Assembly: GCA_019116805.1 (NCBI GenBank) | Contig: DXAV01000008.1 | Coordinates: 1-64,000, forward strand | Source of the DNA: Candidatus Bacteroides merdavium | GTDB taxonomy: Bacteria > Bacteroidota > Bacteroidia > Bacteroidales > Bacteroidaceae | DNA: 64,000 nucleotides | Direction of reading: 5' to 3' | Shown here: piece after piece, positions 1 through 64,000 of the stretch | How positions within the stretch are numbered: position 1 is the first letter of the stretch | Layout of the letters: every line of letters begins with the position of its first letter | Notes under the pieces: model-generated | Told to the model about the DNA's origin: nothing | Database searches by the model: none | What the model saw: only the letters and a program-made list of their open reading frames with translations | Position numbers and translations under genes: made by a program

Positions 1-204
1 GCAAAGATTTTATGCAAAAGACTGATTTACAAGTATGTTATAAAGCAGGATTTTTACGAGCGGGAAAGAAGGAAAGGGAAAGGGACACATTATAATATTT
101 CGGGCGGGCGCGCACTGCGCGCGCGTATTACTTACCTATAGGGTTGGAAAAGAACGTGCGGAACCTGAGAACAGGGAGCAAAAGAAAGGGGAACTGGATG
201 CGGA

Positions 205-292
205 CAAAGGAAAAACAGTGCTTCAAAGAGGAAAAAACGGTGGTTTACGGAAGAGAAAGCAATGGTTTAGAGAGGAAGAAAGTATCTCCTAT
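205..292. repeat. 22-bp-period imperfect palindrome array (family GAAAxCAxxGxTTTC), about 4 units
   Basis: aaaCAGTGCTTC / aaaCGGTGGTTTAC / aaagCAATGGTTTAG / aaaGTATCTCC cores at 216, 238, 260, 282 (22-bp steps). Confidence 0.6.
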
Positions 293-477
293 CGAAGAAT
301 ATTTATTCTTTTCTGAACCCTAGAAAGTTTTTCCTATAACTGAAAAAAGAAATGAAGAATTGACATAGTTGCAAATTACTATTGAATGAAAAAGTCGGCT
401 TCTCTTGTTTCTGAACAAAAGAAGAATTAATTTTGCGCTCGTTTTCTAAAACCTTAATACTAAATTCAGAGAAGAAA

Positions 478-1368
478 ATGAACGTAAAACTTAAATTCCC
501 ATCCAAACAGACAGCTATCCACGAAGCTAAAGACTACGTTATGATAGCTCTAGGCATGATATTGTACGGCATCGGATGGACCGTGTTTCTGTTGCCCAAC
601 GACATTACGACTGGCGGTGTACCAGGCATTGCCTCTATCGTCTATTTTGCCATCGGACTGCCTGTGCAATATGTTTATTTTGCCATCAATTTCATTCTAT
701 TATTATTGGCTATACGCATCCTAGGATGGAAATTCAGCATCAAAACTATCTTTGCGGTATTCACCCTAACTTTCTTTTTGTCAGCCATCCAGCAAGTAAC
801 ACAAGGCATTACACTGCTTCACGACCAGCCCTTCATGGCATGTGTCATCGGTGCCTCTTTCTGCGGAAGCGGCATCGGCATCGCCTTTTCGTCGAACGGA
901 AGTACGGGCGGTACGGATATCATCGCGGCCATCATCAATAAATACAGAGATATCACCTTGGGCAAGGTTATGCTGATATGCGACCTCATCATCATCTCGT
1001 CCAGCTATTTCGTATTAAAAGATTGGGAAAAGGTAGTATATGGATACGTAACGCTCTACATCTGCAGCTTCGTGCTCGACCAAGTGGTGAACAGCGCCCG
1101 TCAATCGGTACAGTTCTTCATTATCAGCGACAAATACGAAGAGATAGGCAAACGCATCAACGTCTATCCCCACCGCGGTGTGACGGTCATCAACGCATCG
1201 GGATTCTATACAGGCAAGGAAATCAAGATGTTGTTTATCCTGGCCAAGAAACGCGAATCGGGCATCATCTTCCATCTGATCAAGGAGATTGACCCGAATG
1301 CATTCGTATCTCAAAGCGCCGTCATCGGCGTATATGGCGAAGGTTTCGACCGCATCAAAGGGAAGTGA
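478..1368 (+). CDS. YitT family membrane protein (DUF2179 C-terminal domain)
   Basis: ORF from ATG 478; multi-TM N-terminus, C-terminal HRGVTVINASGFYTGKEIKMLF typical of YitT/DUF2179. Confidence 0.9.
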   Translation: MNVKLKFPSKQTAIHEAKDYVMIALGMILYGIGWTVFLLPNDITTGGVPGIASIVYFAIGLPVQYVYFAINFILLLLAIRILGWKFSIKTIFAVFTLTFFLSAIQQVTQGITLLHDQPFMACVIGASFCGSGIGIAFSSNGSTGGTDIIAAIINKYRDITLGKVMLICDLIIISSSYFVLKDWEKVVYGYVTLYICSFVLDQVVNSARQSVQFFIISDKYEEIGKRINVYPHRGVTVINASGFYTGKEIKMLFILAKKRESGIIFHLIKEIDPNAFVSQSAVIGVYGEGFDRIKGK

Positions 1369-2023
1369 CGGGCACGAAACGGCCTTCCCTCCACACATAT
1401 TTCAGCAAGGGGCGAATGAAAGGTTTCAACACTTCATTCGCCTCTTTGTCCATGTAGCGGGGCGTAGTGAAGGTAAAGGTCAGCGTATCGCTCTTCGAAG
1501 AAAGGTCGGCCATAACCAACGGCATGTCAGCCTGGCTCAAGGCCTGCTGCACGCCATTGTCGTCCAGGGAATCGGGGACGGAAAGGAAGTCGCTCTGCGC
1601 AGGCAGCTGGATGAAGGAAGCCACAGGAAGTTCCTTCCAGTCGGGTGTATAGAAACGGACGTCACTGTCGGGCACGGGGCCGTTGACGGTAGAGACTGTA
1701 CATACTACCCGTGTAGAATCGTTCACGTCCAGCATCTTCATCTGCCAGAAGCTGCGGCTTGTCATCTGCATACGGATGTAATCGGGGGTCAGTTCGGTCA
1801 TTTCGGACTTCTGCCCCAACCGATTGGTCACCTCTGCTTTCATCTTGCTTTCCAGAAAATCGATGAAGTCTGCCTTGTTGACGTCGCTCAGCAAAGGCGT
1901 CAGGCTGTCGGGCATCGCCTTGAAGCACTCTTTGGCTGTCTGCCCGAACAAGGAAGCCGTGCCCAAAAGGGCTACAGATATAAAGGTATATAGTTTCTTC
2001 ATTCTTTCATTCTTTATTGTCAC
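1355..2023 (-). CDS. DUF3256 family protein (Bacteroidales)
   Basis: Signal peptide; AKECFKAMPDSLTPLLSDVNKADFIDF motif. Confidence 0.8.
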   Translation of the reverse strand: MTIKNERMKKLYTFISVALLGTASLFGQTAKECFKAMPDSLTPLLSDVNKADFIDFLESKMKAEVTNRLGQKSEMTELTPDYIRMQMTSRSFWQMKMLDVNDSTRVVCTVSTVNGPVPDSDVRFYTPDWKELPVASFIQLPAQSDFLSVPDSLDDNGVQQALSQADMPLVMADLSSKSDTLTFTFTTPRYMDKEANEVLKPFIRPLLKYVWREGRFVPVTSL

Positions 2024-2502
2024 ACATTACGGGCGAGCAGGCGGCAAGCCTCCTCCAGGAAGCGGGCATCCACGTCGTCGAACGTATTGAATTCGCTGCT
2101 GTCAATATCGAGCACGCCCCACACCTCGCCCGCACCGTCCAGCAGCGGCACTACGATTTCCGAGCGCGAAAGAGAGCTGCAGGCTATGTGGCCGGGGAAA
2201 GCATCCACGTCGGGCACCACCAGCGTGCGGGCTTCCTGCCAGGCCGTGCCACAGACACCGCGTCCCTTACGGATGCGCGTACAGGCTACGGGGCCTTGGA
2301 AAGGACCCAACACCAACTCGTCGCCCACCACCCGGTAGAAACCGACCCAAAAGAACCCAAACGTCTCCTTCAACGCCGCCGCCACATTGGCCAGATTGGC
2401 CACTTCATCGGTTTCGCCCGACAGGAGTCCCTTCAGTTGGGGAAGCAACGCGGCATAACGTTCTTCTTTCGTTCCGTTGCTGATATATAAATCTTCCGCC
2501 AT
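2020..2502 (-). CDS. msrC: GAF-domain free methionine-(R)-sulfoxide reductase
   Basis: FGFFWVGFYRV...LGPFQGPVACTRIRKGRGVCGTAW...DIDSSEFNTFDDVD. Confidence 0.85.
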   Translation of the reverse strand: MAEDLYISNGTKEERYAALLPQLKGLLSGETDEVANLANVAAALKETFGFFWVGFYRVVGDELVLGPFQGPVACTRIRKGRGVCGTAWQEARTLVVPDVDAFPGHIACSSLSRSEIVVPLLDGAGEVWGVLDIDSSEFNTFDDVDARFLEEACRLLARNV

Positions 2503-2736
2503 ATAGTATCCAAATGTTATTGTCTGATTTCACGGATGCAAAGATGAGAATTAACGCGGAAAGAAACAAATCGTTTCTAAATTTATTCCTCCCGGCCTAC
2601 ATTTTCAAGTCCCGCCTGCTTCTGGCTGAAAAAACAATCCGAATGAAACATCCAACCGCACGATTGTAAAAATAAATATATAGCAAAGGCCAAAATCCGG
2701 CCAAGCGGCCGACAGACATATTCCGGCGCTCTTCCC

Positions 2737-2818
2737 GAATGTTTCAAACATTGGGGTCTTATGTTTCAAACATTCCCCCCTTATGTTTTAAACATAGGCC
2801 GTCCGGGGTTCAAACCTC
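2737..2818. repeat. 22-bp-period palindrome array, core ATGTTTCAAACAT, 4 units
   Basis: ATGTTTCAAACAT 2739-2751, 2761-2773, ATGTTTTAAACAT 2783-2795, GGGTTCAAACC centred 2811. Confidence 0.8.
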
Positions 2819-2903
2819 GTTTTTCGGTTCCATTTGGTCCGCCCGGACATCTGTAAGAATATTTCAGCAAACCAAACAGAAAGAAAAACGTTCACTTTGC
2901 CGC

Positions 2904-3833
2904 CTACCGGCTGCCCAAATAGAGGAAGAACATACCGATGAGCACCAGAATGAGGTCGATTGCCTTGCTCTTCAAATTCTTCTCGTGGAAGAACAGCGCC
3001 CCGAAGAAGAAGGATACCACCACACTGCCGCGGCGCACCATCGAAACGATGGAAATCATGGAGTCTTCGTAACTGAGGGCGTAGAAATAGGCAAAATCGG
3101 CCGCACACAGAAACAGGGAAATGAAAACAATGGTCCACTTCCACCGGAAAGGGGTACTTGTCTTTCGCTGCGGATACCACAGGAGCAGGATAATGGGACA
3201 CATGATGAACACCTGATAGACATTGTACCACGACTGCACCAGCATGGGATGAAGCCGCGTCATCAGGTATTTGTCGTACAGGCCGCTGACGGCACCCGCT
3301 ACCGCTGCCAGCACGATGAACAGAATCCATTTGTTGTGCTTGAAGTCAATTCCCTCCTTCTTGCCTGAACGGCTCAACATAAAGAACGAAAGCACAGCCA
3401 GCAAGACACCAATCCACTGATAGAGATTCAGCCGCTCGCCAAAAAACAGCAGGGCGCCAATCAGTACCATGACGGGGCGCGTGGCATTGATGGGACCAAC
3501 GATGGTAAGCGGCAAGTGTTTCATGCCAAAGTAACCGAATATCCACGATGAAAGCACGATGAACGACTTCAGTAGGATGTATTTGTGTTCTTCCCACCCG
3601 GCCACGGGCATGTCGAACATCGTCCCGCCAAGCACGTCGGGTGCCCCAAAGGACAACAGAATGAAGGGCAGAAACACCAGACTGGAGAAAACCGTATTCA
3701 GAAACAAGACAGGCAGCACGGCATTGTCGCGCAACGACTCCTTCTTGAAAGCGTCATAAAATCCCAGCAACGCGGCCGAGAGAAAAGCAAGCACTAACCA
3801 CATGGGGAAAAAATATAAAATATGAAATATCAA
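2904..3833 (-). CDS. EamA/DMT family transporter
   Basis: About 10 [25 protein letters not shown]. Confidence 0.85.
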
Positions 3834-4582
3834 ATATTAAACAACTCTTCGGGATAGGTGACATCCACCAGGAAAAGCGCATTGCCCGGCACCGACGTAC
3901 CGGCCCGGCAACGGTCTTTCTGCTCGATGACCCGACGGAAACCGTCAACGTCCATCTTGCCGCGGCCCACCTCGAGCAAGGTTCCTACCACCGCCCGAAC
4001 CATGTTGCGCAAGAAGCGGTCGGCACGGATGGTAAAGACCCACGTCACGTCGTCCACCTGCATCCAGGCGGCCTCCATGATGCGGCAGTTGTTGGTCTTC
4101 ACGTCCGTATGCAGCTTGCTGAAGCTGGTGAAGTCGGTATAGTCGAACAACGTCCGGGCCGCCTCGTTCATCCGGTCGAAGTCGGGGCGCTGGAAAAGTC
4201 GGCAACGATATTGCCGGTCAAAAGGATACTTGGCCGTCGTAACGTAATACTTGTACATGCGCGAAGTGGCGTCAAAGCGCGCATGTGCTTCGGGCTTCAC
4301 TGCCCGCAGGCGGTACACCGAGATATCCGGCGGCAGCAGGCGGTTCAGCTTGTCGGCCATGAAAGCTTCGTCCAGCGGACCGTCGGCATCAAAATGGGCC
4401 ACCATGAGCGAGGCATGCACCCCCGCATCCGTACGCCCGGCCCCCACTACGCCGACCTCACGGCGCAGCAACGTGGACAGCGCCTTTTCGAGACACTCCT
4501 GTACACTCACCCCATTGGGCTGTACCTGCCAGCCATGATAGGCCGTACCATCGTAAGCTAAATCAATGAAATATCGTTGCAT
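3830..4582 (-). CDS. truA: tRNA pseudouridine(38-40) synthase TruA
   Basis: [33 protein letters not shown]. Confidence 0.97.
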
Positions 4583-4621
4583 CCAATAGACTTTTGGGAG
4601 GCAAAGGTACGGATAATTTTA

Positions 4622-4629
4622 TATCTTTG
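4622..4629 (+). promoter_or_regulatory. Bacteroidetes -7 box TATCTTTG
   Basis: tatctttgcacg upstream of the DUF5715 gene. Confidence 0.6.
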
Positions 4630-4677
4630 CACGCGGTTTACCGAAAACCACAAAGTAAAACGACTAAAATACAAGCA

Positions 4678-5370
4678 ATGAAAATGAAACTGTTCCAACG
4701 GGCCTTGCGCCTCCTCCCCTGCCTGCTGCTGACGGCAGGACTCGTTTCCTCCTTTGCAGGATGCAAGAAGAAAGACATGTCGATGAAGATGAACGAACCG
4801 CGTAACATCCGCGGCGTGGCCAACTTCAGCCGTACTTTCGGCGACCTGAACCAGAAACAGCTCAACGTGGCCCAAGCTATCGGCATCGAACCCATCGCCT
4901 CGCGCGAAGAGGCAGAAGGAATGACCGACCGTCTGACCTATATCGAATCCAACGAGTGCTACGCCGTTGACTCGCTCACCCACTCCATCCCCTACCTGAT
5001 ACCCGGTGCCGCGGCCCTGCTGGATACCATCGGACAGAATTTCCTCGACTCGCTTACGTCCAAAGGCCTCAACCCCAACCGCATCATCGTCACCTCGGTA
5101 CTGCGCACGGAGAAGGACGTGAAACGCCTGCGCCGCCGCAACATCAACGCTTCCAGTAACTCCACCCATGCCTACGGCACAACATTCGACGTCAGCTGGA
5201 AACGTTTCCAAAAGGTAGAAGATGAAGATGGACGCCCCATGCAGGACGTGGGCGCCGACACTCTGAAGCTGGTCTTGGCTGAAGTATTGCGCGACTTGAA
5301 ACAGGCCGACCGCTGCTATGTGAAGTACGAAATCAAGCAGGCTTGTTTCCACATCACTTCACGGAAGTAA
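4678..5370 (+). CDS. DUF5715 family lipoprotein
   Basis: Lipobox SFAGC; SSNSTHAYGTTFDVSW motif; ATG 4678. Confidence 0.75.
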   Translation: MKMKLFQRALRLLPCLLLTAGLVSSFAGCKKKDMSMKMNEPRNIRGVANFSRTFGDLNQKQLNVAQAIGIEPIASREEAEGMTDRLTYIESNECYAVDSLTHSIPYLIPGAAALLDTIGQNFLDSLTSKGLNPNRIIVTSVLRTEKDVKRLRRRNINASSNSTHAYGTTFDVSWKRFQKVEDEDGRPMQDVGADTLKLVLAEVLRDLKQADRCYVKYEIKQACFHITSRK

Positions 5371-5439
5371 CACTTCCTAATGCAATATAAGGGTGCATTT
5401 CAGGTTCTCCAATAATGTAATCCTGACTGAATATTATTT

Positions 5440-5516
5440 TTAGGCACGGATTACGCGGATTTCACGGATTGACAGCTATTCATAGTTCCGTGTTTTTCCG
5501 TGTAATCCGTGCCTAA
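5440..5516. repeat. Degenerate 9-mer (CGGATTACG) hairpin at convergent gene junction
   Basis: TTAGGCACGGATTACGCGGATTTCACGGA ... TCCGTGTTTTTCCGTGTAATCCGTGCCTAA. Confidence 0.85.
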
Positions 5517-5560
5517 TCATTTTTGATACATCCACCGACATTTTTTTCAACGCCTGAAGT

Positions 5561-7084
5561 TTACTCGTCCTTTTCCTCCAGCAGCTTCCACGCCAGAGGC
5601 AGGCAGGTAGCGATATCGCCGGCCGTCATACCCGTACGGCCTTGCTTGCGGGCAGCAATATCACCGGCCAGACCGTGAACATAAACACCCAGCCGGGCGG
5701 CCGTCCACGTATCATACCCTTGTGCCAACAAGGCCACAAGTACTCCCGTCAGCACATCACCGCTACCGCCCGTAGCCATGCCCGGATTACCCGTCGTATT
5801 GAACCAGCACTGGCCCGACGGAGATATCACCGCCGTATAGGCTCCCTTCAGTACAATGTGCACGCCGACATTCTTCGCCAGCTCGCGCGCCTTTGTCAGT
5901 CGTTCGTATGAGTTCTGGCATTTGCCCACCAGCCGCTCCAACTCTTTGGGATGGGGCGTCAGGATACTCCCCTCGGGCAATGCGTTCAGGCCCGAACGAT
6001 GCTCGCCCAGAGCGTTCAGCGCGTCGGCATCAATGACCATCGGTGTCTGGCAGATACGTATCTGCTCCAGCACGGCGTCCACCGTCTGCGGATCGCGTCC
6101 CAGGCCGGGACCGATGCCTATGGCCTGATAGTCGTCCGTATCGGTCGGCTCGGAGAAACGAGTCTCGTTGTAGTCCAGCTCGGTCATGGCTTCGGGTACG
6201 GACGACTGTACCATGAAGTTGTTGCAGAAGGGAACATGCACGGTCAGCAACCCCACGCCCGAACGCAGACAGCCCCGTGCCGACAGGATGGAAGCCCCCG
6301 CCATGCCCTGCGAACCGGCAATGAGCAGCGCGCGGCCGAAGTTGCCTTTGTGAGCGAAACGTCCGCGCGGACGGAGCAAAGAAGGTACCTCGTCGTCATC
6401 GGCCAGTTCGAAATCGGTTTCTGCTTCTTCGATGGCTTCCTCGCTCAGGCCGATGTCCAGCAGGCGCCATTCACCGACATAAGCTTCGTTCTCGGCAAAA
6501 AGGAAAGCCAGCTTGGGCAGTTGCAGGCTCAGGGTCAGGTCGGCCCGCACAATATGGGCTGCTATATTATAGGTATTGTCCTCGCCCATCAGACCCGAAG
6601 GTACGTCGATGGCCACCACATGGGCAGGCGAGGCGTTGATGTACTTCACCACAGCGGCAAACCCTCCGCCCAACGGTTTGTTCAGCCCGCTGCCGAAGAG
6701 GCCGTCCACCACCACGTAGTCTGCCGTCAGTGTGGGAGGGGCAAACTGGGTGGAGATTTCATGGAAAGTGATGCCTTCCACCTGCAGAAGGCGTTCACGG
6801 TTCACGGCACAGTCTTCGGAAAGTTTCCCCTGCGGGTTGAAGAGGAAAACTTCCAGCCGGTAGCCCTGTTCGGCCATCAGTCGTGCCACGGCCAAAGCGT
6901 CGCCCCCATTGTTGCCGGGACCTGCAAATACAGTGAAAGGAGTGTCGGTATCGGGCCACTGCTCCATGATGGCATCAGCCAACGCCCGTGCGGCCCGCTC
7001 CATCAGGTCAATGGAGGCAATGGGCTCGTGCTCGATGGTATAGGCATCCAGCTGACGGATGCCTGAAGTCGGAAATATTTTCAT
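5561..7084 (-). CDS. nnr: Bifunctional NAD(P)H-hydrate epimerase/ADP-dependent dehydratase
   Basis: N-terminal YjeF_N (FAGPGNNGGDALAVAR) plus C-terminal carbohydrate kinase (GNPGMATGGSGDVLTG); ATG at 7084. Confidence 0.95.
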   Translation of the reverse strand: MKIFPTSGIRQLDAYTIEHEPIASIDLMERAARALADAIMEQWPDTDTPFTVFAGPGNNGGDALAVARLMAEQGYRLEVFLFNPQGKLSEDCAVNRERLLQVEGITFHEISTQFAPPTLTADYVVVDGLFGSGLNKPLGGGFAAVVKYINASPAHVVAIDVPSGLMGEDNTYNIAAHIVRADLTLSLQLPKLAFLFAENEAYVGEWRLLDIGLSEEAIEEAETDFELADDDEVPSLLRPRGRFAHKGNFGRALLIAGSQGMAGASILSARGCLRSGVGLLTVHVPFCNNFMVQSSVPEAMTELDYNETRFSEPTDTDDYQAIGIGPGLGRDPQTVDAVLEQIRICQTPMVIDADALNALGEHRSGLNALPEGSILTPHPKELERLVGKCQNSYERLTKARELAKNVGVHIVLKGAYTAVISPSGQCWFNTTGNPGMATGGSGDVLTGVLVALLAQGYDTWTAARLGVYVHGLAGDIAARKQGRTGMTAGDIATCLPLAWKLLEEKDE

Positions 7085-7210
7085 AATGCCTTGCTTACAG
7101 TTTTCCACAAAAGTAGGCATTCCGATTCTATTTCGCAAATGAAAACACGTTTCATGCCACCTTTCTGAAAAATGCAAAAGGCAAAAAGGAACGCATTCAC
7201 CCGATAATTC

Positions 7211-7218
7211 GTAACTTT
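7211..7218 (+). promoter_or_regulatory. -7 box TAACTTTG for the POT transporter
   Basis: cgtaactttgcgcc about 25 nt before the candidate start. Confidence 0.6.
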
Positions 7219-7242
7219 GCGCCGCAAAAACAAAGACCACTC

Positions 7243-8781
7243 ATAAATACGACCAACAAACATCCCAAAGGCCTCTATCTGATTTTCGCCACCAGTACGG
7301 CCGAGCGCTTCAGCTATTACGGTATGCGCGCCATCTTCATTCTGTTTCTCACCCAAGCCCTGTTGCTCGACACCGAGACGGCTGCCTCCATCTACGGCAG
7401 CTACACGGGCCTCGTCTATCTGACTCCACTTATCGGCGGCTACGTGGCCGACAAGTACTGGGGTATCCGCCGCTCCGTCTTTTGGGGAGCCGTGCTGATG
7501 GCCGTCGGACAGTTTCTGATGTTCTTCAGTGCCTCCATGCTCGATGCACAGGAATTGTCGAGGGGACTGATGTACGGCGGACTGACCTTCCTTATATTGG
7601 GCAACGGCTTCTTCAAGCCCACGGTATCGTCGCTCGTCGGGCAGCTGTACGAACCCGGCGACCGTCGGCTCGACTCGGCCTATACCATCTTCTATATGGG
7701 TGTCAACGTGGGTTCGTTCCTTGCTCCGCTTGTCTGCGGCTACTTTGGCGAGACGGGCAATCCGCAGGATTTCAAATGGGGCTTCCTGATTGCCGCCATC
7801 GTCACGGTGCTGACCGTCGTGCTGTTCGAGACGCAGAAGAACCGCTACCTCATCGGTCCCGACGGCCAACAGCTGGGCATCGTGCCCGATGCACGCAAAG
7901 AAACAGAAAGCACGTCCGTAAAAGCCCAGACGCCCGAGGAGGCCAGGCGCAAACGCCGCAACCTGTGGATATGCAGTGCGATGGCCGTCGTGCTGGCCCT
8001 GTTCTTCTACGGATGCTTCGGCAACGACTGGATCAGCATCGGCATCTTTACGGCCTGCATCGTCTTCCCGGCCAGCATCCTGATGGACGGCTCGCTCACC
8101 AAGATTGAGCGCGACCGCATCCTGGTCATCTACATCATCGCCTTCTTCGTCATCTTCTTCTGGGCGGCCTACGAGCAGGCAGGCGCTTCGCTCACGCTGT
8201 TTGCCTCGGAGCAGACCGACCACGTCATCTTCGGATGGGAAATGCCTGCCTCGTGGATTCAGTCGTTCAATCCTTTCTTCGTCGTCATCCTGGCAGCCGT
8301 CATGCCGGGCGTATGGGGAGCCTTGGCACGTCGGGGCATGGAACCCACGTCGCCCACCAAGCAGGCCATCGGTCTGCTGCTCCTGTCGCTGGGCTATCTG
8401 GTCATCTGTTTCGGCGTGAAGGACGTGCAGCCCGGCGTCAAGGTAAGCCTCATCTGGCTGACCGGCCTGTACTTCATCCACACGATGGGCGAGATTGCCC
8501 TTTCGCCCATCGGCCTGTCCATGGTGAACAAGCTGACACCCGTCCGCTTCGCCTCGCTGATGATGGGCATCTGGTACCTATCCACAGCCACGGCCAACAA
8601 GTTTGCCGGTACGCTCTCGGGCCTCTATCCCGAAGCGGGAAAAGTAAAGACCCTGTTGGGCTACCGCATCGAGACGATGTTCGACTTCTTTCTGGTGTTC
8701 GTCGTCATGTCGGCCGCCGCGTCGCTCATCCTCTTCCTGCTGTCGAAGAAATTGCAGAAGATGATGCACGGAGTGGAATAA
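7243..8781 (+). CDS. POT/PTR family (peptide) MFS transporter; probable non-AUG start
   Basis: HPKGLYLIFATSTAERFSYYGMRAIFILFL precedes the first ATG (7324); no ATG/GTG/TTG in frame between the -7 box and this motif; ATA at 7243 is a candidate. Confidence 0.85.
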   Translation: MNTTNKHPKGLYLIFATSTAERFSYYGMRAIFILFLTQALLLDTETAASIYGSYTGLVYLTPLIGGYVADKYWGIRRSVFWGAVLMAVGQFLMFFSASMLDAQELSRGLMYGGLTFLILGNGFFKPTVSSLVGQLYEPGDRRLDSAYTIFYMGVNVGSFLAPLVCGYFGETGNPQDFKWGFLIAAIVTVLTVVLFETQKNRYLIGPDGQQLGIVPDARKETESTSVKAQTPEEARRKRRNLWICSAMAVVLALFFYGCFGNDWISIGIFTACIVFPASILMDGSLTKIERDRILVIYIIAFFVIFFWAAYEQAGASLTLFASEQTDHVIFGWEMPASWIQSFNPFFVVILAAVMPGVWGALARRGMEPTSPTKQAIGLLLLSLGYLVICFGVKDVQPGVKVSLIWLTGLYFIHTMGEIALSPIGLSMVNKLTPVRFASLMMGIWYLSTATANKFAGTLSGLYPEAGKVKTLLGYRIETMFDFFLVFVVMSAAASLILFLLSKKLQKMMHGVE

Positions 8782-8787
8782 ATTCGC

Positions 8788-8795
8788 TACCTTTG
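8788..8795 (+). promoter_or_regulatory. -7 box TACCTTTG for hpt
   Basis: gctacctttgcacc. Confidence 0.6.
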
Positions 8796-8820
8796 CACCA
8801 ATTTAATAATCACAAGTCCC

Positions 8821-9363
8821 ATGGATAGCATACAGATCAAAGACAAGAAATTCACCGTCTCCATCAAGGAGGAGGATATACTGAAAGAAGTGAGCCGCGT
8901 GGCCGACGAAATCAACCGCGACCTGGCAGGCAAGAACCCGCTCTTCCTGAGCGTGCTGAACGGTTCGTTCATGTTCACCGCCGACCTGATGAAACGCATC
9001 ACCATCCCCTGCGAGATATCGTTCGTCAAACTGGCCTCCTACCAGGGCGTGTCGTCAACGGGGGCCGTCAAGGAAGTCATCGGCATCAACGAAGACCTGA
9101 GCGGACGCACCATAGTCATCGTGGAAGACATCGTGGATACGGGCCTCACCATGCAACGCCTGCTCGAAACGCTGGGTACCCGCGGACCGAAGGAGATACA
9201 CATCGCCACCCTGCTCGTCAAGCCCGAGAAGCTGAAGGTGGACCTCAACATCGAGTATGCCGCCATGCGCATTCCCAACGACTTCATCGTGGGTTACGGA
9301 CTGGATTACGACGGTTTCGGGCGGAACTATAAGGACATTTATACAGTTGTGAATGAAGAATGA
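8821..9363 (+). CDS. hpt: Hypoxanthine phosphoribosyltransferase
   Basis: VLNGSFMFTADLMKRI, IVEDIVDTGLTMQ. Confidence 0.95.
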   Translation: MDSIQIKDKKFTVSIKEEDILKEVSRVADEINRDLAGKNPLFLSVLNGSFMFTADLMKRITIPCEISFVKLASYQGVSSTGAVKEVIGINEDLSGRTIVIVEDIVDTGLTMQRLLETLGTRGPKEIHIATLLVKPEKLKVDLNIEYAAMRIPNDFIVGYGLDYDGFGRNYKDIYTVVNEE

Positions 9364-9441
9364 GGAATGAGGAATGAAGAATGACAACCGTTCTTCATTC
9401 TCCATTCTCAATTCTTCATTCTTAATTCTTCATTCTTAATT
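9351..9441. repeat. Degenerate heptad (GAATGAR) inverted-repeat hairpin
   Basis: gaatgaagaatgaggaatgaggaatgaagaatg ... ttcttcattctccattctcaattcttcattcttaattcttcattc. Confidence 0.85.
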
Positions 9442-9446
9442 AAAAT

Positions 9447-10019
9447 ATGCTGAACATTGTAATTTTCGGTGCCCCCGGCTCTGGCAAGGGCACACAAAGC
9501 GAGAGAATTGTAGCAAAGTATGGCATCAACCACATCTCCACGGGTGACGTGCTGCGTGCCGAAATAAAGAACGGAACCGAGCTGGGCAAGACAGCCAAGG
9601 GTTACATCGACCAGGGCCAGCTCCTCCCCGACAACCTGATTATCGACATCCTGGCTTCCACGCTGGACAGCTTCAAGGATTCGAAAGGCGTCATCTTCGA
9701 CGGCTTCCCCCGCACCATCGCACAGGCCGAAGCCCTGAAGAAGATGCTGGCCGAACGCGGACAGCAGGTGAGCGTGATGCTCGACCTCGACGTGCCCGAA
9801 GACGAACTGATGAAGCGCCTCATCCTGCGCGGACAGCAGTCGGGCCGTGCCGACGACAACGAGGAAACCATCAAGAAACGCCTCACCGTTTATCACAGCC
9901 AGACCGCTCCGCTCATCGACTGGTACAAGCAGGAAGGCCTCTACGCCCACATCAACGGACTGGGCGAGCTGGAGACCATCACAGCAGACATCTGTAAGGC
10001 GGTTGATGCAGTGAAGTAA
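9447..10019 (+). CDS. adk: Adenylate kinase
   Basis: NIVIFGAPGSGKGTQSERI, DGFPRTIAQAEAL. Confidence 0.98.
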   Translation: MLNIVIFGAPGSGKGTQSERIVAKYGINHISTGDVLRAEIKNGTELGKTAKGYIDQGQLLPDNLIIDILASTLDSFKDSKGVIFDGFPRTIAQAEALKKMLAERGQQVSVMLDLDVPEDELMKRLILRGQQSGRADDNEETIKKRLTVYHSQTAPLIDWYKQEGLYAHINGLGELETITADICKAVDAVK

Positions 10020-10041
10020 GCGCTTCTCGCTCCAAAGAAAC

Positions 10042-10071
10042 AAAAAATGCACCCACTGCGGTGCATTTTTT
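10042..10071 (+). terminator. Rho-independent terminator after adk
   Basis: aaaaaaTGCACC-cactgc-GGTGCATTTTTT. Confidence 0.85.
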
Positions 10072-10127
10072 GTTTTATCTTCCAGAAGGATAAGCAAACC
10101 GAAAAAGTTTCAAAAATTGTCATAACA

Positions 10128-10225
10128 ATGAAACTACTAGTTTCAAACTTCTTCCATTTCTTGAAACCATCGATTTCATTGAACGGAACCACTGGTTTCA
10201 TTGAACGAAAGCACCGATTTCATTG
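10128..10225. repeat. 22-bp-period palindrome array GAAAxCAxxGxTTTC
   Basis: GAAACTACTAGTTTC 10130, GAAACCATCGATTTC 10163, GGAACCACTGGTTTC 10185, GAAAGCACCGATTTC 10207. Confidence 0.8.
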
Positions 10226-10333
10226 AACAAAAGCATCCCCCCCGAGCATACACGCAAGCACAATCTATCAACATCACTGCATTATGGAAATTTATTCGTA
10301 TCTTTGCCAACGCATCTATAATATTATAGCATT

Positions 10334-11515
10334 ATGGCAGAATCAAATTTTGTTGATTACGTAAAGATATACTGCCGCTCGGGCAAGGGCGGCCGTGGTT
10401 CCACACACATGCGCCGCGCCAAGTACGTGCCCAACGGAGGGCCTGACGGTGGCGACGGCGGACGAGGCGGGCACGTCATCCTGCGCGGGAACCGCAACTA
10501 CTGGACCCTGCTCCACCTGCGCTACGACCGCCACATCATGGCCGGTCACGGCGAAAGCGGCTCCAAGAACCGCAGCTTCGGCAAAGACGGCGAGGACAAG
10601 GTCATCGAAGTTCCCTGCGGCACGGTGGTTTACAACGCCGAGACGGGCGAGTACATCTGCGACGTCACCGAGCACGGACAGGAGGTCATCCTGCTGAAAG
10701 GAGGACGCGGCGGACTGGGCAACTGGCACTTCAAGACGGCTACCCGTCAGGCTCCGCGCTTCGCACAGCCCGGCGAGCCGATGCAGGAGATGACCGTCAT
10801 CATGGAGCTGAAGCTGCTGGCCGACGTCGGACTGGTGGGCTTCCCCAACGCCGGCAAGTCAACTCTGCTCTCTGCCGTATCGTCGGCCCGTCCAAAGATA
10901 GCCAACTATCCCTTCACCACGATGGAGCCCAACCTGGGCATCGTGTCCTACCGTGAAGGCAAGTCGTTCGTCATGGCCGACATCCCCGGCATCATCGAAG
11001 GAGCCAGTGAAGGCCGCGGACTGGGTCTGCGCTTCCTGCGCCACATCGAACGCAACTCGCTGTTGCTCTTCATGGTACCCGCCGACAGCGACGACATCAC
11101 CAAGGAATACAACATCCTGCTGAACGAGTTGAAGAACTTCAACCCCGAAATGCTGGACAAGCAGCGCGTACTGGCCATCACCAAGTGCGACATGCTGGAC
11201 CAGGAGCTGATGGACGAGATAGAGCCGACCCTGCCCCAGGACGTACCCCACGTATTCATCTCCGCCATCTCGGGCCTCGGCATCAACGTACTGAAGGATA
11301 TCCTGTGGGAAGAGCTGAACAAGGAGAGCAACAAGATTGAAGGCAAGATAGAAAGCATCGCCCACCGCCCCAAGGACATGAGCCACCTGAAGGAGGAGCT
11401 GGCCGACGAAGGCGAAGACGAGGACCTCAGCATCGAGTATGTAGACGAGGACGACATCGAAGACCTCGAAGACTTCGAATACGAAGAAGAGGACTGGGAG
11501 GACGACAAGCAATGA
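10334..11515 (+). CDS. obgE: GTPase ObgE/CgtA
   Basis: Obg glycine-rich fold; [15 protein letters not shown]; acidic C-tail. Confidence 0.97.
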
Positions 11516-12330
11516 GCCGCCTCAGCCCCGACAAACGAATGTTGGAGTATGCATTAAACGATGCATGCTCCGACATTTTTGCTTTCAGCACCACCCGCCA
11601 CGGCGGCGTAAGCACAGGCACCTACGCCTCGCTGAACTGCACACCCTACACAGGCGACTCGACCGAGAACGTCCTCCGCAACCAGGAACTACTCCTGCAA
11701 GCCCTGCCGCAACGCCCCCAGAAGATCGTCATCCCCTGGCAGACGCACGGCACGGCCTTCCTCGTCATTGATGCCGACTATTTGCAGGCCGACCCGCAGA
11801 CACGCCATGAACGCCTGCAAGGCATCGACGCCCTCATCACCCGCGAGCGGGGTATCTGCCTCTGCATCTCGACGGCCGACTGCATTCCTATTCTATTGTA
11901 TGACCAAAGGCACCGCGCCGTCGCCGCCGTCCATGCCGGCTGGCGGGGAACAGTGAGCCGCATCGCCCTGCACACGTTGGAAAGGATGCAGGAACTCTAC
12001 GGTACAGAGGGCAGGGACGTGCAGGCCGTCATCGGCCCCGGTATCTCGCTTGCCGCCTTCGAGGTGGGCGAAGAGGTGTACGAGGCCTTCCGCGCCGCCG
12101 ACTTCCCCATGCCTTACATCGCCGAATGGCACAACGACACCCACAAGCATCACATCGACCTATGGGCCGCCAACCAGCTGCAACTGCTGGACTTCGGTCT
12201 GCCCGACACGCAGATAGAGACCGCCGGCATCTGTACCTATACCCGCCGTGAAGACTTCTTCTCCGCCCGCAGGCTGGGAATCAAATCGGGCAGGATGCTG
12301 TCGGGAATCATGATGAAGAGCTATGAGTGA
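11512..12330 (+). CDS. pgeF: Laccase-domain purine nucleoside phosphorylase (PgeF/YfiH family)
   Basis: [32 protein letters not shown]; 4-bp overlap with obgE. Confidence 0.92.
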
Positions 12331-12405
12331 CGAGCTACAAGCTACAAGTGACAAGTAATTGCGCAACCCACTCGTCACTCGTAGCTTGTAGCTCGTAGCT
12401 AATTA
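12318..12405. repeat. Degenerate heptad (GAGCTAC/AAGCTAC) inverted-repeat hairpin
   Basis: gagctatgagtgacgagctacaagctacaag ... cactcgtcactcgtagcttgtagctcgtagct. Confidence 0.85.
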
Positions 12406-12426
12406 CAAACTAAAAACTTAAGTACT

Positions 12427-13095
12427 ATGTACAACCTCACCGTATCCGAAGAGCTGAAATCGCGCTGCCCCGAATACCGCGGAGCAGCCGTCTATGCCGA
12501 AGTGACCAATACGCTCCACAGCGATGGACTTTGGCAGGAAATAAACGCCTTTACCGAAGAACTGCGTGCCGCCGACACGACCGAAGGCATCAAGCACCAA
12601 CCCGCCATTGCCGCCACCCGCGAAGCCTACAAACGCTGCGGCAAGGACCCCAGCCGTTACCGTCCCTCTGCCGAGGCCCTACGCCGGCGTCTGCTCCGCG
12701 GGTTGGAACTCTATCAGATTGATACGCTGGTGGACCTCATCAACCTCGTCTCCCTGCGCACGGGCTACAGCATCGGAGGCTTTGATGCCGACAAGATACA
12801 GGGCACCAACCTCTGCCTGGGCATCGGACGGGCCGAAGAACCGTTCGAGGGCATCGGCCGCGGCGTGCTCAACATTGAAGGCCTGCCCGTCTTCCGCGAC
12901 GCCGTGGGTGGCATCGGTACTCCCACCAGCGACAATGAACGCACCAAGATGGACGTCGGTACCCGCCACATTCTGGCCATCATCAACGGCTACGACGGCG
13001 ACACGAACCGCCTGCAACAGGCTGCTGAGATGACGCAGGAACTCTTACGGAAGTATGCATCGTCCGACGGAGGAACAGTCCAGCTATTCGGATAA
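12427..13095 (+). CDS. B3/B4 tRNA-binding-domain protein (PheT-like)
   Basis: RCPEYRGAAVYAEV... HQPAIAATREAYKRCGKDPSRYRPSAEAL. Confidence 0.85.
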   Translation: MYNLTVSEELKSRCPEYRGAAVYAEVTNTLHSDGLWQEINAFTEELRAADTTEGIKHQPAIAATREAYKRCGKDPSRYRPSAEALRRRLLRGLELYQIDTLVDLINLVSLRTGYSIGGFDADKIQGTNLCLGIGRAEEPFEGIGRGVLNIEGLPVFRDAVGGIGTPTSDNERTKMDVGTRHILAIINGYDGDTNRLQQAAEMTQELLRKYASSDGGTVQLFG

Positions 13096-13234
13096 CAGTA
13101 GTTCCCATTCAAAAAGTCCGGCAAAATCAAAGAAGTGTCCAAAGCTTTCACTAACTTTTAATAAGACAGGAGGCGGTTCGGCATAGCCAAACCAGAAAAC
13201 TTCGTTTTCGTTTGTCTCTGCGCTCACCTTTCAC

Positions 13235-13242
13235 TATCTTTG
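13235..13242 (+). promoter_or_regulatory. -7 box TATCTTTG for the phoH gene
   Basis: gtttgtctctgcgctcacctttcacTATCTTTGcag. Confidence 0.65.
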
Positions 13243-13280
13243 CAGTGAAAAGAGTTACAAGCTGATAACCTATATAAAGA

Positions 13281-14231
13281 ATGATAGAAAAACTGATTGT
13301 CCTCGAAGATATCGACCCCGTCATCTTTTACGGCGTGAACAACGCCAACATGCAGTTGATAAAAGCCCTCTATCCCAAACTGCGCATTGTGGCGCGCGGC
13401 AACGTCATCAAGGTGCTGGGCGATGAAGAAGAAATGTGTGCCTTCGAAGAAAACATCGTCAAGCTGGAGAAGCATTGTGCCGAATACAACTCGCTGAAAG
13501 AGGAAGCCATCATCGACATCATCAAAGGCAATGCCCCACAGGCAGAGAAGAGTGGTAACGTCATCGTGTTCAGCGTGACGGGCAAGCCCATCATCCCCCG
13601 AAGCGAAAACCAACAGAAGCTGGTGGATGCCTTCCACAAGAACGACATGGTGTTTGCCATCGGCCCGGCCGGATCGGGCAAAACCTACACAGCCATCGCA
13701 CTGGCCGTTCGTGCCTTGAAGAACAAGGAAATCAAAAAAATCATTCTCAGCCGCCCCGCCGTGGAAGCAGGCGAGAAGCTCGGCTTCCTGCCCGGCGACA
13801 TGAAGGACAAGATAGACCCGTACCTGCAACCGCTCTACGACGCCTTGCAGGACATGATACCCGCCGCCAAGCTAAAGGAATACATGGAACTGAACATTAT
13901 CCAAATAGCTCCGCTGGCCTTCATGCGCGGACGTACACTGAACGATGCCGTCGTCATCCTCGACGAAGCCCAGAACACCACCACCGCCCAAATCAAGATG
14001 TTCCTCACCCGCATGGGCATGAACACCAAGATGATTGTGACGGGTGACATGACACAGATTGACCTCCCCTCCTCGCAAACCTCCGGCCTCGTACAGGCCC
14101 TGAAGATACTGAAGGGTGTGAAGGGCATCAGCTTCATCGAACTGAACAAGAAGGATATCGTCCGTCACAAGCTGGTGACACAGATTGTGGAGGCATACGA
14201 GAAGTTTGAAGCAGCTACGAGCTACAAGTAA
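13281..14231 (+). CDS. PhoH family ATPase
   Basis: FAIGPAGSGKTYTAIALAV, LSRPAVEAGEKLGFLPGD. Confidence 0.95.
   Translation: MIEKLIVLEDIDPVIFYGVNNANMQLIKALYPKLRIVARGNVIKVLGDEEEMCAFEENIVKLEKHCAEYNSLKEEAIIDIIKGNAPQAEKSGNVIVFSVTGKPIIPRSENQQKLVDAFHKNDMVFAIGPAGSGKTYTAIALAVRALKNKEIKKIILSRPAVEAGEKLGFLPGDMKDKIDPYLQPLYDALQDMIPAAKLKEYMELNIIQIAPLAFMRGRTLNDAVVILDEAQNTTTAQIKMFLTRMGMNTKMIVTGDMTQIDLPSSQTSGLVQALKILKGVKGISFIELNKKDIVRHKLVTQIVEAYEKFEAATSYK
14209..14231. repeat. Left arm of GAGCTAC heptad inverted repeat (encodes PhoH C-terminus)
   Basis: CAGCTACGAGCTACAAG 14212-14228, perfect 17-nt inverted match to 14693-14709. Confidence 0.85.
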
Positions 14232-14310
14232 GAAAGATATAGTGAATGAAAAAGAAGGAACAAGTGGTGAGGCGACCACAGCGTCCCCTGCTCATAACTA
14301 AATAAAAAAC

Positions 14311-14685
14311 ATGGCAGAGATAAAGACACATAAAGACTTGCTCGTTTGGAAAAAAGGCATTGATTTGGTAGAGCAAATTTATAAGTTTACCAAACAATTT
14401 CCCAAAGAAGAGCTTTATGGCATCACCAATCAGATGAGACGTTGTGCAGTTTCTATCCCTGCCAATATTGCAGAAGGATCCGGACGTAAGAATAAGGCTG
14501 AATTTATACAATTTCTGCACATTGCACTCGGCTCGGCAAGCGAACTTGAGACTCATTTAATTATTTCACAGAGGCTTGGATTCCTTTCAATTAACTCATA
14601 CGATGAAATAATGAATGCCCTGAACGAAATCATAAAAATGATTTGCGGACTCATAAACTCCCTAAACTCCACTCGTAGCTCGTAG
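14311..14685 (+). CDS. Four-helix-bundle protein (S23 / 23S rRNA intervening-sequence protein family)
   Basis: HKDLLVWKKGIDLVEQIYKFTKQFPKEELYGITNQMRRCAVSIPANIAEGSGR. Confidence 0.93.
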   Translation: MAEIKTHKDLLVWKKGIDLVEQIYKFTKQFPKEELYGITNQMRRCAVSIPANIAEGSGRKNKAEFIQFLHIALGSASELETHLIISQRLGFLSINSYDEIMNALNEIIKMICGLINSLNSTRSS

Positions 14686-14709
14686 CTTGTAGCTTGTAGC
14701 TCGTAGCTG
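14671..14709. repeat. Right arm of GAGCTAC heptad inverted repeat
   Basis: ctcgtagctcgtagcttgtagCTTGTAGCTCGTAGCTG. Confidence 0.85.
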
Positions 14710-14748
14710 ACTAAAAACGAATAAACTAACAACTAAATACTAAAAGAC

Positions 14749-15693
14749 ATGAAAGCATTAACTAAAACTGATTACAACTTTCCCGGACAGAAGAGTGTCT
14801 ATCACGGAAAAGTACGCGACGTGTACAACATCAACGGCGAGAAGCTCGTCATGGTAGCAACCGACCGTATCTCAGCCTTCGACGTCATCCTGCCGAAAGG
14901 TATCCCCTTCAAGGGCCAGATGCTGAACCAGATTGCCGCCAAGTTCCTCGATGCCACAACCGACATCTGCCCCAACTGGAAGCTGGCTACACCCGACCCA
15001 ATGGTGACCGTCGGCGTGATGTGTGAAGGTTTCCCAGTAGAAATGATTGTACGCGGTTACCTCTGCGGTTCAGCCTGGCGTGCCTACAAGAGCGGTGTGC
15101 GCGAAATCTGTGGCGTACGTCTGCCCGAAGGCATGAAGGAAAACCAGAAGTTCCCCGAGCCCATCATCACCCCGACCACCAAAGCCGAAATCGGTGAACA
15201 CGACGCCGACATCTCCAAGGAAGAAATCCTGGCCAAGGGTCTGGCTACTCCCGAAGAATATGCTCTGCTAGAGAAATATACACTGGCCCTCTTCAAGCGC
15301 GGTACAGAAATTGCAGCCGAGCGTGGCCTCATCCTGGTAGATACGAAATACGAATTCGGCAAGCACAACGGCCAGATCTATCTGATGGACGAAATCCATA
15401 CACCCGACTCCAGCCGCTACTTCTACAGCGAAGGCTACGAAGAGCGTTTCGAGAAAGGCGAACCCCAGAAGCAGCTCTCCAAGGAATTCGTACGCGAATG
15501 GCTGATGGACAACGGCTTCCAGGGCAAGGAAGGCCAGCAGGTTCCCGAGATGACTGACGAAATCGTGACCTCTATCAGCGAACGCTATATCGAACTGTAC
15601 GAGCACATCACCGGCGAAAAATTCGTTCGCGAAGCCGCTGAAGACATTGCTGCCCGTATCGAAAAGAATGTGACAGAATACCTGAGCAAGTAA
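14749..15693 (+). CDS. purC: Phosphoribosylaminoimidazole-succinocarboxamide synthase
   Basis: [40 protein letters not shown]. Confidence 0.97.
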
Positions 15694-15733
15694 TACAAGA
15701 TTACTGGAAGTATATCTGTTTCTGACATTTATT

Positions 15734-15792
15734 GATGCGGATTATGCGGAATAGTACGGATTTTATCATCCATATTCCACGTAATCCGCATC
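15734..15792. repeat. Degenerate 9-mer (GCGGATTA) hairpin at convergent junction
   Basis: GATGCGGATTATGCGGAATAGTACGGA ... TCCATATTCCACGTAATCCGCATC. Confidence 0.8.
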
Positions 15793-15813
15793 TGCTTTAT
15801 TTATATAAGCCTG

Positions 15814-16030
15814 TCAGCGCAACATCACCATGCGGCGCAGGATGATTTCTTGTACTGCCTCTTCTGGCCGCCAGGCAAAAAAGAATTATCTATCAGTTCG
15901 AACCACTCGGGCAGCGCACGACTGAAGTGGCGTGCCAGGTTTTCGATGACCTTCTCGTCCATGCCCAAAGCAGTGATGGCCTTGTAACAGTCGGCTTTGC
16001 CTGCTATCCAACAGAACACCACCACCTCCC
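15814..16030 (-). pseudogene. Decayed HipA-like toxin kinase, C-terminal fragment with frameshift
   Basis: GLDEKVIEN-like ...HFSRALPEWFELIDNSFLPGG in one frame, then PEEAVQEIILRRMVMLR* in another; HipA C-terminus-like. Confidence 0.6.
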
Positions 16031-16040
16031 AGACATTGAT

Positions 16041-16058
16041 TATACCTGTATGGGTATA
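16041..16058. promoter_or_regulatory. HipB-like operator 1 (TATACC-N6-GGTATA)
   Basis: TATACCtgtatgGGTATA, perfect 6-6-6 inverted repeat. Confidence 0.6.
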
Positions 16059-16081
16059 ATTTATCTATATCCATCCATATT

Positions 16082-16099
16082 TATACCCAAACGGGTATA
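16082..16099. promoter_or_regulatory. HipB-like operator 2 (TATACC-N6-GGTATA)
   Basis: TATACCcaaacgGGTATA, identical arms, 41 bp from operator 1. Confidence 0.6.
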
Positions 16100-16230
16100 G
16101 CAAAAGTATAAATCTGAGCCGATTTACAGTTCCTGTGGGAACAGAAAGTAATGGATATGTTGGAAAATACACCACAAGTGACACACGGAACTACATATTT
16201 TTTTAACTTTGCGAAAAATATGCCAACAAC

Positions 16231-16968
16231 ATGGATTATCCGCAAGAACATATCAAGCCATATGGTGAAGAAGGAACGAAGGCTGTACAGGTGGAACGCA
16301 TGTTCAACCACATTGCTCCTACGTACGACCAACTGAACCATACCCTCTCGATAGGCATTGACCAAAGCTGGCGTAAGAAGGCCATCCGGATGCTCCGACC
16401 TTATAGTCCCAAGCAGATGTTGGATATAGCCACCGGCACCGGTGACTTTGCCATTCTGGCCTGTCGCGAACTACAGCCGCAATCGCTCGTCGGCGCCGAC
16501 ATCTCGGAAGGGATGATGGAGGTGGGCCGTGAGAAAGTACGGCAGGCAGGTCTCACGGACAAGATATCTTTCACCCGCGAAGACTGTACAGCACTTTCTT
16601 TTGCCGATGCCACGTTCGATGCAGTGACCGTCGCTTTCGGCGTCCGCAATTTCGAACATCTGGATACAGCGTTAGGCGAAATGTGCCGTGTGCTCCGTCC
16701 CGGAGGGCATCTGGTCATCCTTGAGTTGTCCACGCCCGTCCACTTTCCGATGAAGCAACTGTTCGCCCTCTACACTAAAATGGTGATGCCGCTCATTGGC
16801 AAGCTGATATCCAAGGACAACAGCGCCTACACCTACTTACCCGAAAGCATCCGCGCCTTCCCGCAAGGCGAAGTGATGCAGCAGGCTATCCGTAATGTCG
16901 GCTTTAGCCAAGTCTGCTTCCGACGGCTGACATTCGGCATCTGCACCCTATATTTTGCAACCAAATAA
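16231..16968 (+). CDS. menG: Demethylmenaquinone methyltransferase
   Basis: [36 protein letters not shown]; UbiE/MenG family. Confidence 0.95.
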
Positions 16969-16983
16969 ATCTATCAGACGATT

Positions 16984-17730
16984 ATGGACAAATACGGTTT
17001 AATCGGTTATCCGCTGAAGCACTCATTCTCCATCGGATACTTCAATGAGAAATTTCAGGCGGAAAACATAGACGCCGAGTACGTGAACTTTGAAATTCCC
17101 CGTATCGAGGACTTCATGGAGGTGATTGAAGAAAATCCTAACTTGTGCGGACTGAACGTCACCATTCCCTATAAGGAACAAGTCATCCCCTATTTGGACG
17201 AACTGGACAAAGATACAGCCAAGATAGGAGCCGTAAACGTTATCAAAATCATCCGCCCGAGCAAGGGGAAAATAAAGCTGGTGGGGTACAATTCGGACAT
17301 CATCGGCTTCACCCAATCCATTGAACCGCTGCTGCAACCCCATCACACAAAGGCCCTCATCCTAGGTACCGGTGGCGCATCGAAAGCCGTCTATCACGGT
17401 TTGGCCAACCTGGGCATTCGGAGTACCTTCGTGTCGCGCACCAAAAAGAGTGACAACATATTGACCTACAGTGAGCTGACGCCTGAGATTATGCAGGAAC
17501 ACACCGTCATCGTCAACACCACCCCGCTAGGCATGTATCCCAAGGTGGACTTCTGTCCCGACATCCCCTACGACCAACTGACAACAAACCACTTACTTTA
17601 TGATTTGTTATACAATCCAAGTGAGACCCTCTTCATGAAGAAGGGCATGGAACGGGGAGCCACCGTAAAAAACGGACTGGAAATGCTCTTGCTCCAAGCC
17701 TTTGCCGCATGGGAAATCTGGCATAAATGA
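16984..17730 (+). CDS. aroE: Shikimate dehydrogenase
   Basis: YGLIGYPLKHSFS, GLNVTIPYKE, LGTGGASKAVYHGL. Confidence 0.95.
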   Translation: MDKYGLIGYPLKHSFSIGYFNEKFQAENIDAEYVNFEIPRIEDFMEVIEENPNLCGLNVTIPYKEQVIPYLDELDKDTAKIGAVNVIKIIRPSKGKIKLVGYNSDIIGFTQSIEPLLQPHHTKALILGTGGASKAVYHGLANLGIRSTFVSRTKKSDNILTYSELTPEIMQEHTVIVNTTPLGMYPKVDFCPDIPYDQLTTNHLLYDLLYNPSETLFMKKGMERGATVKNGLEMLLLQAFAAWEIWHK

Positions 17731-17743
17731 CACTGATGACAAT

Positions 17744-18712
17744 ATGAGAAGAAGTATCAAATACGGATTGACCACAGTCATCGCACTAGCCGCCACACTA
17801 CTGTGCGCAGGTTATTACATGCTGGGCTACGCATTGAAACCCGACGAACTCGTCACCCGTAGTCGGGACATCGAAGGCTCGCTGAGATATGTAACGGAGA
17901 CATATCCCGACGTAGGCCGCTGGATGGACAGCCTGCAAACCGCAGGTGCCCTACACAACCTTTACATCGAGAACGAGGAAGGTACCCGCCTTCACGCCCT
18001 CTACGTCCCAGCCGCCGACTCCACCCGACGCACAGCAGTAATCGTCCACGGCTACACCGACAATTCCATCCGCATGATGATGATAGGTTACCTGTACAGC
18101 CGCCAGCTGGGCTACAACATCCTCCTGCCCGACCTATACGGACATGGGATGAGTGAGGGCACTGAAGTGCAAATGGGCTGGAAAGACCGCCTCGACGTGC
18201 TGCGCTGGATGGAGGAAGCCAACCACCTTTTCGGCGGAAATACGCAGATGGTAGTGCACGGCATTTCGATGGGAGCCGCCACCACCATGATGGTGTCCGG
18301 CGAAGTGGAGCACGGACTACATCAGCAGCCCTTCGTCAAGTGCTTCGTGGAGGACTGCGGTTACACCAGTGCTTGGGACGAATTCCGCGGCGAGCTGAAG
18401 AACCAGTTCCACCTGCCCGCCTTCCCCCTGCTCCACGTAGCCAGTGCTCTCTGCCGTTTGGAGTACGGCTGGACCTTCAACGAAGCTTCTGCCCTGGAGC
18501 AAGTCAAGAAATGCACCTTACCTATGCTCTTCATCCACGGCGATGCCGACACTTTCGTGCCCACCTGGATGGTCCATCCACTGTATGAAGCCAAGCCGCA
18601 ACCCAAAGAGTTATGGATTGTTCCTGATGCCGAACACGCCGTAGCCTACAAAGAAAACACAGAAGCCTATACTCGCAAAGTAAGCGAATTTGTTGGAACA
18701 TATATTCACTAA
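17744..18712 (+). CDS. Alpha/beta hydrolase
   Basis: VIVHGYTDNS, VVHGISMGAATTMM; ATG 17744. Confidence 0.85.
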   Translation: MRRSIKYGLTTVIALAATLLCAGYYMLGYALKPDELVTRSRDIEGSLRYVTETYPDVGRWMDSLQTAGALHNLYIENEEGTRLHALYVPAADSTRRTAVIVHGYTDNSIRMMMIGYLYSRQLGYNILLPDLYGHGMSEGTEVQMGWKDRLDVLRWMEEANHLFGGNTQMVVHGISMGAATTMMVSGEVEHGLHQQPFVKCFVEDCGYTSAWDEFRGELKNQFHLPAFPLLHVASALCRLEYGWTFNEASALEQVKKCTLPMLFIHGDADTFVPTWMVHPLYEAKPQPKELWIVPDAEHAVAYKENTEAYTRKVSEFVGTYIH

Positions 18713-18732
18713 AAGAACAAATACACATTTTC

Positions 18733-19623
18733 ATGAAACAAATTATACTCTCTATCCTGTTCTGTCACCTACTGGGGTTGACGACATGGGCACAAATTGT
18801 TTATACTCCTGAAAATTTGCCGAAAGTACACCTGCAAGATAAAACCCGCTATGTCTGTGACCCCGAAAACATACTCGATATAACAGCCCGCGACAGTATT
18901 GACCACATGCTTTACACCTTGGAGCAGCAAACGGGTATCCAGACTGTAGTAGCTGTAGTACCCAGTATCGGCGATGCAGACTGTTTCGATTTCTGCCATC
19001 AGCTGCTCAACTCGTGGGGAGTCGGACAAAAAGGAAAAGACAACGGTCTCGTCATCCTGCTCGTCACCGACCAACGCTGTATCCAGTTCTACACCGGCTA
19101 CGGTCTTGAAGGCCCCCTGCCCGACGCTATCTGCAAACGCATCCAAACCCGCGATATGATTCCCTATCTGAAGGACGGACATTGGAGCGAAGGTATGATA
19201 GCAGGTATCCGTGCCACTTGCGCCCGCTTGGACGGTTCGATGGACAATGATGAAAAAGACAATAGCACGGGCTATATAATATTGATATTAACAGGCCTTT
19301 TTGCCATCGTGGTTTTAATTACTTTCCTTGCCGTGCGTGCTATTTCCCAATGTCCTCACTGCAAACAATATAAATTGCAACGCAGTTCCAGCCGCCTTGT
19401 ATCACGCCGCAATGGAGTCAGAACGGAAGATGTAACGTACACCTGCCTCAACTGCGGCCACCAAGTGGTACGCCGCCAGCAATCTTACGATGAAAACTAC
19501 CGCGGACGGAGAGGAAGCGGCGGAGGTCCTTTCATCTTCGGAAGCGGAGGTGGCGGAGGATTCAGCGGAGGCAGCTTCGGCGGAGGAACGGGAGGAGGCG
19601 GAGGTGCCGGTTCCCGGTTCTGA
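18733..19623 (+). CDS. TPM-domain (YgcG-like) protein with zinc ribbon and Gly-rich tail
   Basis: GVGQKGKDNGLVILLVTDQRCIQFYTGYGLEGPLPDA; CPHC...CLNCG; GGGGGFSGGSFGGG. Confidence 0.88.
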   Translation: MKQIILSILFCHLLGLTTWAQIVYTPENLPKVHLQDKTRYVCDPENILDITARDSIDHMLYTLEQQTGIQTVVAVVPSIGDADCFDFCHQLLNSWGVGQKGKDNGLVILLVTDQRCIQFYTGYGLEGPLPDAICKRIQTRDMIPYLKDGHWSEGMIAGIRATCARLDGSMDNDEKDNSTGYIILILTGLFAIVVLITFLAVRAISQCPHCKQYKLQRSSSRLVSRRNGVRTEDVTYTCLNCGHQVVRRQQSYDENYRGRRGSGGGPFIFGSGGGGGFSGGSFGGGTGGGGGAGSRF

Positions 19624-19675
19624 CCTTCCCAAGAGATTGTTATTATTTTATTAATCTATCAAATTACTGAACAAT

Positions 19676-20260
19676 ATGAAGAAAGTAACCATCATCGCTA
19701 TCGTGGCCGTAGTGGCCGTCATTGCCATCTGGGCCATCAGCGGCTACAACAGCCTCGTCGGCATGGACGAGAACGTCAGCAACCAGTGGGCCAACGTAGA
19801 GACGCAGTATCAGCGCCGCGCCGACCTCATCCCCAACCTGGTGAACACGGTCAAGGGTTATGCAGCCCACGAGAAAGAAACGCTGGAAGGCGTCATCGCC
19901 GCCCGCAGTCAGGCCACCCAAATCAAAGTAGATCCTACGGATCTGACGCCCGAGAAGCTCGCCGAGTATCAGAAGGCACAAGGCCAGTTGGCCACTGCCC
20001 TGGGCAAGCTGCTGGCCATCACCGAGAACTACCCTGATCTGAAGGCCAACCAGAACTTCCTGGAACTGCAGGCACAGCTCGAAGGAACAGAGAATCGTAT
20101 CAACGTAGCCCGTAAGAACTTCAACGACGCGGCCAAGACTTACAACACCGCCATCCGCCGTTTCCCCAAGAACATCCTTGCCGGCATGTTCGGCTTCGAC
20201 AAGCGCGCTTACTTTGAGGCTGCCGAGGGTGCCGAACAGGCGCCGCAGGTGCAGTTCTAA
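19676..20260 (+). CDS. LemA family protein
   Basis: NSLVGMDENVSNQWANVETQYQRRADLIPNLVNTVKGYA. Confidence 0.96.
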   Translation: MKKVTIIAIVAVVAVIAIWAISGYNSLVGMDENVSNQWANVETQYQRRADLIPNLVNTVKGYAAHEKETLEGVIAARSQATQIKVDPTDLTPEKLAEYQKAQGQLATALGKLLAITENYPDLKANQNFLELQAQLEGTENRINVARKNFNDAAKTYNTAIRRFPKNILAGMFGFDKRAYFEAAEGAEQAPQVQF

Positions 20261-20296
20261 GTATATCCTATTAACACCATTGGGTGTCCTCTACCA

Positions 20297-20418
20297 AGTA
20301 ACGGTCGTTTCCTTTAAAGGGAACGACCGTTACCTTTAAAGGGGAACGCCTGTTTCCTTCAATGGGAACGAGCGTTTCCACCTAATAGGAACGAGTGTTT
20401 CCTCATATAGGAAACGGC
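20297..20418. repeat. 22/23-bp-period palindrome array GGAACGnnCGTTTCC, 6 units
   Basis: Unit starts 20298, 20320, 20343, 20365, 20388, 20410 (steps 22,23,22,23,22). Confidence 0.85.
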
Positions 20419-20541
20419 ATTATCTGCCATATTACGGAGAGCGGAAGGCTGAATATCGAGAAAATGCCTGCCAATAGAGTAGGCTATCTGCCGAATAATT
20501 GTTACTTTTGCATATTCAATTGAACAAAAACACATTATCTC

Positions 20542-21711
20542 ATGAGTAACCAACGATACATGATGCGTGGCGTAAGCGCATCGAAAGAGGATGTTCACAA
20601 CGCCATCAAGAACATCGACAAGGGCATTTTCCCGCAGGCCTTCTGCAAGATTATCCCCGACATACTGGGCGGCGACCCGGAGTATTGCAACATCATGCAC
20701 GCCGACGGAGCAGGCACCAAGTCCTCACTGGCCTACATGTACTGGAAGGAGACGGGCGACCTCTCGGTGTGGAAAGGCATCGCGCAGGACGCACTCATCA
20801 TGAACATCGACGACCTGCTCTGCGTGGGCGCGGTGGACAACATCCTCGTTTCCTCCACCATCGGACGCAACAAGCTGCTGGTGCCGGGCGAAGTCATCTC
20901 CGCCATCATCAACGGTACGGACGAGCTGCTGGCCGAGCTGCGTGAAATGGGCGTGGGCGTCTATGCCACGGGCGGCGAGACGGCCGACGTGGGCGACCTG
21001 GTGCGCACCATCATCGTGGACTCTACCGTAACCTGCCGCATGAAGCGTAGCGATGTCATCAACAACGCCAACATCCGTCCGGGCGACGTCATCGTGGGCC
21101 TCGCCAGCTACGGACAGGCTACTTACGAGAAGGAATACAACGGCGGCATGGGCAGCAACGGCCTGACCTCGGCCCGCCACGATGTCTTTGCCAAGTACCT
21201 GGCAGAGAAATATCCGGAGAGCTACGACAAGGCTGTGCCCAACGAACTGGTGTACAGCGGCCAGCTGAAGCTGACCGACAAGGTAGAAGGCAGCCCGCTG
21301 GATGCAGGCAAGCTCGTCCTCTCGCCCACCCGTACCTATGCGCCGGTTGTCAAGAAGCTGCTCGACGCCCTGCGCCCCCAGATCCATGGCATGGTACACT
21401 GCTCGGGCGGCGCACAGACCAAGGTGCTGCACTTCGTGGGCGACAACTGCCGCGTCATCAAGGACAACCTCTTTCCCGTACCTCCCCTGTTCCGCACCAT
21501 CAAGGAGCAGAGCGACACGGACTGGGCGGAGATGTACAAGGTATTCAACATGGGACACCGTCTGGAAGTTTACCTTTCGCCCGAGCATGCCGAGGAAGTC
21601 ATCGCCATCTCGAAGTCGTTCAACATCGACGCACAGGTCATCGGCCGCATCGAGGAAAGCGACAAGAAGGAGCTGATCATCCGCTCGGAGTTCGGTGAGT
21701 TCAAGTACTGA
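20542..21711 (+). CDS. purM: Phosphoribosylformylglycinamidine cyclo-ligase family (AIR synthase)
   Basis: YCNIMHADGAGTKSSLAYMYW, TGGETADVGDLVRT. Confidence 0.88.
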   Translation: MSNQRYMMRGVSASKEDVHNAIKNIDKGIFPQAFCKIIPDILGGDPEYCNIMHADGAGTKSSLAYMYWKETGDLSVWKGIAQDALIMNIDDLLCVGAVDNILVSSTIGRNKLLVPGEVISAIINGTDELLAELREMGVGVYATGGETADVGDLVRTIIVDSTVTCRMKRSDVINNANIRPGDVIVGLASYGQATYEKEYNGGMGSNGLTSARHDVFAKYLAEKYPESYDKAVPNELVYSGQLKLTDKVEGSPLDAGKLVLSPTRTYAPVVKKLLDALRPQIHGMVHCSGGAQTKVLHFVGDNCRVIKDNLFPVPPLFRTIKEQSDTDWAEMYKVFNMGHRLEVYLSPEHAEEVIAISKSFNIDAQVIGRIEESDKKELIIRSEFGEFKY

Positions 21712-21731
21712 TTAAAACGGCCTTGCGTGCT

Positions 21732-21821
21732 ATGGACTATGTAGTCATTATTCTGATTGTGGCGTGTGTATTGGCTTGGGGGCAATATTACCGGAGCAAT
21801 ACCCGTCGCAAGAAGAAATAA
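21732..21821 (+). CDS. Putative 29-aa small transmembrane protein
   Basis: MDYVVIILIVACVLAWGQYYRSNTRRKKK*: single hydrophobic helix plus basic tail, 20 nt after purM; below the ORF track's apparent 60-aa cut-off. Confidence 0.45.
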   Translation: MDYVVIILIVACVLAWGQYYRSNTRRKKK

Positions 21822-21858
21822 AGGCACGGTAAAAGAGATAAATAATTACTCCAAAGTC

Positions 21859-22116
21859 ATGAAGACAACTCTTGGAAAGCTCATTCTGTATGTCATACTG
21901 TGGATCGTAGCAGGTGCCGCATTGAGCGTTGTAGCCACACGCATCGGTTCAGATTATCTGCACAGCCTGGCTGTCATAGGTCCGCCCATGGTGGTAGGTT
22001 ACCTGTCCAGTCTCGAAGACGGAAAGGAGAAGGGCCGCCGGTTGCGGTAGTAGCGATTGGTGCTACTGACAGGCATACTCACCACTGCGTTTTGGCTGCT
22101 TGAGAAATTAGTGTAA
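21859..22116 (+). pseudogene. Small membrane protein interrupted by tandem in-frame TAG TAG
   Basis: 63-aa ORF to TAG 22048; same frame continues past TAGTAG as RLVLLTGILTTAFWLLEKLV*, matching the C-terminus of the two downstream paralogs. Confidence 0.6.
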
Positions 22117-22142
22117 CGGAATAAATGTTTTAGGCAAGAATT

Positions 22143-22421
22143 ATGGAACGAGAACACCAAGGTTGCCTGATAGGTATTGGCATGGTAGCCGTCTGTGGAG
22201 CTATCCTTTTTGTGGCTTACAAGTGGGATATTCCATTCCTGAAGTGCGTCTGCTACCTGTTACCGGCTCTCATCGGATCCTACATAGGTAGCCAGTATTT
22301 CAGCAACGAAGAGCAGCGGGTAAAGAACCGCTTCTCGCGCCGGACGTGGGTATTACTCATTATCGGATGCCTGGCATTAGCTGCTCTATTGGCCTGGCTA
22401 CTGGAAGGGAGATTGTGGTAA
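22143..22421 (+). CDS. Small membrane protein (paralog 2)
   Basis: 3 predicted TM; ends RRTWVLLIIGCLALAALLAWLLEGRLW. Confidence 0.7.
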   Translation: MEREHQGCLIGIGMVAVCGAILFVAYKWDIPFLKCVCYLLPALIGSYIGSQYFSNEEQRVKNRFSRRTWVLLIIGCLALAALLAWLLEGRLW

Positions 22422-22441
22422 AACAATAAACAGACAGAAAT

Positions 22442-22720
22442 ATGAAACATTTACTCAAAGTCATTCTCGTGGCCGTTGTCATCCTTGCCTTCTGCTTCGG
22501 CCTTTACGTCCTCAGCGACCGGTGGGATGCGCCTGTTCTCCGATTCCTGAACTACACCATCATCGGTGCAGCCACTGGAATTTACTCCGGTCCCCGTCTT
22601 GCTCCCGAAGCCGATAAGGCGAAGTATCGCATGACTCCCAGGAAATGGATACTGAGCATCGCAGGCGTAGTCGTGTTTGCGGCAGTGCTGGCGTGGCTGG
22701 TTGAGGGGAGGTTGTGGTAA
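22442..22720 (+). CDS. Small membrane protein (paralog 3)
   Basis: Ends PRKWILSIAGVVVFAAVLAWLVEGRLW. Confidence 0.7.
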   Translation: MKHLLKVILVAVVILAFCFGLYVLSDRWDAPVLRFLNYTIIGAATGIYSGPRLAPEADKAKYRMTPRKWILSIAGVVVFAAVLAWLVEGRLW

Positions 22721-22741
22721 TAATAGAATAATACGAAATAA

Positions 22742-23854
22742 ATGGCAGAAAACAACACCATACTGGAAAAGCTCGACGGCCTCGTGGCCCGCTTCGAGGA
22801 AGTATCGACACTGATTACCGACCCGGCAGTCATTGCCGACCAGAAGCGGTACGTCAAGCTGACGAAAGAATACAAGGAACTGGGCGACCTGATGGACGCC
22901 CGCAAGGAATACATGCAGGTATTGAACGGCATCGACGAGGCCAAGGGCATCATCGCCAACGAAACCGATGCCGAGATGCGCGACATGGCACGCGAGGAAC
23001 TTGATGCCTGCCAGACGCGCCTGCCCGAACTGGAAGAGCACATCAAGCTGCTGCTCGTTCCGGCCGACCTGCAGGACAGCCGCAACGCCATCCTCGAGAT
23101 ACGTGGCGGTACGGGCGGCGACGAAGCGGCCATCTTTGCAGGCGACCTCTTCCGCATGTACTCCAAGTACTGCGACATCAAGGGCTGGAAGCTCGAAGTG
23201 TCCAGCGCCAACGAAGGAGCCGCCGGTGGCTTCAAGGAAATCATCTGTTCCGTCACGGGTGACAACGTGTATGGCACGCTGAAGTATGAGTCGGGCGTAC
23301 ACCGCGTACAGCGCGTACCGGCCACGGAGACACAGGGCCGCGTGCATACCTCGGCCGCCTCGGTAGCCGTACTGCCCGAAGCCGAAGAGTTCGACGTGGT
23401 GATCAATGAAGGCGAAATCAAGTGGGACACCTTCCGAAGCGGCGGTGCAGGCGGTCAGAACGTGAACAAGGTAGAATCGGGCGTACGTCTGCGCTACAAC
23501 TGGAAGAACCCGCTGACGGGTGTCGTAGAGGAAATCCTCATCGAGTGTACCGAGACGCGCGACCAGCCCAAGAACAAGGAGCGTGCCCTCTCGCGTCTGC
23601 GCACCTTCATCTACGACAAGGAGCATCAGAAGTACATCGACGACATCGCCTCCAAACGCAAGACAATGGTCAGCACAGGCGACCGCTCGGCCAAGATACG
23701 TACCTACAACTATCCGCAGGGACGCATCACCGACCACCGCATCAACTACACCATCTATAACCTGGCCGCCTTCATGGACGGCGACATCCAGGACTGCATC
23801 GACCACCTCATCGTGGCTGAGAATGCGGAACGGTTGAAGGAAAGCGAGCTGTGA
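22742..23854 (+). CDS. prfA: Peptide chain release factor 1
   Basis: RGGTGGDEAAIFAGDL, RSGGAGGQNVNKVESGVRL. Confidence 0.96.
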   Translation: MAENNTILEKLDGLVARFEEVSTLITDPAVIADQKRYVKLTKEYKELGDLMDARKEYMQVLNGIDEAKGIIANETDAEMRDMAREELDACQTRLPELEEHIKLLLVPADLQDSRNAILEIRGGTGGDEAAIFAGDLFRMYSKYCDIKGWKLEVSSANEGAAGGFKEIICSVTGDNVYGTLKYESGVHRVQRVPATETQGRVHTSAASVAVLPEAEEFDVVINEGEIKWDTFRSGGAGGQNVNKVESGVRLRYNWKNPLTGVVEEILIECTETRDQPKNKERALSRLRTFIYDKEHQKYIDDIASKRKTMVSTGDRSAKIRTYNYPQGRITDHRINYTIYNLAAFMDGDIQDCIDHLIVAENAERLKESEL

Positions 23855-23855
23855 G

Positions 23856-23998
23856 GCAGCTACGAGTGATGAGCTACAAGCTACGAGTGACGAGCTACGA
23901 GTGCCTCCTTACCACATGTAAAACTCCAACAATAACCAAGAGCTGCAAAGCCGCACGCTACATACCCGTAGTTCGTAACTTGTAGCTCATAACTATAA
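23856..23998. repeat. GAGCTAC heptad inverted-repeat hairpin
   Basis: cagctacgagtgatgagctacaagctacgagtgacgagctacgag ... cgtagttcgtaacttgtagctcataact. Confidence 0.8.
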
Positions 23999-24003
23999 AA
24001 GAC

Positions 24004-24828
24004 ATGAACAAGCAACAACTCTTTGAAAACATCAAGAAGAAACAGTCGTTCCTCTGCGTGGGGCTCGACACGGACATCAAGAAGATTCCCGAACACCTGC
24101 TGAAGGAAGAAGATCCCATCTTTGCCTTCAACAAGGCCATCATCGATGCAACGCAGGACCTCTGCATCGCTTACAAACCCAATCTGGCTTTCTACGAGAG
24201 TATGGGCGTAAAGGGATGGATTGCCTTCGAAAAGACGGTGAACTACATCAAACAGAACTATCCCGACCAGTTCATCATCGCCGACGCCAAGCGCGGCGAC
24301 ATCGGCAACACGTCGGCCATGTATGCCCGCACCTTCTTCGAAGAACTGGACATTGACTCTGTGACCGTAGCTCCCTACATGGGCGAGGACAGCGTGACAC
24401 CGTTCCTGACATACGAAGGCAAGTGGGTCATCCTGTTGGCACTGACCAGCAACAAGGGCTCGCACGACTTCCAGCTGACAGAAGATAAAGATGGCGAGCG
24501 TCTGTTCGAGAAAGTGCTACGCAAGAGCCAAGAGTGGGCCAACGACGAGAACATGATGTATGTGGTAGGTGCTACACAAGGCCGCATGTTCGAGGACATC
24601 CGCAAAGTCGTTCCCAATCACTTCCTGCTCGTTCCGGGCGTAGGCGCTCAGGGCGGTTCGCTGGAAGAAGTCTGCAAGTATGGCATGACGAAGGAGTGCG
24701 GCCTCATCGTCAACTCCAGCCGTGGCATCATCTACGTGGACAAGACGGAAAACTTCGCCGCCGCCAGCCGCAAGGCCGCACAGGAAGTGCAGGCACAGAT
24801 GGCTGAGCAGCTGAAGGCTATTCTTTGA
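24004..24828 (+). CDS. pyrF: Orotidine 5'-phosphate decarboxylase
   Basis: [31 protein letters not shown]. Confidence 0.96.
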
Positions 24829-24857
24829 TTCGGCGAAAAGCTCCATTACATAACGAA

Positions 24858-25001
24858 GGTGTATCAAAAATAAGAGTTCGCTTTCTTTAGGCACGGATTA
24901 CACGGATTTCACGGATTAATATCTATATATATTCCGCGTTTTTCCGCGTAATCCGTGCCTGAATATAACAGGAAGTCAGCCTCTCTTTATTTTGATACAC
25001 C
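24858..25001. repeat. MITE-like nested palindrome with 19-bp terminal inverted repeats, containing a CGGATTACG hairpin
   Basis: GGTGTATCAAAAATAAGAG (24858-24876) vs CTCTTTATTTTGATACACC (24983-25001), 17/19 matching. Confidence 0.65.
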
Positions 25002-25033
25002 CTTTCTTCGTCGAAAAGCTATGCTCTACCAAC

Positions 25034-26116
25034 TTACTTCAGATACTCCCTGAAGAAACTCTCAATCTTGTCGAAAGGTATTACCTGCAGGTTGTCGTAC
25101 AGGTCGGTGTGGTTGGCACCGGGAATGATGAGCAGTTCCTTGTTGTCGCCCGTCAGCTTCTGGAAGGCATCCCTGCTGAAGTAGCATGAATGGGCCTTCT
25201 CTCCGTGAATCATCAGGACAGCGCTGCGTATCTCGTTGCTATAAGTCAGGATGGGCATGTTGATGAACGACAGCGAAGAAGTCTTGTTCCATCCGTCGTT
25301 CGAGTTGAGCGAACGCTTGTGGTAGCCGCGCGGTGTCTTGTAGTAGGCATAGTAATCCTTTACGAACTGAGGTGCGTCGGCAGGCAGCGGGTCCACCACA
25401 CCACCGGCACGTTCGTAGGAGCCGTTGCGGTAGTCGGCCGTACGCTGGGCGTTGAGTTGGCGGCGGAGTTCGTAACGCTGGTCGGCATCCATCGAGTCGA
25501 AGTAACCGTTGGCATTCACGCGGCTCATGTCGTACATGGTCGAAGTGACCGTCGCCTTGATGCGCGTGTCGATGGCGGCGGCATTCAAGGCCATGCCTCC
25601 CCAACCGCAGATACCGAGGATACCGATACGCTCAGGATCCACGTCGTCGCGGGTAGACAGATAGTCCACGGCCGCACAGAAGTCTTCCGTATTGATGTCG
25701 GGCGAAGCCACATAGCGAGGTTGGCCGCCACTCTCGCCTGTAAAAGAGGGGTCGAAAGCGATAGTCAGAAAACCACGCTCGGCCAAAGTCTGCGCATAGA
25801 GGCCGGACGACTGCTCCTTGACAGCTCCGAACGGTCCGCTCACGGCAATGGCTGCCAGCTTGCCCGTCGCCTGCTTCGGCACGTAGAGGTCGGCCACAAG
25901 CGTAATGCCGTAACGGTTGTGGAAGGTCACTTTACTATGATTCACTTTGTCGCTCTGTGGGAACACCTTGTCCCACTCGCTGGTCAATTCCAATTTTTCC
26001 ATATCATGTTGTTTTGAAGGGTTACACTTGTCCGTAACGTTTGCCGCATCAGCGGCGGTAAGGCCTGTCAGCAGGAAAGCTGCCAGCAGGCAGGAGAGAG
26101 TTTTCTTTCTGTTCAT
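25034..26116 (-). CDS. Alpha/beta hydrolase (dienelactone hydrolase-like), secreted
   Basis: Signal peptide; RIGILGICGWGGMALNAAAID nucleophile elbow. Confidence 0.85.
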   Translation of the reverse strand: MNRKKTLSCLLAAFLLTGLTAADAANVTDKCNPSKQHDMEKLELTSEWDKVFPQSDKVNHSKVTFHNRYGITLVADLYVPKQATGKLAAIAVSGPFGAVKEQSSGLYAQTLAERGFLTIAFDPSFTGESGGQPRYVASPDINTEDFCAAVDYLSTRDDVDPERIGILGICGWGGMALNAAAIDTRIKATVTSTMYDMSRVNANGYFDSMDADQRYELRRQLNAQRTADYRNGSYERAGGVVDPLPADAPQFVKDYYAYYKTPRGYHKRSLNSNDGWNKTSSLSFINMPILTYSNEIRSAVLMIHGEKAHSCYFSRDAFQKLTGDNKELLIIPGANHTDLYDNLQVIPFDKIESFFREYLK

Positions 26117-26143
26117 GTCTTACACCTTATTTTATATTCTACA

Positions 26144-26665
26144 TCATTCGCCACTCAAAGCGAGGGTCACGGTGACGTCTCCGTCGCCCAAAGCGGCTTT
26201 CAGTTCACTTTCCGACACGTTGTCAATCCTGCCGAGGCGGGTCAGCGAATAGCTGTTGCGCCCGTAGTAGATGACGAAATAGCGGCCCTGATACAGAATC
26301 AGGTCGCCCGGCACGGTTGAAATCTGTTCATCGTTGCGCGGCAGGGTGGTGCCTATCGGGCCTACCTTCTCCATCCGTGCATAGTCTTCCATCTCGATGG
26401 TGAGGTCTCCCTCGGCCAGCAGCGCCTTCAGCGCACGGGTCGAAGAGTTGTCCACCAGCGTGGCGGTAAATGTCTTTCCGCCCACTTTCAGTCTGATTGT
26501 ACTTGTTTCCATATTCTCTTGATTTTCATTTTCCGATTCTTCTTCCTCCGGCTGGGCGGGCTGTTCGGTTACGGGAGGCTCAAGCACCGGCTCGGGATCC
26601 GAGGTGCAGGACGCCGCCATCCAGGGCAGCAACAGGAGGAGGGGAATCAACAGACAGGTCTTCAT
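26144..26665 (-). CDS. Lipoprotein with cyclophilin-like fold domain
   Basis: Lipobox AASC; IRLKVGGKTFTATLVDNSSTRALKALL...GDLILYQGRYFVIYYG. Confidence 0.8.
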   Translation of the reverse strand: MKTCLLIPLLLLLPWMAASCTSDPEPVLEPPVTEQPAQPEEEESENENQENMETSTIRLKVGGKTFTATLVDNSSTRALKALLAEGDLTIEMEDYARMEKVGPIGTTLPRNDEQISTVPGDLILYQGRYFVIYYGRNSYSLTRLGRIDNVSESELKAALGDGDVTVTLALSGE

Positions 26666-26729
26666 GATGAAAAAGCTTTAGGGTTTCCAGATGCAAAGAT
26701 ACAGCGGAAGAAGCCTCGGTCATGTATAT

Positions 26730-26760
26730 GAATTACGGAAGAAATAACGAGAATTACGGA
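26730..26760. promoter_or_regulatory. Direct repeat GAATTACGGA x2 with 21-bp spacing in a divergent promoter region
   Basis: GAATTACGGA at 26730 and 26751. Confidence 0.45.
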
Positions 26761-26858
26761 TAGATGTACAGATTTCTTCCCCACTCGCCCCACCTCCCCC
26801 TTGTTTATCTCCTTGAAATCTCCTACCTTTGGGCGTAAACAAATAAGAACATCCGACC

Positions 26859-27338
26859 ATGAATCACGAAAACAACGTTGCCACCGCCTCAGGAAAGACG
26901 GACAACATGCCCAAAGACTATATCTACTGTCCTGCCGCCGACGGAGCCTGTCCCCGCGCTCCGCAATGCTTGCGTGCCATCGCCTATCGTCAGTTGACGG
27001 CAACAGAGGCTTCGGACAAGCCTGGCCCCATCCGCATTGTGCACCCTGCCTGCGTCGCCCATGCACAGAAGGGATGCGATTACTACCGCGACAGCACGCC
27101 CGTGCGCTTCGCCCAAGGCATGACGAAGCTGTTCGACGAGATCCCCCACCGACTGGAGGCAGACATCAGACGGCGCATCATGGCCTGCTTCTCTTGCAGA
27201 AGCTATTACTTCCAAAGCCGGAAGGGTGAACGACTCATCACGCCCAAGGAGCAACAGGATATAGCCAACGTCTTCCGTCGGGCAGGACTGAAAGCCGAAC
27301 CGGAGTTCGATGACTACGTCGAGGAAACTTATTGGTAA
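26859..27338 (+). CDS. DUF6078 family protein
   Basis: Cys-rich PKDYIYCPAADGACPRAPQCLRA. Confidence 0.75.
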   Translation: MNHENNVATASGKTDNMPKDYIYCPAADGACPRAPQCLRAIAYRQLTATEASDKPGPIRIVHPACVAHAQKGCDYYRDSTPVRFAQGMTKLFDEIPHRLEADIRRRIMACFSCRSYYFQSRKGERLITPKEQQDIANVFRRAGLKAEPEFDDYVEETYW

Positions 27339-27373
27339 TCAGCCACCAAGCAGTTTATTTCAGTTTACTAAAA

Positions 27374-27492
27374 ATAAACTGCCAGTTTAAACGTAATAAA
27401 CTGATAGTTTAAAGGCATTAAACTGATAGTTTAAAGGCATTAAACTGACAGTTTAAACGGAGTAAACTGACGGTTTAAAGGCTTTGAACCGA
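27374..27492. repeat. Exact 22-bp-period palindrome array AAACTGnyAGTTTAAAGGCATT, 6 units
   Basis: AAACTG/GAACCG starts 27376, 27398, 27420, 27442, 27464, 27486. Confidence 0.9.
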
Positions 27493-27563
27493 GAGTACAC
27501 AGACGATAAACGGAGACCATCTGCCCATCGTCCCATCCTATCCTCACCCTAAAAACAGAAATC

Positions 27564-28793
27564 ATGAGCTACGAACGCAAAATCATTAACGACCCCGTCT
27601 TCGGGTTCATCAACATACCGAAGGGACTGCTCTACGACCTCGTGTGCCATCCACTGCTACAACGCCTGACGCGCATCCGCCAGCTGGGCCTATCGTCCGT
27701 GGTCTATCCCGGCGCCCAACATACACGCTTCCAGCACTCGCTCGGCGCCTTCTACCTGATGACCGAGGCCATCCAGCACCTGACGGCCAAGGGCAACTTC
27801 ATCTTCGACAGCGAGGCCGAAGCCGTCAAGGCCGCCATCCTGATGCACGACATCGGCCACGGGCCCTTCTCGCACGTGCTGGAAGACACCATCGTGCGCG
27901 GCGTCTCCCACGAAGACATCTCGCTGCTGCTGATGGAGCGCATCAACCGCGAGATGAACGGACAGCTGACGCTGGCCATCCAGATATTCAAGGACGAGTA
28001 TCCCAAGCGCTTCCTCCACCAGCTGGTCAGCGGCCAGCTCGACATGGACCGCCTGGACTACCTGCGCCGCGACAGCTTCTACACGGGCGTCACCGAGGGA
28101 AACATCGGCTCGGCGCGCATCATCAAGATGCTCGACGTCAAGGACGACCACCTCGTCGTCGAGGAGAAAGGCATCTACTCCATCGAGAACTTCCTCATGG
28201 CCCGCCGCCTGATGTACTGGCAGGTGTATCTGCACAAGGCCTCCGTGGCCTACGAGCGGATGCTCATCGCCGCCCTGCTCCGCGCCAAGGAGCTGGCTGC
28301 CAAGGGCGAAAAGCTCTTCGCCTCGCCCGCACTGCGCTTCTTCCTCTACAACGACGTGGACCGCACGCGCTTCTACGACGACCCAGCCTGCCTCGAGAAC
28401 TTCATCCGTCTGGACGACAACGACATCTGGACCTCGCTCAAGGTGTGGTGCGGACACCCCGACAAGGTGCTCTCCACACTGAGCACGGGCATGGTGGACC
28501 GCCGCCTGTTCAAGGTGGAAATCTCCACCGAACCCGCCACCGAGGAGCGCAAGCAGGAACTGACGGCACAGATAGCCGCCGCGCTGGACGTGACGCCTGC
28601 CGAAGCCGCCTGGTTCGTCTCCGTTCCCCGCATCGAGAAGAACATGTACAATCCCGCCGACGACAGCATCGACATCCTCTACAAGGACGGCACCACGAAG
28701 AACATCGCCGAAGCATCGGACATGCTCAACATCCAGCTGCTCTCGAAGAAGGTAAAAAAATACTACCTTTGCTACCTGAGGCTGCATAGATAA
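27564..28793 (+). CDS. HD-domain phosphohydrolase (dNTPase-like)
   Basis: HTRFQHSLGAFYL, ILMHDIGHGPFSHVLE. Confidence 0.93.
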   Translation: MSYERKIINDPVFGFINIPKGLLYDLVCHPLLQRLTRIRQLGLSSVVYPGAQHTRFQHSLGAFYLMTEAIQHLTAKGNFIFDSEAEAVKAAILMHDIGHGPFSHVLEDTIVRGVSHEDISLLLMERINREMNGQLTLAIQIFKDEYPKRFLHQLVSGQLDMDRLDYLRRDSFYTGVTEGNIGSARIIKMLDVKDDHLVVEEKGIYSIENFLMARRLMYWQVYLHKASVAYERMLIAALLRAKELAAKGEKLFASPALRFFLYNDVDRTRFYDDPACLENFIRLDDNDIWTSLKVWCGHPDKVLSTLSTGMVDRRLFKVEISTEPATEERKQELTAQIAAALDVTPAEAAWFVSVPRIEKNMYNPADDSIDILYKDGTTKNIAEASDMLNIQLLSKKVKKYYLCYLRLHR

Positions 28794-28878
28794 GTATAAA
28801 ATATTCACCCGAGGACAAGGAAATATAAAAAAAAAGTCCGTTATTTGTGTTTTGAAAACCATTTAGCAAGAAACAGAC

Positions 28879-29922
28879 ATGGAATTTTCAGCCAAACAAA
28901 TAGCTGCCTATATACAGGGAGAAATCGTGGGAAACGAGAATGCGACCGTACATACCTTCGCCAAAATCGAGGAAGGAATACCCGGCGCATTGTCTTTCCT
29001 GTCCAATCCGAAATACACTCCCTATATCTACGAGTCGAAGGCCAGCATTATCTTGGTGAACAAGGACTTCGAACCCGAACATGAAATAAAAGCGACCCTT
29101 ATCAAGGTGGAAAACGCCTATGAGAGCCTTGCGAAGCTGATGACGCTCTACGAGCAGAGCAAACCGCAACTGAAGGGTATCGACCCGCTGGCCTATGTGG
29201 CCCCCACAGCCAAGGTGGGAGAGAACGTTTACATCGGTCCCTTCGCTTATGTGGGCGACGGAGTGGAAATAGGCGACGGCACCGCCCTTCATCCGCGTGC
29301 CACAATCTGCGCCGGAGCACGTGTAGGCAGCCATTGTATCCTTTATCCGGGTGCGACAGTCTATCACGACTGCCGTGTGGGCAACAACTGCATTCTGCAT
29401 GCAGGATGCGTCATCGGTGCTGATGGTTTCGGATTTGCCCCCACCCCCGAAGGCTATGAAAAAATTCCACAAATCGGCATTGTCATCCTCGAAGACAATG
29501 TAGAGATAGGAGCTAATACGTGCGTGGACCGCGCCACGATGGGAGCCACCATCGTACATCGCGGTGTGAAGCTGGACAACCTCGTCCAGATAGCCCACAA
29601 CGACGAGATAGGTTCGCACACGGTAATGGCCGCACAGGTAGGTGTGGCCGGTTCGACCAAGATAGGCGAATGGTGTATGTTCGGCGGCCAGGTAGGCATT
29701 GCCGGCCATATCCACATCGGCGACAAAGTCGTGTTCGGTGCCCAGTCGGGCGTACCGAGCAGCACCAAGGACAATCAACGCCTGATAGGGACACCGCCTA
29801 TGGAAGAGAAACCCTATTTCAAGTCGCAGGCCATCTTCCGCAAGCTGCCCGACATGTATTTCGAACTGAATGCGCTCCGCAAGGAACTGAACGAACTCAA
29901 AGAACAATTAAAGAATAAATAA
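28879..29922 (+). CDS. lpxD: UDP-3-O-acylglucosamine N-acyltransferase
   Basis: Hexapeptide repeats, [21 protein letters not shown]. Confidence 0.95.
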
Positions 29923-29928
29923 GACTCC

Positions 29929-31314
29929 ATGTTGAAACAAAAGACTCTGAAAGACAGCTTTTCGCTCAGTGGTAAAGGCCTGCACACCGGCCTGAACCTG
30001 ACCGTAACCTTCAATCCGGCTCCCGAAAACCACGGATATAAAATCCAGCGGACCGACCTCGAAGGACAGCCCGTCATTGATGCAGTGGCCGAAAATGTGG
30101 TCGAGACGACACGTGGCACTGTACTGGCCAAAAACGACGTGAAGGTCAGCACCATAGAACATGGCATGGCAGCCCTATATGCCCTGGGCATAGACAACTG
30201 TCTGATACAAGTGAACGGCCCTGAATTCCCCATTCTGGACGGAAGCGCCCAATATTACGTCAACGAAATAGAACGCGTAGGAACAGAAGAACAGAACGCC
30301 GTAAAGGACTTCTACGTCATCAAGTCGAAAACGGAGTTCCGCGATGAGAAGACCGGTTCGTCCATCATCTTGTTGCCCGACGAAAGCTTCAGCCTGAACG
30401 TACTGGTATCCTACGATTCAAGCATCCTGCCCAACCAGTTTGCAACGTTGGAAGACATGGGCAAATTCAAGGACGAAGTGGCAGCCAGCCGTACCTTTGT
30501 CTTCGTACGCGAAATCGAGCCCCTGCTTCAAGCAGGCCTCATCAAGGGAGGCGACCTGGACAACGCCATTGTCATATATGAACGCGAGATGTCGCAGGAA
30601 AACTTCGACAAGCTGGCCGACGTGATGGGCGTGCCCCACATGGACGCCAAACAGCTGGGTTATATCAACCACAAACCGCTGGTATGGCCCAACGAATGTG
30701 CCCGCCACAAGCTGCTCGACGTCATCGGCGACATGGCTCTGATAGGAAAGCCCATCAAAGGCCGTATCATTGCCACCCGCCCGGGTCACACCATCAACAA
30801 CAAGTTCGCCCGCCAGATGCGTAAGGAAATCCGCCTGCACGAAATACAGGCTCCGGCTTACGACTGTAACCGTCCGCCCATCATGGACGTGAACCGCATC
30901 CGCGAACTCCTACCCCACCGCTATCCCATGCAACTGGTGGACAAGGTCATCGAAATAGGAGCCAACTACATTGTCGGTGTAAAGAATGTCACCTCCAACG
31001 AACCTTTCTTCCAGGGCCACTTCCCGCAGGAGCCAGTCATGCCCGGCGTCTTGCAGATAGAGGCTATGGCACAAACAGGCGGTCTGCTGGTACTGAACTC
31101 CATCGAGGAACCCGAACGCTACTCCACCTACTTCATGAAGATAGACGGCGTGAAGTTCCGCCAAAAGGTAGTGCCCGGCGATACGCTGATTTTCCGTGTA
31201 GAGCTGCTGGCCCCCATCCGTCGCGGCGTGTCCACCATGAAGGGTTACGTGTTTGTAGGCGAAAAAGTAGTTTGCGAAGCCGAGTTCATGGCACAGATAG
31301 TAAAGAACAAATAA
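29929..31314 (+). CDS. lpxC/fabZ: Bifunctional LpxC deacetylase / FabZ dehydratase
   Basis: [15 protein letters not shown]... plus [16 protein letters not shown]...[20 protein letters not shown]. Confidence 0.96.
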
Positions 31315-31319
31315 ATTAA

Positions 31320-31410
31320 TAATGAAGAATGAAGAATGAAGAATTTCCTTGGAACGCATCCCGTTGCGCGGCCTGAATTCTTCATTCTTCATTCTTAATT
31401 CTTCATTCAT
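31320..31410. repeat. GAAGAAT heptad inverted-repeat hairpin
   Basis: aatgaagaatgaagaatgaagaatt ... gaattcttcattcttcattcttaattcttcattc. Confidence 0.85.
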
Positions 31411-31413
31411 ATT

Positions 31414-32190
31414 ATGATCAGTCCCTTAGCATACATCCATCCCGAAGCAAAGATTGGCGAAAATGTGGAAATCGCCCCCTTTGTCTTTATCGACAAGAAT
31501 GTGGTCATCGGCGACAACAACAAGATAATGGCACATGCCAGTATCCTGTATGGAAGCCGCATCGGAAACGGCAATACCATCTTTCCTGGTGCCGTTATCG
31601 GTGCCATCCCACAAGACCTGAAGTTCAGAGGTGAGGAGACAACCGCCGAGATTGGCGACAACAACACCATCCGCGAGAATGTGACCGTGAACCGCGGTAC
31701 GGCTGCCAAAGGACGCACCGTCGTAGGTAACAACAATCTGTTGATGGAAGGCGTACATGTGGCCCACGATGCTCTGATAGGGAACGGATGCATTATCGGC
31801 AACTCCACCAAGATGGCTGGTGAAATTGTAATCGATGACAACTCTATCATCAGCGCCAACGTGCTGATGCACCAGTTCTGCCGTGTAGGCGGTTATGGTA
31901 TGATTCAAGGAGGATGCCGCTTCAGCAAGGACATCCCGCCTTACATCATTGCCGGACGCGAACCCATTTGCTACGCGGGCCTCAACATTGTAGGGCTGCG
32001 CCGCCGTGGCTTCTCCAACGAAACCATCGAAGCTATCCACAATGCCTACCGACTCATCTACCAAAGTGGTCTGAATACGACCGATGCTCTGAACAAAATT
32101 GAAGAGGAAATGGAAATGACACCGGAAATACGCTATATCGTGGACTTTATCCGAAACTCTGACCGAGGCATCATTCCCGGAGGTAAATAA
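31414..32190 (+). CDS. lpxA: UDP-N-acetylglucosamine acyltransferase
   Basis: SPLAYIHPEAKIGENVEI; LMHQFCRVGGYGMIQGG. Confidence 0.95.
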   Translation: MISPLAYIHPEAKIGENVEIAPFVFIDKNVVIGDNNKIMAHASILYGSRIGNGNTIFPGAVIGAIPQDLKFRGEETTAEIGDNNTIRENVTVNRGTAAKGRTVVGNNNLLMEGVHVAHDALIGNGCIIGNSTKMAGEIVIDDNSIISANVLMHQFCRVGGYGMIQGGCRFSKDIPPYIIAGREPICYAGLNIVGLRRRGFSNETIEAIHNAYRLIYQSGLNTTDALNKIEEEMEMTPEIRYIVDFIRNSDRGIIPGGK

Positions 32191-32222
32191 CCAAAGAATA
32201 GAAAACTAACAATCTCGAAACT

Positions 32223-32786
32223 ATGATTTATAGATTTACAGTGATATCTGACGAGGCAGACGACTTTGTCAGAGAGATACAGATTGATCCGGAAGCTACC
32301 TTTTATGACTTCCACAAAGCCATACTTAAATCCGTTGGTTATACCGACGACCAGATGACCTCTTTCTTCATCTGTGACGAAGACTGGGAAAAGGAAAAGG
32401 AAGTGACGCTGGAAGAAATGGACGACAACTCCGAAATAGACAGCTGGGTGATGAAGGATACCCGTATCGACGAACTGGTAGAGGACGAAAAACAAAAACT
32501 GCTCTACGTATTCGACTACATGACCGAACGTTGCTTCTTCATTGAGCTCAGTGAAATTATCACCGGCAAAAACATGAAGGGAGCCAAGTGTACCAAGAGC
32601 GAAGGTGAAGCTCCCAAACAAACCATTGACTTTGCTGAATTCGAAGCCAAGAACAGCGCTGCCCTCGATTTGGACGAGAATTTCTACGGTGACCAAGACT
32701 TCGACATGGACGATTTCGACAAGGATGGCTTCGAAGGCTTCGACGAAGGAAGCGGAGGCAATCCTTACGACGAAGACAGATACTAA
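32223..32786 (+). CDS. Plasmid pRiA4b ORF-3-like (IS1096 TnpR-like) family protein
   Basis: YRFTVISDEADDFVREIQIDPEATFYDFHKAILKSVGYTDDQMTSFF. Confidence 0.8.
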   Translation: MIYRFTVISDEADDFVREIQIDPEATFYDFHKAILKSVGYTDDQMTSFFICDEDWEKEKEVTLEEMDDNSEIDSWVMKDTRIDELVEDEKQKLLYVFDYMTERCFFIELSEIITGKNMKGAKCTKSEGEAPKQTIDFAEFEAKNSAALDLDENFYGDQDFDMDDFDKDGFEGFDEGSGGNPYDEDRY

Positions 32787-32791
32787 ATTCA

Positions 32792-32880
32792 ATGAAGAAT
32801 GAAGAATTTCCGCTTTGCGGATGAATGAAGAATTCATCCCATAGTCCTATTCTTCATTCTTCATTTTTAATTCTTCATTT
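32792..32880. repeat. GAAGAAT heptad inverted-repeat hairpin
   Basis: aatgaagaatgaagaattt ... attcttcattcttcatttttaattcttcattt. Confidence 0.85.
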
Positions 32881-32883
32881 CCC

Positions 32884-33777
32884 TTGACTCTCCTCGTACT
32901 CATAGGCCCCACCGGCGTAGGCAAGACGGAACTGAGCCTGCGGCTGGCAGAAGCGTTCGGCACATGTATCGTGTCGGCCGATTCGCGCCAACTGTATGCC
33001 GACCTGAAGATAGGTACCGCCGCCCCGACCGAAGAACAGCTTCAGCGGGTGAAGCACTACATGGTGGGTACGCTGGGCCTGACCGATTACTACAGCGCCG
33101 CCCAATACGAAGCGGAAGTCATGAAACTTCTTGAACAGCTGTTCAAGGAAAAAGAAGTCGTCGTACTGACCGGCGGTTCCATGATGTATGTGGATGCTGT
33201 GTGCAAAGGAATCGACGATATCCCCACCGTGGACAACGAGACACGCACACTAATGCTCCGCCGCTACGAAGAAGAAGGTCTCGACCGCCTCTGTGCCGAG
33301 CTCCGCCTGCTCGACCCCGAATATTACCAAATAGTCGATTTGAAGAACCCCAAGCGCGTCATCCATGCCCTTGAGATCTGTTACATGACAGGCAAGACCT
33401 ATACATCCTTCCGTACCCGACAGACCAAGCCGCGACCCTTCCGCATCGTCAAGGTGGGACTGACCCGCGACCGCGAGGAACTCTACGACCGCATCAACCG
33501 CCGAGTGGATCAGATGATGGCCGACGGCCTGCTGGAAGAAGCCCGCCGCGTCTATCCGCACAAAGACTACAATTCTTTGAATACCGTGGGCTACAAAGAA
33601 CTCTTCAAATACCTGGACGGCGAATGGACACTGGACTTTGCCGTGGAGAAAATCAAACAGAACTCCCGCATCTACTCGCGCAAACAAATGACCTGGTTCA
33701 AACGCGACACTGACATCCGTTGGTTCCACCCCGAACAAGAAACGGAGATACTGACGTATCTCCGCTCTCAAATCTGA
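32884..33777 (+). CDS. miaA: tRNA dimethylallyltransferase (TTG start)
   Basis: [25 protein letters not shown]; only a TTG precedes the conserved N-terminus. Confidence 0.95.
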
Positions 33778-33796
33778 ATTTACCTGTACATACTTA

Positions 33797-36208
33797 TCAA
33801 GGCAACGCCCGCACCGTCTGCTTCAGACGGATGTCCTGACTCGATGCACCGACCATGAACTCGAATTCGCCCGGTTCTACCGTCCAATGCATGTTGCGGT
33901 CCAGCAACTGCAGGTCTTCGGGCGTAAGGCGGAAAGTGACTTCTTTCGTTTTGCCCGGTTGCAGGGAAACGCGCTCGAAACCACGGAGCTGAGAGTCGTA
34001 GGTGATGACACTGCTCACCTTGTCGCGCACGTAGAGCTGTACTACTTCGTCACCAGCCCGTTTACCGGTATTGGTCACTTTCAGACGAATGGTATAGTCT
34101 CCTTGCGTGGGCTGCTCAAGCGGTGTGACTTCGAGGTCAGAATAGGCAAAGGTAGTATAGCTCAAACCGTAGCCAAAGGGATAAAGCTCGCCCAGCACCC
34201 GTGTTGAACCTGCGCCATTGGGTCCCGAACGAGGCTGTGCACCGTGAGAACCAGGCTTAAAGGGGAAGTTCAGTTCAATCTGTCCCACACTCTTGGGGAA
34301 GGTCACCGTGAGCTTGCCGCCCGGATTGTGTTCGCCGAAGAGAGTCTCAGCAATCACCGTTCCTCCCTGGCAGCTGGGGAACCAGGTCTCCAAGATGGCG
34401 GGCACATGCTTATCGGCCCAGTTGATAGTGAGCGGCTGACCGTTGATGAGCACCAGCACGACAGGCTTGCCTGTTGCATAGAGGGCTTCGAGCAACTGCT
34501 GTTGACGGCCCGGCAAATCTAGAGAGGTACGCGAACGGCTTTCACCCGTACGGTATTCGTCCTCGCCCAATACGGCGACGATGACGTCGCAATCTCCGGC
34601 TTTCTGTACAGCCTCAGCCATATCCGCCTTCTCTTCATCGGTCAGCGGAGTGGGCAGAATCTCAGTGGCAGGCCAACCCTTGTCCACGATGTCGCATCCC
34701 TTGGCATAGACCACTTCGGCACTTCCTTTCAGATAGGTACGGAGACCGTCGAGCACGGTCACTTTCTCCAAACGGTTGGGTCCGTAACGGCTCTCCATGA
34801 AATTACTTTCGTCAGCCAACGGGCCGGTAACAAGCACTTTGCGCACCTGCTGACGGTCCAATGGGAGGAGGTTACCTTCGTTCTTCAGCAGGACGAGCGA
34901 CTGTTGCTGTATCTGCTTGACGAAGTCCATATTGCGATCCACGCCACCCACCTTGTCCGAAGCCTTCGTGTCCTCCACATACGGATGGTCGAAAAGGCCC
35001 AGGCGGAATTTGACGCGCAGCACCTCGGCCACACGCTTATCAATGGTAGCCATCGAAATCTTCTTCTGCTCCAGCAGACGACGGATGGGCAGGATAAAGT
35101 CGGCTGGCTTCGTGAAGTGGGTACGCACGTTCAGACCCGCTTCGAGCACCTGGCGAACGGCCTCGTCATAGGTATCGGCCACGCGATGCTTGGTCTGGAC
35201 ATATTCCACAGCCTCGCTGTCGCTTACCACATAGCCGTCGAATCCATACTCCTCGCGCAACAGTTCGGTGAGAAAATAGTAGCTGGCTGTCACGGGCACG
35301 CCGTCCCAGTCGTTGTAGCTGCTCATGACACCCATCGGATGGGCATCCTGAATAACTTTCTTGAAAGGATAGAGATAGAGCTGATGCAGTTCGCGCGGTG
35401 CCACATGCGGGTCGGTACGGCAATTTCCGTCGCGCCCGCCCTTGGGAACACTATAGACAGCATAATGTTTCAGCGTCGAGGCCACGCCCTGCGACTGGAT
35501 GCCTTTCACCATTTCCGCACCCAGCGAGGCTATCAGATAGGGATCTTCACCATAGCACTCCAGCGTGCGTCCCCAGCGGGGATCGCGCACCACGTCGAGG
35601 ATGGGGGCATAGACATTGGTATAGCCCAAGGCCCGCGCTTCCTGCCCGGCGATGGTACCTGCCTGGTGTACCAGCTCGCGGTTCCACGTGCTGCCGATGG
35701 CTATCGGTGCTGGCAGAGGCGTCGCCTTGGTATGGTTCAAGCCGTGGATGCCTTCGTTGCTGAAGTCCACGGGGATACCCAGCCTCGTCTCTTCCACAAA
35801 CCAGCGCTGCACGCGGTTGATGGCTTCGGCATGGCTGCTGAAGGGATAGAGCATCTGTTCCACGCGGCGCGACTTGCCGCCCACGCCGTTGAGCATTTCA
35901 TCGATGTTGGCAATGCCGTCTTTCCACACCTCCGTCTTCCACCGTTCCGTAGGAAGGGAATCCTTCAGCACACGCCCATATCCGTAGAGTGTAGCCAGCT
36001 GACAGGTTTTCTCGTTAACGTTCATTTGCCGAAGCAGATCGGCCACTCGCTCATCCACCGGCTGCGTAGGGTCTTCATAGACGTCCTTCACACCATTCTT
36101 GTTGAAATCGATCCATCCCTTGTGATAGATGGACTTGTTCTGTGCCTGCTGGGGGAGGACCACACACAGGCCCAGCAATGCCGCCAGCATCGTTCGTTTG
36201 TTTTTCAT
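33797..36208 (-). CDS. Glycoside hydrolase family 3 beta-glucosidase
   Basis: GFDGYVVSDSEAVEYV; FnIII-like C-terminus. Confidence 0.93.
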   Translation of the reverse strand: MKNKRTMLAALLGLCVVLPQQAQNKSIYHKGWIDFNKNGVKDVYEDPTQPVDERVADLLRQMNVNEKTCQLATLYGYGRVLKDSLPTERWKTEVWKDGIANIDEMLNGVGGKSRRVEQMLYPFSSHAEAINRVQRWFVEETRLGIPVDFSNEGIHGLNHTKATPLPAPIAIGSTWNRELVHQAGTIAGQEARALGYTNVYAPILDVVRDPRWGRTLECYGEDPYLIASLGAEMVKGIQSQGVASTLKHYAVYSVPKGGRDGNCRTDPHVAPRELHQLYLYPFKKVIQDAHPMGVMSSYNDWDGVPVTASYYFLTELLREEYGFDGYVVSDSEAVEYVQTKHRVADTYDEAVRQVLEAGLNVRTHFTKPADFILPIRRLLEQKKISMATIDKRVAEVLRVKFRLGLFDHPYVEDTKASDKVGGVDRNMDFVKQIQQQSLVLLKNEGNLLPLDRQQVRKVLVTGPLADESNFMESRYGPNRLEKVTVLDGLRTYLKGSAEVVYAKGCDIVDKGWPATEILPTPLTDEEKADMAEAVQKAGDCDVIVAVLGEDEYRTGESRSRTSLDLPGRQQQLLEALYATGKPVVLVLINGQPLTINWADKHVPAILETWFPSCQGGTVIAETLFGEHNPGGKLTVTFPKSVGQIELNFPFKPGSHGAQPRSGPNGAGSTRVLGELYPFGYGLSYTTFAYSDLEVTPLEQPTQGDYTIRLKVTNTGKRAGDEVVQLYVRDKVSSVITYDSQLRGFERVSLQPGKTKEVTFRLTPEDLQLLDRNMHWTVEPGEFEFMVGASSQDIRLKQTVRALP

Positions 36209-36235
36209 GCTATTCTCTCTATATAAATGTTTTCA

Positions 36236-37447
36236 TTACTTGTAACATTTCCACATCTCTTCCCTATCCAGCTTGCGATAAAGCGTCTGCATCTCCTGCC
36301 TGTCCACCCGACCCTTGCGGCGCCAGCCTTCCAATACAGGCTCCGTCAGGCGGAAGTTCTCCTCCTCGAAGGGAGCCAGACGTTGCATGTAGCCGCTACC
36401 CTCCGCATTGTAGAGCAGGGACCAGTGCAGGTAGCGGTTGCTGCCCATACCCCACTTCAAGGAGAACACGTTGTCCTTCAGGCGCAGGGAAGCGGCAGAC
36501 AAGGGCGAGGTACCCAACAAGCGGTCCATCGTCACCATCTGAGGTAAATCCTCGCCTATCCACAGAGGCACGGCCACACATGTAGGGGGATAACCCAGCA
36601 CCGTCCACATCGTTGTCAGTTCGGCAGCCTCTCCCTTCTTCACACCCTGCACCACAACCGAACAGGAAGTGCTGCTGCGGGGAATGAAGTCCTGATCGGC
36701 AAACCAGCCCGAAGCCTCCGCTCCTGTGAAGGGTGGCTGACGCAGGTCGATGCCCAGCAGGCAATTATGGAAAGAACGCGACAGGTCGCTAAAAATACGC
36801 TGGGGGGTGATGGCCTGCGCACGTGCCAAGGGCGGAAGTACCCGCTCGGCCTCCTTGTAGCGTACCACGCCTGCTCCCGGTCCATACTGTCCGGACACGG
36901 AGAAGTTGGTGCGAGCCACGTAGCCGTCGGGGGCTGTTGCAGGGTCGTTGGCATCGTATATCTTATAGGTATAGTAATCCACCTCGAACATCATGGCCCC
37001 GCCCTGCGCATCGATCACGCCGAAGTTGGCCTCTATGCGACTGGGCTTGGCAAGGGTATCGAGGAAATGGCAGAAGTCGTCCACCGTAGCACAAACCTCA
37101 AGCGCACGATAGATGACGCGGCCGTTGGCCTCGCCCCGCTCCTCGCCGTCCTTCACATCCACGAGGTTGTAGCTCTGCGTATTCATCAGCGCAAAGCCTG
37201 CCGAATTAGTACCTATCCACGCCTCACGCTTCAGGTGGAAGTCGGCGCTATTGACCACGGCAATGAAGTCGTACTTCTCGCCGCGGACGTACTCCACGTG
37301 GTTTTTCAAGAAATCCGTGTCACGATGTTTCCACAACAGGGGGCGACCGTCGGGTGTCGCCCGGCCGGACACAACGGCCGAGGTGCAGGCCAGTACAGGC
37401 GTCAGCCAGGCAGCCAGCAGAGCAGTCAAAAGCAGGATGTTTTTCAT
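36236..37447 (-). CDS. C45-type Ntn-hydrolase (acyl-CoA:6-APA acyltransferase-like), secreted
   Basis: Signal then ACTSAVVSGRATPDGRPLLWKHRDTDF; MKNILLL start at 37447. Confidence 0.78.
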   Translation of the reverse strand: MKNILLLTALLAAWLTPVLACTSAVVSGRATPDGRPLLWKHRDTDFLKNHVEYVRGEKYDFIAVVNSADFHLKREAWIGTNSAGFALMNTQSYNLVDVKDGEERGEANGRVIYRALEVCATVDDFCHFLDTLAKPSRIEANFGVIDAQGGAMMFEVDYYTYKIYDANDPATAPDGYVARTNFSVSGQYGPGAGVVRYKEAERVLPPLARAQAITPQRIFSDLSRSFHNCLLGIDLRQPPFTGAEASGWFADQDFIPRSSTSCSVVVQGVKKGEAAELTTMWTVLGYPPTCVAVPLWIGEDLPQMVTMDRLLGTSPLSAASLRLKDNVFSLKWGMGSNRYLHWSLLYNAEGSGYMQRLAPFEEENFRLTEPVLEGWRRKGRVDRQEMQTLYRKLDREEMWKCYK

Positions 37448-37598
37448 TTCAAAGCCTCCGTTTACGTTCACGAAGTACAAAGATACTATTTTAAACGGAA
37501 AAACCATACCTTCCGGAAAGGGATAACAAAAAGAAAGTAAATCATTCGTTTTACTGACAAGCCATTTTTTCAAAAAAGCCAAGGAGAGAAGGGAAAAG

Positions 37599-37720
37599 GA
37601 AAACAGCAGGAAGCAAAATAGAAAAGGCAGACTTTCTGGCAACAAAACGTCCATTTCCTGTCGGGAAAACATAGGTTTTCTGCAAACAGGAAATAGGTTT
37701 TGTGACGAAAGTCCGCCTCG
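37599..37720. repeat. Degenerate 22-bp-period palindrome array (AAAAC-N5-KTTTC)
   Basis: AAAACAGCAGGAAGC, AAAAGGCAGACTTTC, AAAACGTCCATTTCC, AAAACATAGGTTTTC, GGAAATAGGTTTTG; register 37605, 37627, 37649, 37671, 37693. Confidence 0.65.
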
Positions 37721-37763
37721 TGTCTAAAATACGCAATTCTCGCGGGCTTGGGAAATCAAAATG

Positions 37764-38921
37764 TCACTTTGACAAGGCAGATACCCGTTTCTCCAACTTC
37801 TTTTTCAAGATTCCCTTCCGATAACCTTTCCACATCTCCAGTATCTTCCCGTCGGGAGCTATCAGTACAAAATAAGGGATGCCGCTCATTTTGTAACGCG
37901 ACGCAAGTGTCCGCCCACCAGCTTTCAGTTCGTTCCACTGGTAGCCGGGCATCTCGTGTTCAGTCAAAAAAGTAATCCACCGCTCTTTGTCATCGGTACA
38001 AATGCCTACCAACGTCAGTTTGTCCGCATAGACTTCGGCTATCTCCTTCAGTTCCGGCTCTGCCATGCGACAAGGACCGCAAGCCATGCTCCAAAAGTCG
38101 AGCAGAATGTAGCGGCCTTTCAGTTCGGACAAGTGATGCTTTCCGCCGTCAGCGTCATAAAGAAGCCCGTCCACCATCTCGTCGCCCTCATCCACCGTGG
38201 GAGCGGGAAAGGCATACGACTCCATCAGTTTCCCCCTCTCCGTGTTCTGCCAATCGAGGGGGAGACGGGCATAGAGCTGCTGGAAGTCGGGACGACAGGA
38301 GGCCAAGAAGTCTTGTTGGCCTGTGGCATACCAGGCGATTTCCAAAAACTTGTCCAACCAAGCTTCTGTTACGGGTATCGTTTTCAGATAGGAAAGTCCC
38401 TTGCTGACAATACGGTTGTTCAGTTCACGTAATCGTTTCGAAGACAAGCTGTCCAACCGCTCGGTTTCTTCGTCCAAACGGAGGATTTCTTCCACCTCAG
38501 CGGCAACGCAGGCCTCATAACCCAACATATCTTTCTGCAGGCCGACGTTGGTCGTCACCGTCCATCGGTTCAACCACTTGTCCTCGCCCTGAAAGTCAAT
38601 CCAACCGCCAGGCTCCACCCACAAGTCGAGTACCCAGTTGGGAAAACCTTTTCCCCAACCGAAAAACCTCAGATGACGGGGGCGGGAAATCGTATCTTCA
38701 TAGACCGTCAGGCCGTCCTGCAAGGGGAACTCAGCAATGGTTTTGCCGGCGCCCATGTGAGGATTGAAATCATAAAGTACCCCCTTCACACTGTCGGGCA
38801 TATTCTTCAAGTTCCAACGAATGACGAATTTCCCATCGGACGGGAAAGCTCCCCAAGCGGTTCCACAACAAACAAACCAAACGAGCAGCCATGCCATGTA
38901 CTTCATCATAGCCATACTCAT
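37764..38921 (-). CDS. TlpA/AhpC-type thioredoxin family protein
   Basis: LLDFWSMACGPCRMAEPELKEIA (CGPC). Confidence 0.88.
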   Translation of the reverse strand: MSMAMMKYMAWLLVWFVCCGTAWGAFPSDGKFVIRWNLKNMPDSVKGVLYDFNPHMGAGKTIAEFPLQDGLTVYEDTISRPRHLRFFGWGKGFPNWVLDLWVEPGGWIDFQGEDKWLNRWTVTTNVGLQKDMLGYEACVAAEVEEILRLDEETERLDSLSSKRLRELNNRIVSKGLSYLKTIPVTEAWLDKFLEIAWYATGQQDFLASCRPDFQQLYARLPLDWQNTERGKLMESYAFPAPTVDEGDEMVDGLLYDADGGKHHLSELKGRYILLDFWSMACGPCRMAEPELKEIAEVYADKLTLVGICTDDKERWITFLTEHEMPGYQWNELKAGGRTLASRYKMSGIPYFVLIAPDGKILEMWKGYRKGILKKKLEKRVSALSK

Positions 38922-40954
38922 TCTTTCTCCAGCTTCACTACCAAAATAGGTGAAGCTTTGAGACGGGCTTCCTTCATGCCGACATAGCCCACCTTGAGCA
39001 TGGCACCGTTGGGAGCCGTGAGCGTAAATTTGCCATCCACGTCGGTCACAGTACCGTTGGTCGTACCTTCAATCATGATACAGGCACCGATAACGGGCTC
39101 GCCCTGCGGGTCCACCACCCGCCCGCTGACCTTCAGTTCTCCGTCCTTCGTGCTGGCAGCGGCCTTGGTACGGACAACAATGACACCGTTCTTGCCAGCC
39201 TCACCATAGATTGCAACAGCCTCTTCGGGCTTCAATACAGTAATAGACTCAAACTGGTCGGGCGACAAAGACTTGAAAGCGGATTCATCCACCAGTTTGT
39301 CGTCTACCACCACCTGTGCCTTCCGGGCGCTGTCCGACACGCGGATGGTGGACACGGTGCCTGCCAAGGGTTTCGGTTCCTCCTTCTTCAACGTGACCAG
39401 CATCACAGCTTTTTTACTCTCGTCTGTCGTATATTGAGCCACATCAGCCGGTTCCTTCAGGATGCTGAAAGAGTGGATACGGTCGGGATTGAGAGCCCCG
39501 AGAATTTCGGGAGTTACCTCCTGACCATCAATTACTATCAACATATCCGCATAGTCAGTATGGGTACCTTTCACTATAATCACATCGTTCTTTTTGTCCG
39601 AAGCCTCCGACACCACATCCTCCAGCTTGAATAGTACAGGAACAGTATATTTCACCGTCACCGCCTTTCCCTTCTGCATGCCCGGCTTCCACTTGGGCAT
39701 GGAGCGAACGAGACGGACGGCCTCGGCATCGAGCAGGCGATCAACACTGCGCAACACACTCGCATCGCTGATGGCGCCATTCTTGTTGATCAGGAACTGG
39801 ACAACTACGCGTCCCTGCGTGCCTGCCTTCTTGGCCTCTTCAGGATAGCGAAGGTTCTTCTTGAAATACTCCATCAGCCCCGCCATGCCACCGTCAGGGA
39901 ACTCAGGCATCTGCTCCACCACCTCGAAGACAGATTCGTCGGGTGTCAAGGTATCTTTCACCGCAACGGAGGCAGTTTCTACCTGATTTGTTTTCATACT
40001 TGCCACCAAATCATTAACTTTGGCGCTTGAAAGCTCGTCGGCCACGGCCGACACTTCGGGACGGGCAAAGGCCGACACGGCCAGTGCCGCCAGCGGGAGT
40101 ACATAGAGGTACTTCACCCGCGCCCACGGATTGGACTTTTCTTTTAACATCATAGTGATACGTTTTTTAAGTGAACTGTGATTAAAGCTGTTGGCCATAG
40201 AGTAGAGCCTTGTGCCGACAGCTTTTTTTATTAACAACATCTGATATTTCTTTGCATCCACGCCCTCGCGCAGTACGGTTTCGTCGGCCTCGTACTCGTG
40301 GAGGGTCTGCAATTCCTGCTTCAGCAGCCATGCGGCAGGGTTGAACCATTGCACGAAAATGCAGATATCGGCCAGCAGCAGGTCCCACGAATGGCGGTTG
40401 CGGATGTGTGCCAGCTCGTGAATGAGTATCTCGCGGCCGTTCTCTTCCAGGTCCTTGCGCGAGAGAACAATGTAGCGCATCCAGCTGAAGGGGGCGATGT
40501 CATGGTTGTGCACCACCAGCCTTACGTTCTCCGCCCTGCCCGGCAACCAATCAGCCAACTGCTCCAGACGGCCCCGACGAAGCAACACAGCCAACCGCCC
40601 CAGCGACCACAAGTTACGCACGGCAAAGAAAATAATACCCGCCAGATAGACCAGCAGAGACACGCGCACCCACAGGGCCGTAGTAGGTTGAGACACAACC
40701 TCGCCTTCCGCCTGCACATCGGCCAGCAGAAGTAGTTGCTCCAACGTGAGCATCGTCTCGTGTACAGGAGCGGGACGGTTCACGCTGACTTCCACCAGCG
40801 GCAGCACAGACGAAAGTACCAGCAGCCCCAGCAAGGCAAAGCGGTTGAAGCGATGAAACGTGTCACGGCTCATCAGCAACTTGTAGAACAAGTAGAACAC
40901 CGCCAGGCAGGCGGCAGACTTGAGTATATAGACTAAAAAGGTTCCCATATTCAT
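38918..40954 (-). CDS. M56 (BlaR1-like) peptidase fused to TonB C-terminal, plug-like and CarboxypepD_reg domains
   Basis: LIHELAHIRNRHSWDLL (HELAH); GTQGRVVVQFLINKNGAISDASVLRSVD; GRVVDPQGEPVIGACIMIEGTTNGTVTDVDGKF. Confidence 0.92.
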   Translation of the reverse strand: MNMGTFLVYILKSAACLAVFYLFYKLLMSRDTFHRFNRFALLGLLVLSSVLPLVEVSVNRPAPVHETMLTLEQLLLLADVQAEGEVVSQPTTALWVRVSLLVYLAGIIFFAVRNLWSLGRLAVLLRRGRLEQLADWLPGRAENVRLVVHNHDIAPFSWMRYIVLSRKDLEENGREILIHELAHIRNRHSWDLLLADICIFVQWFNPAAWLLKQELQTLHEYEADETVLREGVDAKKYQMLLIKKAVGTRLYSMANSFNHSSLKKRITMMLKEKSNPWARVKYLYVLPLAALAVSAFARPEVSAVADELSSAKVNDLVASMKTNQVETASVAVKDTLTPDESVFEVVEQMPEFPDGGMAGLMEYFKKNLRYPEEAKKAGTQGRVVVQFLINKNGAISDASVLRSVDRLLDAEAVRLVRSMPKWKPGMQKGKAVTVKYTVPVLFKLEDVVSEASDKKNDVIIVKGTHTDYADMLIVIDGQEVTPEILGALNPDRIHSFSILKEPADVAQYTTDESKKAVMLVTLKKEEPKPLAGTVSTIRVSDSARKAQVVVDDKLVDESAFKSLSPDQFESITVLKPEEAVAIYGEAGKNGVIVVRTKAAASTKDGELKVSGRVVDPQGEPVIGACIMIEGTTNGTVTDVDGKFTLTAPNGAMLKVGYVGMKEARLKASPILVVKLEKE

Positions 40955-40962
40955 TTGTCAAC

Positions 40963-42804
40963 TTAAAACGTTCCTAATGCTTTCTCCAACTCCTGCTTCA
41001 TAACCTCCGTGCCAGGAAAACCCTGATGCTGGTACACCACCCGGCCTTTCCTATCCAGTATCAGGTAGGCGGGGATGCCTGTGAACTGATATTTCTTCAA
41101 CACGTCAGCAATCTGACTATTCGTCAGGTAATAGTGTTCACCGTGTATGTCGGCAATCATCTTCTTCCATAACACCTGCGGAGAAGTTTCGTCGGTCACG
41201 AACACAAAATCCACATCCTTACCCTTCAGTTCCTCCTTCATCGGCTTCATGCTCTTCATGGCCTGACGGCACGGGCCGCACCACGTGGCCCAGAAGTCTA
41301 TCAACACCACACGTCCCTTGTGACGGGCAGCAATAGCCGGCAGCAGGCTGTCGCCCCTGACGGAAGCGTCCAGCGTAGCAATGGTGTAACCGTCGCCTCC
41401 ATGGGCAGACTTTTTCAGAGCCTCTGCGTATTCGTGGTGTTTGGTCAGGACATATTCGCGGATGGCAGGCGTCTGCAGGCTGTCCACCTTGGCCAGCAAC
41501 GTATCGGGCAGCGGAGCCATACGTCCTAGGTAGCGGCGCGCCATCTCGTTCAAAGCCGTGCTTCCCATATCCTTGCACCAGGCATGGTCTGCGGCAAGGT
41601 CGTGAGCCTCACTCAAGGCCGACACAATGCCCGAATAGCGCGTAGTCATCATCATGGCCGGTGAGCGGAGGGAGTCAAGTGCCATGATTTCGTTGCGGAA
41701 GCCGGGACCCTCGGTCAGGTTGCCTCGCTTCTGTCCTTTAGCCCGTGGAGCATAACCTATGATGTACTTGGCAGAGGAAACGTTGCTGAATGTAAGAGCC
41801 TGCAATTCCAAGTGCAACAGCCTCTTCACAGGCTCACTGAACGAAGCATCATTCTCCAGCCATCGTTCCACCCGATCATAATAAGCCAATATCTTCTCTT
41901 TCAGTTTATCCACCGACAGGATACCGATATCGTCCAGTTCGTCAGTCGCATCCAGGCTATAAGGGCCGTTGGCCAAGGCAGTGTTCAGTCCGTCGTAATT
42001 GCCCTCGAACCACACCTTCTGCACGTCCTTGTATTCTTCGCCAAAGAGATGCGTACCCGCCATCTGCATGGCATAATAGTTAATGGTCATCGTCACCTCG
42101 CTACCTGGCACCACAAAGACCGAGAACTTCCGCCTGCCCACGTAGAATGACTTCAACCCCGGATGGGTCAGGTAGTCGTCTATCACACAAACGCCGTCCT
42201 TCTCTTCGATTGTAACAGGCAGGAACGATTGTGCCCCCCATTCGCTCAAGCCATAACGGATGCTGCCCGGAGACACCTTGCCCAGAAAACGAACGGTGAT
42301 GCGAAACTTTCCAAAGGCAGGCTCGGCCGCCGGCAGAGGGCGGTCGTAGTCTGGCCGATGACTGATCAAACGTTCGGGCACAACGATTTCGGGCTTTTTG
42401 CCGTCCAAATGTATCTGATTCAGCTTCCAACCCCGATCCACATTTTCCTGAAAGTCAAACGTGGCGATATCGAGTGGAAGTGGCTCGAATGTCCACTGCA
42501 TGCTGACTTTCCCGTTAGGGGCTACCTCCAAATCCTCCGTGGTCGAAATGCCTTCAGCCTTCTTCAAGGCATATTGCTTGCCTCCGGCCGACAAAGTGGC
42601 CGAAGGGGACAACCTGATTGCATCTCCCATGGCTCCGGCATAATAGTCCACGTCGATCACCGTACGGTCATCATAGAGAGATACACGGCTCACCTCCAGC
42701 CTTGTCTTCCCGCCCAGGAAGTAAGGTTTCTCCACCACCTTCAGTTGTGCGTACCCGCTTAACCAGCACAGCACGGACAACATTACCAATGCAATCTTTT
42801 TCAT
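40963..42804 (-). CDS. TlpA-family thioredoxin with large N-terminal domain
   Basis: VVLIDFWATWCGPCRQAMKSMKP. Confidence 0.9.
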   Translation of the reverse strand: MKKIALVMLSVLCWLSGYAQLKVVEKPYFLGGKTRLEVSRVSLYDDRTVIDVDYYAGAMGDAIRLSPSATLSAGGKQYALKKAEGISTTEDLEVAPNGKVSMQWTFEPLPLDIATFDFQENVDRGWKLNQIHLDGKKPEIVVPERLISHRPDYDRPLPAAEPAFGKFRITVRFLGKVSPGSIRYGLSEWGAQSFLPVTIEEKDGVCVIDDYLTHPGLKSFYVGRRKFSVFVVPGSEVTMTINYYAMQMAGTHLFGEEYKDVQKVWFEGNYDGLNTALANGPYSLDATDELDDIGILSVDKLKEKILAYYDRVERWLENDASFSEPVKRLLHLELQALTFSNVSSAKYIIGYAPRAKGQKRGNLTEGPGFRNEIMALDSLRSPAMMMTTRYSGIVSALSEAHDLAADHAWCKDMGSTALNEMARRYLGRMAPLPDTLLAKVDSLQTPAIREYVLTKHHEYAEALKKSAHGGDGYTIATLDASVRGDSLLPAIAARHKGRVVLIDFWATWCGPCRQAMKSMKPMKEELKGKDVDFVFVTDETSPQVLWKKMIADIHGEHYYLTNSQIADVLKKYQFTGIPAYLILDRKGRVVYQHQGFPGTEVMKQELEKALGTF

Positions 42805-42833
42805 ACGGATTCCATATTAAATTATCCAACTGA

Positions 42834-43592
42834 TCATTGTTTCTCACCCGACACCTGCCGGATAGCCTCCAGCAGCTCGTCGCGTTTCTGCTGGCTGGTG
42901 CCTATCACAAGCTTGCGCACCACGCCTTGCTTGTCGAGTACCACCGTTGTGGGCGTCTGCTGCACGCCGAACATCTTCCACAACACGGAGTCGCCTGCCA
43001 CCTGATGGAAGCGGAAGCCACGACGCTCCACAATCTTCTGTATCTGTTCGGGCGTATTCCAGGTGACGGCCAGGTAGTTCACGTCGGGGCAGGCATCCAT
43101 CCACCCGTTCAACTCGGGCATCTCGCGGATGCAAGGGCCGCAACCTGTGTACCAGAAGTTCAACACCAGCGGACGTCCCAGCGTGTTACTGTCGGTCCAG
43201 CGGGTGCCGTCCGTAGCCTGCACACTGAAGGGCTTGATACGCTCGCCCTCCTTCAAGGCCATCTTGGGAGCATGAGTGGTCATCGACAGAAACTTCTTGT
43301 TTTCCTTGGCCTTCGCCAGCCAATAGTCGGCATCCTTCACTTCGGACAAGGGGACGGCATATTTCTTTGATTCCTCGCTCAGCTTGACGCCCGTCACCAG
43401 CAGCATCACCCGCCCGTCGTCGCTCTTCAGGATGGACATCTGATAGGCGGCTCCTTGAAGTTCAGAGGGCGATTCGGTGAAGAAACAGCCGTCCACCAGC
43501 AGCTTCGGCTCCTTTTTGCTGTCCGACTGCCCCCACGAAAGCAGGACGAAGCCACAAAGCAACCCCATCATCAAGAGCAAGCGCTTCCTCAT
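42834..43592 (-). CDS. TlpA-family thioredoxin
   Basis: LVLNFWYTGCGPCIREMPELN. Confidence 0.9.
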   Translation of the reverse strand: MRKRLLLMMGLLCGFVLLSWGQSDSKKEPKLLVDGCFFTESPSELQGAAYQMSILKSDDGRVMLLVTGVKLSEESKKYAVPLSEVKDADYWLAKAKENKKFLSMTTHAPKMALKEGERIKPFSVQATDGTRWTDSNTLGRPLVLNFWYTGCGPCIREMPELNGWMDACPDVNYLAVTWNTPEQIQKIVERRGFRFHQVAGDSVLWKMFGVQQTPTTVVLDKQGVVRKLVIGTSQQKRDELLEAIRQVSGEKQ

Positions 43593-43951
43593 AACTGCCC
43601 CTTCTCGACCTTCTGTATCAGTTCCTTGAGCTCCTTCAGCGAGATGTCCTCCTCCTTCACCAACGACGAGACGGCGCCCAGGTAGGAGTTGTTGAAATAC
43701 TTGCTGATGACGCTCCGCAAGGTGCGACGGCTGAAGTCGTCGCGGCTCACGGTAGCATAATATTGATAGGTATTGCCATAGGCCTTGTGCGACAAGTAGC
43801 CTTTCTCCTCGAGCCCGCGCACAATGGTGGACAGGGTATTGAAATGCGGCTTCGGCTCGTCGTAGAAAGCCAGCATCTCCTTCACGAACAGCGGGCCTTT
43901 TTCCCAGAAAAAGCCCATGATTTCTTCTTCTTTTGCGGTCAGTCCTTTCAT
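43589..43951 (-). CDS. BlaI/MecI/CopY family transcriptional regulator
   Basis: LTAKEEEIMGFFWEKGPLFVKEMLAFY...HFNTLSTIVRGLEEKGYLSHK. Confidence 0.95.
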   Translation of the reverse strand: MKGLTAKEEEIMGFFWEKGPLFVKEMLAFYDEPKPHFNTLSTIVRGLEEKGYLSHKAYGNTYQYYATVSRDDFSRRTLRSVISKYFNNSYLGAVSSLVKEEDISLKELKELIQKVEKGQL

Positions 43952-43963
43952 ATTTTTTCAGTT

Positions 43964-44096
43964 TTTAGCTACGAGCTACAAGCTATGAGCTACAAGCTAC
44001 GAGCTACGAGTTACGAGTTATAGCAGTTATATATAAAAAAACAGTTATCCATTCATTACTTGTAGCTTGTAGCTCATAACCCGTAGCTTGTAGCTC
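43964..44096. repeat. GAGCTAC heptad inverted-repeat hairpin
   Basis: tagctacgagctacaagctatgagctacaagctacgagctacgagttacgag ... cttgtagcttgtagctcataacccgtagcttgtagctc. Confidence 0.85.
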
Positions 44097-44186
44097 TTCC
44101 ATCCGCAAATAACGAAAGAATTTAGTTCATAAACTAATTTTTCTCGTTAATAAGAACTAAAAGATTTAGTTTGCCTGAGGAAAGGA

Positions 44187-44250
44187 AAGAAAACAGTGCT
44201 TTCCAAGGACGAAAGCACCGTTTTGCGAGGACGAAAGCATTGCTTTCCAT
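44187..44250. repeat. 22-bp-period palindrome array GAAAGCAxyGCTTTCC, 3 units
   Basis: Unit starts 44189, 44211, 44233. Confidence 0.8.
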
Positions 44251-44371
44251 CCAATAACGAAATACCTACAAATAGGGATTGCGCCGTCCGCCAAAAAATT
44301 GTTAATTTGCGGCCGAGAAAAGAACAACCGCTGCCCAAAGGCAGTTATAACAGTAACAAGCATTTACGCCC

Positions 44372-45079
44372 ATGAACGAACCTCATAAATACCGTGCCAC
44401 GGACAAGATGAGCGACCTCATCTGCGACAATTACTCCCTACTGATGGTGATGAGCCGCTTCGGCTTGTCGCTGGGCTTTGGCGACCGGTCGGTGAAGGAC
44501 GTCTGCCAGGCACAGGGGGTGGACTACAAGACCTTTCTGGCCGTAGCCAACTTCATCAGCCACGAACCCTACACGTACAGCGGCGAGGAGGATGACTTCT
44601 CGCTCACCGCCCTGATGGACTACCTGAAGCGGGCGCACGCGTACTTCCTCGACTTCAACCTGCCTGCCATCCGACGCAAGCTCATCGAGGCCATCGACTG
44701 CTCGGGCACCAACGATGTGGCCTTCCTCATCCTGAAGTTCTTCGACGAATATGCCAAGGAGGTGCGCCGCCACATGGAGTACGAAAACCAGGCCGTCTTC
44801 ACCTACGTGGACGGGCTGTTGCGAGGCCGCCTGTCCGACACCTACGACATCGCCACCTTCGCCAGCCACCACAACCAGATAGACAGCAAGCTGACGGAAC
44901 TGAAGAACATCATCATCAAGTATTACCCCGAAAAGGAGAATAACAACCTGCTGAACGCCGTCCTGTTCGACATCTTCAATTGCGAGCAGGACCTGGCGTC
45001 GCACTGCCAGGTGGAGGACTACATGTTTGTGCCCGCCGTGGCGCAGATGGAAAGGAGATTGAAAGATGAACACCAATAA
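44372..45079 (+). CDS. Hemerythrin HHE / RIC-like domain protein
   Basis: MSDLICDNYSLLMVMSRFGLSLGFGDRSVKDVC; EVRRHMEYENQAVFTYV; DLASHCQVEDYMFVPAV. Confidence 0.85.
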   Translation: MNEPHKYRATDKMSDLICDNYSLLMVMSRFGLSLGFGDRSVKDVCQAQGVDYKTFLAVANFISHEPYTYSGEEDDFSLTALMDYLKRAHAYFLDFNLPAIRRKLIEAIDCSGTNDVAFLILKFFDEYAKEVRRHMEYENQAVFTYVDGLLRGRLSDTYDIATFASHHNQIDSKLTELKNIIIKYYPEKENNNLLNAVLFDIFNCEQDLASHCQVEDYMFVPAVAQMERRLKDEHQ

Positions 45080-45692
45080 CCAGTCGTTGAAGATAGTCGT
45101 GGCCGAAGCGTCCATCATCATCCGCAGTGGCGTATCGGCCGTATTAAAACGCATCCCCAACCTCGACATTCATCCCATCGAGGTGAACTCGGTCGAGGCG
45201 CTGAGCCACTATGCCCACCTGCACCAGCCGGACATGGTCATCATCAATCCCTCGTTCGACGGATGGTTCAACCTGCCTGCCTTCAAGGCCGAACATCCCC
45301 GCCTGACGGGTGTGAAGTACATCGCCCTCATCTCGTTGGTAACGAACAACAACGTGCTGAAGGAGTACGACGAGCGCTTCTCCATCTGCGACGACCTCGA
45401 CATCATCGCCGCCAAGCTGAACGGCCTGCTCCGTGGCGGCGAGGAGGAAGAAGAGGAGAAGGACAACGAATCGGACACGCTGAGCCAGCGCGAGAAGGAA
45501 ATCGTGACTTGCGTCGTGAAGGGCATGACGAACAAGGCCATTGCCGAAAAACTTTTCCTGAGCATCCACACCGTCATCACCCACCGCCGCAACATCGCGC
45601 GCAAGCTGCAGATACACTCGCCCGCCGGCCTCACCATCTATGCCATCGTCAACAAGCTGGTGGAGCTGAGCGATATCAAGGAGAAGCTGTAA
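45066..45692 (+). CDS. LuxR-type DNA-binding regulator with degenerate receiver domain
   Basis: LSQREKEIVTCVVKGMTNKAIAEKLFLSIHTVITHRRNIARKL; receiver lacks the phospho-Asp (PDMVIINPSF). Confidence 0.9.
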   Translation: MNTNNQSLKIVVAEASIIIRSGVSAVLKRIPNLDIHPIEVNSVEALSHYAHLHQPDMVIINPSFDGWFNLPAFKAEHPRLTGVKYIALISLVTNNNVLKEYDERFSICDDLDIIAAKLNGLLRGGEEEEEEKDNESDTLSQREKEIVTCVVKGMTNKAIAEKLFLSIHTVITHRRNIARKLQIHSPAGLTIYAIVNKLVELSDIKEKL

Positions 45693-45705
45693 AGCACATT
45701 TTTTT

Positions 45706-45834
45706 ACCACAGATTACGCAGATTGACACAGATTTCAGAAGGACGTATCAAAAATGACGAAGCCTTTACATGCTGTCATTTATAATATTTGACATACCTT
45801 TCTGAAATCTGTGCCAATCTGTGTAATCTGTGGT
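45706..45834. repeat. Degenerate 9-mer (CAGATTACG) hairpin at convergent junction
   Basis: ACCACAGATTACGCAGATTGACACAGATTTCAGAAGG ... CCTTTCTGAAATCTGTGCCAATCTGTGTAATCTGTGGT. Confidence 0.85.
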
Positions 45835-45848
45835 GGGCATACAAGGAA

Positions 45849-45891
45849 ATTCCCGCCCCACGATATCGCATCGGAAGGCGGGAATCTTTTT
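45849..45891. terminator. GC-rich hairpin terminator, T-tract on + strand (luxR side); may also end the candidate minus-strand sRNA
   Basis: ATTCCCGCC ... GGCGGGAATcTTTTT. Confidence 0.75.
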
Positions 45892-45942
45892 ACCTTACTT
45901 GTGGTTACGTAATTATGACTAACTAATTCATTCAAATCTGAT
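45849..45942 (-). ncRNA. Candidate small RNA driven by a regulated minus-strand promoter
   Basis: Minus-strand TACCTTTG at 45947-45954, two AGTAGGTATT boxes upstream, no ORF downstream, hairpin end. Confidence 0.4.
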
Positions 45943-45946
45943 GATG

Positions 45947-46026
45947 CAAAGGTAGTGCATCGCAGTGGATGGTGCAATCGCTTGAAGTAGGTATTTTCGG
46001 GTACGAAACATCAGGCAGTAGGTATT
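45947..46026 (-). promoter_or_regulatory. Promoter (-7 TACCTTTG) with two AGTAGGTATT boxes 31 bp apart
   Basis: AGTAGGTATT at 45986-45995 and 46017-46026; 31 bp between proximal box and -7 box. Confidence 0.6.
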
Positions 46027-46055
46027 GAGGACAATTATTCTCAATTTTCCATTCA

Positions 46056-48278
46056 TCAAGCGTAGCTGTGCATGCCTCCCAGCAGGAAATTGACGCCGAA
46101 GTAGGTAACCAGCACGCAGAGGAAGGCCACCACACTGAACACGTGGAAGAACAACGGACGGCGGAAGCAGGGCAACGAAGCAGGATGGAGGGCCAGGGCA
46201 TAGACAAGCATCGTGACCAGCGCCCACACCTCCTTGGGGTCCCATCCCCAGTAACGGCCCCACGACACATTGGCCCACACGGCGCCGATGAAGATGCCTG
46301 CCGCCAGCAGGAAGACGGCCGGATAGAGCAGCAGGCTGCTCACCACCTGAAGGCGCTCCACCTGAGCTTCACACTCCCTGCGCGAAGCAAGCAGAACCAG
46401 CGCCGCCACCCCATTGAGCATGACGAAGGCCAGCAGGGCGTAGGCCACCATAATAACCGCCACATGCACACTGAGCAGGGGCGAGGCAAGGACAGGCATC
46501 AGTTGGCCCACCTGCGGATTGCGCTCGCCCAGCATGGACACCACCAACGCCAACCCACACACCAGGAAGCCCAAAGGGAGCGCCAGGGGCAGACGGCGAT
46601 GGAAGACGAGGGTGAGCAGGGCGGCACAAAGGGCCAGCAGGTGCATCGTTTCGTGCCCGTTGGACATGGGCAGGTGGCCGCTCACCAGGCCACGAAGCAC
46701 CATCAGGCCTGCCAGCCAACAGGCCATCAGAGCCAATACGACCAGCAGCATACGACTTACCACTCGCCTCTCCCGCCGACGAAGCATCAGGCAGCGGACA
46801 GAATAAACAAAGGAGAACAATCCCAGCACAACAGAGGCCACGGCCAGCGGAAAGCTGTCGTTCACCTGATTATAGGCCTGCTCGGCACGAAAGCGGAGGT
46901 CAGAAGGCAGCAACGCCCCACCCTCGCGCTGCTGGTAGCGGCGTATCTTGCCCACCAGCCGCTCCACCTCGGCAAAATCCTTGCGCGCCACCTGCTCGGC
47001 CACGTAGTTCATCGCCCCACGCACGAAGGTGCCTTCTTCAAGGGGCATGTCGCGCGGCAGGCGGTCGGCCAGGGAGAGCCACTCCAGGCGGGAGGCATCG
47101 GCCGACGACGGGGACGTATAGGGAAAAATGCGCCAGGCCGCCCCTGTCGCCACGCTGCTCACCAGGCTGAACTTCTCGTTGGCCTCGCCCACGGCCTTTG
47201 CGTCGGCCATGGAAGCGTCGGCCAAGACTTCGGCATCGAGTCGGTAGCCCTCAGGGCCGAAGAAGTCCTGCAACGAGGCATAACGCCCACCAATGCCCAG
47301 CAGGCGGCGCACGTCGGCACTCTTCACGCGGATGCACGGCTCGCACTTCCAGTCGTCGTAGTAGAAGAACCAGCCCGTCAGTACCTGCTCGGCTGTGAAG
47401 CCCCGATACGTGGGCTTGCCACAGAGTTTCATGGTGAAATCCTTGGCCAGCGTCTGCAGGGGGCAGACGCGGTCGTTGTAATAGACATAGAGCCGACCGA
47501 AGCAAGCAGCCGTCTCGCGTGGCAAGGTGCGCGGCAGGTCTTCGGCCGCCCGCACGAAGGGCGCGGCCAGCAAGAGGCCTGCCACCCCCGCCGCCCGAAG
47601 CGACGGATGGCGAAGCAGGCGACGGAACCCGCTCTGAGGTTCAAGGAAGAAGGCCAGGGCCGAAAGCAGCAGAAGGGCATAGCCCGCATAGGTGAGGCCG
47701 ATGCCCCAAGGGTCGCAGGCCACGGACAAGGTAACGCCCTGCCCGTCGGAGTCGTAGCCCGACTGATAGAAGCGGTAGCCCTCATGGCGGAAGATGCGGT
47801 TCATGGACACCTCGCCCTGATGCACTTCATCGCCTGCGGTCAGCGTGAAGCGGCTCACGAAGTCTTTCGGTGCCGATGTGCCCGCATAATACTCCACCCT
47901 GAACTCCTCCAGCGAGAGGCGGAAGGGGAAGGCCGCCGTCCGCCCCTCGGACGTGGCAAAGGCCTCTGCCGCCTCGCCCTGCCGCAGGTGCACGCGCCCC
48001 TGCAGGCCCCACACGTGGGTGACCAGCGCCCCCAGCAGGATGAGCACCAAGGAGAGATGAAACAAAAAAGTCGCCCGACGCTTCTGCATCCGACGACGCC
48101 ACAGATAACCCATACCCGCAACGGCCATCAGCGCCCAGCAGGCCACGAACCAGGGCGAGCCATAGACGTGGCGCACGACCAAGGGAGTGCCCCACACCTT
48201 CTCCACACACGTGGCGGCCATCAATACACAGACAAGCAGGCCCAGCAGGCCGAAGGAAAGATTTCGCAAGATTTTCAT
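46056..48278 (-). CDS. Fused ResB/CcsA cytochrome c biogenesis protein (CcsBA-like)
   Basis: WGRYWGWDPKEVWALVTMLVYALALH (WWD-like); N-terminal ResB region; ATG 48278. Confidence 0.92.
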   Translation of the reverse strand: MKILRNLSFGLLGLLVCVLMAATCVEKVWGTPLVVRHVYGSPWFVACWALMAVAGMGYLWRRRMQKRRATFLFHLSLVLILLGALVTHVWGLQGRVHLRQGEAAEAFATSEGRTAAFPFRLSLEEFRVEYYAGTSAPKDFVSRFTLTAGDEVHQGEVSMNRIFRHEGYRFYQSGYDSDGQGVTLSVACDPWGIGLTYAGYALLLLSALAFFLEPQSGFRRLLRHPSLRAAGVAGLLLAAPFVRAAEDLPRTLPRETAACFGRLYVYYNDRVCPLQTLAKDFTMKLCGKPTYRGFTAEQVLTGWFFYYDDWKCEPCIRVKSADVRRLLGIGGRYASLQDFFGPEGYRLDAEVLADASMADAKAVGEANEKFSLVSSVATGAAWRIFPYTSPSSADASRLEWLSLADRLPRDMPLEEGTFVRGAMNYVAEQVARKDFAEVERLVGKIRRYQQREGGALLPSDLRFRAEQAYNQVNDSFPLAVASVVLGLFSFVYSVRCLMLRRRERRVVSRMLLVVLALMACWLAGLMVLRGLVSGHLPMSNGHETMHLLALCAALLTLVFHRRLPLALPLGFLVCGLALVVSMLGERNPQVGQLMPVLASPLLSVHVAVIMVAYALLAFVMLNGVAALVLLASRRECEAQVERLQVVSSLLLYPAVFLLAAGIFIGAVWANVSWGRYWGWDPKEVWALVTMLVYALALHPASLPCFRRPLFFHVFSVVAFLCVLVTYFGVNFLLGGMHSYA

Positions 48279-48399
48279 ACCTGATAAGGATTTATAGGAA
48301 AGCAGATGTTTGAGAAATGCGACGATTAAACGCCACCGAGGCCGCTCCGGATAGTAAAGCATATTTACACGGAATTCAGACCCCGAAATCGCCCGTCCA

Positions 48400-48504
48400 G
48401 ACTCCCTAGAGTCATGGGGCAAGACTCCTTAGAGTCATCGGCCATGACTCCCTAGAGTGTCAAGCCACAACTCCCTAGAGTCTTCGAGAGAGACTCCAGG
48501 GAGT
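48400..48504. repeat. Exact 23-bp-period palindrome array GACTCCCTAGAGTC, 5 units
   Basis: Unit starts 48400, 48423, 48446, 48469, 48492. Confidence 0.92.
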
Positions 48505-48664
48505 TTGTAAACGCTTGATTATCAGCATCAGCAGAGACGGTTCCATCCGGCCGACGGGCAAAGGCGGGAGTGCGGACCTCCGACTCAGTGCAATAAAACA
48601 TATTTACACACGAGCAAGCGTGTTGAGAAGCTCTGCACAGAGCCGAACCCCTTCCGGCAAGTCA

Positions 48665-50317
48665 TCAGATGGAGTCGATGAACTTCACCACCGCCTCGCG
48701 GTCCTCTTTCGAGAGCTCGCGGAACTTCTGGACGGTGTAGTAGGCATCGCTCTGCTCGCTGGTGCCGTGCCACATGATGGCTTCCATCGTGGTGCGCGCA
48801 CGGCAGTCGTGCAGGCGGTCGGCATACTCGGCCCCTGTGCAACGCTGGTGCAGGCCGCGCCCCCAGAGCGGCGTGGTGCGGCACCAACCAGTGCGGATGT
48901 CGTTCACCATGTGGAGCTTGTGCTGCACCATGTCGGTGTAGGGCCAAATCTTCTGATGCGGATAGCGGGGCAGTTGCTTGGCCTTGTCGCCTGTGAAGAA
49001 GCGGGCAGGGTCGCGTATCTCGTCGTCGCCCGTCGTCCAGGTGGGCTTGTGGCAGTAGGCGCAACCTATCTCCGAGAAGAGTTCCTTGCCGCGGAGCACT
49101 TCCTCGTCGTCCACGTTGCGGGCGGCGGGCACGGCCAGTCCACGATGCCACACCATGAGGTCGATGTAGTCCTGGTCGCTCACTTCGACGGGCAGCGTCT
49201 TCGACGTCAGGTAGTTGTAGATGTTGTCCGCCACGTTGTCCGTGAACCATTCAGGGTGTTCCTCGGGTGTGGACACCTTGGCGATATAGTCGGGAAAGCC
49301 CGCCTGAATGTCGGGGTCCTGCGAAGCATATTGGGCATAGGAGCCTGCCGCGTCGAGGTAATGGAAGCGGCGGTCGCTACGCGTGGCGTTGGTGATGTTC
49401 CAGAAGGCATTGGCACCCGCCGCGTCCTGCAAGGGGCCACGGCTCAGGGCGTAGGTATAGCGGAGCGGATAGAGGGTACCGTCGCCACCTTGCGCCGTAT
49501 TGGCATATTGCTTCACCCACTCTCCGTTCTTGAAGATGGATTCATTCAGCTTGAAATAGCCGTCCTGCTCCTGCTTGGCGTACTCGGCTTTCAGGTCCTC
49601 GTCGCTGATGGCATCGAGCAGGCCCGTGCCATAGATGCCGATAGTGGACTCCACGCGCACTTCGTACTCGCCCACGTCGTAGCCACGGTTGGCCACGTAG
49701 ATGGCACTCCTGGGGATGTCCACTTCGGGGTAACGCAGGCGGTAGGTCTCGCCGTCGGGAAACTTGTTGCCGAAGGCGTCGGTATATTCATGCCAGGTGA
49801 TGGTAATCTGCGACTCGTCGAGCGGCGCCTTGAAGGGGGCCACGGCATGAGTTTGCGGCATGCCTGCCAGCCAGGGCACATAGGCCTCGGTCTCGGGGTT
49901 GTAAACCACCAGCAGATAGCCGTTTCCTATCTCGTTGGTGTTGAACGTGCCGCTGTTCTGGCTCTTGCCATGCCCGTAGCCAGGATGACAATGGATGCAC
50001 GAAGAGCGGATGTAGAGCGGCCCCAGACCATGACGCATGCCGTCGAAGTTGGCCGTGAAAGGTTTCTCGAAGAACTGCTCGCCACGGTTGAAGGCGGCAT
50101 TCATGGTAGCGTCGGCCTCGACCACGGCCGTGGGGTCTTCGAAGGCCGTCGAGGTAGAGTTGGAGGTAGTGCCCAGTTCGCCGCCCGTGTAGTACCAGTC
50201 GGGCAGCTCATCGGGCGTCACAGGCGAAGGGTTGTCGCCCTTCACGTCGTCGTCGCTACAGGCCGTCAGGCTCAGAGCGGCTCCAAGGATTACATAAAAA
50301 CAGGTCTTTTTCATCAT
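48665..50317 (-). CDS. Di-heme oxidoreductase-like (DHOR) family lipoprotein
   Basis: CXXCH motifs SSCIHCHPGYGHG and GCAYCHKPTW; lipobox LTAC. Confidence 0.9.
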   Translation of the reverse strand: MMKKTCFYVILGAALSLTACSDDDVKGDNPSPVTPDELPDWYYTGGELGTTSNSTSTAFEDPTAVVEADATMNAAFNRGEQFFEKPFTANFDGMRHGLGPLYIRSSCIHCHPGYGHGKSQNSGTFNTNEIGNGYLLVVYNPETEAYVPWLAGMPQTHAVAPFKAPLDESQITITWHEYTDAFGNKFPDGETYRLRYPEVDIPRSAIYVANRGYDVGEYEVRVESTIGIYGTGLLDAISDEDLKAEYAKQEQDGYFKLNESIFKNGEWVKQYANTAQGGDGTLYPLRYTYALSRGPLQDAAGANAFWNITNATRSDRRFHYLDAAGSYAQYASQDPDIQAGFPDYIAKVSTPEEHPEWFTDNVADNIYNYLTSKTLPVEVSDQDYIDLMVWHRGLAVPAARNVDDEEVLRGKELFSEIGCAYCHKPTWTTGDDEIRDPARFFTGDKAKQLPRYPHQKIWPYTDMVQHKLHMVNDIRTGWCRTTPLWGRGLHQRCTGAEYADRLHDCRARTTMEAIMWHGTSEQSDAYYTVQKFRELSKEDREAVVKFIDSI

Positions 50318-50346
50318 TGACTTTTCTTTTTTTTTCTGTTCTATCT

Positions 50347-51609
50347 TTAATGGTTGGCCTGCAACAACGTCTTCACCTCGTCGAAGATATCGTTCATCAC
50401 ATTGCAGGCATCGATGGCATCCTGATTGACTTTATCGTACTCGGCCGCACCACAGGTGTAGGCAAAGGGTTCGCCCATCAGGCTTATCTTGTCGTAGGCG
50501 TCTTGGATGGCGGCCTTCACACGGGTGTCCAGATCGGCATTGAGCGTGGCGACGTAGGTGCTCAGGGTGTGGGTGGCCGTCTGGATGGTACCGTCCACCG
50601 AGGGCGAGCCCTGATAGGCGTTGCGGATGCTGATGACATTGCCTTGGAAGTCGCGGATGGAATTCAGGCTGTAGGGCGACTCGATGTAGCTGGGGTCGTA
50701 CTCCATGCCGCCCGAGGGAAGTCCCTTGCCCGTGGGGTTACCAATCTTGATGTTGCCCACCTCGTTGGCAATGTTCTGTATGCCGGCCGTTATCATGTCG
50801 TACACCACGTCGAGGTAGTTCTTGTACTCACTGCCTGCCGCGCCTGCATTCTTGATGTTATCGCCGAAGTTCTTGCCCTTGTCCAGTTCGGTGTCGGTCA
50901 GAATCTGCTGCTTCTCGGCCGATACATTCTCAGTTCCTGCCCAGCAGGCCTCCAGCAGGATGCACTGGTTGCGCAGGTCGCCTGCCAGTCCCACGAGGTA
51001 GTTCAGCTCTTCGGTGGTGTAGTTCAGGTTGTGGGCCACGCTGGTCGAACTGGCCGTAGCGTTGCCGCTGGCATTGGTGTTGGTCAGCTCGAAGAGCAGG
51101 TACTCGATGGCATGGAAGCCTTGCAGGGCATAGCCCAAGTAGTTACCCACATAGTTGCCTTCGTCGTCCATCTGTGCCATCTGGGCGGGGTTGTTCAGCA
51201 GAGCGTCCATACCCGTCTTGTCCAGCGGCCAGGAGTCGATGTGGGGGTCTACGTTGTAGTCGCCTGCAGGGCCAAACAGCCATGCCTCACTCTTCTCCCA
51301 ATAGTCGCGCGCCAGCTTCCAGGCCTCGCAGGCGGCCTCCACGTCGGCGGTGGTCAGCGTGCCAGCCTGCTTCTTCGTGCGGATGTCGATACACAAGCTG
51401 TGAAGGCTCATGGCGGCGTCGGCCATGCCCTGATACGAAGGAATCACGGTCTTGTCGGCAAAGTCGGCCACCACTTCCTTCAAGGCCTTTTCCTGGGCCG
51501 AAAGCTCGGTTCCGTCGGTAGGGTCGTCGTTGTTACTACAAGATGTCATACTCATGCCCATCATGGCTCCCAGAGCCAGACAGAGCGGAAATTTCAGAAA
51601 TGTTTTCAT
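50347..51609 (-). CDS. Imelysin (M75) family protein
   Basis: GFHAIEYLLF (HxxE); SWPLDKTGMDALL. Confidence 0.9.
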   Translation of the reverse strand: MKTFLKFPLCLALGAMMGMSMTSCSNNDDPTDGTELSAQEKALKEVVADFADKTVIPSYQGMADAAMSLHSLCIDIRTKKQAGTLTTADVEAACEAWKLARDYWEKSEAWLFGPAGDYNVDPHIDSWPLDKTGMDALLNNPAQMAQMDDEGNYVGNYLGYALQGFHAIEYLLFELTNTNASGNATASSTSVAHNLNYTTEELNYLVGLAGDLRNQCILLEACWAGTENVSAEKQQILTDTELDKGKNFGDNIKNAGAAGSEYKNYLDVVYDMITAGIQNIANEVGNIKIGNPTGKGLPSGGMEYDPSYIESPYSLNSIRDFQGNVISIRNAYQGSPSVDGTIQTATHTLSTYVATLNADLDTRVKAAIQDAYDKISLMGEPFAYTCGAAEYDKVNQDAIDACNVMNDIFDEVKTLLQANH

Positions 51610-51673
51610 TGTGTCTTATGTTTTTTGGTTATTATAGAATATATTCAAGCGATAGAAGAGATAAATCACTGTT

Positions 51674-53032
51674 TTACAGGTTGAAGAAGCCCGCATAGGC
51701 CACACCCACCGACACGGCAGGTTCGTTGTTGAACCGGCTTTTGAGAAGGCCGATGGAATATTCGCCCTTGAGCACGACTTCCTTCAGCGGATAGTAGTTG
51801 ACACCCACGGCCAAACGTTGGCGGCCATACTCCTTGTAGTGGGTCACGGCCTTGGCAGTCTTGTACATGGAGTCGTAGTACTCGTAGCGGCCGAAGAGGT
51901 AGAGGCGCTGCTCCTTGTCGGTACGTCTGGGGTTGAGGGAGAGGAAGTCGTAACCCACCTCCACACCTGTGGCTATGGCACTTGAGGCCACGGGCTGCTT
52001 GGGCGAGGGAGAGTCCTTGGAGAAGCTCTGATTGTAGCGGGTGATGAGGTCGGCGTCGGACAGGTGGCCATAGTCGAACGAGCCGCGTGCCACCCAGTTG
52101 TGGGCGTCGTAGCAGAAGTCGAACGCGCCGATAAGTACCGTTCCCTTCACATCGTCGTAAACGGCGTTGGTGGCCTTCTTCAGGGTGTTGCTGAAGGAAT
52201 TGCCCGCATAGCCGCTGAGCGAGAGGCGCAGGCCTTTCACCGAATAGTTGTCCACGCGGAAGGCACCTGCCATGGCATTGGCTATCTTGAATTCATAGGG
52301 GCTGCCCGCTCCACCCTTCACCCAGTCCTTACTGCCGAAGCGGTCGGAGTCGAGACCTGCCAGAAGCATGGCTTCGTAGCGCCACTGCCCGGCACGGCCC
52401 CAAAGGCTGATGCCCGTCTCGTGCCACGTGCAGGGCAGGATGCTGTTCTCGCCCTCGGGTCGATAGACGCCGAAGAACTCGGTGGGTAGGTGGTGGGCAT
52501 TGGTCATGCCGACGGGCACCACCATGTGGCCCAGCTTGATGTTGAACTGGGGACAGAAGGACTTCTGAATCCAAAACTGCTCGAGGGCCACTTCACCGCC
52601 GCGTTCCACTTCGCTTTCGTATTCGCCGCCTTCGTGTTCCTCAATCTCGACGGCACTCTCCGTGCCGCCATGTTCGAACTCGATTTCGGTACCCATGGTC
52701 CAGCCCTTGCCGAAGTCGTAACCCAGCATGATGACTACGTGGGGCAGGTCGAAGCGTCCGTGCGTGTCGTCCTTGTAGTTCTGCGGGCTGTCGTAGCGCA
52801 GGTAATTGTCACTATAAAAATTGTAGCTGTAAACGGCTTCCCCATAGCCGCCGATGGTGAAGCGCCGCTTGCGGGGAGCGGCTTCGGCGTCGGTTTGCTG
52901 TACAGCTTCGATACTTGCCAGCTTGGCCCGTCCGTCGGGCTCCTGCCGTTGAGAGGTTGTTCCCTCGTCGGCGTAAAGTGCTCCTGTACAGAGCATCAGG
53001 CCCAATGACAGGCCCCATACCTTTTGTTTCAT
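51674..53032 (-). CDS. Outer-membrane beta-barrel porin-like protein
   Basis: Signal; GYGEAVYSYNFYSDNY...; terminal GVAYAGFFNL. Confidence 0.75.
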   Translation of the reverse strand: MKQKVWGLSLGLMLCTGALYADEGTTSQRQEPDGRAKLASIEAVQQTDAEAAPRKRRFTIGGYGEAVYSYNFYSDNYLRYDSPQNYKDDTHGRFDLPHVVIMLGYDFGKGWTMGTEIEFEHGGTESAVEIEEHEGGEYESEVERGGEVALEQFWIQKSFCPQFNIKLGHMVVPVGMTNAHHLPTEFFGVYRPEGENSILPCTWHETGISLWGRAGQWRYEAMLLAGLDSDRFGSKDWVKGGAGSPYEFKIANAMAGAFRVDNYSVKGLRLSLSGYAGNSFSNTLKKATNAVYDDVKGTVLIGAFDFCYDAHNWVARGSFDYGHLSDADLITRYNQSFSKDSPSPKQPVASSAIATGVEVGYDFLSLNPRRTDKEQRLYLFGRYEYYDSMYKTAKAVTHYKEYGRQRLAVGVNYYPLKEVVLKGEYSIGLLKSRFNNEPAVSVGVAYAGFFNL

Positions 53033-53063
53033 TTCCCTTATTTTTTATAATTTTTTGTTGGTG

Positions 53064-53142
53064 CAAAGGTACGGGGGCACTCAAAGGGGGGCAATACCTA
53101 AAAGTGGGTATTGTGGGGAGGGAAATAGGTAGTTTTAGGTAT
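53064..53142 (-). promoter_or_regulatory. Promoter (-7 TACCTTTG) with two TRGGTAT boxes 31 bp apart upstream of the porin operon
   Basis: TACCTTTG (minus) 53064-53071; box1 AGTGGGTATTG 53103-53113; box2 TAGGTAT 53136-53142; CAATACC-N8-GGTATTG inverted repeat 53092-53113. Confidence 0.6.
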
Positions 53143-53143
53143 A

Positions 53144-53632
53144 TTACTTCAGCCGCAGGGCCACAACGTAATAGACGGCCAGGGAGAGGGCCATCAGCAC
53201 CAGCGCGGCCAGGCAGGCGATGCGTGCCCACAGATGGTGGTCGGTCCAGGGGCCGACAGCAAAGAGCAGGCAGATGCAGACATTGAACGCCCGAAGGAGG
53301 CGCACCACGCACACGTACTGCTGCCCCACGTTGCGGACATTCACGCGCACAGGGAAGCGGATGAAGCGCACAGGCAGGCGGGCACCCGTCACCATCAGTG
53401 CGAACACGAGCGTCGACAGGAGGGCCGATACCCACATATTGCCATCCGCCTGTCCGCCCTGCGAGGTATACTGCAAAAGCACGCCCACCCAGCCCAGCAC
53501 GACCAGGAGCAGGGCCACGCCTTCCACCACCCAATCTACGACGGCGGGGCGGAAATGTACATCGGGACAATCGTGGGCCGAGAAAGGACCCAGGTTCACG
53601 CCAAACAGATTGAAAGACTTGATTCGTATCAT
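53144..53632 (-). CDS. Membrane protein of unknown function
   Basis: Four hydrophobic segments; 162 aa. Confidence 0.65.
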   Translation of the reverse strand: MIRIKSFNLFGVNLGPFSAHDCPDVHFRPAVVDWVVEGVALLLVVLGWVGVLLQYTSQGGQADGNMWVSALLSTLVFALMVTGARLPVRFIRFPVRVNVRNVGQQYVCVVRLLRAFNVCICLLFAVGPWTDHHLWARIACLAALVLMALSLAVYYVVALRLK

Positions 53633-53658
53633 ATTTATTTCTTTAAAGTTAATAGGAG

Positions 53659-53874
53659 TCAGAGGGAGTCATCGCCCTCTTCATTCTTCGCCGCACCGCC
53701 CTTCTTCGCCTTCTTCAGCCGTCCGCTCTTGCGCAGGGCCTCGTTGATGATCCACTGGAGCTGGCCGTTGGTGCTGCGGAACTCGTCGGCCGCCCACTTC
53801 TCGATGGCATCCATCGTAGCGGCGTCCACGCGCAGGACAAAACTCTTGGTTGTATTTTCTTTCTTCGTTGCCAC
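53659..53874 (-). CDS. Arc-type ribbon-helix-helix DNA-binding protein (probable GTG start)
   Basis: KSFVLRVDAATMDAIEKWAADEFRSTNGQLQWIINEALRKSGR. Confidence 0.8.
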   Translation of the reverse strand: MATKKENTTKSFVLRVDAATMDAIEKWAADEFRSTNGQLQWIINEALRKSGRLKKAKKGGAAKNEEGDDSL

Positions 53875-53909
53875 TTTCTCTATACGTATTTTTACCAGAC
53901 AAACAACAA

Positions 53910-55256
53910 TCAACGCACATCCCTGCCGCGGATGAAGCCGGCCACGTCGTCGGCCACATAGGAGGGCACGGGGCGCGCCTCGTTATACTCCAGCGGGGTG
54001 GACTTGCCCTTGCCTTCCTGCAACAAGTGGTTCAGCGCGGGATAGGACTTGAGCTGCGCCTTGGGGCGGGCGAGCAGGCCCATGAGCCACAGGCCGTAGT
54101 CCTGCATGGTGACCTGATAGTCGCGCTCGCCCTGAAGCACCAGCACGGGGCAGGTCAGCGCCGAGGCCACAGGCACGGCCTGGTAGGTTTGCAGAAACTC
54201 CCAATACTCCTTGGGCAGGCCCAGCGGCAGGGCGATGGTGTCGCTGAAGGCGGGCGTGCCCAGGCGCTTCACGTTGGCCACCTGCCGCTTCAGCTCGTCC
54301 AGCCGGGCGCGCGTCTGTTCGCTGGGCGTGGTCAGCGAGGCGAGGTATTCCGACTGCTCCACCAGCAGGTCCTCGAAGGGACGGGCAGGTCCGGCCACGA
54401 TGATGATGCCCGCCACCTGCGGCGAACGCCTGGCGATGCGCGGGGCCATCATGCCGCCCTGGCTGTGGCCGAGGACAAAGACGCTGTCGGCCGCCACCTG
54501 AGGCAGGCCGGCTGCCAGACGGACGGCCGAGAGGGCATCGTCCACCGTCTCCACATCCATGTCCAGCCGGCGGCCCTGCGGCACGCAATCGGCGCCATAG
54601 ACCTTCGTGCGCTTGTCGTAGCGCAGGGTGGCAATGCCGCGGTAGGCCAGCAGCCAGGCCAGGTCGCGGAAGGGCTTGTTGGGGCCTATGGTCTCGTCGC
54701 GATCGTTGGGGCCCGAGCCGTGTACCAGCACCACGCAGGGCACCCGTCGGCCCTCCTCCTTCAGGCGGGGCAGGGTCAGCGTGGCAGGTAGGCGGTAGCC
54801 GTCGGTCACCACCACCGTGTCGCGCTCTTCCATCAGCGTGCGGTCGAAGGCCACGGCAGGCGCTCCGGCAGGTTCGGGGGCGGGCACCACGCGAATGGTG
54901 TTCAGCCGCCCGTCGGCGTCGAAGCCCACAAGCAGGCGCAGGCGGTAGCGTTCGAAGGTCAGGTCGCGGCGACACAGTTCCACGCCCTGCACGGCTTCCT
55001 GCGTCCAGACTCCGGCCGACTGCAATGCGCCGAACTGGCCCGTCAGCTGGCGCCAGGTGTCGGCAAACACGGCGGGCGAGAGCTGTCGCTGCGCCTCGTC
55101 GTTGAGGGCGGCATAGATGCTGTCGCCACGGCCTTCGATGAGGTGTTCATAGATGCGCTCCGCACGTGCCTGACGGTCGTCCTGCGCCCATCCCTTCAAG
55201 GCACTTCCGCCCAGCAGGAAGAACAAAGCCCATATCGTAATCTTCCAATTATCCAT
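53910..55256 (-). CDS. Alpha/beta hydrolase with N-terminal DUF3887-like domain
   Basis: VLVHGSGPNDRDETIGPNKPFRDLA; VLGHSQGGMMAPRIA. Confidence 0.9.
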   Translation of the reverse strand: MDNWKITIWALFFLLGGSALKGWAQDDRQARAERIYEHLIEGRGDSIYAALNDEAQRQLSPAVFADTWRQLTGQFGALQSAGVWTQEAVQGVELCRRDLTFERYRLRLLVGFDADGRLNTIRVVPAPEPAGAPAVAFDRTLMEERDTVVVTDGYRLPATLTLPRLKEEGRRVPCVVLVHGSGPNDRDETIGPNKPFRDLAWLLAYRGIATLRYDKRTKVYGADCVPQGRRLDMDVETVDDALSAVRLAAGLPQVAADSVFVLGHSQGGMMAPRIARRSPQVAGIIIVAGPARPFEDLLVEQSEYLASLTTPSEQTRARLDELKRQVANVKRLGTPAFSDTIALPLGLPKEYWEFLQTYQAVPVASALTCPVLVLQGERDYQVTMQDYGLWLMGLLARPKAQLKSYPALNHLLQEGKGKSTPLEYNEARPVPSYVADDVAGFIRGRDVR

Positions 55257-55269
55257 TGTCCATTATCAA

Positions 55270-55782
55270 TTATCCATTGTTCTTCAGCCAACGGCTGTAA
55301 TAGTAATAATCCAGGTAATACTTCAGCGCGCCGCCCACAAAGGCCAGCGCCACAATCATCAGGTTGCGCAGGCGGAAGCGGTCGGCCCATACGGCAGCGT
55401 CGAAGCCTTCCACCGCCCACTCTATCAGGTCGAAAACGAACGTCACCCCTACCACCACCAGCGCATACACGCCGCCGGTGAAGAGCACGAAGAGGGGCTT
55501 GTTGCGCAGGTAGAGGCGGTGCGTCAGGTTGCCCACCACGATGTGTCTCGTCTCCACACGCGGACGGCAATAGAGGTAGACGCCCCGCAAGGCGATGAGC
55601 ACGCCCACCAGCATGAAGACGGCAATCATCCAAAGGTTGCCCTTGTCCATCAGCAGCCAGTTGCGGCCGAGTATCCAGGCAAACACCAGCGCGATGAACA
55701 CCCCCACTCCGATGCCGGAGCCGGCCGTCAGGCGGGTGCTGCACTGATAGACCACTTCACTGCCTTGATTCAATCCGAACAT
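55270..55782 (-). CDS. Membrane protein of unknown function
   Basis: Multi-TM, 170 aa, between SPFH and hydrolase genes. Confidence 0.65.
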   Translation of the reverse strand: MFGLNQGSEVVYQCSTRLTAGSGIGVGVFIALVFAWILGRNWLLMDKGNLWMIAVFMLVGVLIALRGVYLYCRPRVETRHIVVGNLTHRLYLRNKPLFVLFTGGVYALVVVGVTFVFDLIEWAVEGFDAAVWADRFRLRNLMIVALAFVGGALKYYLDYYYYSRWLKNNG

Positions 55783-55805
55783 AACGCTTCCGTGTTTTTA
55801 AGCCA

Positions 55806-56771
55806 TCAATGGTTCAGCGTCCCCGTATTCACCACCGGCTGGGCAGCCTCGTCGGCACAGAGCACCACGAGCAGGTTGCTCACCATGGCCGCCTTCTTCT
55901 CTTCGTCCAGCTCCACGATTTCGTCCTTCGAGAGCTTGTCCAACGCCATGTGGACCATCGACACGGCCCCTTCGACAATCTTCTCGCGGGCACTGATGAT
56001 GGCCGACGCCTGCTGGCGGCGCAACATCACGGCCGCAATCTCGGGCGCATAGGCCAGGTAGTTGATGCGGGCTTCCAGCACCTCTATGCCCGCCATGGCC
56101 AGGCGCTCGTTGAGCTTCTGCTCCAGCTGGTCGTTGATCTCCTCGCCGCCCGAGCGGAGGGTCAGTTCGCCGTCGGCACCCTCGTTGTCGTCGTAGGCAT
56201 ACTGCCCGGCCACCTGGCGCAGGGCGGCGTCGCTCTGAATCTTCACGAAGTTCTCGAAAGCGTTCATGCGGTTGGCCACGGCGTTGCCCATGTTCACCGC
56301 CTTGCCGTCGCTCGACGTGGTGCCCGCGCTGGCCATGGTCTGCGAGTCGATTTCGAACATCGCCTTGTACGTGTCCTTCAGCCGCCACACCAGCACGAGG
56401 CCTATCAGCACGGGGTTGCCTATCTTGTCGTTCACCTTGATGGGCTCCACGTCGAGGTTGCGCGCACGCAGCGACAGCTTCTTGGCCTCCATGAAGGGGT
56501 TCACCCAGAAGAAGCCCGTCTCGCGGAACGTGCCCTTATACCGGCCGAAGAACACCATGGCCCGTGCCTCGTTGGGCTCCAGCATCATGTAGCCACAGTT
56601 CAGGATGATCCACAGCACGGACATCACCGTTCCCAGCACATAGAGCAGCACGCCACCCGTCACGAAGCACCACACCGTGGCACCCGCCCATACAAACAGA
56701 AAGAGGAACAGGGCCAGGAAGCCGTTCATCTTAAAACCTTTGAAATTCATTTCCTTTGTTTCCATACGCAT
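55806..56771 (-). CDS. SPFH/Band 7 domain protein
   Basis: LEPNEARAMVFFGRYKGTFRETGFFWVNPF; LAMAGIEVLEARINYLAYAPEIAAVML. Confidence 0.95.
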   Translation of the reverse strand: MRMETKEMNFKGFKMNGFLALFLFLFVWAGATVWCFVTGGVLLYVLGTVMSVLWIILNCGYMMLEPNEARAMVFFGRYKGTFRETGFFWVNPFMEAKKLSLRARNLDVEPIKVNDKIGNPVLIGLVLVWRLKDTYKAMFEIDSQTMASAGTTSSDGKAVNMGNAVANRMNAFENFVKIQSDAALRQVAGQYAYDDNEGADGELTLRSGGEEINDQLEQKLNERLAMAGIEVLEARINYLAYAPEIAAVMLRRQQASAIISAREKIVEGAVSMVHMALDKLSKDEIVELDEEKKAAMVSNLLVVLCADEAAQPVVNTGTLNH

Positions 56772-56782
56772 TGTTTTAAAGT

Positions 56783-56799
56783 GATATCATTTTGATATC
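56783..56799. promoter_or_regulatory. Operator-like palindrome GATATCA-N3-TGATATC just downstream of the SPFH-operon -7 box
   Basis: Minus strand: TATCTTTGC GATATCAAAATGATATC. Confidence 0.5.
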
Positions 56800-56964
56800 G
56801 CAAAGATATGTATTCCGTTTGAATTATGCAAGAGTCGCAATGCTGTTTTTTTCGGGCACATCACGAAAACAGGGAAGTGCCCACTTGTTCAGAATACTGG
56901 GTGTCCAGCCACTCAGGAAATAAGACGTTTTTGCGTCTATTGATATCAGGAAAAGACAATCACC

Positions 56965-57149
56965 CGTTACGTTACAGTTGTTACAGTAACAAAAATCGAA
57001 AAACGACTTTCAGTCTCCCAAAAAGGGAAGTGTTAAATATTTTAATACTATATATATTATATATATAATATATATAGTATTAATTTTCTGATGACATTTT
57101 TAAAATCTGAAAAACGACTATTTTTTACTGTAACAACTGTAACGTAACG
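56965..57149. repeat. Nested cruciform element: 25-bp perfect outer inverted repeat around a 42-bp perfect AT palindrome
   Basis: CGTTACGTTACAGTTGTTACAGTAA 56965-56989 / TTACTGTAACAACTGTAACGTAACG 57125-57149; inner palindrome 57042-57083. Confidence 0.9.
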
Positions 57150-57303
57150 CCTCTTATTCCCTTTCATCACCCGGGCAAGCAGACCATTCCTGCTTTTTTA
57201 GAGTCACACAACCTGATCAATAGACATCCATCCCGTGCAAACACCTCCCCAACCCAAGCGGCAGCACATAAAAATCCATAGAACGCACGCGCCGTGCCGA
57301 AAA

Positions 57304-57345
57304 CAGAAAGCACCGTTTTCCACACACGAAAGCGCCGTTTCCCAC
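57304..57345. repeat. 22-bp-period palindrome pair GAAAGCRCCGTTTTC
   Basis: Unit starts 57306 and 57328. Confidence 0.65.
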
Positions 57346-57633
57346 CCTGTAAATCAATGCGTTATTTTTATTAACACAAAGCACTCGCTTTGTTAACAGA
57401 CTTTTAGAAATTACAGATGCTACGTTTTTGGCCGCCCCACAGAAAGCCCCTATATTTGCATCAGCAGGCAGGGAAAGGGATATCATAACAAACAGGAAGG
57501 AACACACCGGCGAGAGGCCGGAAGTCGCCATCAGAAAGCAGAAAAAACGAAGAAACAGGCCGTCCGGAGCTACACGACTGAAAAAGAAGCAGAAATAATT
57601 GCGGAAACATTTGCACGTTTCGCGCGAAAGCAG

Positions 57634-57641
57634 TAATTTTG
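57634..57641 (+). promoter_or_regulatory. -7 box TAATTTTG for rplU
   Basis: cagtaattttgtgcc. Confidence 0.55.
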
Positions 57642-57659
57642 TGCCCGATTATTCCGAAA

Positions 57660-57701
57660 CGGGTCCAACAAAGAGATTTCCAAGTGATTGGAGACCACCC
57701 G
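57660..57701 (+). promoter_or_regulatory. Structured 5' leader of rplU (outer stem CGGGU/ACCCG, inner hairpin UCCAA-GUGA-UUGGA)
   Basis: CGGGTccaacaaagagatTTCCAAGTGATTGGAgaccACCCG. Confidence 0.45.
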
Positions 57702-57733
57702 ACGGAGCTAACTTATATAGTTTATTTATAAGC

Positions 57734-58051
57734 ATGTACGCAATTGTAGAAATCAACGGCCAGCAGTTCAAAGCAGAAGCTGGCAAGAAGCTGTTCGTTC
57801 ACCACATCCAGAACGCAGAAGCTGGTGCGACAGTAGAATTTGAGAAAGTTCTTTTGGTGGACAAAGACGGAAACGTAACCGTAGGCCTGCCGACGGTAGA
57901 AGGCGCAAAGGTAGTTTGCGAAGTGGTATCTCCGCTGGTAAAGGGCGACAAGGTGCTCGTTTTCCACAAGAAGAGAAGAAAAGGTTACCGCAAGCTGAAC
58001 GGTCATCGTCAGCAGTTTACGGAACTGGCAATCAAAGAAGTAGTAGCTTAA
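57734..58051 (+). CDS. rplU: 50S ribosomal protein L21
   Basis: [24 protein letters not shown]. Confidence 0.98.
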
Positions 58052-58074
58052 TCAAATTAAAACAGTAAGAAGAA

Positions 58075-58344
58075 ATGGCACATAAAAAAGGTGTTGGTAG
58101 TTCTAAGAACGGCCGTGAATCAGCAAGTAAGAGATTAGGCGTTAAGATATTCGGTGGCGAAGCTTGCAAGGCAGGCAACATCATCGTTCGTCAGAGAGGT
58201 ACAGAATTCCATCCGGGCAACAACATCGGCATGGGCAGTGACCACACTCTCTACGCCTTGGTAGATGGAACAGTACAGTTCAAAGTAGGTCGCGAAGACA
58301 GACGCTATGTATCTGTTATCCCGGCTGAAAGCGCAGAAGCATAA
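58075..58344 (+). CDS. rpmA: 50S ribosomal protein L27
   Basis: [24 protein letters not shown]. Confidence 0.98.
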
Positions 58345-58369
58345 TAGTTTCCCGACAACATAAAGACAA

Positions 58370-58408
58370 GGGGTGCAATCGAAAAAACGGTTGCATCCCT
58401 TTCTTTTT
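58370..58408 (+). terminator. Rho-independent terminator after rpmA
   Basis: GGGGTGCAATCgaaaaaacGGTTGCATCCCTTTCTTTTT. Confidence 0.85.
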
Positions 58409-58470
58409 AAGAAAGAATAAGTTACCTTTGTCGCACGAAAACAAGAAATAATTCTTAACCGAAACAAGAT

Positions 58471-59745
58471 ATGCTTACCATCAAACAAATCACAGAAAAC
58501 ACAGACGCGGTAGTACGCGGACTGGAGAAGAAGCATTTCAAGAATGCCAAGGAAGCCATCGAACAGGTGCTGGCTCTGAACAACAAGCGTAGAAGTACAC
58601 AGACTTTACTCGATAACAACCTCGCCGAGGTGAACACACTGTCCAAGTCCATCGGCCAGCTGATGAAGGAAGGCAAGAAGGACGAAGCCGAAACCGCCAA
58701 GAGCCGCGTGGCCGAGCTGAAGGAGGCCAACAAGACCCTGCAGGCAGACATGGACCAGGCCGCACAGGACCTGCAACAGCTGCTCTACACCATCCCCAAC
58801 GTGCCCTACGACGAAGTGCCCGAAGGCGCTACGGCCGAGGACAACCTCGTGGTGAAGATGGGCGGTATGGAAACCGAGCTGCCCAAGGACGCCCTGCCCC
58901 ACTGGGAACTGGCGAAGAAATATGACATCATCGACTTCGACCTGGGCGTGAAGATCACCGGCGCAGGTTTCCCCGTCTATAAAGGCAAGGGTGCCCGCCT
59001 GCAACGCGCCCTCATCAACTTCTTCCTCGACGAGGCACGCGCTTCGGGCTACACCGAAATCATGCCGCCTACGGTGGTGAACGCCGCTTCGGGCTACGGC
59101 ACAGGTCAGCTGCCCGACAAGGAAGGCCAGATGTACCATTGCGAGGTGGACGACCTCTACCTCATCCCCACGGCCGAAGTGCCCGTGACGAACATCTACC
59201 GCGACGTCATCCTCGACGAGAAGCAGCTCCCCATCAAGAACTGCGCCTACACCGAGTGCTTCCGCCGCGAGGCAGGTTCCTACGGCAAGGACGTACGTGG
59301 CCTGAACCGCCTGCACGAGTTCTCGAAAGTGGAGCTGGTGCGCATCGACAAGCCCGAACACTCCAAGCAGAGCCATCAGGAGATGCTTGACCACGTGGAA
59401 GGCCTGCTCCAGAAGCTGGAATTGCCCTACCGCATCCTGCGCCTCTGTGGCGGCGACATGAGCTTCACGGCTGCCATCTGCTACGACTTCGAGGTGTATA
59501 GCGAAGCACAGAAACGCTGGCTGGAGGTGAGCTCCGTGTCCAACTTCGACACCTATCAGGCCAACCGCCTGAAGTGCCGCTACCGCACGGCAGAGAAGAA
59601 GACCGAGCTTTGCCACACGCTGAACGGCTCCGCACTGGCCCTGCCGCGCATCGTGGCCGCCCTGCTGGAGAACAACCAGACACCCGAAGGCATCCGCATC
59701 CCCAAGGCACTGGTGCCTTACTGCGGCTTCGACATCATTGATTGA
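58471..59745 (+). CDS. serS: Serine--tRNA ligase
   Basis: YTECFRREAGSYGKDVRGLNRLHEFSKVE. Confidence 0.98.
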   Translation: MLTIKQITENTDAVVRGLEKKHFKNAKEAIEQVLALNNKRRSTQTLLDNNLAEVNTLSKSIGQLMKEGKKDEAETAKSRVAELKEANKTLQADMDQAAQDLQQLLYTIPNVPYDEVPEGATAEDNLVVKMGGMETELPKDALPHWELAKKYDIIDFDLGVKITGAGFPVYKGKGARLQRALINFFLDEARASGYTEIMPPTVVNAASGYGTGQLPDKEGQMYHCEVDDLYLIPTAEVPVTNIYRDVILDEKQLPIKNCAYTECFRREAGSYGKDVRGLNRLHEFSKVELVRIDKPEHSKQSHQEMLDHVEGLLQKLELPYRILRLCGGDMSFTAAICYDFEVYSEAQKRWLEVSSVSNFDTYQANRLKCRYRTAEKKTELCHTLNGSALALPRIVAALLENNQTPEGIRIPKALVPYCGFDIID

Positions 59746-59746
59746 A

Positions 59747-59825
59747 GATGAAGAATTGAAAATTGAAAATGGAGGAATACACGCATTCTCCATTTTCAAT
59801 TTTTCGATTATCAATTCAATAAATT
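59747..59825. repeat. Heptad (ATTGAAA) inverted-repeat hairpin
   Basis: gaattgaaaattgaaaatgga ... tctccattttcaatttttcgattatcaattcaat. Confidence 0.75.
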
Positions 59826-59850
59826 TCTAACCCCAATAATCTATCTCATC

Positions 59851-61062
59851 ATGAATGAAAAAAACAAAAGTTTCGCATTGCCGCTGACATTCATCGGCAT
59901 CATGTTCTTTGCCATCGGCTTCGCGCTGGGCATCAACTCACTGCTTGTACCCGTTCTGCAAGGCTCGCTGGGCATCTCGAACGCCGCTTCCTACCTGATT
60001 ATCGCCGCGACGTTCATCCCCTTCCTCGTATTCGGCTATCCCGCCGGACTGACCATCAAGGCCATCGGCTACAAGCGCACGATGTCGCTGTCGTTCATCA
60101 TCTTTGCCGTGGCCTTCTACCTGTTCATCCTCTCGGCCGACTACAAGAGCTTCAGCCTCTTCCTGCTGGCTTCGTTCATCAGCGGTGCGGCCAACGCCTA
60201 CCTGCAGGCATCCGTCAACCCCTACATCACCATCCTGGGCCCGCTGGAGAGTGCCGCCAAGCGCATCAGCATCATGGGCATCTGCAACAAGCTGGCCTGG
60301 CCCATCCCGTCCATCTTCATCGTGTGGCTGCTGGGCAAGGACGTGAACCTCATCGGCATTGAAGACCTGAACAAGCCGTTCGTCATCATCATCTGCGCCT
60401 TTGTGGCCCTGGGCATCATGGCTTTCTTCGCTCCCCTGCCCGAGGTGAAGGCTGAGGGTGAAGACGAGGACGACACCACTTCCAGCGCATCGAGCTATGC
60501 CGCCGGCAAGACGTCCGTCTTCCAGTTCCCCCACCTGCTGCTGGGTTGCCTCGCCCTGTTCCTCTACGTGGGCGTTGAAACCGTTTCACTCGGAACACTC
60601 GTCGATTATGCCAACTCGCTGGGCCTGCCGGGTGCCGCCAACTACGCCTGGATTGCCCCCATCGGCATCGTCATCGGCTATATCTGCGGCATCATCTTCA
60701 TCCCCAAATACATCAGCCAGGCCGCCGCGCTGAAGGTGTGCTCCATCCTGGCTGTCATCGGCTCGCTGCTCGTCGTGCTGACGCCGCAGGAGATTTCCAT
60801 CTACTTCATCTCGTTCATGGCACTGGGATGCTCGCTGATGTGGCCCGCCCTGTGGCCGCTGGCCATGGCCGACCTGGGCAAGTTTACCAAGGCCGGTTCG
60901 TCGCTGCTCATCATGGCCATGTTCGGCGGTGCCGTCATCCCCACCCTCTACGGATGGCTGAAGGACGTGACCAGCCCCCAGCAGGCCTACTGGCTCTGCC
61001 TGCCGTGCTTCCTGTTCATCCTCTATTATGGAGTGTCAGGATATAAGATCCGCACGAAGTAA
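59851..61062 (+). CDS. Sugar MFS transporter (FucP/GluP-like)
   Basis: FALGINSLLVPVLQGSLGISNAASYLIIAATFIPFLVFGYPAG. Confidence 0.85.
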   Translation: MNEKNKSFALPLTFIGIMFFAIGFALGINSLLVPVLQGSLGISNAASYLIIAATFIPFLVFGYPAGLTIKAIGYKRTMSLSFIIFAVAFYLFILSADYKSFSLFLLASFISGAANAYLQASVNPYITILGPLESAAKRISIMGICNKLAWPIPSIFIVWLLGKDVNLIGIEDLNKPFVIIICAFVALGIMAFFAPLPEVKAEGEDEDDTTSSASSYAAGKTSVFQFPHLLLGCLALFLYVGVETVSLGTLVDYANSLGLPGAANYAWIAPIGIVIGYICGIIFIPKYISQAAALKVCSILAVIGSLLVVLTPQEISIYFISFMALGCSLMWPALWPLAMADLGKFTKAGSSLLIMAMFGGAVIPTLYGWLKDVTSPQQAYWLCLPCFLFILYYGVSGYKIRTK

Positions 61063-61089
61063 GATTCAGATTTTAGAATTCAGCATACA

Positions 61090-61165
61090 GAAGTTAAGGA
61101 GTTAAGCCCAAAGCCAGGTTTCGCACCCCAAGGCATGGGCTTGGCTCCTTAACTTTTTGGCTTCT
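61090..61165. repeat. TTAAGGAG inverted-repeat hairpin
   Basis: GTTAAGGAG 61093-61101 / CTCCTTAAC 61145-61153, extended by AAGCCCAAAGCC / GGGCTTGGC. Confidence 0.7.
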
Positions 61166-61234
61166 CAACTCCTCCCCAACTCCCCTCCCCCCTAAACTTT
61201 CTTTCCCTTCTTTCTTTGATTTTAACAAATAAGC

Positions 61235-61242
61235 CGTATCTT
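61235..61242 (+). promoter_or_regulatory. -7 box TATCTTTG for the nfn-like gene
   Basis: gccgtatctttgcaaatc. Confidence 0.6.
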
Positions 61243-61299
61243 TGCAAATCTATCAATCTGAAAGCAATTACGTAATTATACAAACAAATTCATTAAATA

Positions 61300-63651
61300 A
61301 TGAACAAAATCATTAGCAAAGAACAATTTTCAGAAAAAGTGTTCAAATTCGAAGTGGAAGCCCCGCTCATTGCCCGCTCGCGCAAGGCAGGCCACTTCGT
61401 CATCGTCCGCGTGGACGCCAAAGGCGAACGCATGCCGCTGACTATCGCAGGAGCCGACGTACAGAGGGGCACCATTACGCTGGTGGTGCAGGAAGTAGGC
61501 CTCTCGTCCACCAAGTTGTGCCAGCTGAACGAAGGCGACTATATCCTCGACGTAGTAGGTCCGCTGGGACAAGCCACACACATCGAGAACTTCGGTACGG
61601 TAGTATGTGCCGGCGGTGGTGTGGGTGTAGCCCCGATGCTGCCCATCATCCAAGCCCTGAAAGAAGCAGGCAACCGTGTGATTTCTGTCCTGGCCGGCCG
61701 CACCAAGGACTTGATTATCCTCGAAAATGAAGTGCGGAAGTCGTCGGACGAGGTCATCATCATGACCGACGACGGCTCGTATGGCAATAAAGGCCTCGTG
61801 ACCGAAGGCATCGAGAGCGTCATCAAGCGCGAAAAGGTGGACAAATGTTTCGCCATCGGCCCCGCCATCATGATGAAATTCTGCTGCCTGCTGACCAAGA
61901 AATACGATATCCCAACCGACGTGTCGCTGAACACCATCATGGTGGACGGAACGGGCATGTGTGGCGCCTGCCGCATCACCGTGGGCGGAAAGACGAAATT
62001 CGTCTGCGTGGACGGCCCTGAGTTCGACGGCCACCAGGTGGAATGGGACGAAATGTTCAAGCGCATGGGATCGTTCAAGGACGTGGAGCGCGAAGAGATG
62101 AGCCATCTGGAAGCCTCTGTCTGCCACGCCACACCACAAGAGGAAGCATCGGCCGAAACGGCTGCCACAGGAAGAGCCATGACGTCCACCACCCCGATGG
62201 AAGAACTCCTCGACCGCAAAGCTCCCTGGCGTGAGGCCCTGCGCAAGAGCATGAAGCCGAAGGAACGTACCGCCATCGCCCGCTGCCCGATGAACGAACT
62301 CGACCCCGTCTATCGTGCCACAACCCGCACGGAAGAAGTGAACACAGGCTATACCAAGGAACAGGCCATAACCGAAGCCAAGCGATGCCTGGATTGCGCC
62401 AACCCGACGTGTATGCAAGGCTGTCCTGTCAGCATCAACATCCCCTCGTTCATCAAGAACGTGGAGCGCGGCGAGTTTCTCGAAGCGGCTCGCGTGCTGA
62501 AGCACACCTCCTCGCTGCCTGCCGTCTGCGGACGCGTCTGCCCGCAGGAGAAGCAGTGCGAAAGCCAGTGTATCCACCTGAAGATGAACGAACCCGCCGT
62601 GGCTATCGGCAACCTGGAGCGCTTCGTGGCCGATTATGAGCGCGAAAGCGGCAACATCATCCTGCCCGAACTGGCTCCCAAGAACGGCATCAAGGTGGCC
62701 GTCGTAGGTTCGGGCCCTGCCGGTTTGAGCTTTGCAGGCGACATGGTGAAGTATGGCTACGACGTCACCGTTTTCGAAGCCCTGCACGAGATTGGCGGCG
62801 TATTGAAATATGGCATCCCCGAGTTCCGCCTGCCCAACAAGATTGTGGACGTGGAAATCAACAACCTCGAGAAGATGGGCGTGAAGTTCGTCAAGGACTG
62901 CATCATCGGCAAGACAGAAAGTGTGGAAGAACTCCAGAAGGAAGGCTACAAAGGCGTGTTCATCGCCTCGGGTGCCGGCCTGCCCAACTTTATGAACATC
63001 CCTGGCGAGAACTGCGTGAACATCATGTCGAGCAACGAGTACCTGACACGCGTCAACCTGATGGACGCCTCCAATCCCGAAACCGACACCCCCATCAACC
63101 CCGCCAAGCGCGTCATGGTGGTGGGCGGCGGAAATACAGCCATGGACTCCTGCCGCACAGCCAAACGCCTGGGCGCCGAGAAAGTATATATCGTCTATCG
63201 TCGTAGCGAGGCCGAAATGCCCGCCCGACTGGAGGAGGTGAAGCACGCCAAGGAGGAAGGCATCGAATTCCTGACCCTGCACAATCCGCTCGAATACATC
63301 GCTGACGAGAAGGGGGCCGTGAAGCAGGTCATCCTCCAGCAAATGGAGCTGGGCGAACCCGACTCCAGCGGACGACGCAGCCCTGTGCCCATCCCTGGCG
63401 CTACCGTCACGCTCGACATCGACATGGCCGTCGTGGCCGTAGGCGTATCGCCGAACCCCATCGTGCCCAAGTCCGTCAAAGGACTGGAGCTGGGACGCAA
63501 GAACACCATCGCCGTCAACGAGCAGATGCAGAGCAGCATTCCCACTATTTATGCAGGCGGTGACATCGTGCGTGGTGGAGCGACCGTCATCCTCGCCATG
63601 GGCGACGGACGACGCGCGGCAGAAGCCATGCACCACCAGCTTCAAAACTAA
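61300..63651 (+). CDS. Fused NfnA/NfnB-like protein (DHOD FAD/NAD-binding subunit plus GltD-like NADPH oxidoreductase)
   Basis: N-terminal CGACRITVGGKTKFVCVDGPEFDGH; C-terminal CLDCANPTCMQGCPVSINIPSFI, VVGSGPAGLSFAGDM. Confidence 0.93.
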   Translation: MNKIISKEQFSEKVFKFEVEAPLIARSRKAGHFVIVRVDAKGERMPLTIAGADVQRGTITLVVQEVGLSSTKLCQLNEGDYILDVVGPLGQATHIENFGTVVCAGGGVGVAPMLPIIQALKEAGNRVISVLAGRTKDLIILENEVRKSSDEVIIMTDDGSYGNKGLVTEGIESVIKREKVDKCFAIGPAIMMKFCCLLTKKYDIPTDVSLNTIMVDGTGMCGACRITVGGKTKFVCVDGPEFDGHQVEWDEMFKRMGSFKDVEREEMSHLEASVCHATPQEEASAETAATGRAMTSTTPMEELLDRKAPWREALRKSMKPKERTAIARCPMNELDPVYRATTRTEEVNTGYTKEQAITEAKRCLDCANPTCMQGCPVSINIPSFIKNVERGEFLEAARVLKHTSSLPAVCGRVCPQEKQCESQCIHLKMNEPAVAIGNLERFVADYERESGNIILPELAPKNGIKVAVVGSGPAGLSFAGDMVKYGYDVTVFEALHEIGGVLKYGIPEFRLPNKIVDVEINNLEKMGVKFVKDCIIGKTESVEELQKEGYKGVFIASGAGLPNFMNIPGENCVNIMSSNEYLTRVNLMDASNPETDTPINPAKRVMVVGGGNTAMDSCRTAKRLGAEKVYIVYRRSEAEMPARLEEVKHAKEEGIEFLTLHNPLEYIADEKGAVKQVILQQMELGEPDSSGRRSPVPIPGATVTLDIDMAVVAVGVSPNPIVPKSVKGLELGRKNTIAVNEQMQSSIPTIYAGGDIVRGGATVILAMGDGRRAAEAMHHQLQN

Positions 63652-63685
63652 AAAGAAGCGTTCATACCACAGTGATCTTTCATGA

Positions 63686-63735
63686 CAGGCAATGCAGAAG
63701 GCTTATTTCGGCCACATGCATTGCCTGTTTTTTTG
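63686..63735 (+). terminator. Rho-independent terminator after the nfn-like gene
   Basis: CAGGCAATGCA...TGCATTGCCTGTTTTTTT. Confidence 0.85.
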
Positions 63736-63936
63736 TAATTCCTGATAAAATTATTTTCTTTTCCCTCAAAAGAAACACAAATGCAATATGTAACTATATT
63801 CGCCAAATCATTACAAATATATTACAAAATAGTCCAAAAACCATGTTTTTTATCGCAAAAATTGACGTAAATCAAGAAACAAGGGAAGCAAGCCAAATTT
63901 CTCCCCAAAAAGCTTTTATGTTATAAAACATGTCCA

Positions 63937-63944
63937 TATATTTG
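63937..63944 (+). promoter_or_regulatory. -7 box TATATTTG followed by a GC palindrome
   Basis: ccatatatttgcatcgg, then GGCTGGGCGCCCAGCC 63961-63976. Confidence 0.5.
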
Positions 63945-64000
63945 CATCGGTAAAAAGAAAGGCTGGGCGCCCAGCCACAGTTTCAATAGGTATTAGCTTA

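Follow-up and report, generated by a model that had tools for sequence, protein, structure and literature searches.

The paired boxes that precede a porin-imelysin-dihaem-ccsBA operon and a small RNA (sRNA) gene in the window, the 64,000-nucleotide stretch of Candidatus Bacteroides merdavium DNA analysed here, are probably operators of the adjacent hemerythrin-linked, CdhR-type LuxR protein, the candidate binder, which would activate an iron-starvation regulon. This reading draws on the DNA architecture, its conservation and position, the genes that it precedes, and the conservation and structure of the sRNA.

Dyad and promoter architecture

The operon lies on the minus strand and begins with the porin gene (51674-53032; no Pfam match, supported by orthologous promoters), followed by an imelysin/peptidase M75 lipoprotein (50347-51609; PF09375), a di-haem oxidoreductase (DHOR) lipoprotein (48665-50317; PF06537), and ccsBA for ResB/CcsA cytochrome c assembly (46056-48422; PF01578 and PF05140; start codon of the ORF uncertain). 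Upstream of the porin gene, the -7 element TACCTTTG (53064-53071, minus strand; identified by sequence inspection and element counts) is separated by exactly 31 bp from the box AGTGGGTATT (53103-53112), and a second half-site (ATACCTA as listed for the minus strand, TAGGTAT as a box; 53136-53142) occurs 31 bp further upstream. Downstream of ccsBA, the promoter of the sRNA has the -7 element TACCTTTG (45947-45954, minus strand), a box AGTAGGTATT exactly 31 bp away (45986-45995), and a second AGTAGGTATT exactly 31 bp beyond the first, listed as the half-site AATACCTACT (46017-46026, minus strand).

Every element of these two promoters, and both 31-bp spacings, named in the original prediction was found in place, and the single box described there is correct as a sequence but is one half of a larger site, an inverted repeat (dyad). 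On its transcribed strand, the porin promoter has the form AATACCCACTTTTAGGTATTG-N20-TACCTTTG, with a dyad (53092-53112, minus strand) that has 0 mismatches to the pattern, whose ATTG is the -33 element, and whose other half (ATACCTA on the plus strand, 53094-53100) overlaps that element. The sRNA promoter is AATACCTACTTCAAGCGATTG-N20-TACCTTTG, the right half of its dyad (45975-45995, minus strand) being degenerate. A third promoter of this architecture, overlooked when only two were counted, precedes the hemerythrin and luxR genes on the plus strand (AATACCTACAAATAGGGATTG-N20-TTAATTTG, 44261-44309); its dyad (44261-44281) is conserved in ortholog loci and is followed after 20 bp by the -7 element (44302-44309). 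Within the window, TAGGTAT was observed 12 times compared to 2.5 expected (0 of 100 shuffles reached 12) and TACCTTTG 10 times compared to 1.3 expected.

The common form of the dyad is AATACCYA-N4-TAGGKATTG, in which the terminal ATTG is the -33 element, separated by 20 bp from the -7 element TAnnTTTG. A position matrix based on 195 sites resolved inverted heptamers in a 7-2-7 arrangement (TACCYAC-N2-ATAGGKA), and a 7-2-7 operator geometry is known for NarL (consensus TACYYMT-N2-AKRRGTA). With both a -33 element and a -7 TAnnTTTG, these promoters belong to the sigma-ABfr type, and -7 and -33 elements have been described for the promoters of B. thetaiotaomicron (PMC7366714). Dyad and spacing are fixed here, whereas generic sigma-ABfr promoters have a variable spacer; when the spacing was left free, the -7 element still occurred exactly 20 bp past the dyad in 71 of 74 hemerythrin-luxR orthologs. 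An activator at the dyad would touch RNA polymerase directly. Among the 195 distinct sites, an extra TACCYA half-site was enriched only at -31/-32 (21 sites), with no other upstream offset reaching three, and the half-site at -31/-32 was kept in 10 of 11 strong porin promoters, indicating that the 31-bp tandem architecture is conserved, as 31 or 32 bp. The identical 31-bp spacing holds in the window, but ‘exactly 31’ bp is not universal, as the outer spacing at orthologous porin promoters is 31 or 32 bp.

A genome-wide search, suggested with the original prediction, of the 2.94 Mb assembly that contains the window returned 9 matches to the composite dyad-N20-TANNTTTG pattern and 0 to the reversed pattern (≤3 mismatches). 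Across 101 Bacteroides genomes, the 49-bp pattern had 319 matches in 90 genomes, compared to 3 for the reversed pattern (up to 2 mismatches). Of 77 loci that have a LuxR ortholog and sufficient sequence ahead of the hemerythrin gene, 73 carried the dyad there (up to 4 mismatches), so that, as at the porin promoters, the pattern is retained at orthologous operons. Flavodoxin (fldA) genes, picked by protein similarity and scanned over the upstream 350 bp as one independent test, carried the motif in 15 of 30 cases at up to 3 mismatches (0.0 in shuffles), with a weaker form in the same position in the remainder. That the pattern is a chance similarity, or a generic feature of Bacteroides promoters, is hardly credible: the -7 and -33 elements are common to sigma-ABfr promoters (PMC7366714), but the excess over reversed matches and the fixed dyad and spacing speak against it, and the ortholog sites and the flavodoxin result contradict it.

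The candidate regulator

The hemerythrin-domain protein (44372-45079, plus strand; PF01814), RIC/YtfE-like and the probable sensor partner, and the LuxR/NarL-type regulator (45066-45692, plus strand) are encoded by overlapping genes in the layout of the CdhR-type pair, and the hemerythrin gene is directly upstream of luxR at 79 of 80 loci. The LuxR protein matches the GerE domain (PF00196, 64.8 bits), has PDB matches that include VraR, SsrB, and FixJ, and is CdhR-like with a degenerate receiver. At the receiver Asp position, 81 orthologs have Asn (n = 72), Ser (n = 6), or Asp (n = 3), the window copy having Asn. Because the phosphorylatable Asp is replaced, the protein is NarL-like in DNA binding and not a canonical two-component response regulator. 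In an 80-sequence alignment of the hemerythrin protein, four His and two Glu (His89, His134, Glu138, His167, His211, and Glu215) are invariant, with the spacing of the di-iron ligands of YtfE. The match to TIGR03652 is partial (43.5 bits, cut-off 204.7) and falls short of full-length RIC membership. At 14 loci the hemerythrin region and GerE are fused in a single protein without a receiver, and 8 of the 14 have a dyad upstream (up to 4 mismatches); this arrangement argues that DNA binding takes its input from the hemerythrin region.

Such pairs have been described before. According to PMC10434189, the hemerythrin-regulator pair BT_0519-0520 of B. thetaiotaomicron is 16–20-fold up in iron starvation, the P. 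gingivalis pair is PG1236-37 (CdhR), and in P. intermedia hemerythrin and regulator are fused in one protein. The equivalence used here follows that source, which equates CdhR (PG_1237) with BT_0519-0520. Published descriptions of PG1237 conflict between activator and repressor.

Could a different regulator, such as a GerE paralog or another iron or haem regulator, read the dyad, with the hemerythrin-luxR operon merely one of its targets? GerE paralogs do occur in the same genomes, including at least one in that of the window (51% identical in the DNA-binding domain), and four of the 101 genomes keep one or two pattern matches with no LuxR ortholog detected. Such a regulator is nonetheless improbable, given the autoregulatory site at nearly all ortholog loci (73/77), the higher mean number of matches per genome with the LuxR gene (3.4) than without it (0.6), and the NarL-type 7-2-7 geometry. 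In other Bacteroidia, perfect NATACC-N8-GGTATTG dyads adjoin five distant LuxR genes (0.25 expected from shuffled loci at up to 1 mismatch) and therefore support the GerE family as the dyad reader. The hemerythrin-linked LuxR protein is thus the preferred candidate for the dyad binder, and the original suggestion of one regulator, most likely this protein, at sites about three helical turns apart gains support from the orthologous sequences.

Target genes and the signal

Further copies of the pattern in the window's genome precede an xusABC-type operon (TonB receptor, DUF4374, and PepSY), a leucine-carboxyl-methyltransferase-like gene, and enolase. Among the genes behind 98 sampled sites in the genus, TonB-dependent receptors were the top group (one cluster of 24 and some smaller ones), followed by enolase (n = 12), TetR regulators (n = 7), hemerythrin-luxR (n = 6), porin (n = 5), and leucine-rich repeat (LRR) lipoproteins with TonB partners (n = 3); flavodoxin, MMPL, PepSY, a cation diffusion facilitator, and a C10 peptidase occurred once each. 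One LRR lipoprotein considered as HmuY-like was ruled out, its Pfam and PDB matches being leucine-rich repeats. Regulation of hmuYR is reportedly attributed to CdhR of P. gingivalis; here, contrary to what that would predict for the regulon, the motif occurred within 1.5 kb in only 1 of 24 HmuY loci (≤3 mismatches), where the operon start may be further upstream.

Several of these genes have counterparts in the iron-starvation response of B. thetaiotaomicron, for which PMC10434189 gives induction of fldA (326-fold), xusABC (490–676-fold), the porin/thiol oxidoreductase/M75/CcsA locus BT2473-82 (63–324-fold), and TetR loci (51–675-fold). Judged from sequence, the dyad precedes genes induced by iron starvation in that species: xusABC, flavodoxin, the porin/M75/CcsA locus, and TonB receptors, together with TetR, MMPL, PepSY, and LCM methyltransferase genes.

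Occupancy of the hemerythrin di-iron site may be the signal. The same dyad and LuxR protein might instead serve to sense nitric oxide, oxygen, or haem through a RIC-like di-iron protein, rather than iron. The partner is RIC/YtfE-like by its partial match to TIGR03652, and CdhR is said to play a part in P. gingivalis under nitric oxide stress. The targets, however, match the iron-starvation stimulon (PMC10434189), and the nitrosative genes hcp and nrfA, absent from the sampled targets, are lowered by low iron in the same source, as are fumarate reductase and glutamate synthase. A signal other than iron is accordingly somewhat unlikely, and iron starvation is the preferred input.

The small RNA, the proposed circuit, and known systems

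The minus-strand promoter downstream of ccsBA drives a conserved sRNA of about 100 nt, convergent to luxR (45838-45946, minus strand; recognised by conservation and a covariance model), that ends in a 3' hairpin and intrinsic terminator (45849-45885, minus strand; recognised by folding and covariation). The 5' core is AATTAGTTAGTCATAATTACGTAACCAC in one clade and AATTAATTAGTCATAATTTTATTACGTAGCCAC in the other, and both core and terminator are conserved across 43 distinct copies; an intact or degenerate dyad lies ahead of nearly every copy. Compensatory changes occurred in 10 of 10 predicted pairs of the terminator hairpin, the window copy folded 3.3 standard deviations better than shuffles (z = -3.3), and the covariance model matched it at 3.8e-15, so that the sRNA placed in the regulon by the original prediction is real by conservation, covariation, and covariance model. 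By that model the sRNA occurs in 87 of 101 Bacteroides genomes and in 0 of 196 other Bacteroidales, and no Rfam family matched it at or above its gathering score. An Rfam match to MIR8565 at 45703-45837, far below the gathering score and produced by a long inverted repeat, was dismissed, and identity of the sRNA with SnoA/BTnc284 was rejected by location. The sRNA is absent in all eight genomes without luxR (Fisher p = 1.5e-8), a joint loss that is weak evidence of a link because the genes adjoin and the assemblies concerned are mostly incomplete.

The sRNA may be a trans-acting, iron-sparing repressor, a role that can be guessed by analogy and would agree with the low-iron repression of fumarate reductase, glutamate synthase, and nrfA. 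An unlikely alternative holds that it keeps luxR in check as an antisense or terminator transcript of the 3' end. Its convergent position, about 100–600 bp from the luxR 3' end in most species, suits that idea, as does a search of 61 genomes for perfect 15-nt complements of the core, which returned the sRNA gene itself and one or two unassigned matches. Against it, conservation falls in the 5' single-stranded core and the terminator and not in any overlap with luxR, and in several genomes additional copies occur at a distance from that gene. A trans-acting repressor is the reading carried into the circuit below.

In the proposed circuit, a LuxR dimer would bind the 7-2-7 repeat AATACCYA-N4-TAGGKATTG, which adjoins the -33 element on its upstream side and overlaps it. 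Under iron scarcity, the dimer would activate sigma-ABfr-type promoters (-33 ATTG, 20 bp, -7 TAnnTTTG) from this class II position. At the strong promoters of the porin operon and the sRNA, the second half-site 31–32 bp upstream could hold another protomer or dimer on the same DNA face. The predicted regulon comprises its own hemerythrin-luxR operon, the porin-imelysin-dihaem-ccsBA operon, xusABC-type TonB systems, flavodoxin, the SAM methyltransferase, enolase, and the sRNA.

It is possible, though we hold it at somewhat below an even chance, that iron starvation in Bacteroides is run mainly by this activator, with a hemerythrin di-iron sensor that is separate or fused, a phosphate-blind receiver, the ‘iron dyad’, and an iron-sparing sRNA present genus-wide. 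If true, this would be Fur/RyhB-like logic made of unrelated parts. Since colitis, too, induces many of these genes, this may be one of the main circuits controlling gut commensals in inflammation. The operator, promoter placement, predicted targets, and co-regulated sRNA make the question directly testable in B. thetaiotaomicron.

The regulon had been proposed as uncharacterised, which does not hold for the regulator pair or for the set of iron-responsive genes: PMC10434189 already describes them for B. thetaiotaomicron, P. gingivalis, and P. intermedia. The literature search turned up no previous account of the cis-element, the promoter grammar, or the sRNA, nor, in the papers covered, a published CdhR, HaeR, or Har operator like the dyad. 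The operator, promoter grammar, tandem half-site, and sRNA therefore appear to be new, where the regulator pair and stimulon were known. The B. thetaiotaomicron copy of the sRNA may be among the 269 noncoding candidates of that species (PMC7366714).

Of known systems, CdhR (PG_1237) and BT_0519-0520 share the gene order of hemerythrin then LuxR-type regulator and induction by low iron (PMC10434189); they differ in that no dyad, promoter grammar, genus-wide targets, or sRNA was found reported for CdhR, and in that the motif is missing within 1.5 kb at most HmuY loci of Bacteroides. NarL and NarP share the GerE DNA-binding domain and a heptamer geometry like that of the dyad, but here the receiver Asp is mostly Asn (72/81), a hemerythrin partner replaces the histidine kinase, and the operator overlaps the Bacteroides -33 element. 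RIC/YtfE/ScdA proteins have the hemerythrin fold and the invariant His/Glu ligand set with the same spacing, whereas the protein here is tied to a DNA-binding domain genetically, sometimes covalently, and scores far below the family cut-off (43.5 compared to 204.7 bits). SnoA/BTnc284 is likewise a stress-induced Bacteroides RNA locus, but is antisense to the hcp promoter in B. thetaiotaomicron (PMC13370916), while the sRNA here is 3' of luxR. RyhB, too, is an RNA of about 100 nt with an intrinsic terminator and an iron-starvation promoter, from which the Bacteroides sRNA differs in having no sequence relation to it and an activator-type promoter, that of RyhB being Fur-repressed.

Repeats flanking the hemerythrin and luxR genes

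Upstream of the hemerythrin gene (44372-45079, plus strand), TCCAAGGACGAAA forms an imperfect direct repeat present three times (window 44200-44262, spaced by 22 and 26 bp), which runs up to a copy of the dyad (common form AATACCYA-N4-TAGGKATTG), the proposed LuxR operator. Between the 3' end of luxR (45066-45692, plus strand) and the conserved ~100-nt sRNA (45838-45946, minus strand) lies an imperfect inverted repeat of 50 nt with a 29-nt loop (window 45706-45834; ACCACAGATTACGCAGATT...). It may terminate transcription in both directions or be a dispersed repeat. The same inverted repeat was the source of an Rfam MIR8565 match near the luxR 3' end, which was rejected as spurious.

Second sRNA copies and enolase promoters

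The sRNA was present twice in locus L031 (10884-11001 and 17874-17991), with the second copy immediately upstream of the porin promoter. Two copies were also found in Bacteroides genomes G001, G012, G014, G021, G045, G060, G063, G082, G083, G088, and G093, and in some second copies (e.g., L195, L128) the hairpin was divergent. Elsewhere in the source genome (G000), divergent dyad promoters occur between a leucine-carboxyl-methyltransferase-like gene and enolase (G000:C41:62362-62509; L111), and the motif was found at enolase promoters in at least 12 genomes. Enolase, a glycolytic gene, is an unexpected member of an iron regulon.

Fused, absent, and distant counterparts

A hemerythrin region and a GerE DNA-binding domain were combined in one protein, lacking a receiver domain, at L258, L259, L261, L286, L290, L299, and L301-L308, including cases within the GTDB genus Bacteroides. 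The LuxR ortholog, the sRNA, and any motif match were all absent from G051, a near-complete (99%) Bacteroides genome and a case of natural loss useful as a comparison. Tandem dyads lie downstream of a LuxR gene in a distant Bacteroidia genome (L265, 1450-3464), and after them come genes for a protein of the outer-membrane type and for one resembling cytochrome c, an arrangement that hints at a related regulon beyond the Bacteroidales.

What the first reader, a model, noticed from the sequence alone, without database searches (positions are those of the whole stretch)
56965..57149. Nearly concentric nested palindrome (185 bp) between the SPFH operon and rplU
Outer perfect 25-bp inverted repeat CGTTACGTTACAGTTGTTACAGTAA encloses a perfect 42-bp AT-only palindrome core (TTAATACTATATATATTATATATATAATATATATAGTATTAA, 57042-57083). 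The two centres are only ~5 bp apart (57057 vs 57062.5), and AAAAACGACT is directly repeated on both sides. The arms are packed with GTTAC/GTAAC. Possible cruciform-forming regulatory, replication/recombination or protein-nucleating element.
Basis: partly seen in the sequence, partly recalled or inferred. Interest (0 to 1): 0.72.

Follow-up and report, generated by a model that had tools for sequence, protein, structure and literature searches.

The report
Nested palindromes with co-evolving arms
A 185-bp palindrome-within-a-palindrome beside a ribosomal protein gene proves to be one copy of a repeated DNA element of Bacteroides-related gut bacteria, whose outer arms change sequence from place to place yet stay able to pair with each other, and which often stands in front of genes for a histone-like DNA-binding protein.

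Summary
In detail: outer 29-nt arms (28 pairs) and a perfect 42-bp, almost pure A/T palindrome, far beyond chance. It is not strain-specific. The same genome holds at least six more copies; 42 were compared across the genus. All share one plan: arms of three to five short tandem units (often 7 bp), an AT palindrome, inverted arms. Arm sequences differ between copies, even at the same locus in different species, but changes are mirrored in the partner arm (9:1 and 10:0 compensated against one-sided columns at the two clearest loci; 0 of 20,000 permutations). In its fullest form the palindrome is the 5' part of a ~1.4-kb dispersed cassette: palindrome, promoter block (TTTG-N20-TAnnTTTG), HU-HIG DNA-binding gene, 'smalltalk' gene. 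It precedes two related HU-HIG clades and none of 28 distant HU-HIGs. The window copy is a solo unit (palindrome plus promoter block) between SPFH and rplU. Flank exchanges between species map to its left edge. Best mechanism (inferred): a DNA cruciform bound by HU-HIG, acting on divergent promoters, with arms perhaps also homogenised by template switching. Related to the hupA and P. gingivalis HU precedents; this architecture was not found described in the literature searched.

The parts
56965..56993 (+). Left outer arm, tandem GTTAC(A) units: CGTTACGTTACAGTTGTTACAGTAACAAA
   Evidence: the repeat finder; arms pair with their own partner far better than with others across 42 elements
57121..57149 (+). 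Right outer arm, inverted copy (28 of 29 pairs)
57042..57083 (.). Perfect 42-bp core palindrome, A/T except one C-G pair (core type 1, TTAATACTATATATA...)
   Evidence: same core type in G000 C49/C52/C7 and in relatives
57029..57056 (+). Asymmetric conserved core flank AGTGTTAAATATTTTAATACTATATATA, which gives the element a direction
   Evidence: pattern scans with no control matches; alignments
56991..57008 (+). Direct repeat copy 1 (AAAAATCGAAAAACGACT)
   Evidence: not conserved in other copies
57102..57119 (+). Direct repeat copy 2 (AAAATCTGAAAAACGACT)
57362..57405 (+). Conserved GTTAA-box region of the promoter block (TTATTTTTATTAACAC..TTTGTTAACAGACTTT)
   Evidence: alignment of non-orthologous copies; block search
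57427..57458 (+). Promoter of the unit, TTTG-N20-TATATTTG (Bacteroides -33/-7 type), facing rplU
   Evidence: 19 of 21 blocks keep this arrangement; consensus as in PMC7366714
57610..57641 (+). Native rplU promoter-like site TTTG-N20-TAATTTTG, right of the unit
   Evidence: sequence; present in the unit-free G024 locus
55806..56759 (-). Left neighbour: SPFH/Band-7 gene
   Evidence: PF01145 E=3e-19
57734..58051 (+). Right neighbour: rplU (ribosomal protein L21)
   Evidence: TIGR00061 E=3e-29

Best explanation
The feature is a solo copy of a dispersed, directional DNA element of Bacteroides-related bacteria. In its complete form the element is the 5' end of a ~1.4-kb cassette: nested palindrome, GTTAA-box promoter block, an HU-HIG (HU/IHF-fold) DNA-binding gene, then smalltalk. 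SHOWN: multi-copy and dispersed; architecture and pairing conserved while arm sequence is not; association with HU-HIG/smalltalk; preference for divergent intergenic regions; flank exchange at its left edge; no sign that it acts as RNA. INFERRED: under the negative supercoiling between divergent promoters the AT core extrudes first and nucleates a larger cruciform closed by the outer arms; the HU-HIG protein, whose superfamily favours four-way junctions and distorted DNA, binds it, autoregulates its own promoter about 250 bp away, and in trans affects promoters next to solo copies such as the one between SPFH and rplU. Arm pairing is kept by selection for the structure, helped by template-switch repair between arms and slippage among tandem units, which would explain why whole arms change in concert.
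For: Copies in the same genome and across the genus. Compensated versus one-sided columns at orthologous loci: CoA-disulfide-reductase locus 9 vs 1, SPFH locus 10 vs 0, hisS 6 vs 2. Own-arm pairing over 42 elements: mean score 54.9 vs 19.2, 0 of 20,000 permutations. Promoter spacing fixed in 19 of 21 blocks. HU-HIG PF18291 E=1e-18; smalltalk NF033879 E=7e-12. Full nested palindrome upstream of 9 of 11 clade-1 HU-HIG starts and 8 of 14 clade-2 genes at 69% identity or more (three others keep only the AT core), 0 of 28 distant HU-HIGs (Fisher p about 1.6e-8, computed with 17/24 vs 0/28). Divergent context 22 of 38 vs 18 of 61 element-free gaps, p = 0.006. G-T vs A-C mismatches 9 vs 15, no RNA-type bias. 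Junctions at the left arm edge. Precedents: E. coli hupA promoter inverted repeat, and P. gingivalis HU PG0121 binding DNA with a 77-bp inverted repeat and Holliday-junction DNA (PMC3969353).
Against: No binding, extrusion or expression data. Many copies (mltF-like, trmD, rplS, hisS loci) have no HU-HIG gene beside them, and some HU-HIG genes of the two clades lack a full nested palindrome. Template switching or ectopic conversion alone could keep the arms paired without selection. Slow extrusion is a known objection to cruciforms in vivo. The unit is absent from the other rplU loci examined, so it is not essential there.
Confidence: 0.45

Rival explanations
1. A foldback-like selfish repeat without host function: it spreads with the HU-HIG cassette or as a non-autonomous unit, arms stay paired only because template switching, slippage and conversion between copies homogenise them, and solo copies are remnants.
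For: Three 91-95% identical ~560-bp copies at three loci in G024; cassette dispersed at many loci; presence/absence at rplU; template switching is a documented way to make and keep perfect stems (PMC8794818); tandem-unit arms resemble foldback/Galileo terminal repeats (PMC4168063).
Against: Retained at the same loci in several species (rplS locus in four genomes, mltF-like locus in three), at some of them while the arms were rewritten; asymmetric conserved core flank and promoter spacing; no transposase, common terminal sequence or target duplication found.
Confidence: 0.33
2. A folded-DNA recombination site (working like an integron attC site), in which structure rather than sequence is recognised and through which flanks are exchanged.
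For: Left flanks are swapped at the palindrome edge: G000 has radSAM-U-DPP and hisS-U-sulfatase, G093 radSAM-U-sulfatase, G007 hisS-U-DPP, with breakpoints within about 150 bp left of, or inside, the left arm.
Against: No linked recombinase gene noticed, no constant crossover motif; breakage of a long palindrome followed by repair, or homologous recombination between units, would give the same junctions.
Confidence: 0.08
3. An RNA hairpin: leader, terminator or small RNA.
For: RNA fold z = -13.2.
Against: No Rfam match; it lies between divergent promoters, outside the predicted transcripts; only 3 of 38 copies in convergent context; no excess of G-U over A-C mismatches.
Confidence: 0.07
4. An invertible promoter segment of the Bacteroides phase-variation kind.
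For: 25-29-bp inverted repeats in a genus-group known for invertible promoters.
Against: The promoter lies outside the repeats, and the core keeps one orientation relative to the promoter block in the copies that have both.
Confidence: 0.03

Closest known systems
[quoted passage not shown]
   Same: Bacteroidales; an HU-fold protein gene linked to a long inverted repeat that could form a cruciform; the protein binds DNA with the repeat and Holliday-junction DNA
   Different: Single locus, classical HU rather than HU-HIG, no nested AT core, no tandem-unit arms, not dispersed, no arm co-variation reported
E. coli hupA promoter inverted repeat (described in PMC3969353)
   Same: HU gene preceded by an inverted repeat proposed to form a cruciform in negative autoregulation
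   Different: That repeat overlaps the promoter; here it lies about 250 bp upstream of the promoter and also occurs without any HU gene
Foldback / Galileo elements of Drosophila (PMC4168063, PMC3573991)
   Same: Inverted arms built of short tandem repeats, dynamic arms, association with chromosomal rearrangements
   Different: Eukaryotic transposons of kilobase size with transposase and target duplications; none found here
HU-HIG-smalltalk-amidase clusters of Bacteroides (PF18291, NF033879)
   Same: HU-HIG followed by a smalltalk-like small ORF
   Different: These clusters (G000 C50, G142 C171 and others) carry an amidase-like gene and have no nested palindrome
Intergenic TAACTGA heptamer repeats (PMC4679880)
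   Same: Intergenic 7-bp tandem units in bacteria including some Bacteroidetes
   Different: Direct repeats of one fixed heptamer near start codons; no inverted partner, no AT core

Membership tests
Nested-palindrome unit of HU-HIG/smalltalk cassettes (defined here) | Tandem-unit inverted arms around an AT palindrome | tested here: met
Nested-palindrome unit of HU-HIG/smalltalk cassettes (defined here) | Downstream GTTAA-box promoter block with TTTG-N20-TAnnTTTG | tested here: met
   window 57362-57458
Nested-palindrome unit of HU-HIG/smalltalk cassettes (defined here) | HU-HIG and smalltalk genes downstream (complete cassette) | tested here: not met
   no HU-HIG or smalltalk match in window 54001-60000: the window copy is solo
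HU/cruciform operator (hupA, PG0121 type) | HU-fold protein binds the inverted repeat | not testable with these tools
   needs EMSA or ChIP
MITE | Common terminal inverted repeats recognised by a transposase, with target-site duplication | tested here: not met
   arms differ between copies; no duplication or shared end seen at four borders
Foldback element | Long inverted repeats made of tandem subrepeats | tested here: met
   architecture only
Foldback element | Transposase-related coding sequence and target-site duplication | tested here: not met
   only HU-HIG and smalltalk in the cassette; no duplication seen
REP/REPIN | Short (20-40 bp) high-copy palindromes of fixed sequence | tested here: not met
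   about 130-240 bp, about 7 copies in the genome, arms variable
Bacteroides invertible promoter | Promoter between the inverted repeats, both orientations seen | tested here: not met
   promoter outside the repeats, constant orientation
Intrinsic terminator | Hairpin downstream of genes followed by a T run | tested here: not met
   22 of 38 in divergent context, 3 of 38 convergent
Known structured RNA (Rfam 15) | Match to a covariance model | tested here: not met
   no match up to E = 1
Integron attC-like folded recombination site | Recombination by a linked or trans integrase at a defined point | not testable with these tools
   flank exchange seen but no recombinase or crossover point identified

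The most novel reading that the evidence does not exclude
A genus-wide system in which HU-HIG proteins recognise DNA by cruciform shape: copy-specific tandem-unit arms act as self-pairing closures whose sequence is free to drift, so that one protein can act on many dispersed cruciform sites that share no arm sequence, linking HU-HIG/smalltalk cassettes, divergent promoters and chromosome rearrangement.
Probability: 0.25. Interest if true: 0.85.

Novelty: new variant of a known kind. Interest (0 to 1): 0.62.

Why it matters
Whether cruciforms have a selected function in living bacteria is a long-standing question, and most cases rest on single loci. Here is a natural series of more than 40 copies, with arms rewritten yet still complementary, next to an expanded family of HU-fold DNA-binding proteins of unknown role. 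That makes shape recognition by HU-HIG, and the opposing claim that template switching alone keeps palindromes paired, both directly testable.

Tried and rejected
Rfam search of the region: nothing. Core pattern in IMG/VR: none; 751-bp region in plasmid and phage collections: none. Core pattern in 393 genomes of the order: three hits outside the own genome, equal to the number of control hits, so core type 1 looks genus-restricted. I first took the absence at other rplU loci as proof of a recent insertion; weakened, because G007 has a unit beside the same SPFH gene with a different right neighbour, so gain, loss and flank exchange cannot be separated at this locus. RNA reading tested by G-T versus A-C mismatches: no support. 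HU-HIG against PDB sequences: no match. A formal pair count on a MAFFT alignment of arm pairs was abandoned because gaps broke the register; replaced by the permutation test.

Full report
OBSERVATION. The sequence is as described. Outer arms 56965-56993 and 57121-57149 pair at 28 of 29 positions across 127 nt; the inner palindrome 57042-57083 is perfect and is A/T except for one C-G pair. Centres differ by 5.5 bp. In shuffles neither feature is approached (outer 26 vs at most 14; core 21 vs at most 9). The folded DNA strand has z = -12.2. The neighbours are an SPFH/Band-7 gene on the left (minus) and rplU on the right (plus).

NOT UNIQUE. A whole-genome search with the element found further copies in the same draft genome, and reading them showed the key fact: the core and its left flank AAGTGTTAAATAwTTTAATAy are shared, but the outer arms differ. 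C49 and C52 have GTTACA-type arms, C7 has ATGACA-type x4, C72 has ATCACAA x3. With two more found later (C15, C98) the genome has at least seven. Named relatives with the core are Mediterranea massiliensis, Caecibacteroides pullorum, Bacteroides ndongoniae and uncultured Bacteroides MAGs; weaker forms occur in about 15 other members of the genus. The genus-wide DNA scans scored at most five candidates per genome, so counts are lower bounds. The core type was not found beyond chance in 393 genomes of the order, nor in IMG/VR, plasmids or phages.

ANATOMY. The copies have an arm of about three to five short tandem units, often 7 bp of the form RTNACAR where N is the same in most units of one copy (TGACA, TCACA, TTACA), usually ending in ACA(A/G)TT; then a spacer; then an AT palindrome of about 20-58 bp; then spacer and inverted arm. 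Two common core types are TTAATACTATATATA... and TTTATATTATATATA....

CO-EVOLVING ARMS. In 42 elements the two arms of one copy pair far better with each other than with arms of other copies (mean score 54.9 vs 19.2; none of 20,000 re-pairings reached the observed sum). At orthologous loci the arms were rewritten on both sides: CoA-disulfide-reductase/clostripain locus 9 compensated columns against 1 one-sided; SPFH locus (window vs G007 C19) 10 against 0; hisS 6 against 2; others 4-6 against 2-6. The rplS locus, in contrast, kept its ATCACAA arms in four genomes. This could come from selection for pairing, from template switching between arms (a documented process, PMC8794818), from ectopic conversion between copies, or from all three; the data here do not separate them.

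A LARGER UNIT. Non-orthologous copies share a second conserved block downstream: TTAGTTTTATTAACACGAA...TTCGTTAACAGATTTT...TTTG-N20-TAnnTTTG. The spacing fits the Bacteroides -33/-7 promoter (consensus in PMC7366714) in 19 of 21 blocks. In the window it lies at 57362-57458, pointing at rplU, whose own promoter-like site (57610-57641) is retained. A search with this block alone found more loci, most of them with a nested palindrome about 250 bp upstream.

THE CASSETTE. At many loci the block is followed by a ~164-aa HU-HIG protein (PF18291) and a 32-aa smalltalk protein (NF033879), the whole ~1.4 kb being similar between unrelated loci. A nested palindrome precedes 9 of 11 clade-1 HU-HIG starts. 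As an independent test, a second HU-HIG clade (found through C. pullorum C25) was searched in 160 genomes: of 14 genes at 69% identity or more with at least 400 bp upstream, 8 have a full nested palindrome with new arm and core sequences and three more keep only the AT core; those below 65% have none. Distant HU-HIGs, including HU-HIG-smalltalk-amidase clusters, have none. The window copy has no HU-HIG or smalltalk: it is a solo unit. Palindromes without HU-HIG also sit at housekeeping loci (mltF-like, trmD, rplS, hisS) in several species.

CONTEXT AND REARRANGEMENT. Copies lie mostly between divergent genes (22 of 38, against 18 of 61 comparable element-free gaps, p = 0.006). Gene calls come from a simple codon-usage script and the baseline gaps from the same fetched loci, so this comparison is rough. 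Flanks are exchanged at the palindrome: G000 has radSAM-U-DPP and hisS-U-sulfatase, C. pullorum radSAM-U-sulfatase, M. massiliensis hisS-U-DPP; homology on the left ends at or within about 150 bp of the left arm while homology on the right runs from the arm or core through the right gene. At SPFH, window and M. massiliensis agree up to 56834 and then differ, while G024 and C. pullorum keep SPFH and rplU as neighbours without a unit.

MECHANISM. The element lies outside predicted transcripts and its mismatches show no G-U bias (9 vs 15), so a DNA role is favoured. HU-family proteins favour four-way junctions, bulges and supercoiled DNA, and two precedents link an HU gene to a long inverted repeat: E. 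coli hupA and P. gingivalis PG0121 (PMC3969353). I therefore propose that the AT core nucleates a cruciform closed by the outer arms, bound by HU-HIG, which tunes its own promoter and, in trans, promoters beside solo copies. Steps shown: structure, its conservation, cassette association, promoter motif. Steps inferred: extrusion, binding, regulation, and that solo copies respond in trans. The main rival is a selfish foldback-like repeat kept paired by template switching.

NOVELTY. HU genes beside cruciform-capable repeats are known, as are foldback elements and dispersed palindromes. A dispersed, directional nested palindrome with tandem-unit, co-evolving arms tied to HU-HIG/smalltalk was not found in the literature searched; the library lacks most subscription papers, and the paper that defined HU-HIG, known to me only from memory, is not held.

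Noticed in passing
window 56865-56961: About 96 bp left of the element is 79% identical to a sequence right of a nested palindrome in G024 (C72, +639 to +734): a second dispersed repeat.
   Followed up: partly
L157:3033, L171:2779, L181:322: Another tandem-unit inverted repeat without AT core, ATTTTTCAGCCGCAGATGACACGGATGACACAGATT and its inverse about 100-145 nt apart, recurs in G142.
   Followed up: no
L154 and L161, between HU-HIG and smalltalk: Short inverted arms of AATTGAAAATGGAAAATGAAGAATGCGGCC type lie between the HU-HIG and smalltalk genes: the same tandem-arm style inside the cassette.
   Followed up: partly
L009:3066-3191, L138:3624-3736: The unit's own promoter lies a few tens of bases before a DPP-like peptidase gene at two loci, so it seems to have been adopted as that gene's promoter.
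   Followed up: partly
L136, L011, window 56945-56962, L108: A motif like CTGAATTCAGGAAAAGAC lies just outside the left arm in some copies and inverted outside the right arm in others, possibly a third nested repeat.
   Followed up: no
L059:1501-1537: A lone arm GCGTTACGTTACAGTTGTTACAGTTATC, nearly identical to the window arm, sits directly before an mnmE-like gene in G166 without core or partner arm.
   Followed up: no
L098 (G082, rplU upstream): Inverted arms of TTAGTGAGTTAGTGAG units flank a GC-rich hairpin (TAGGGACGCAGCATGGTGCGCC) upstream of rplU.
   Followed up: no
L043 (G033 C122): A further CGTCACAAATCACAAATCACAAT array lies beyond the rplS-locus element, as if half an element were duplicated.
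   Followed up: no
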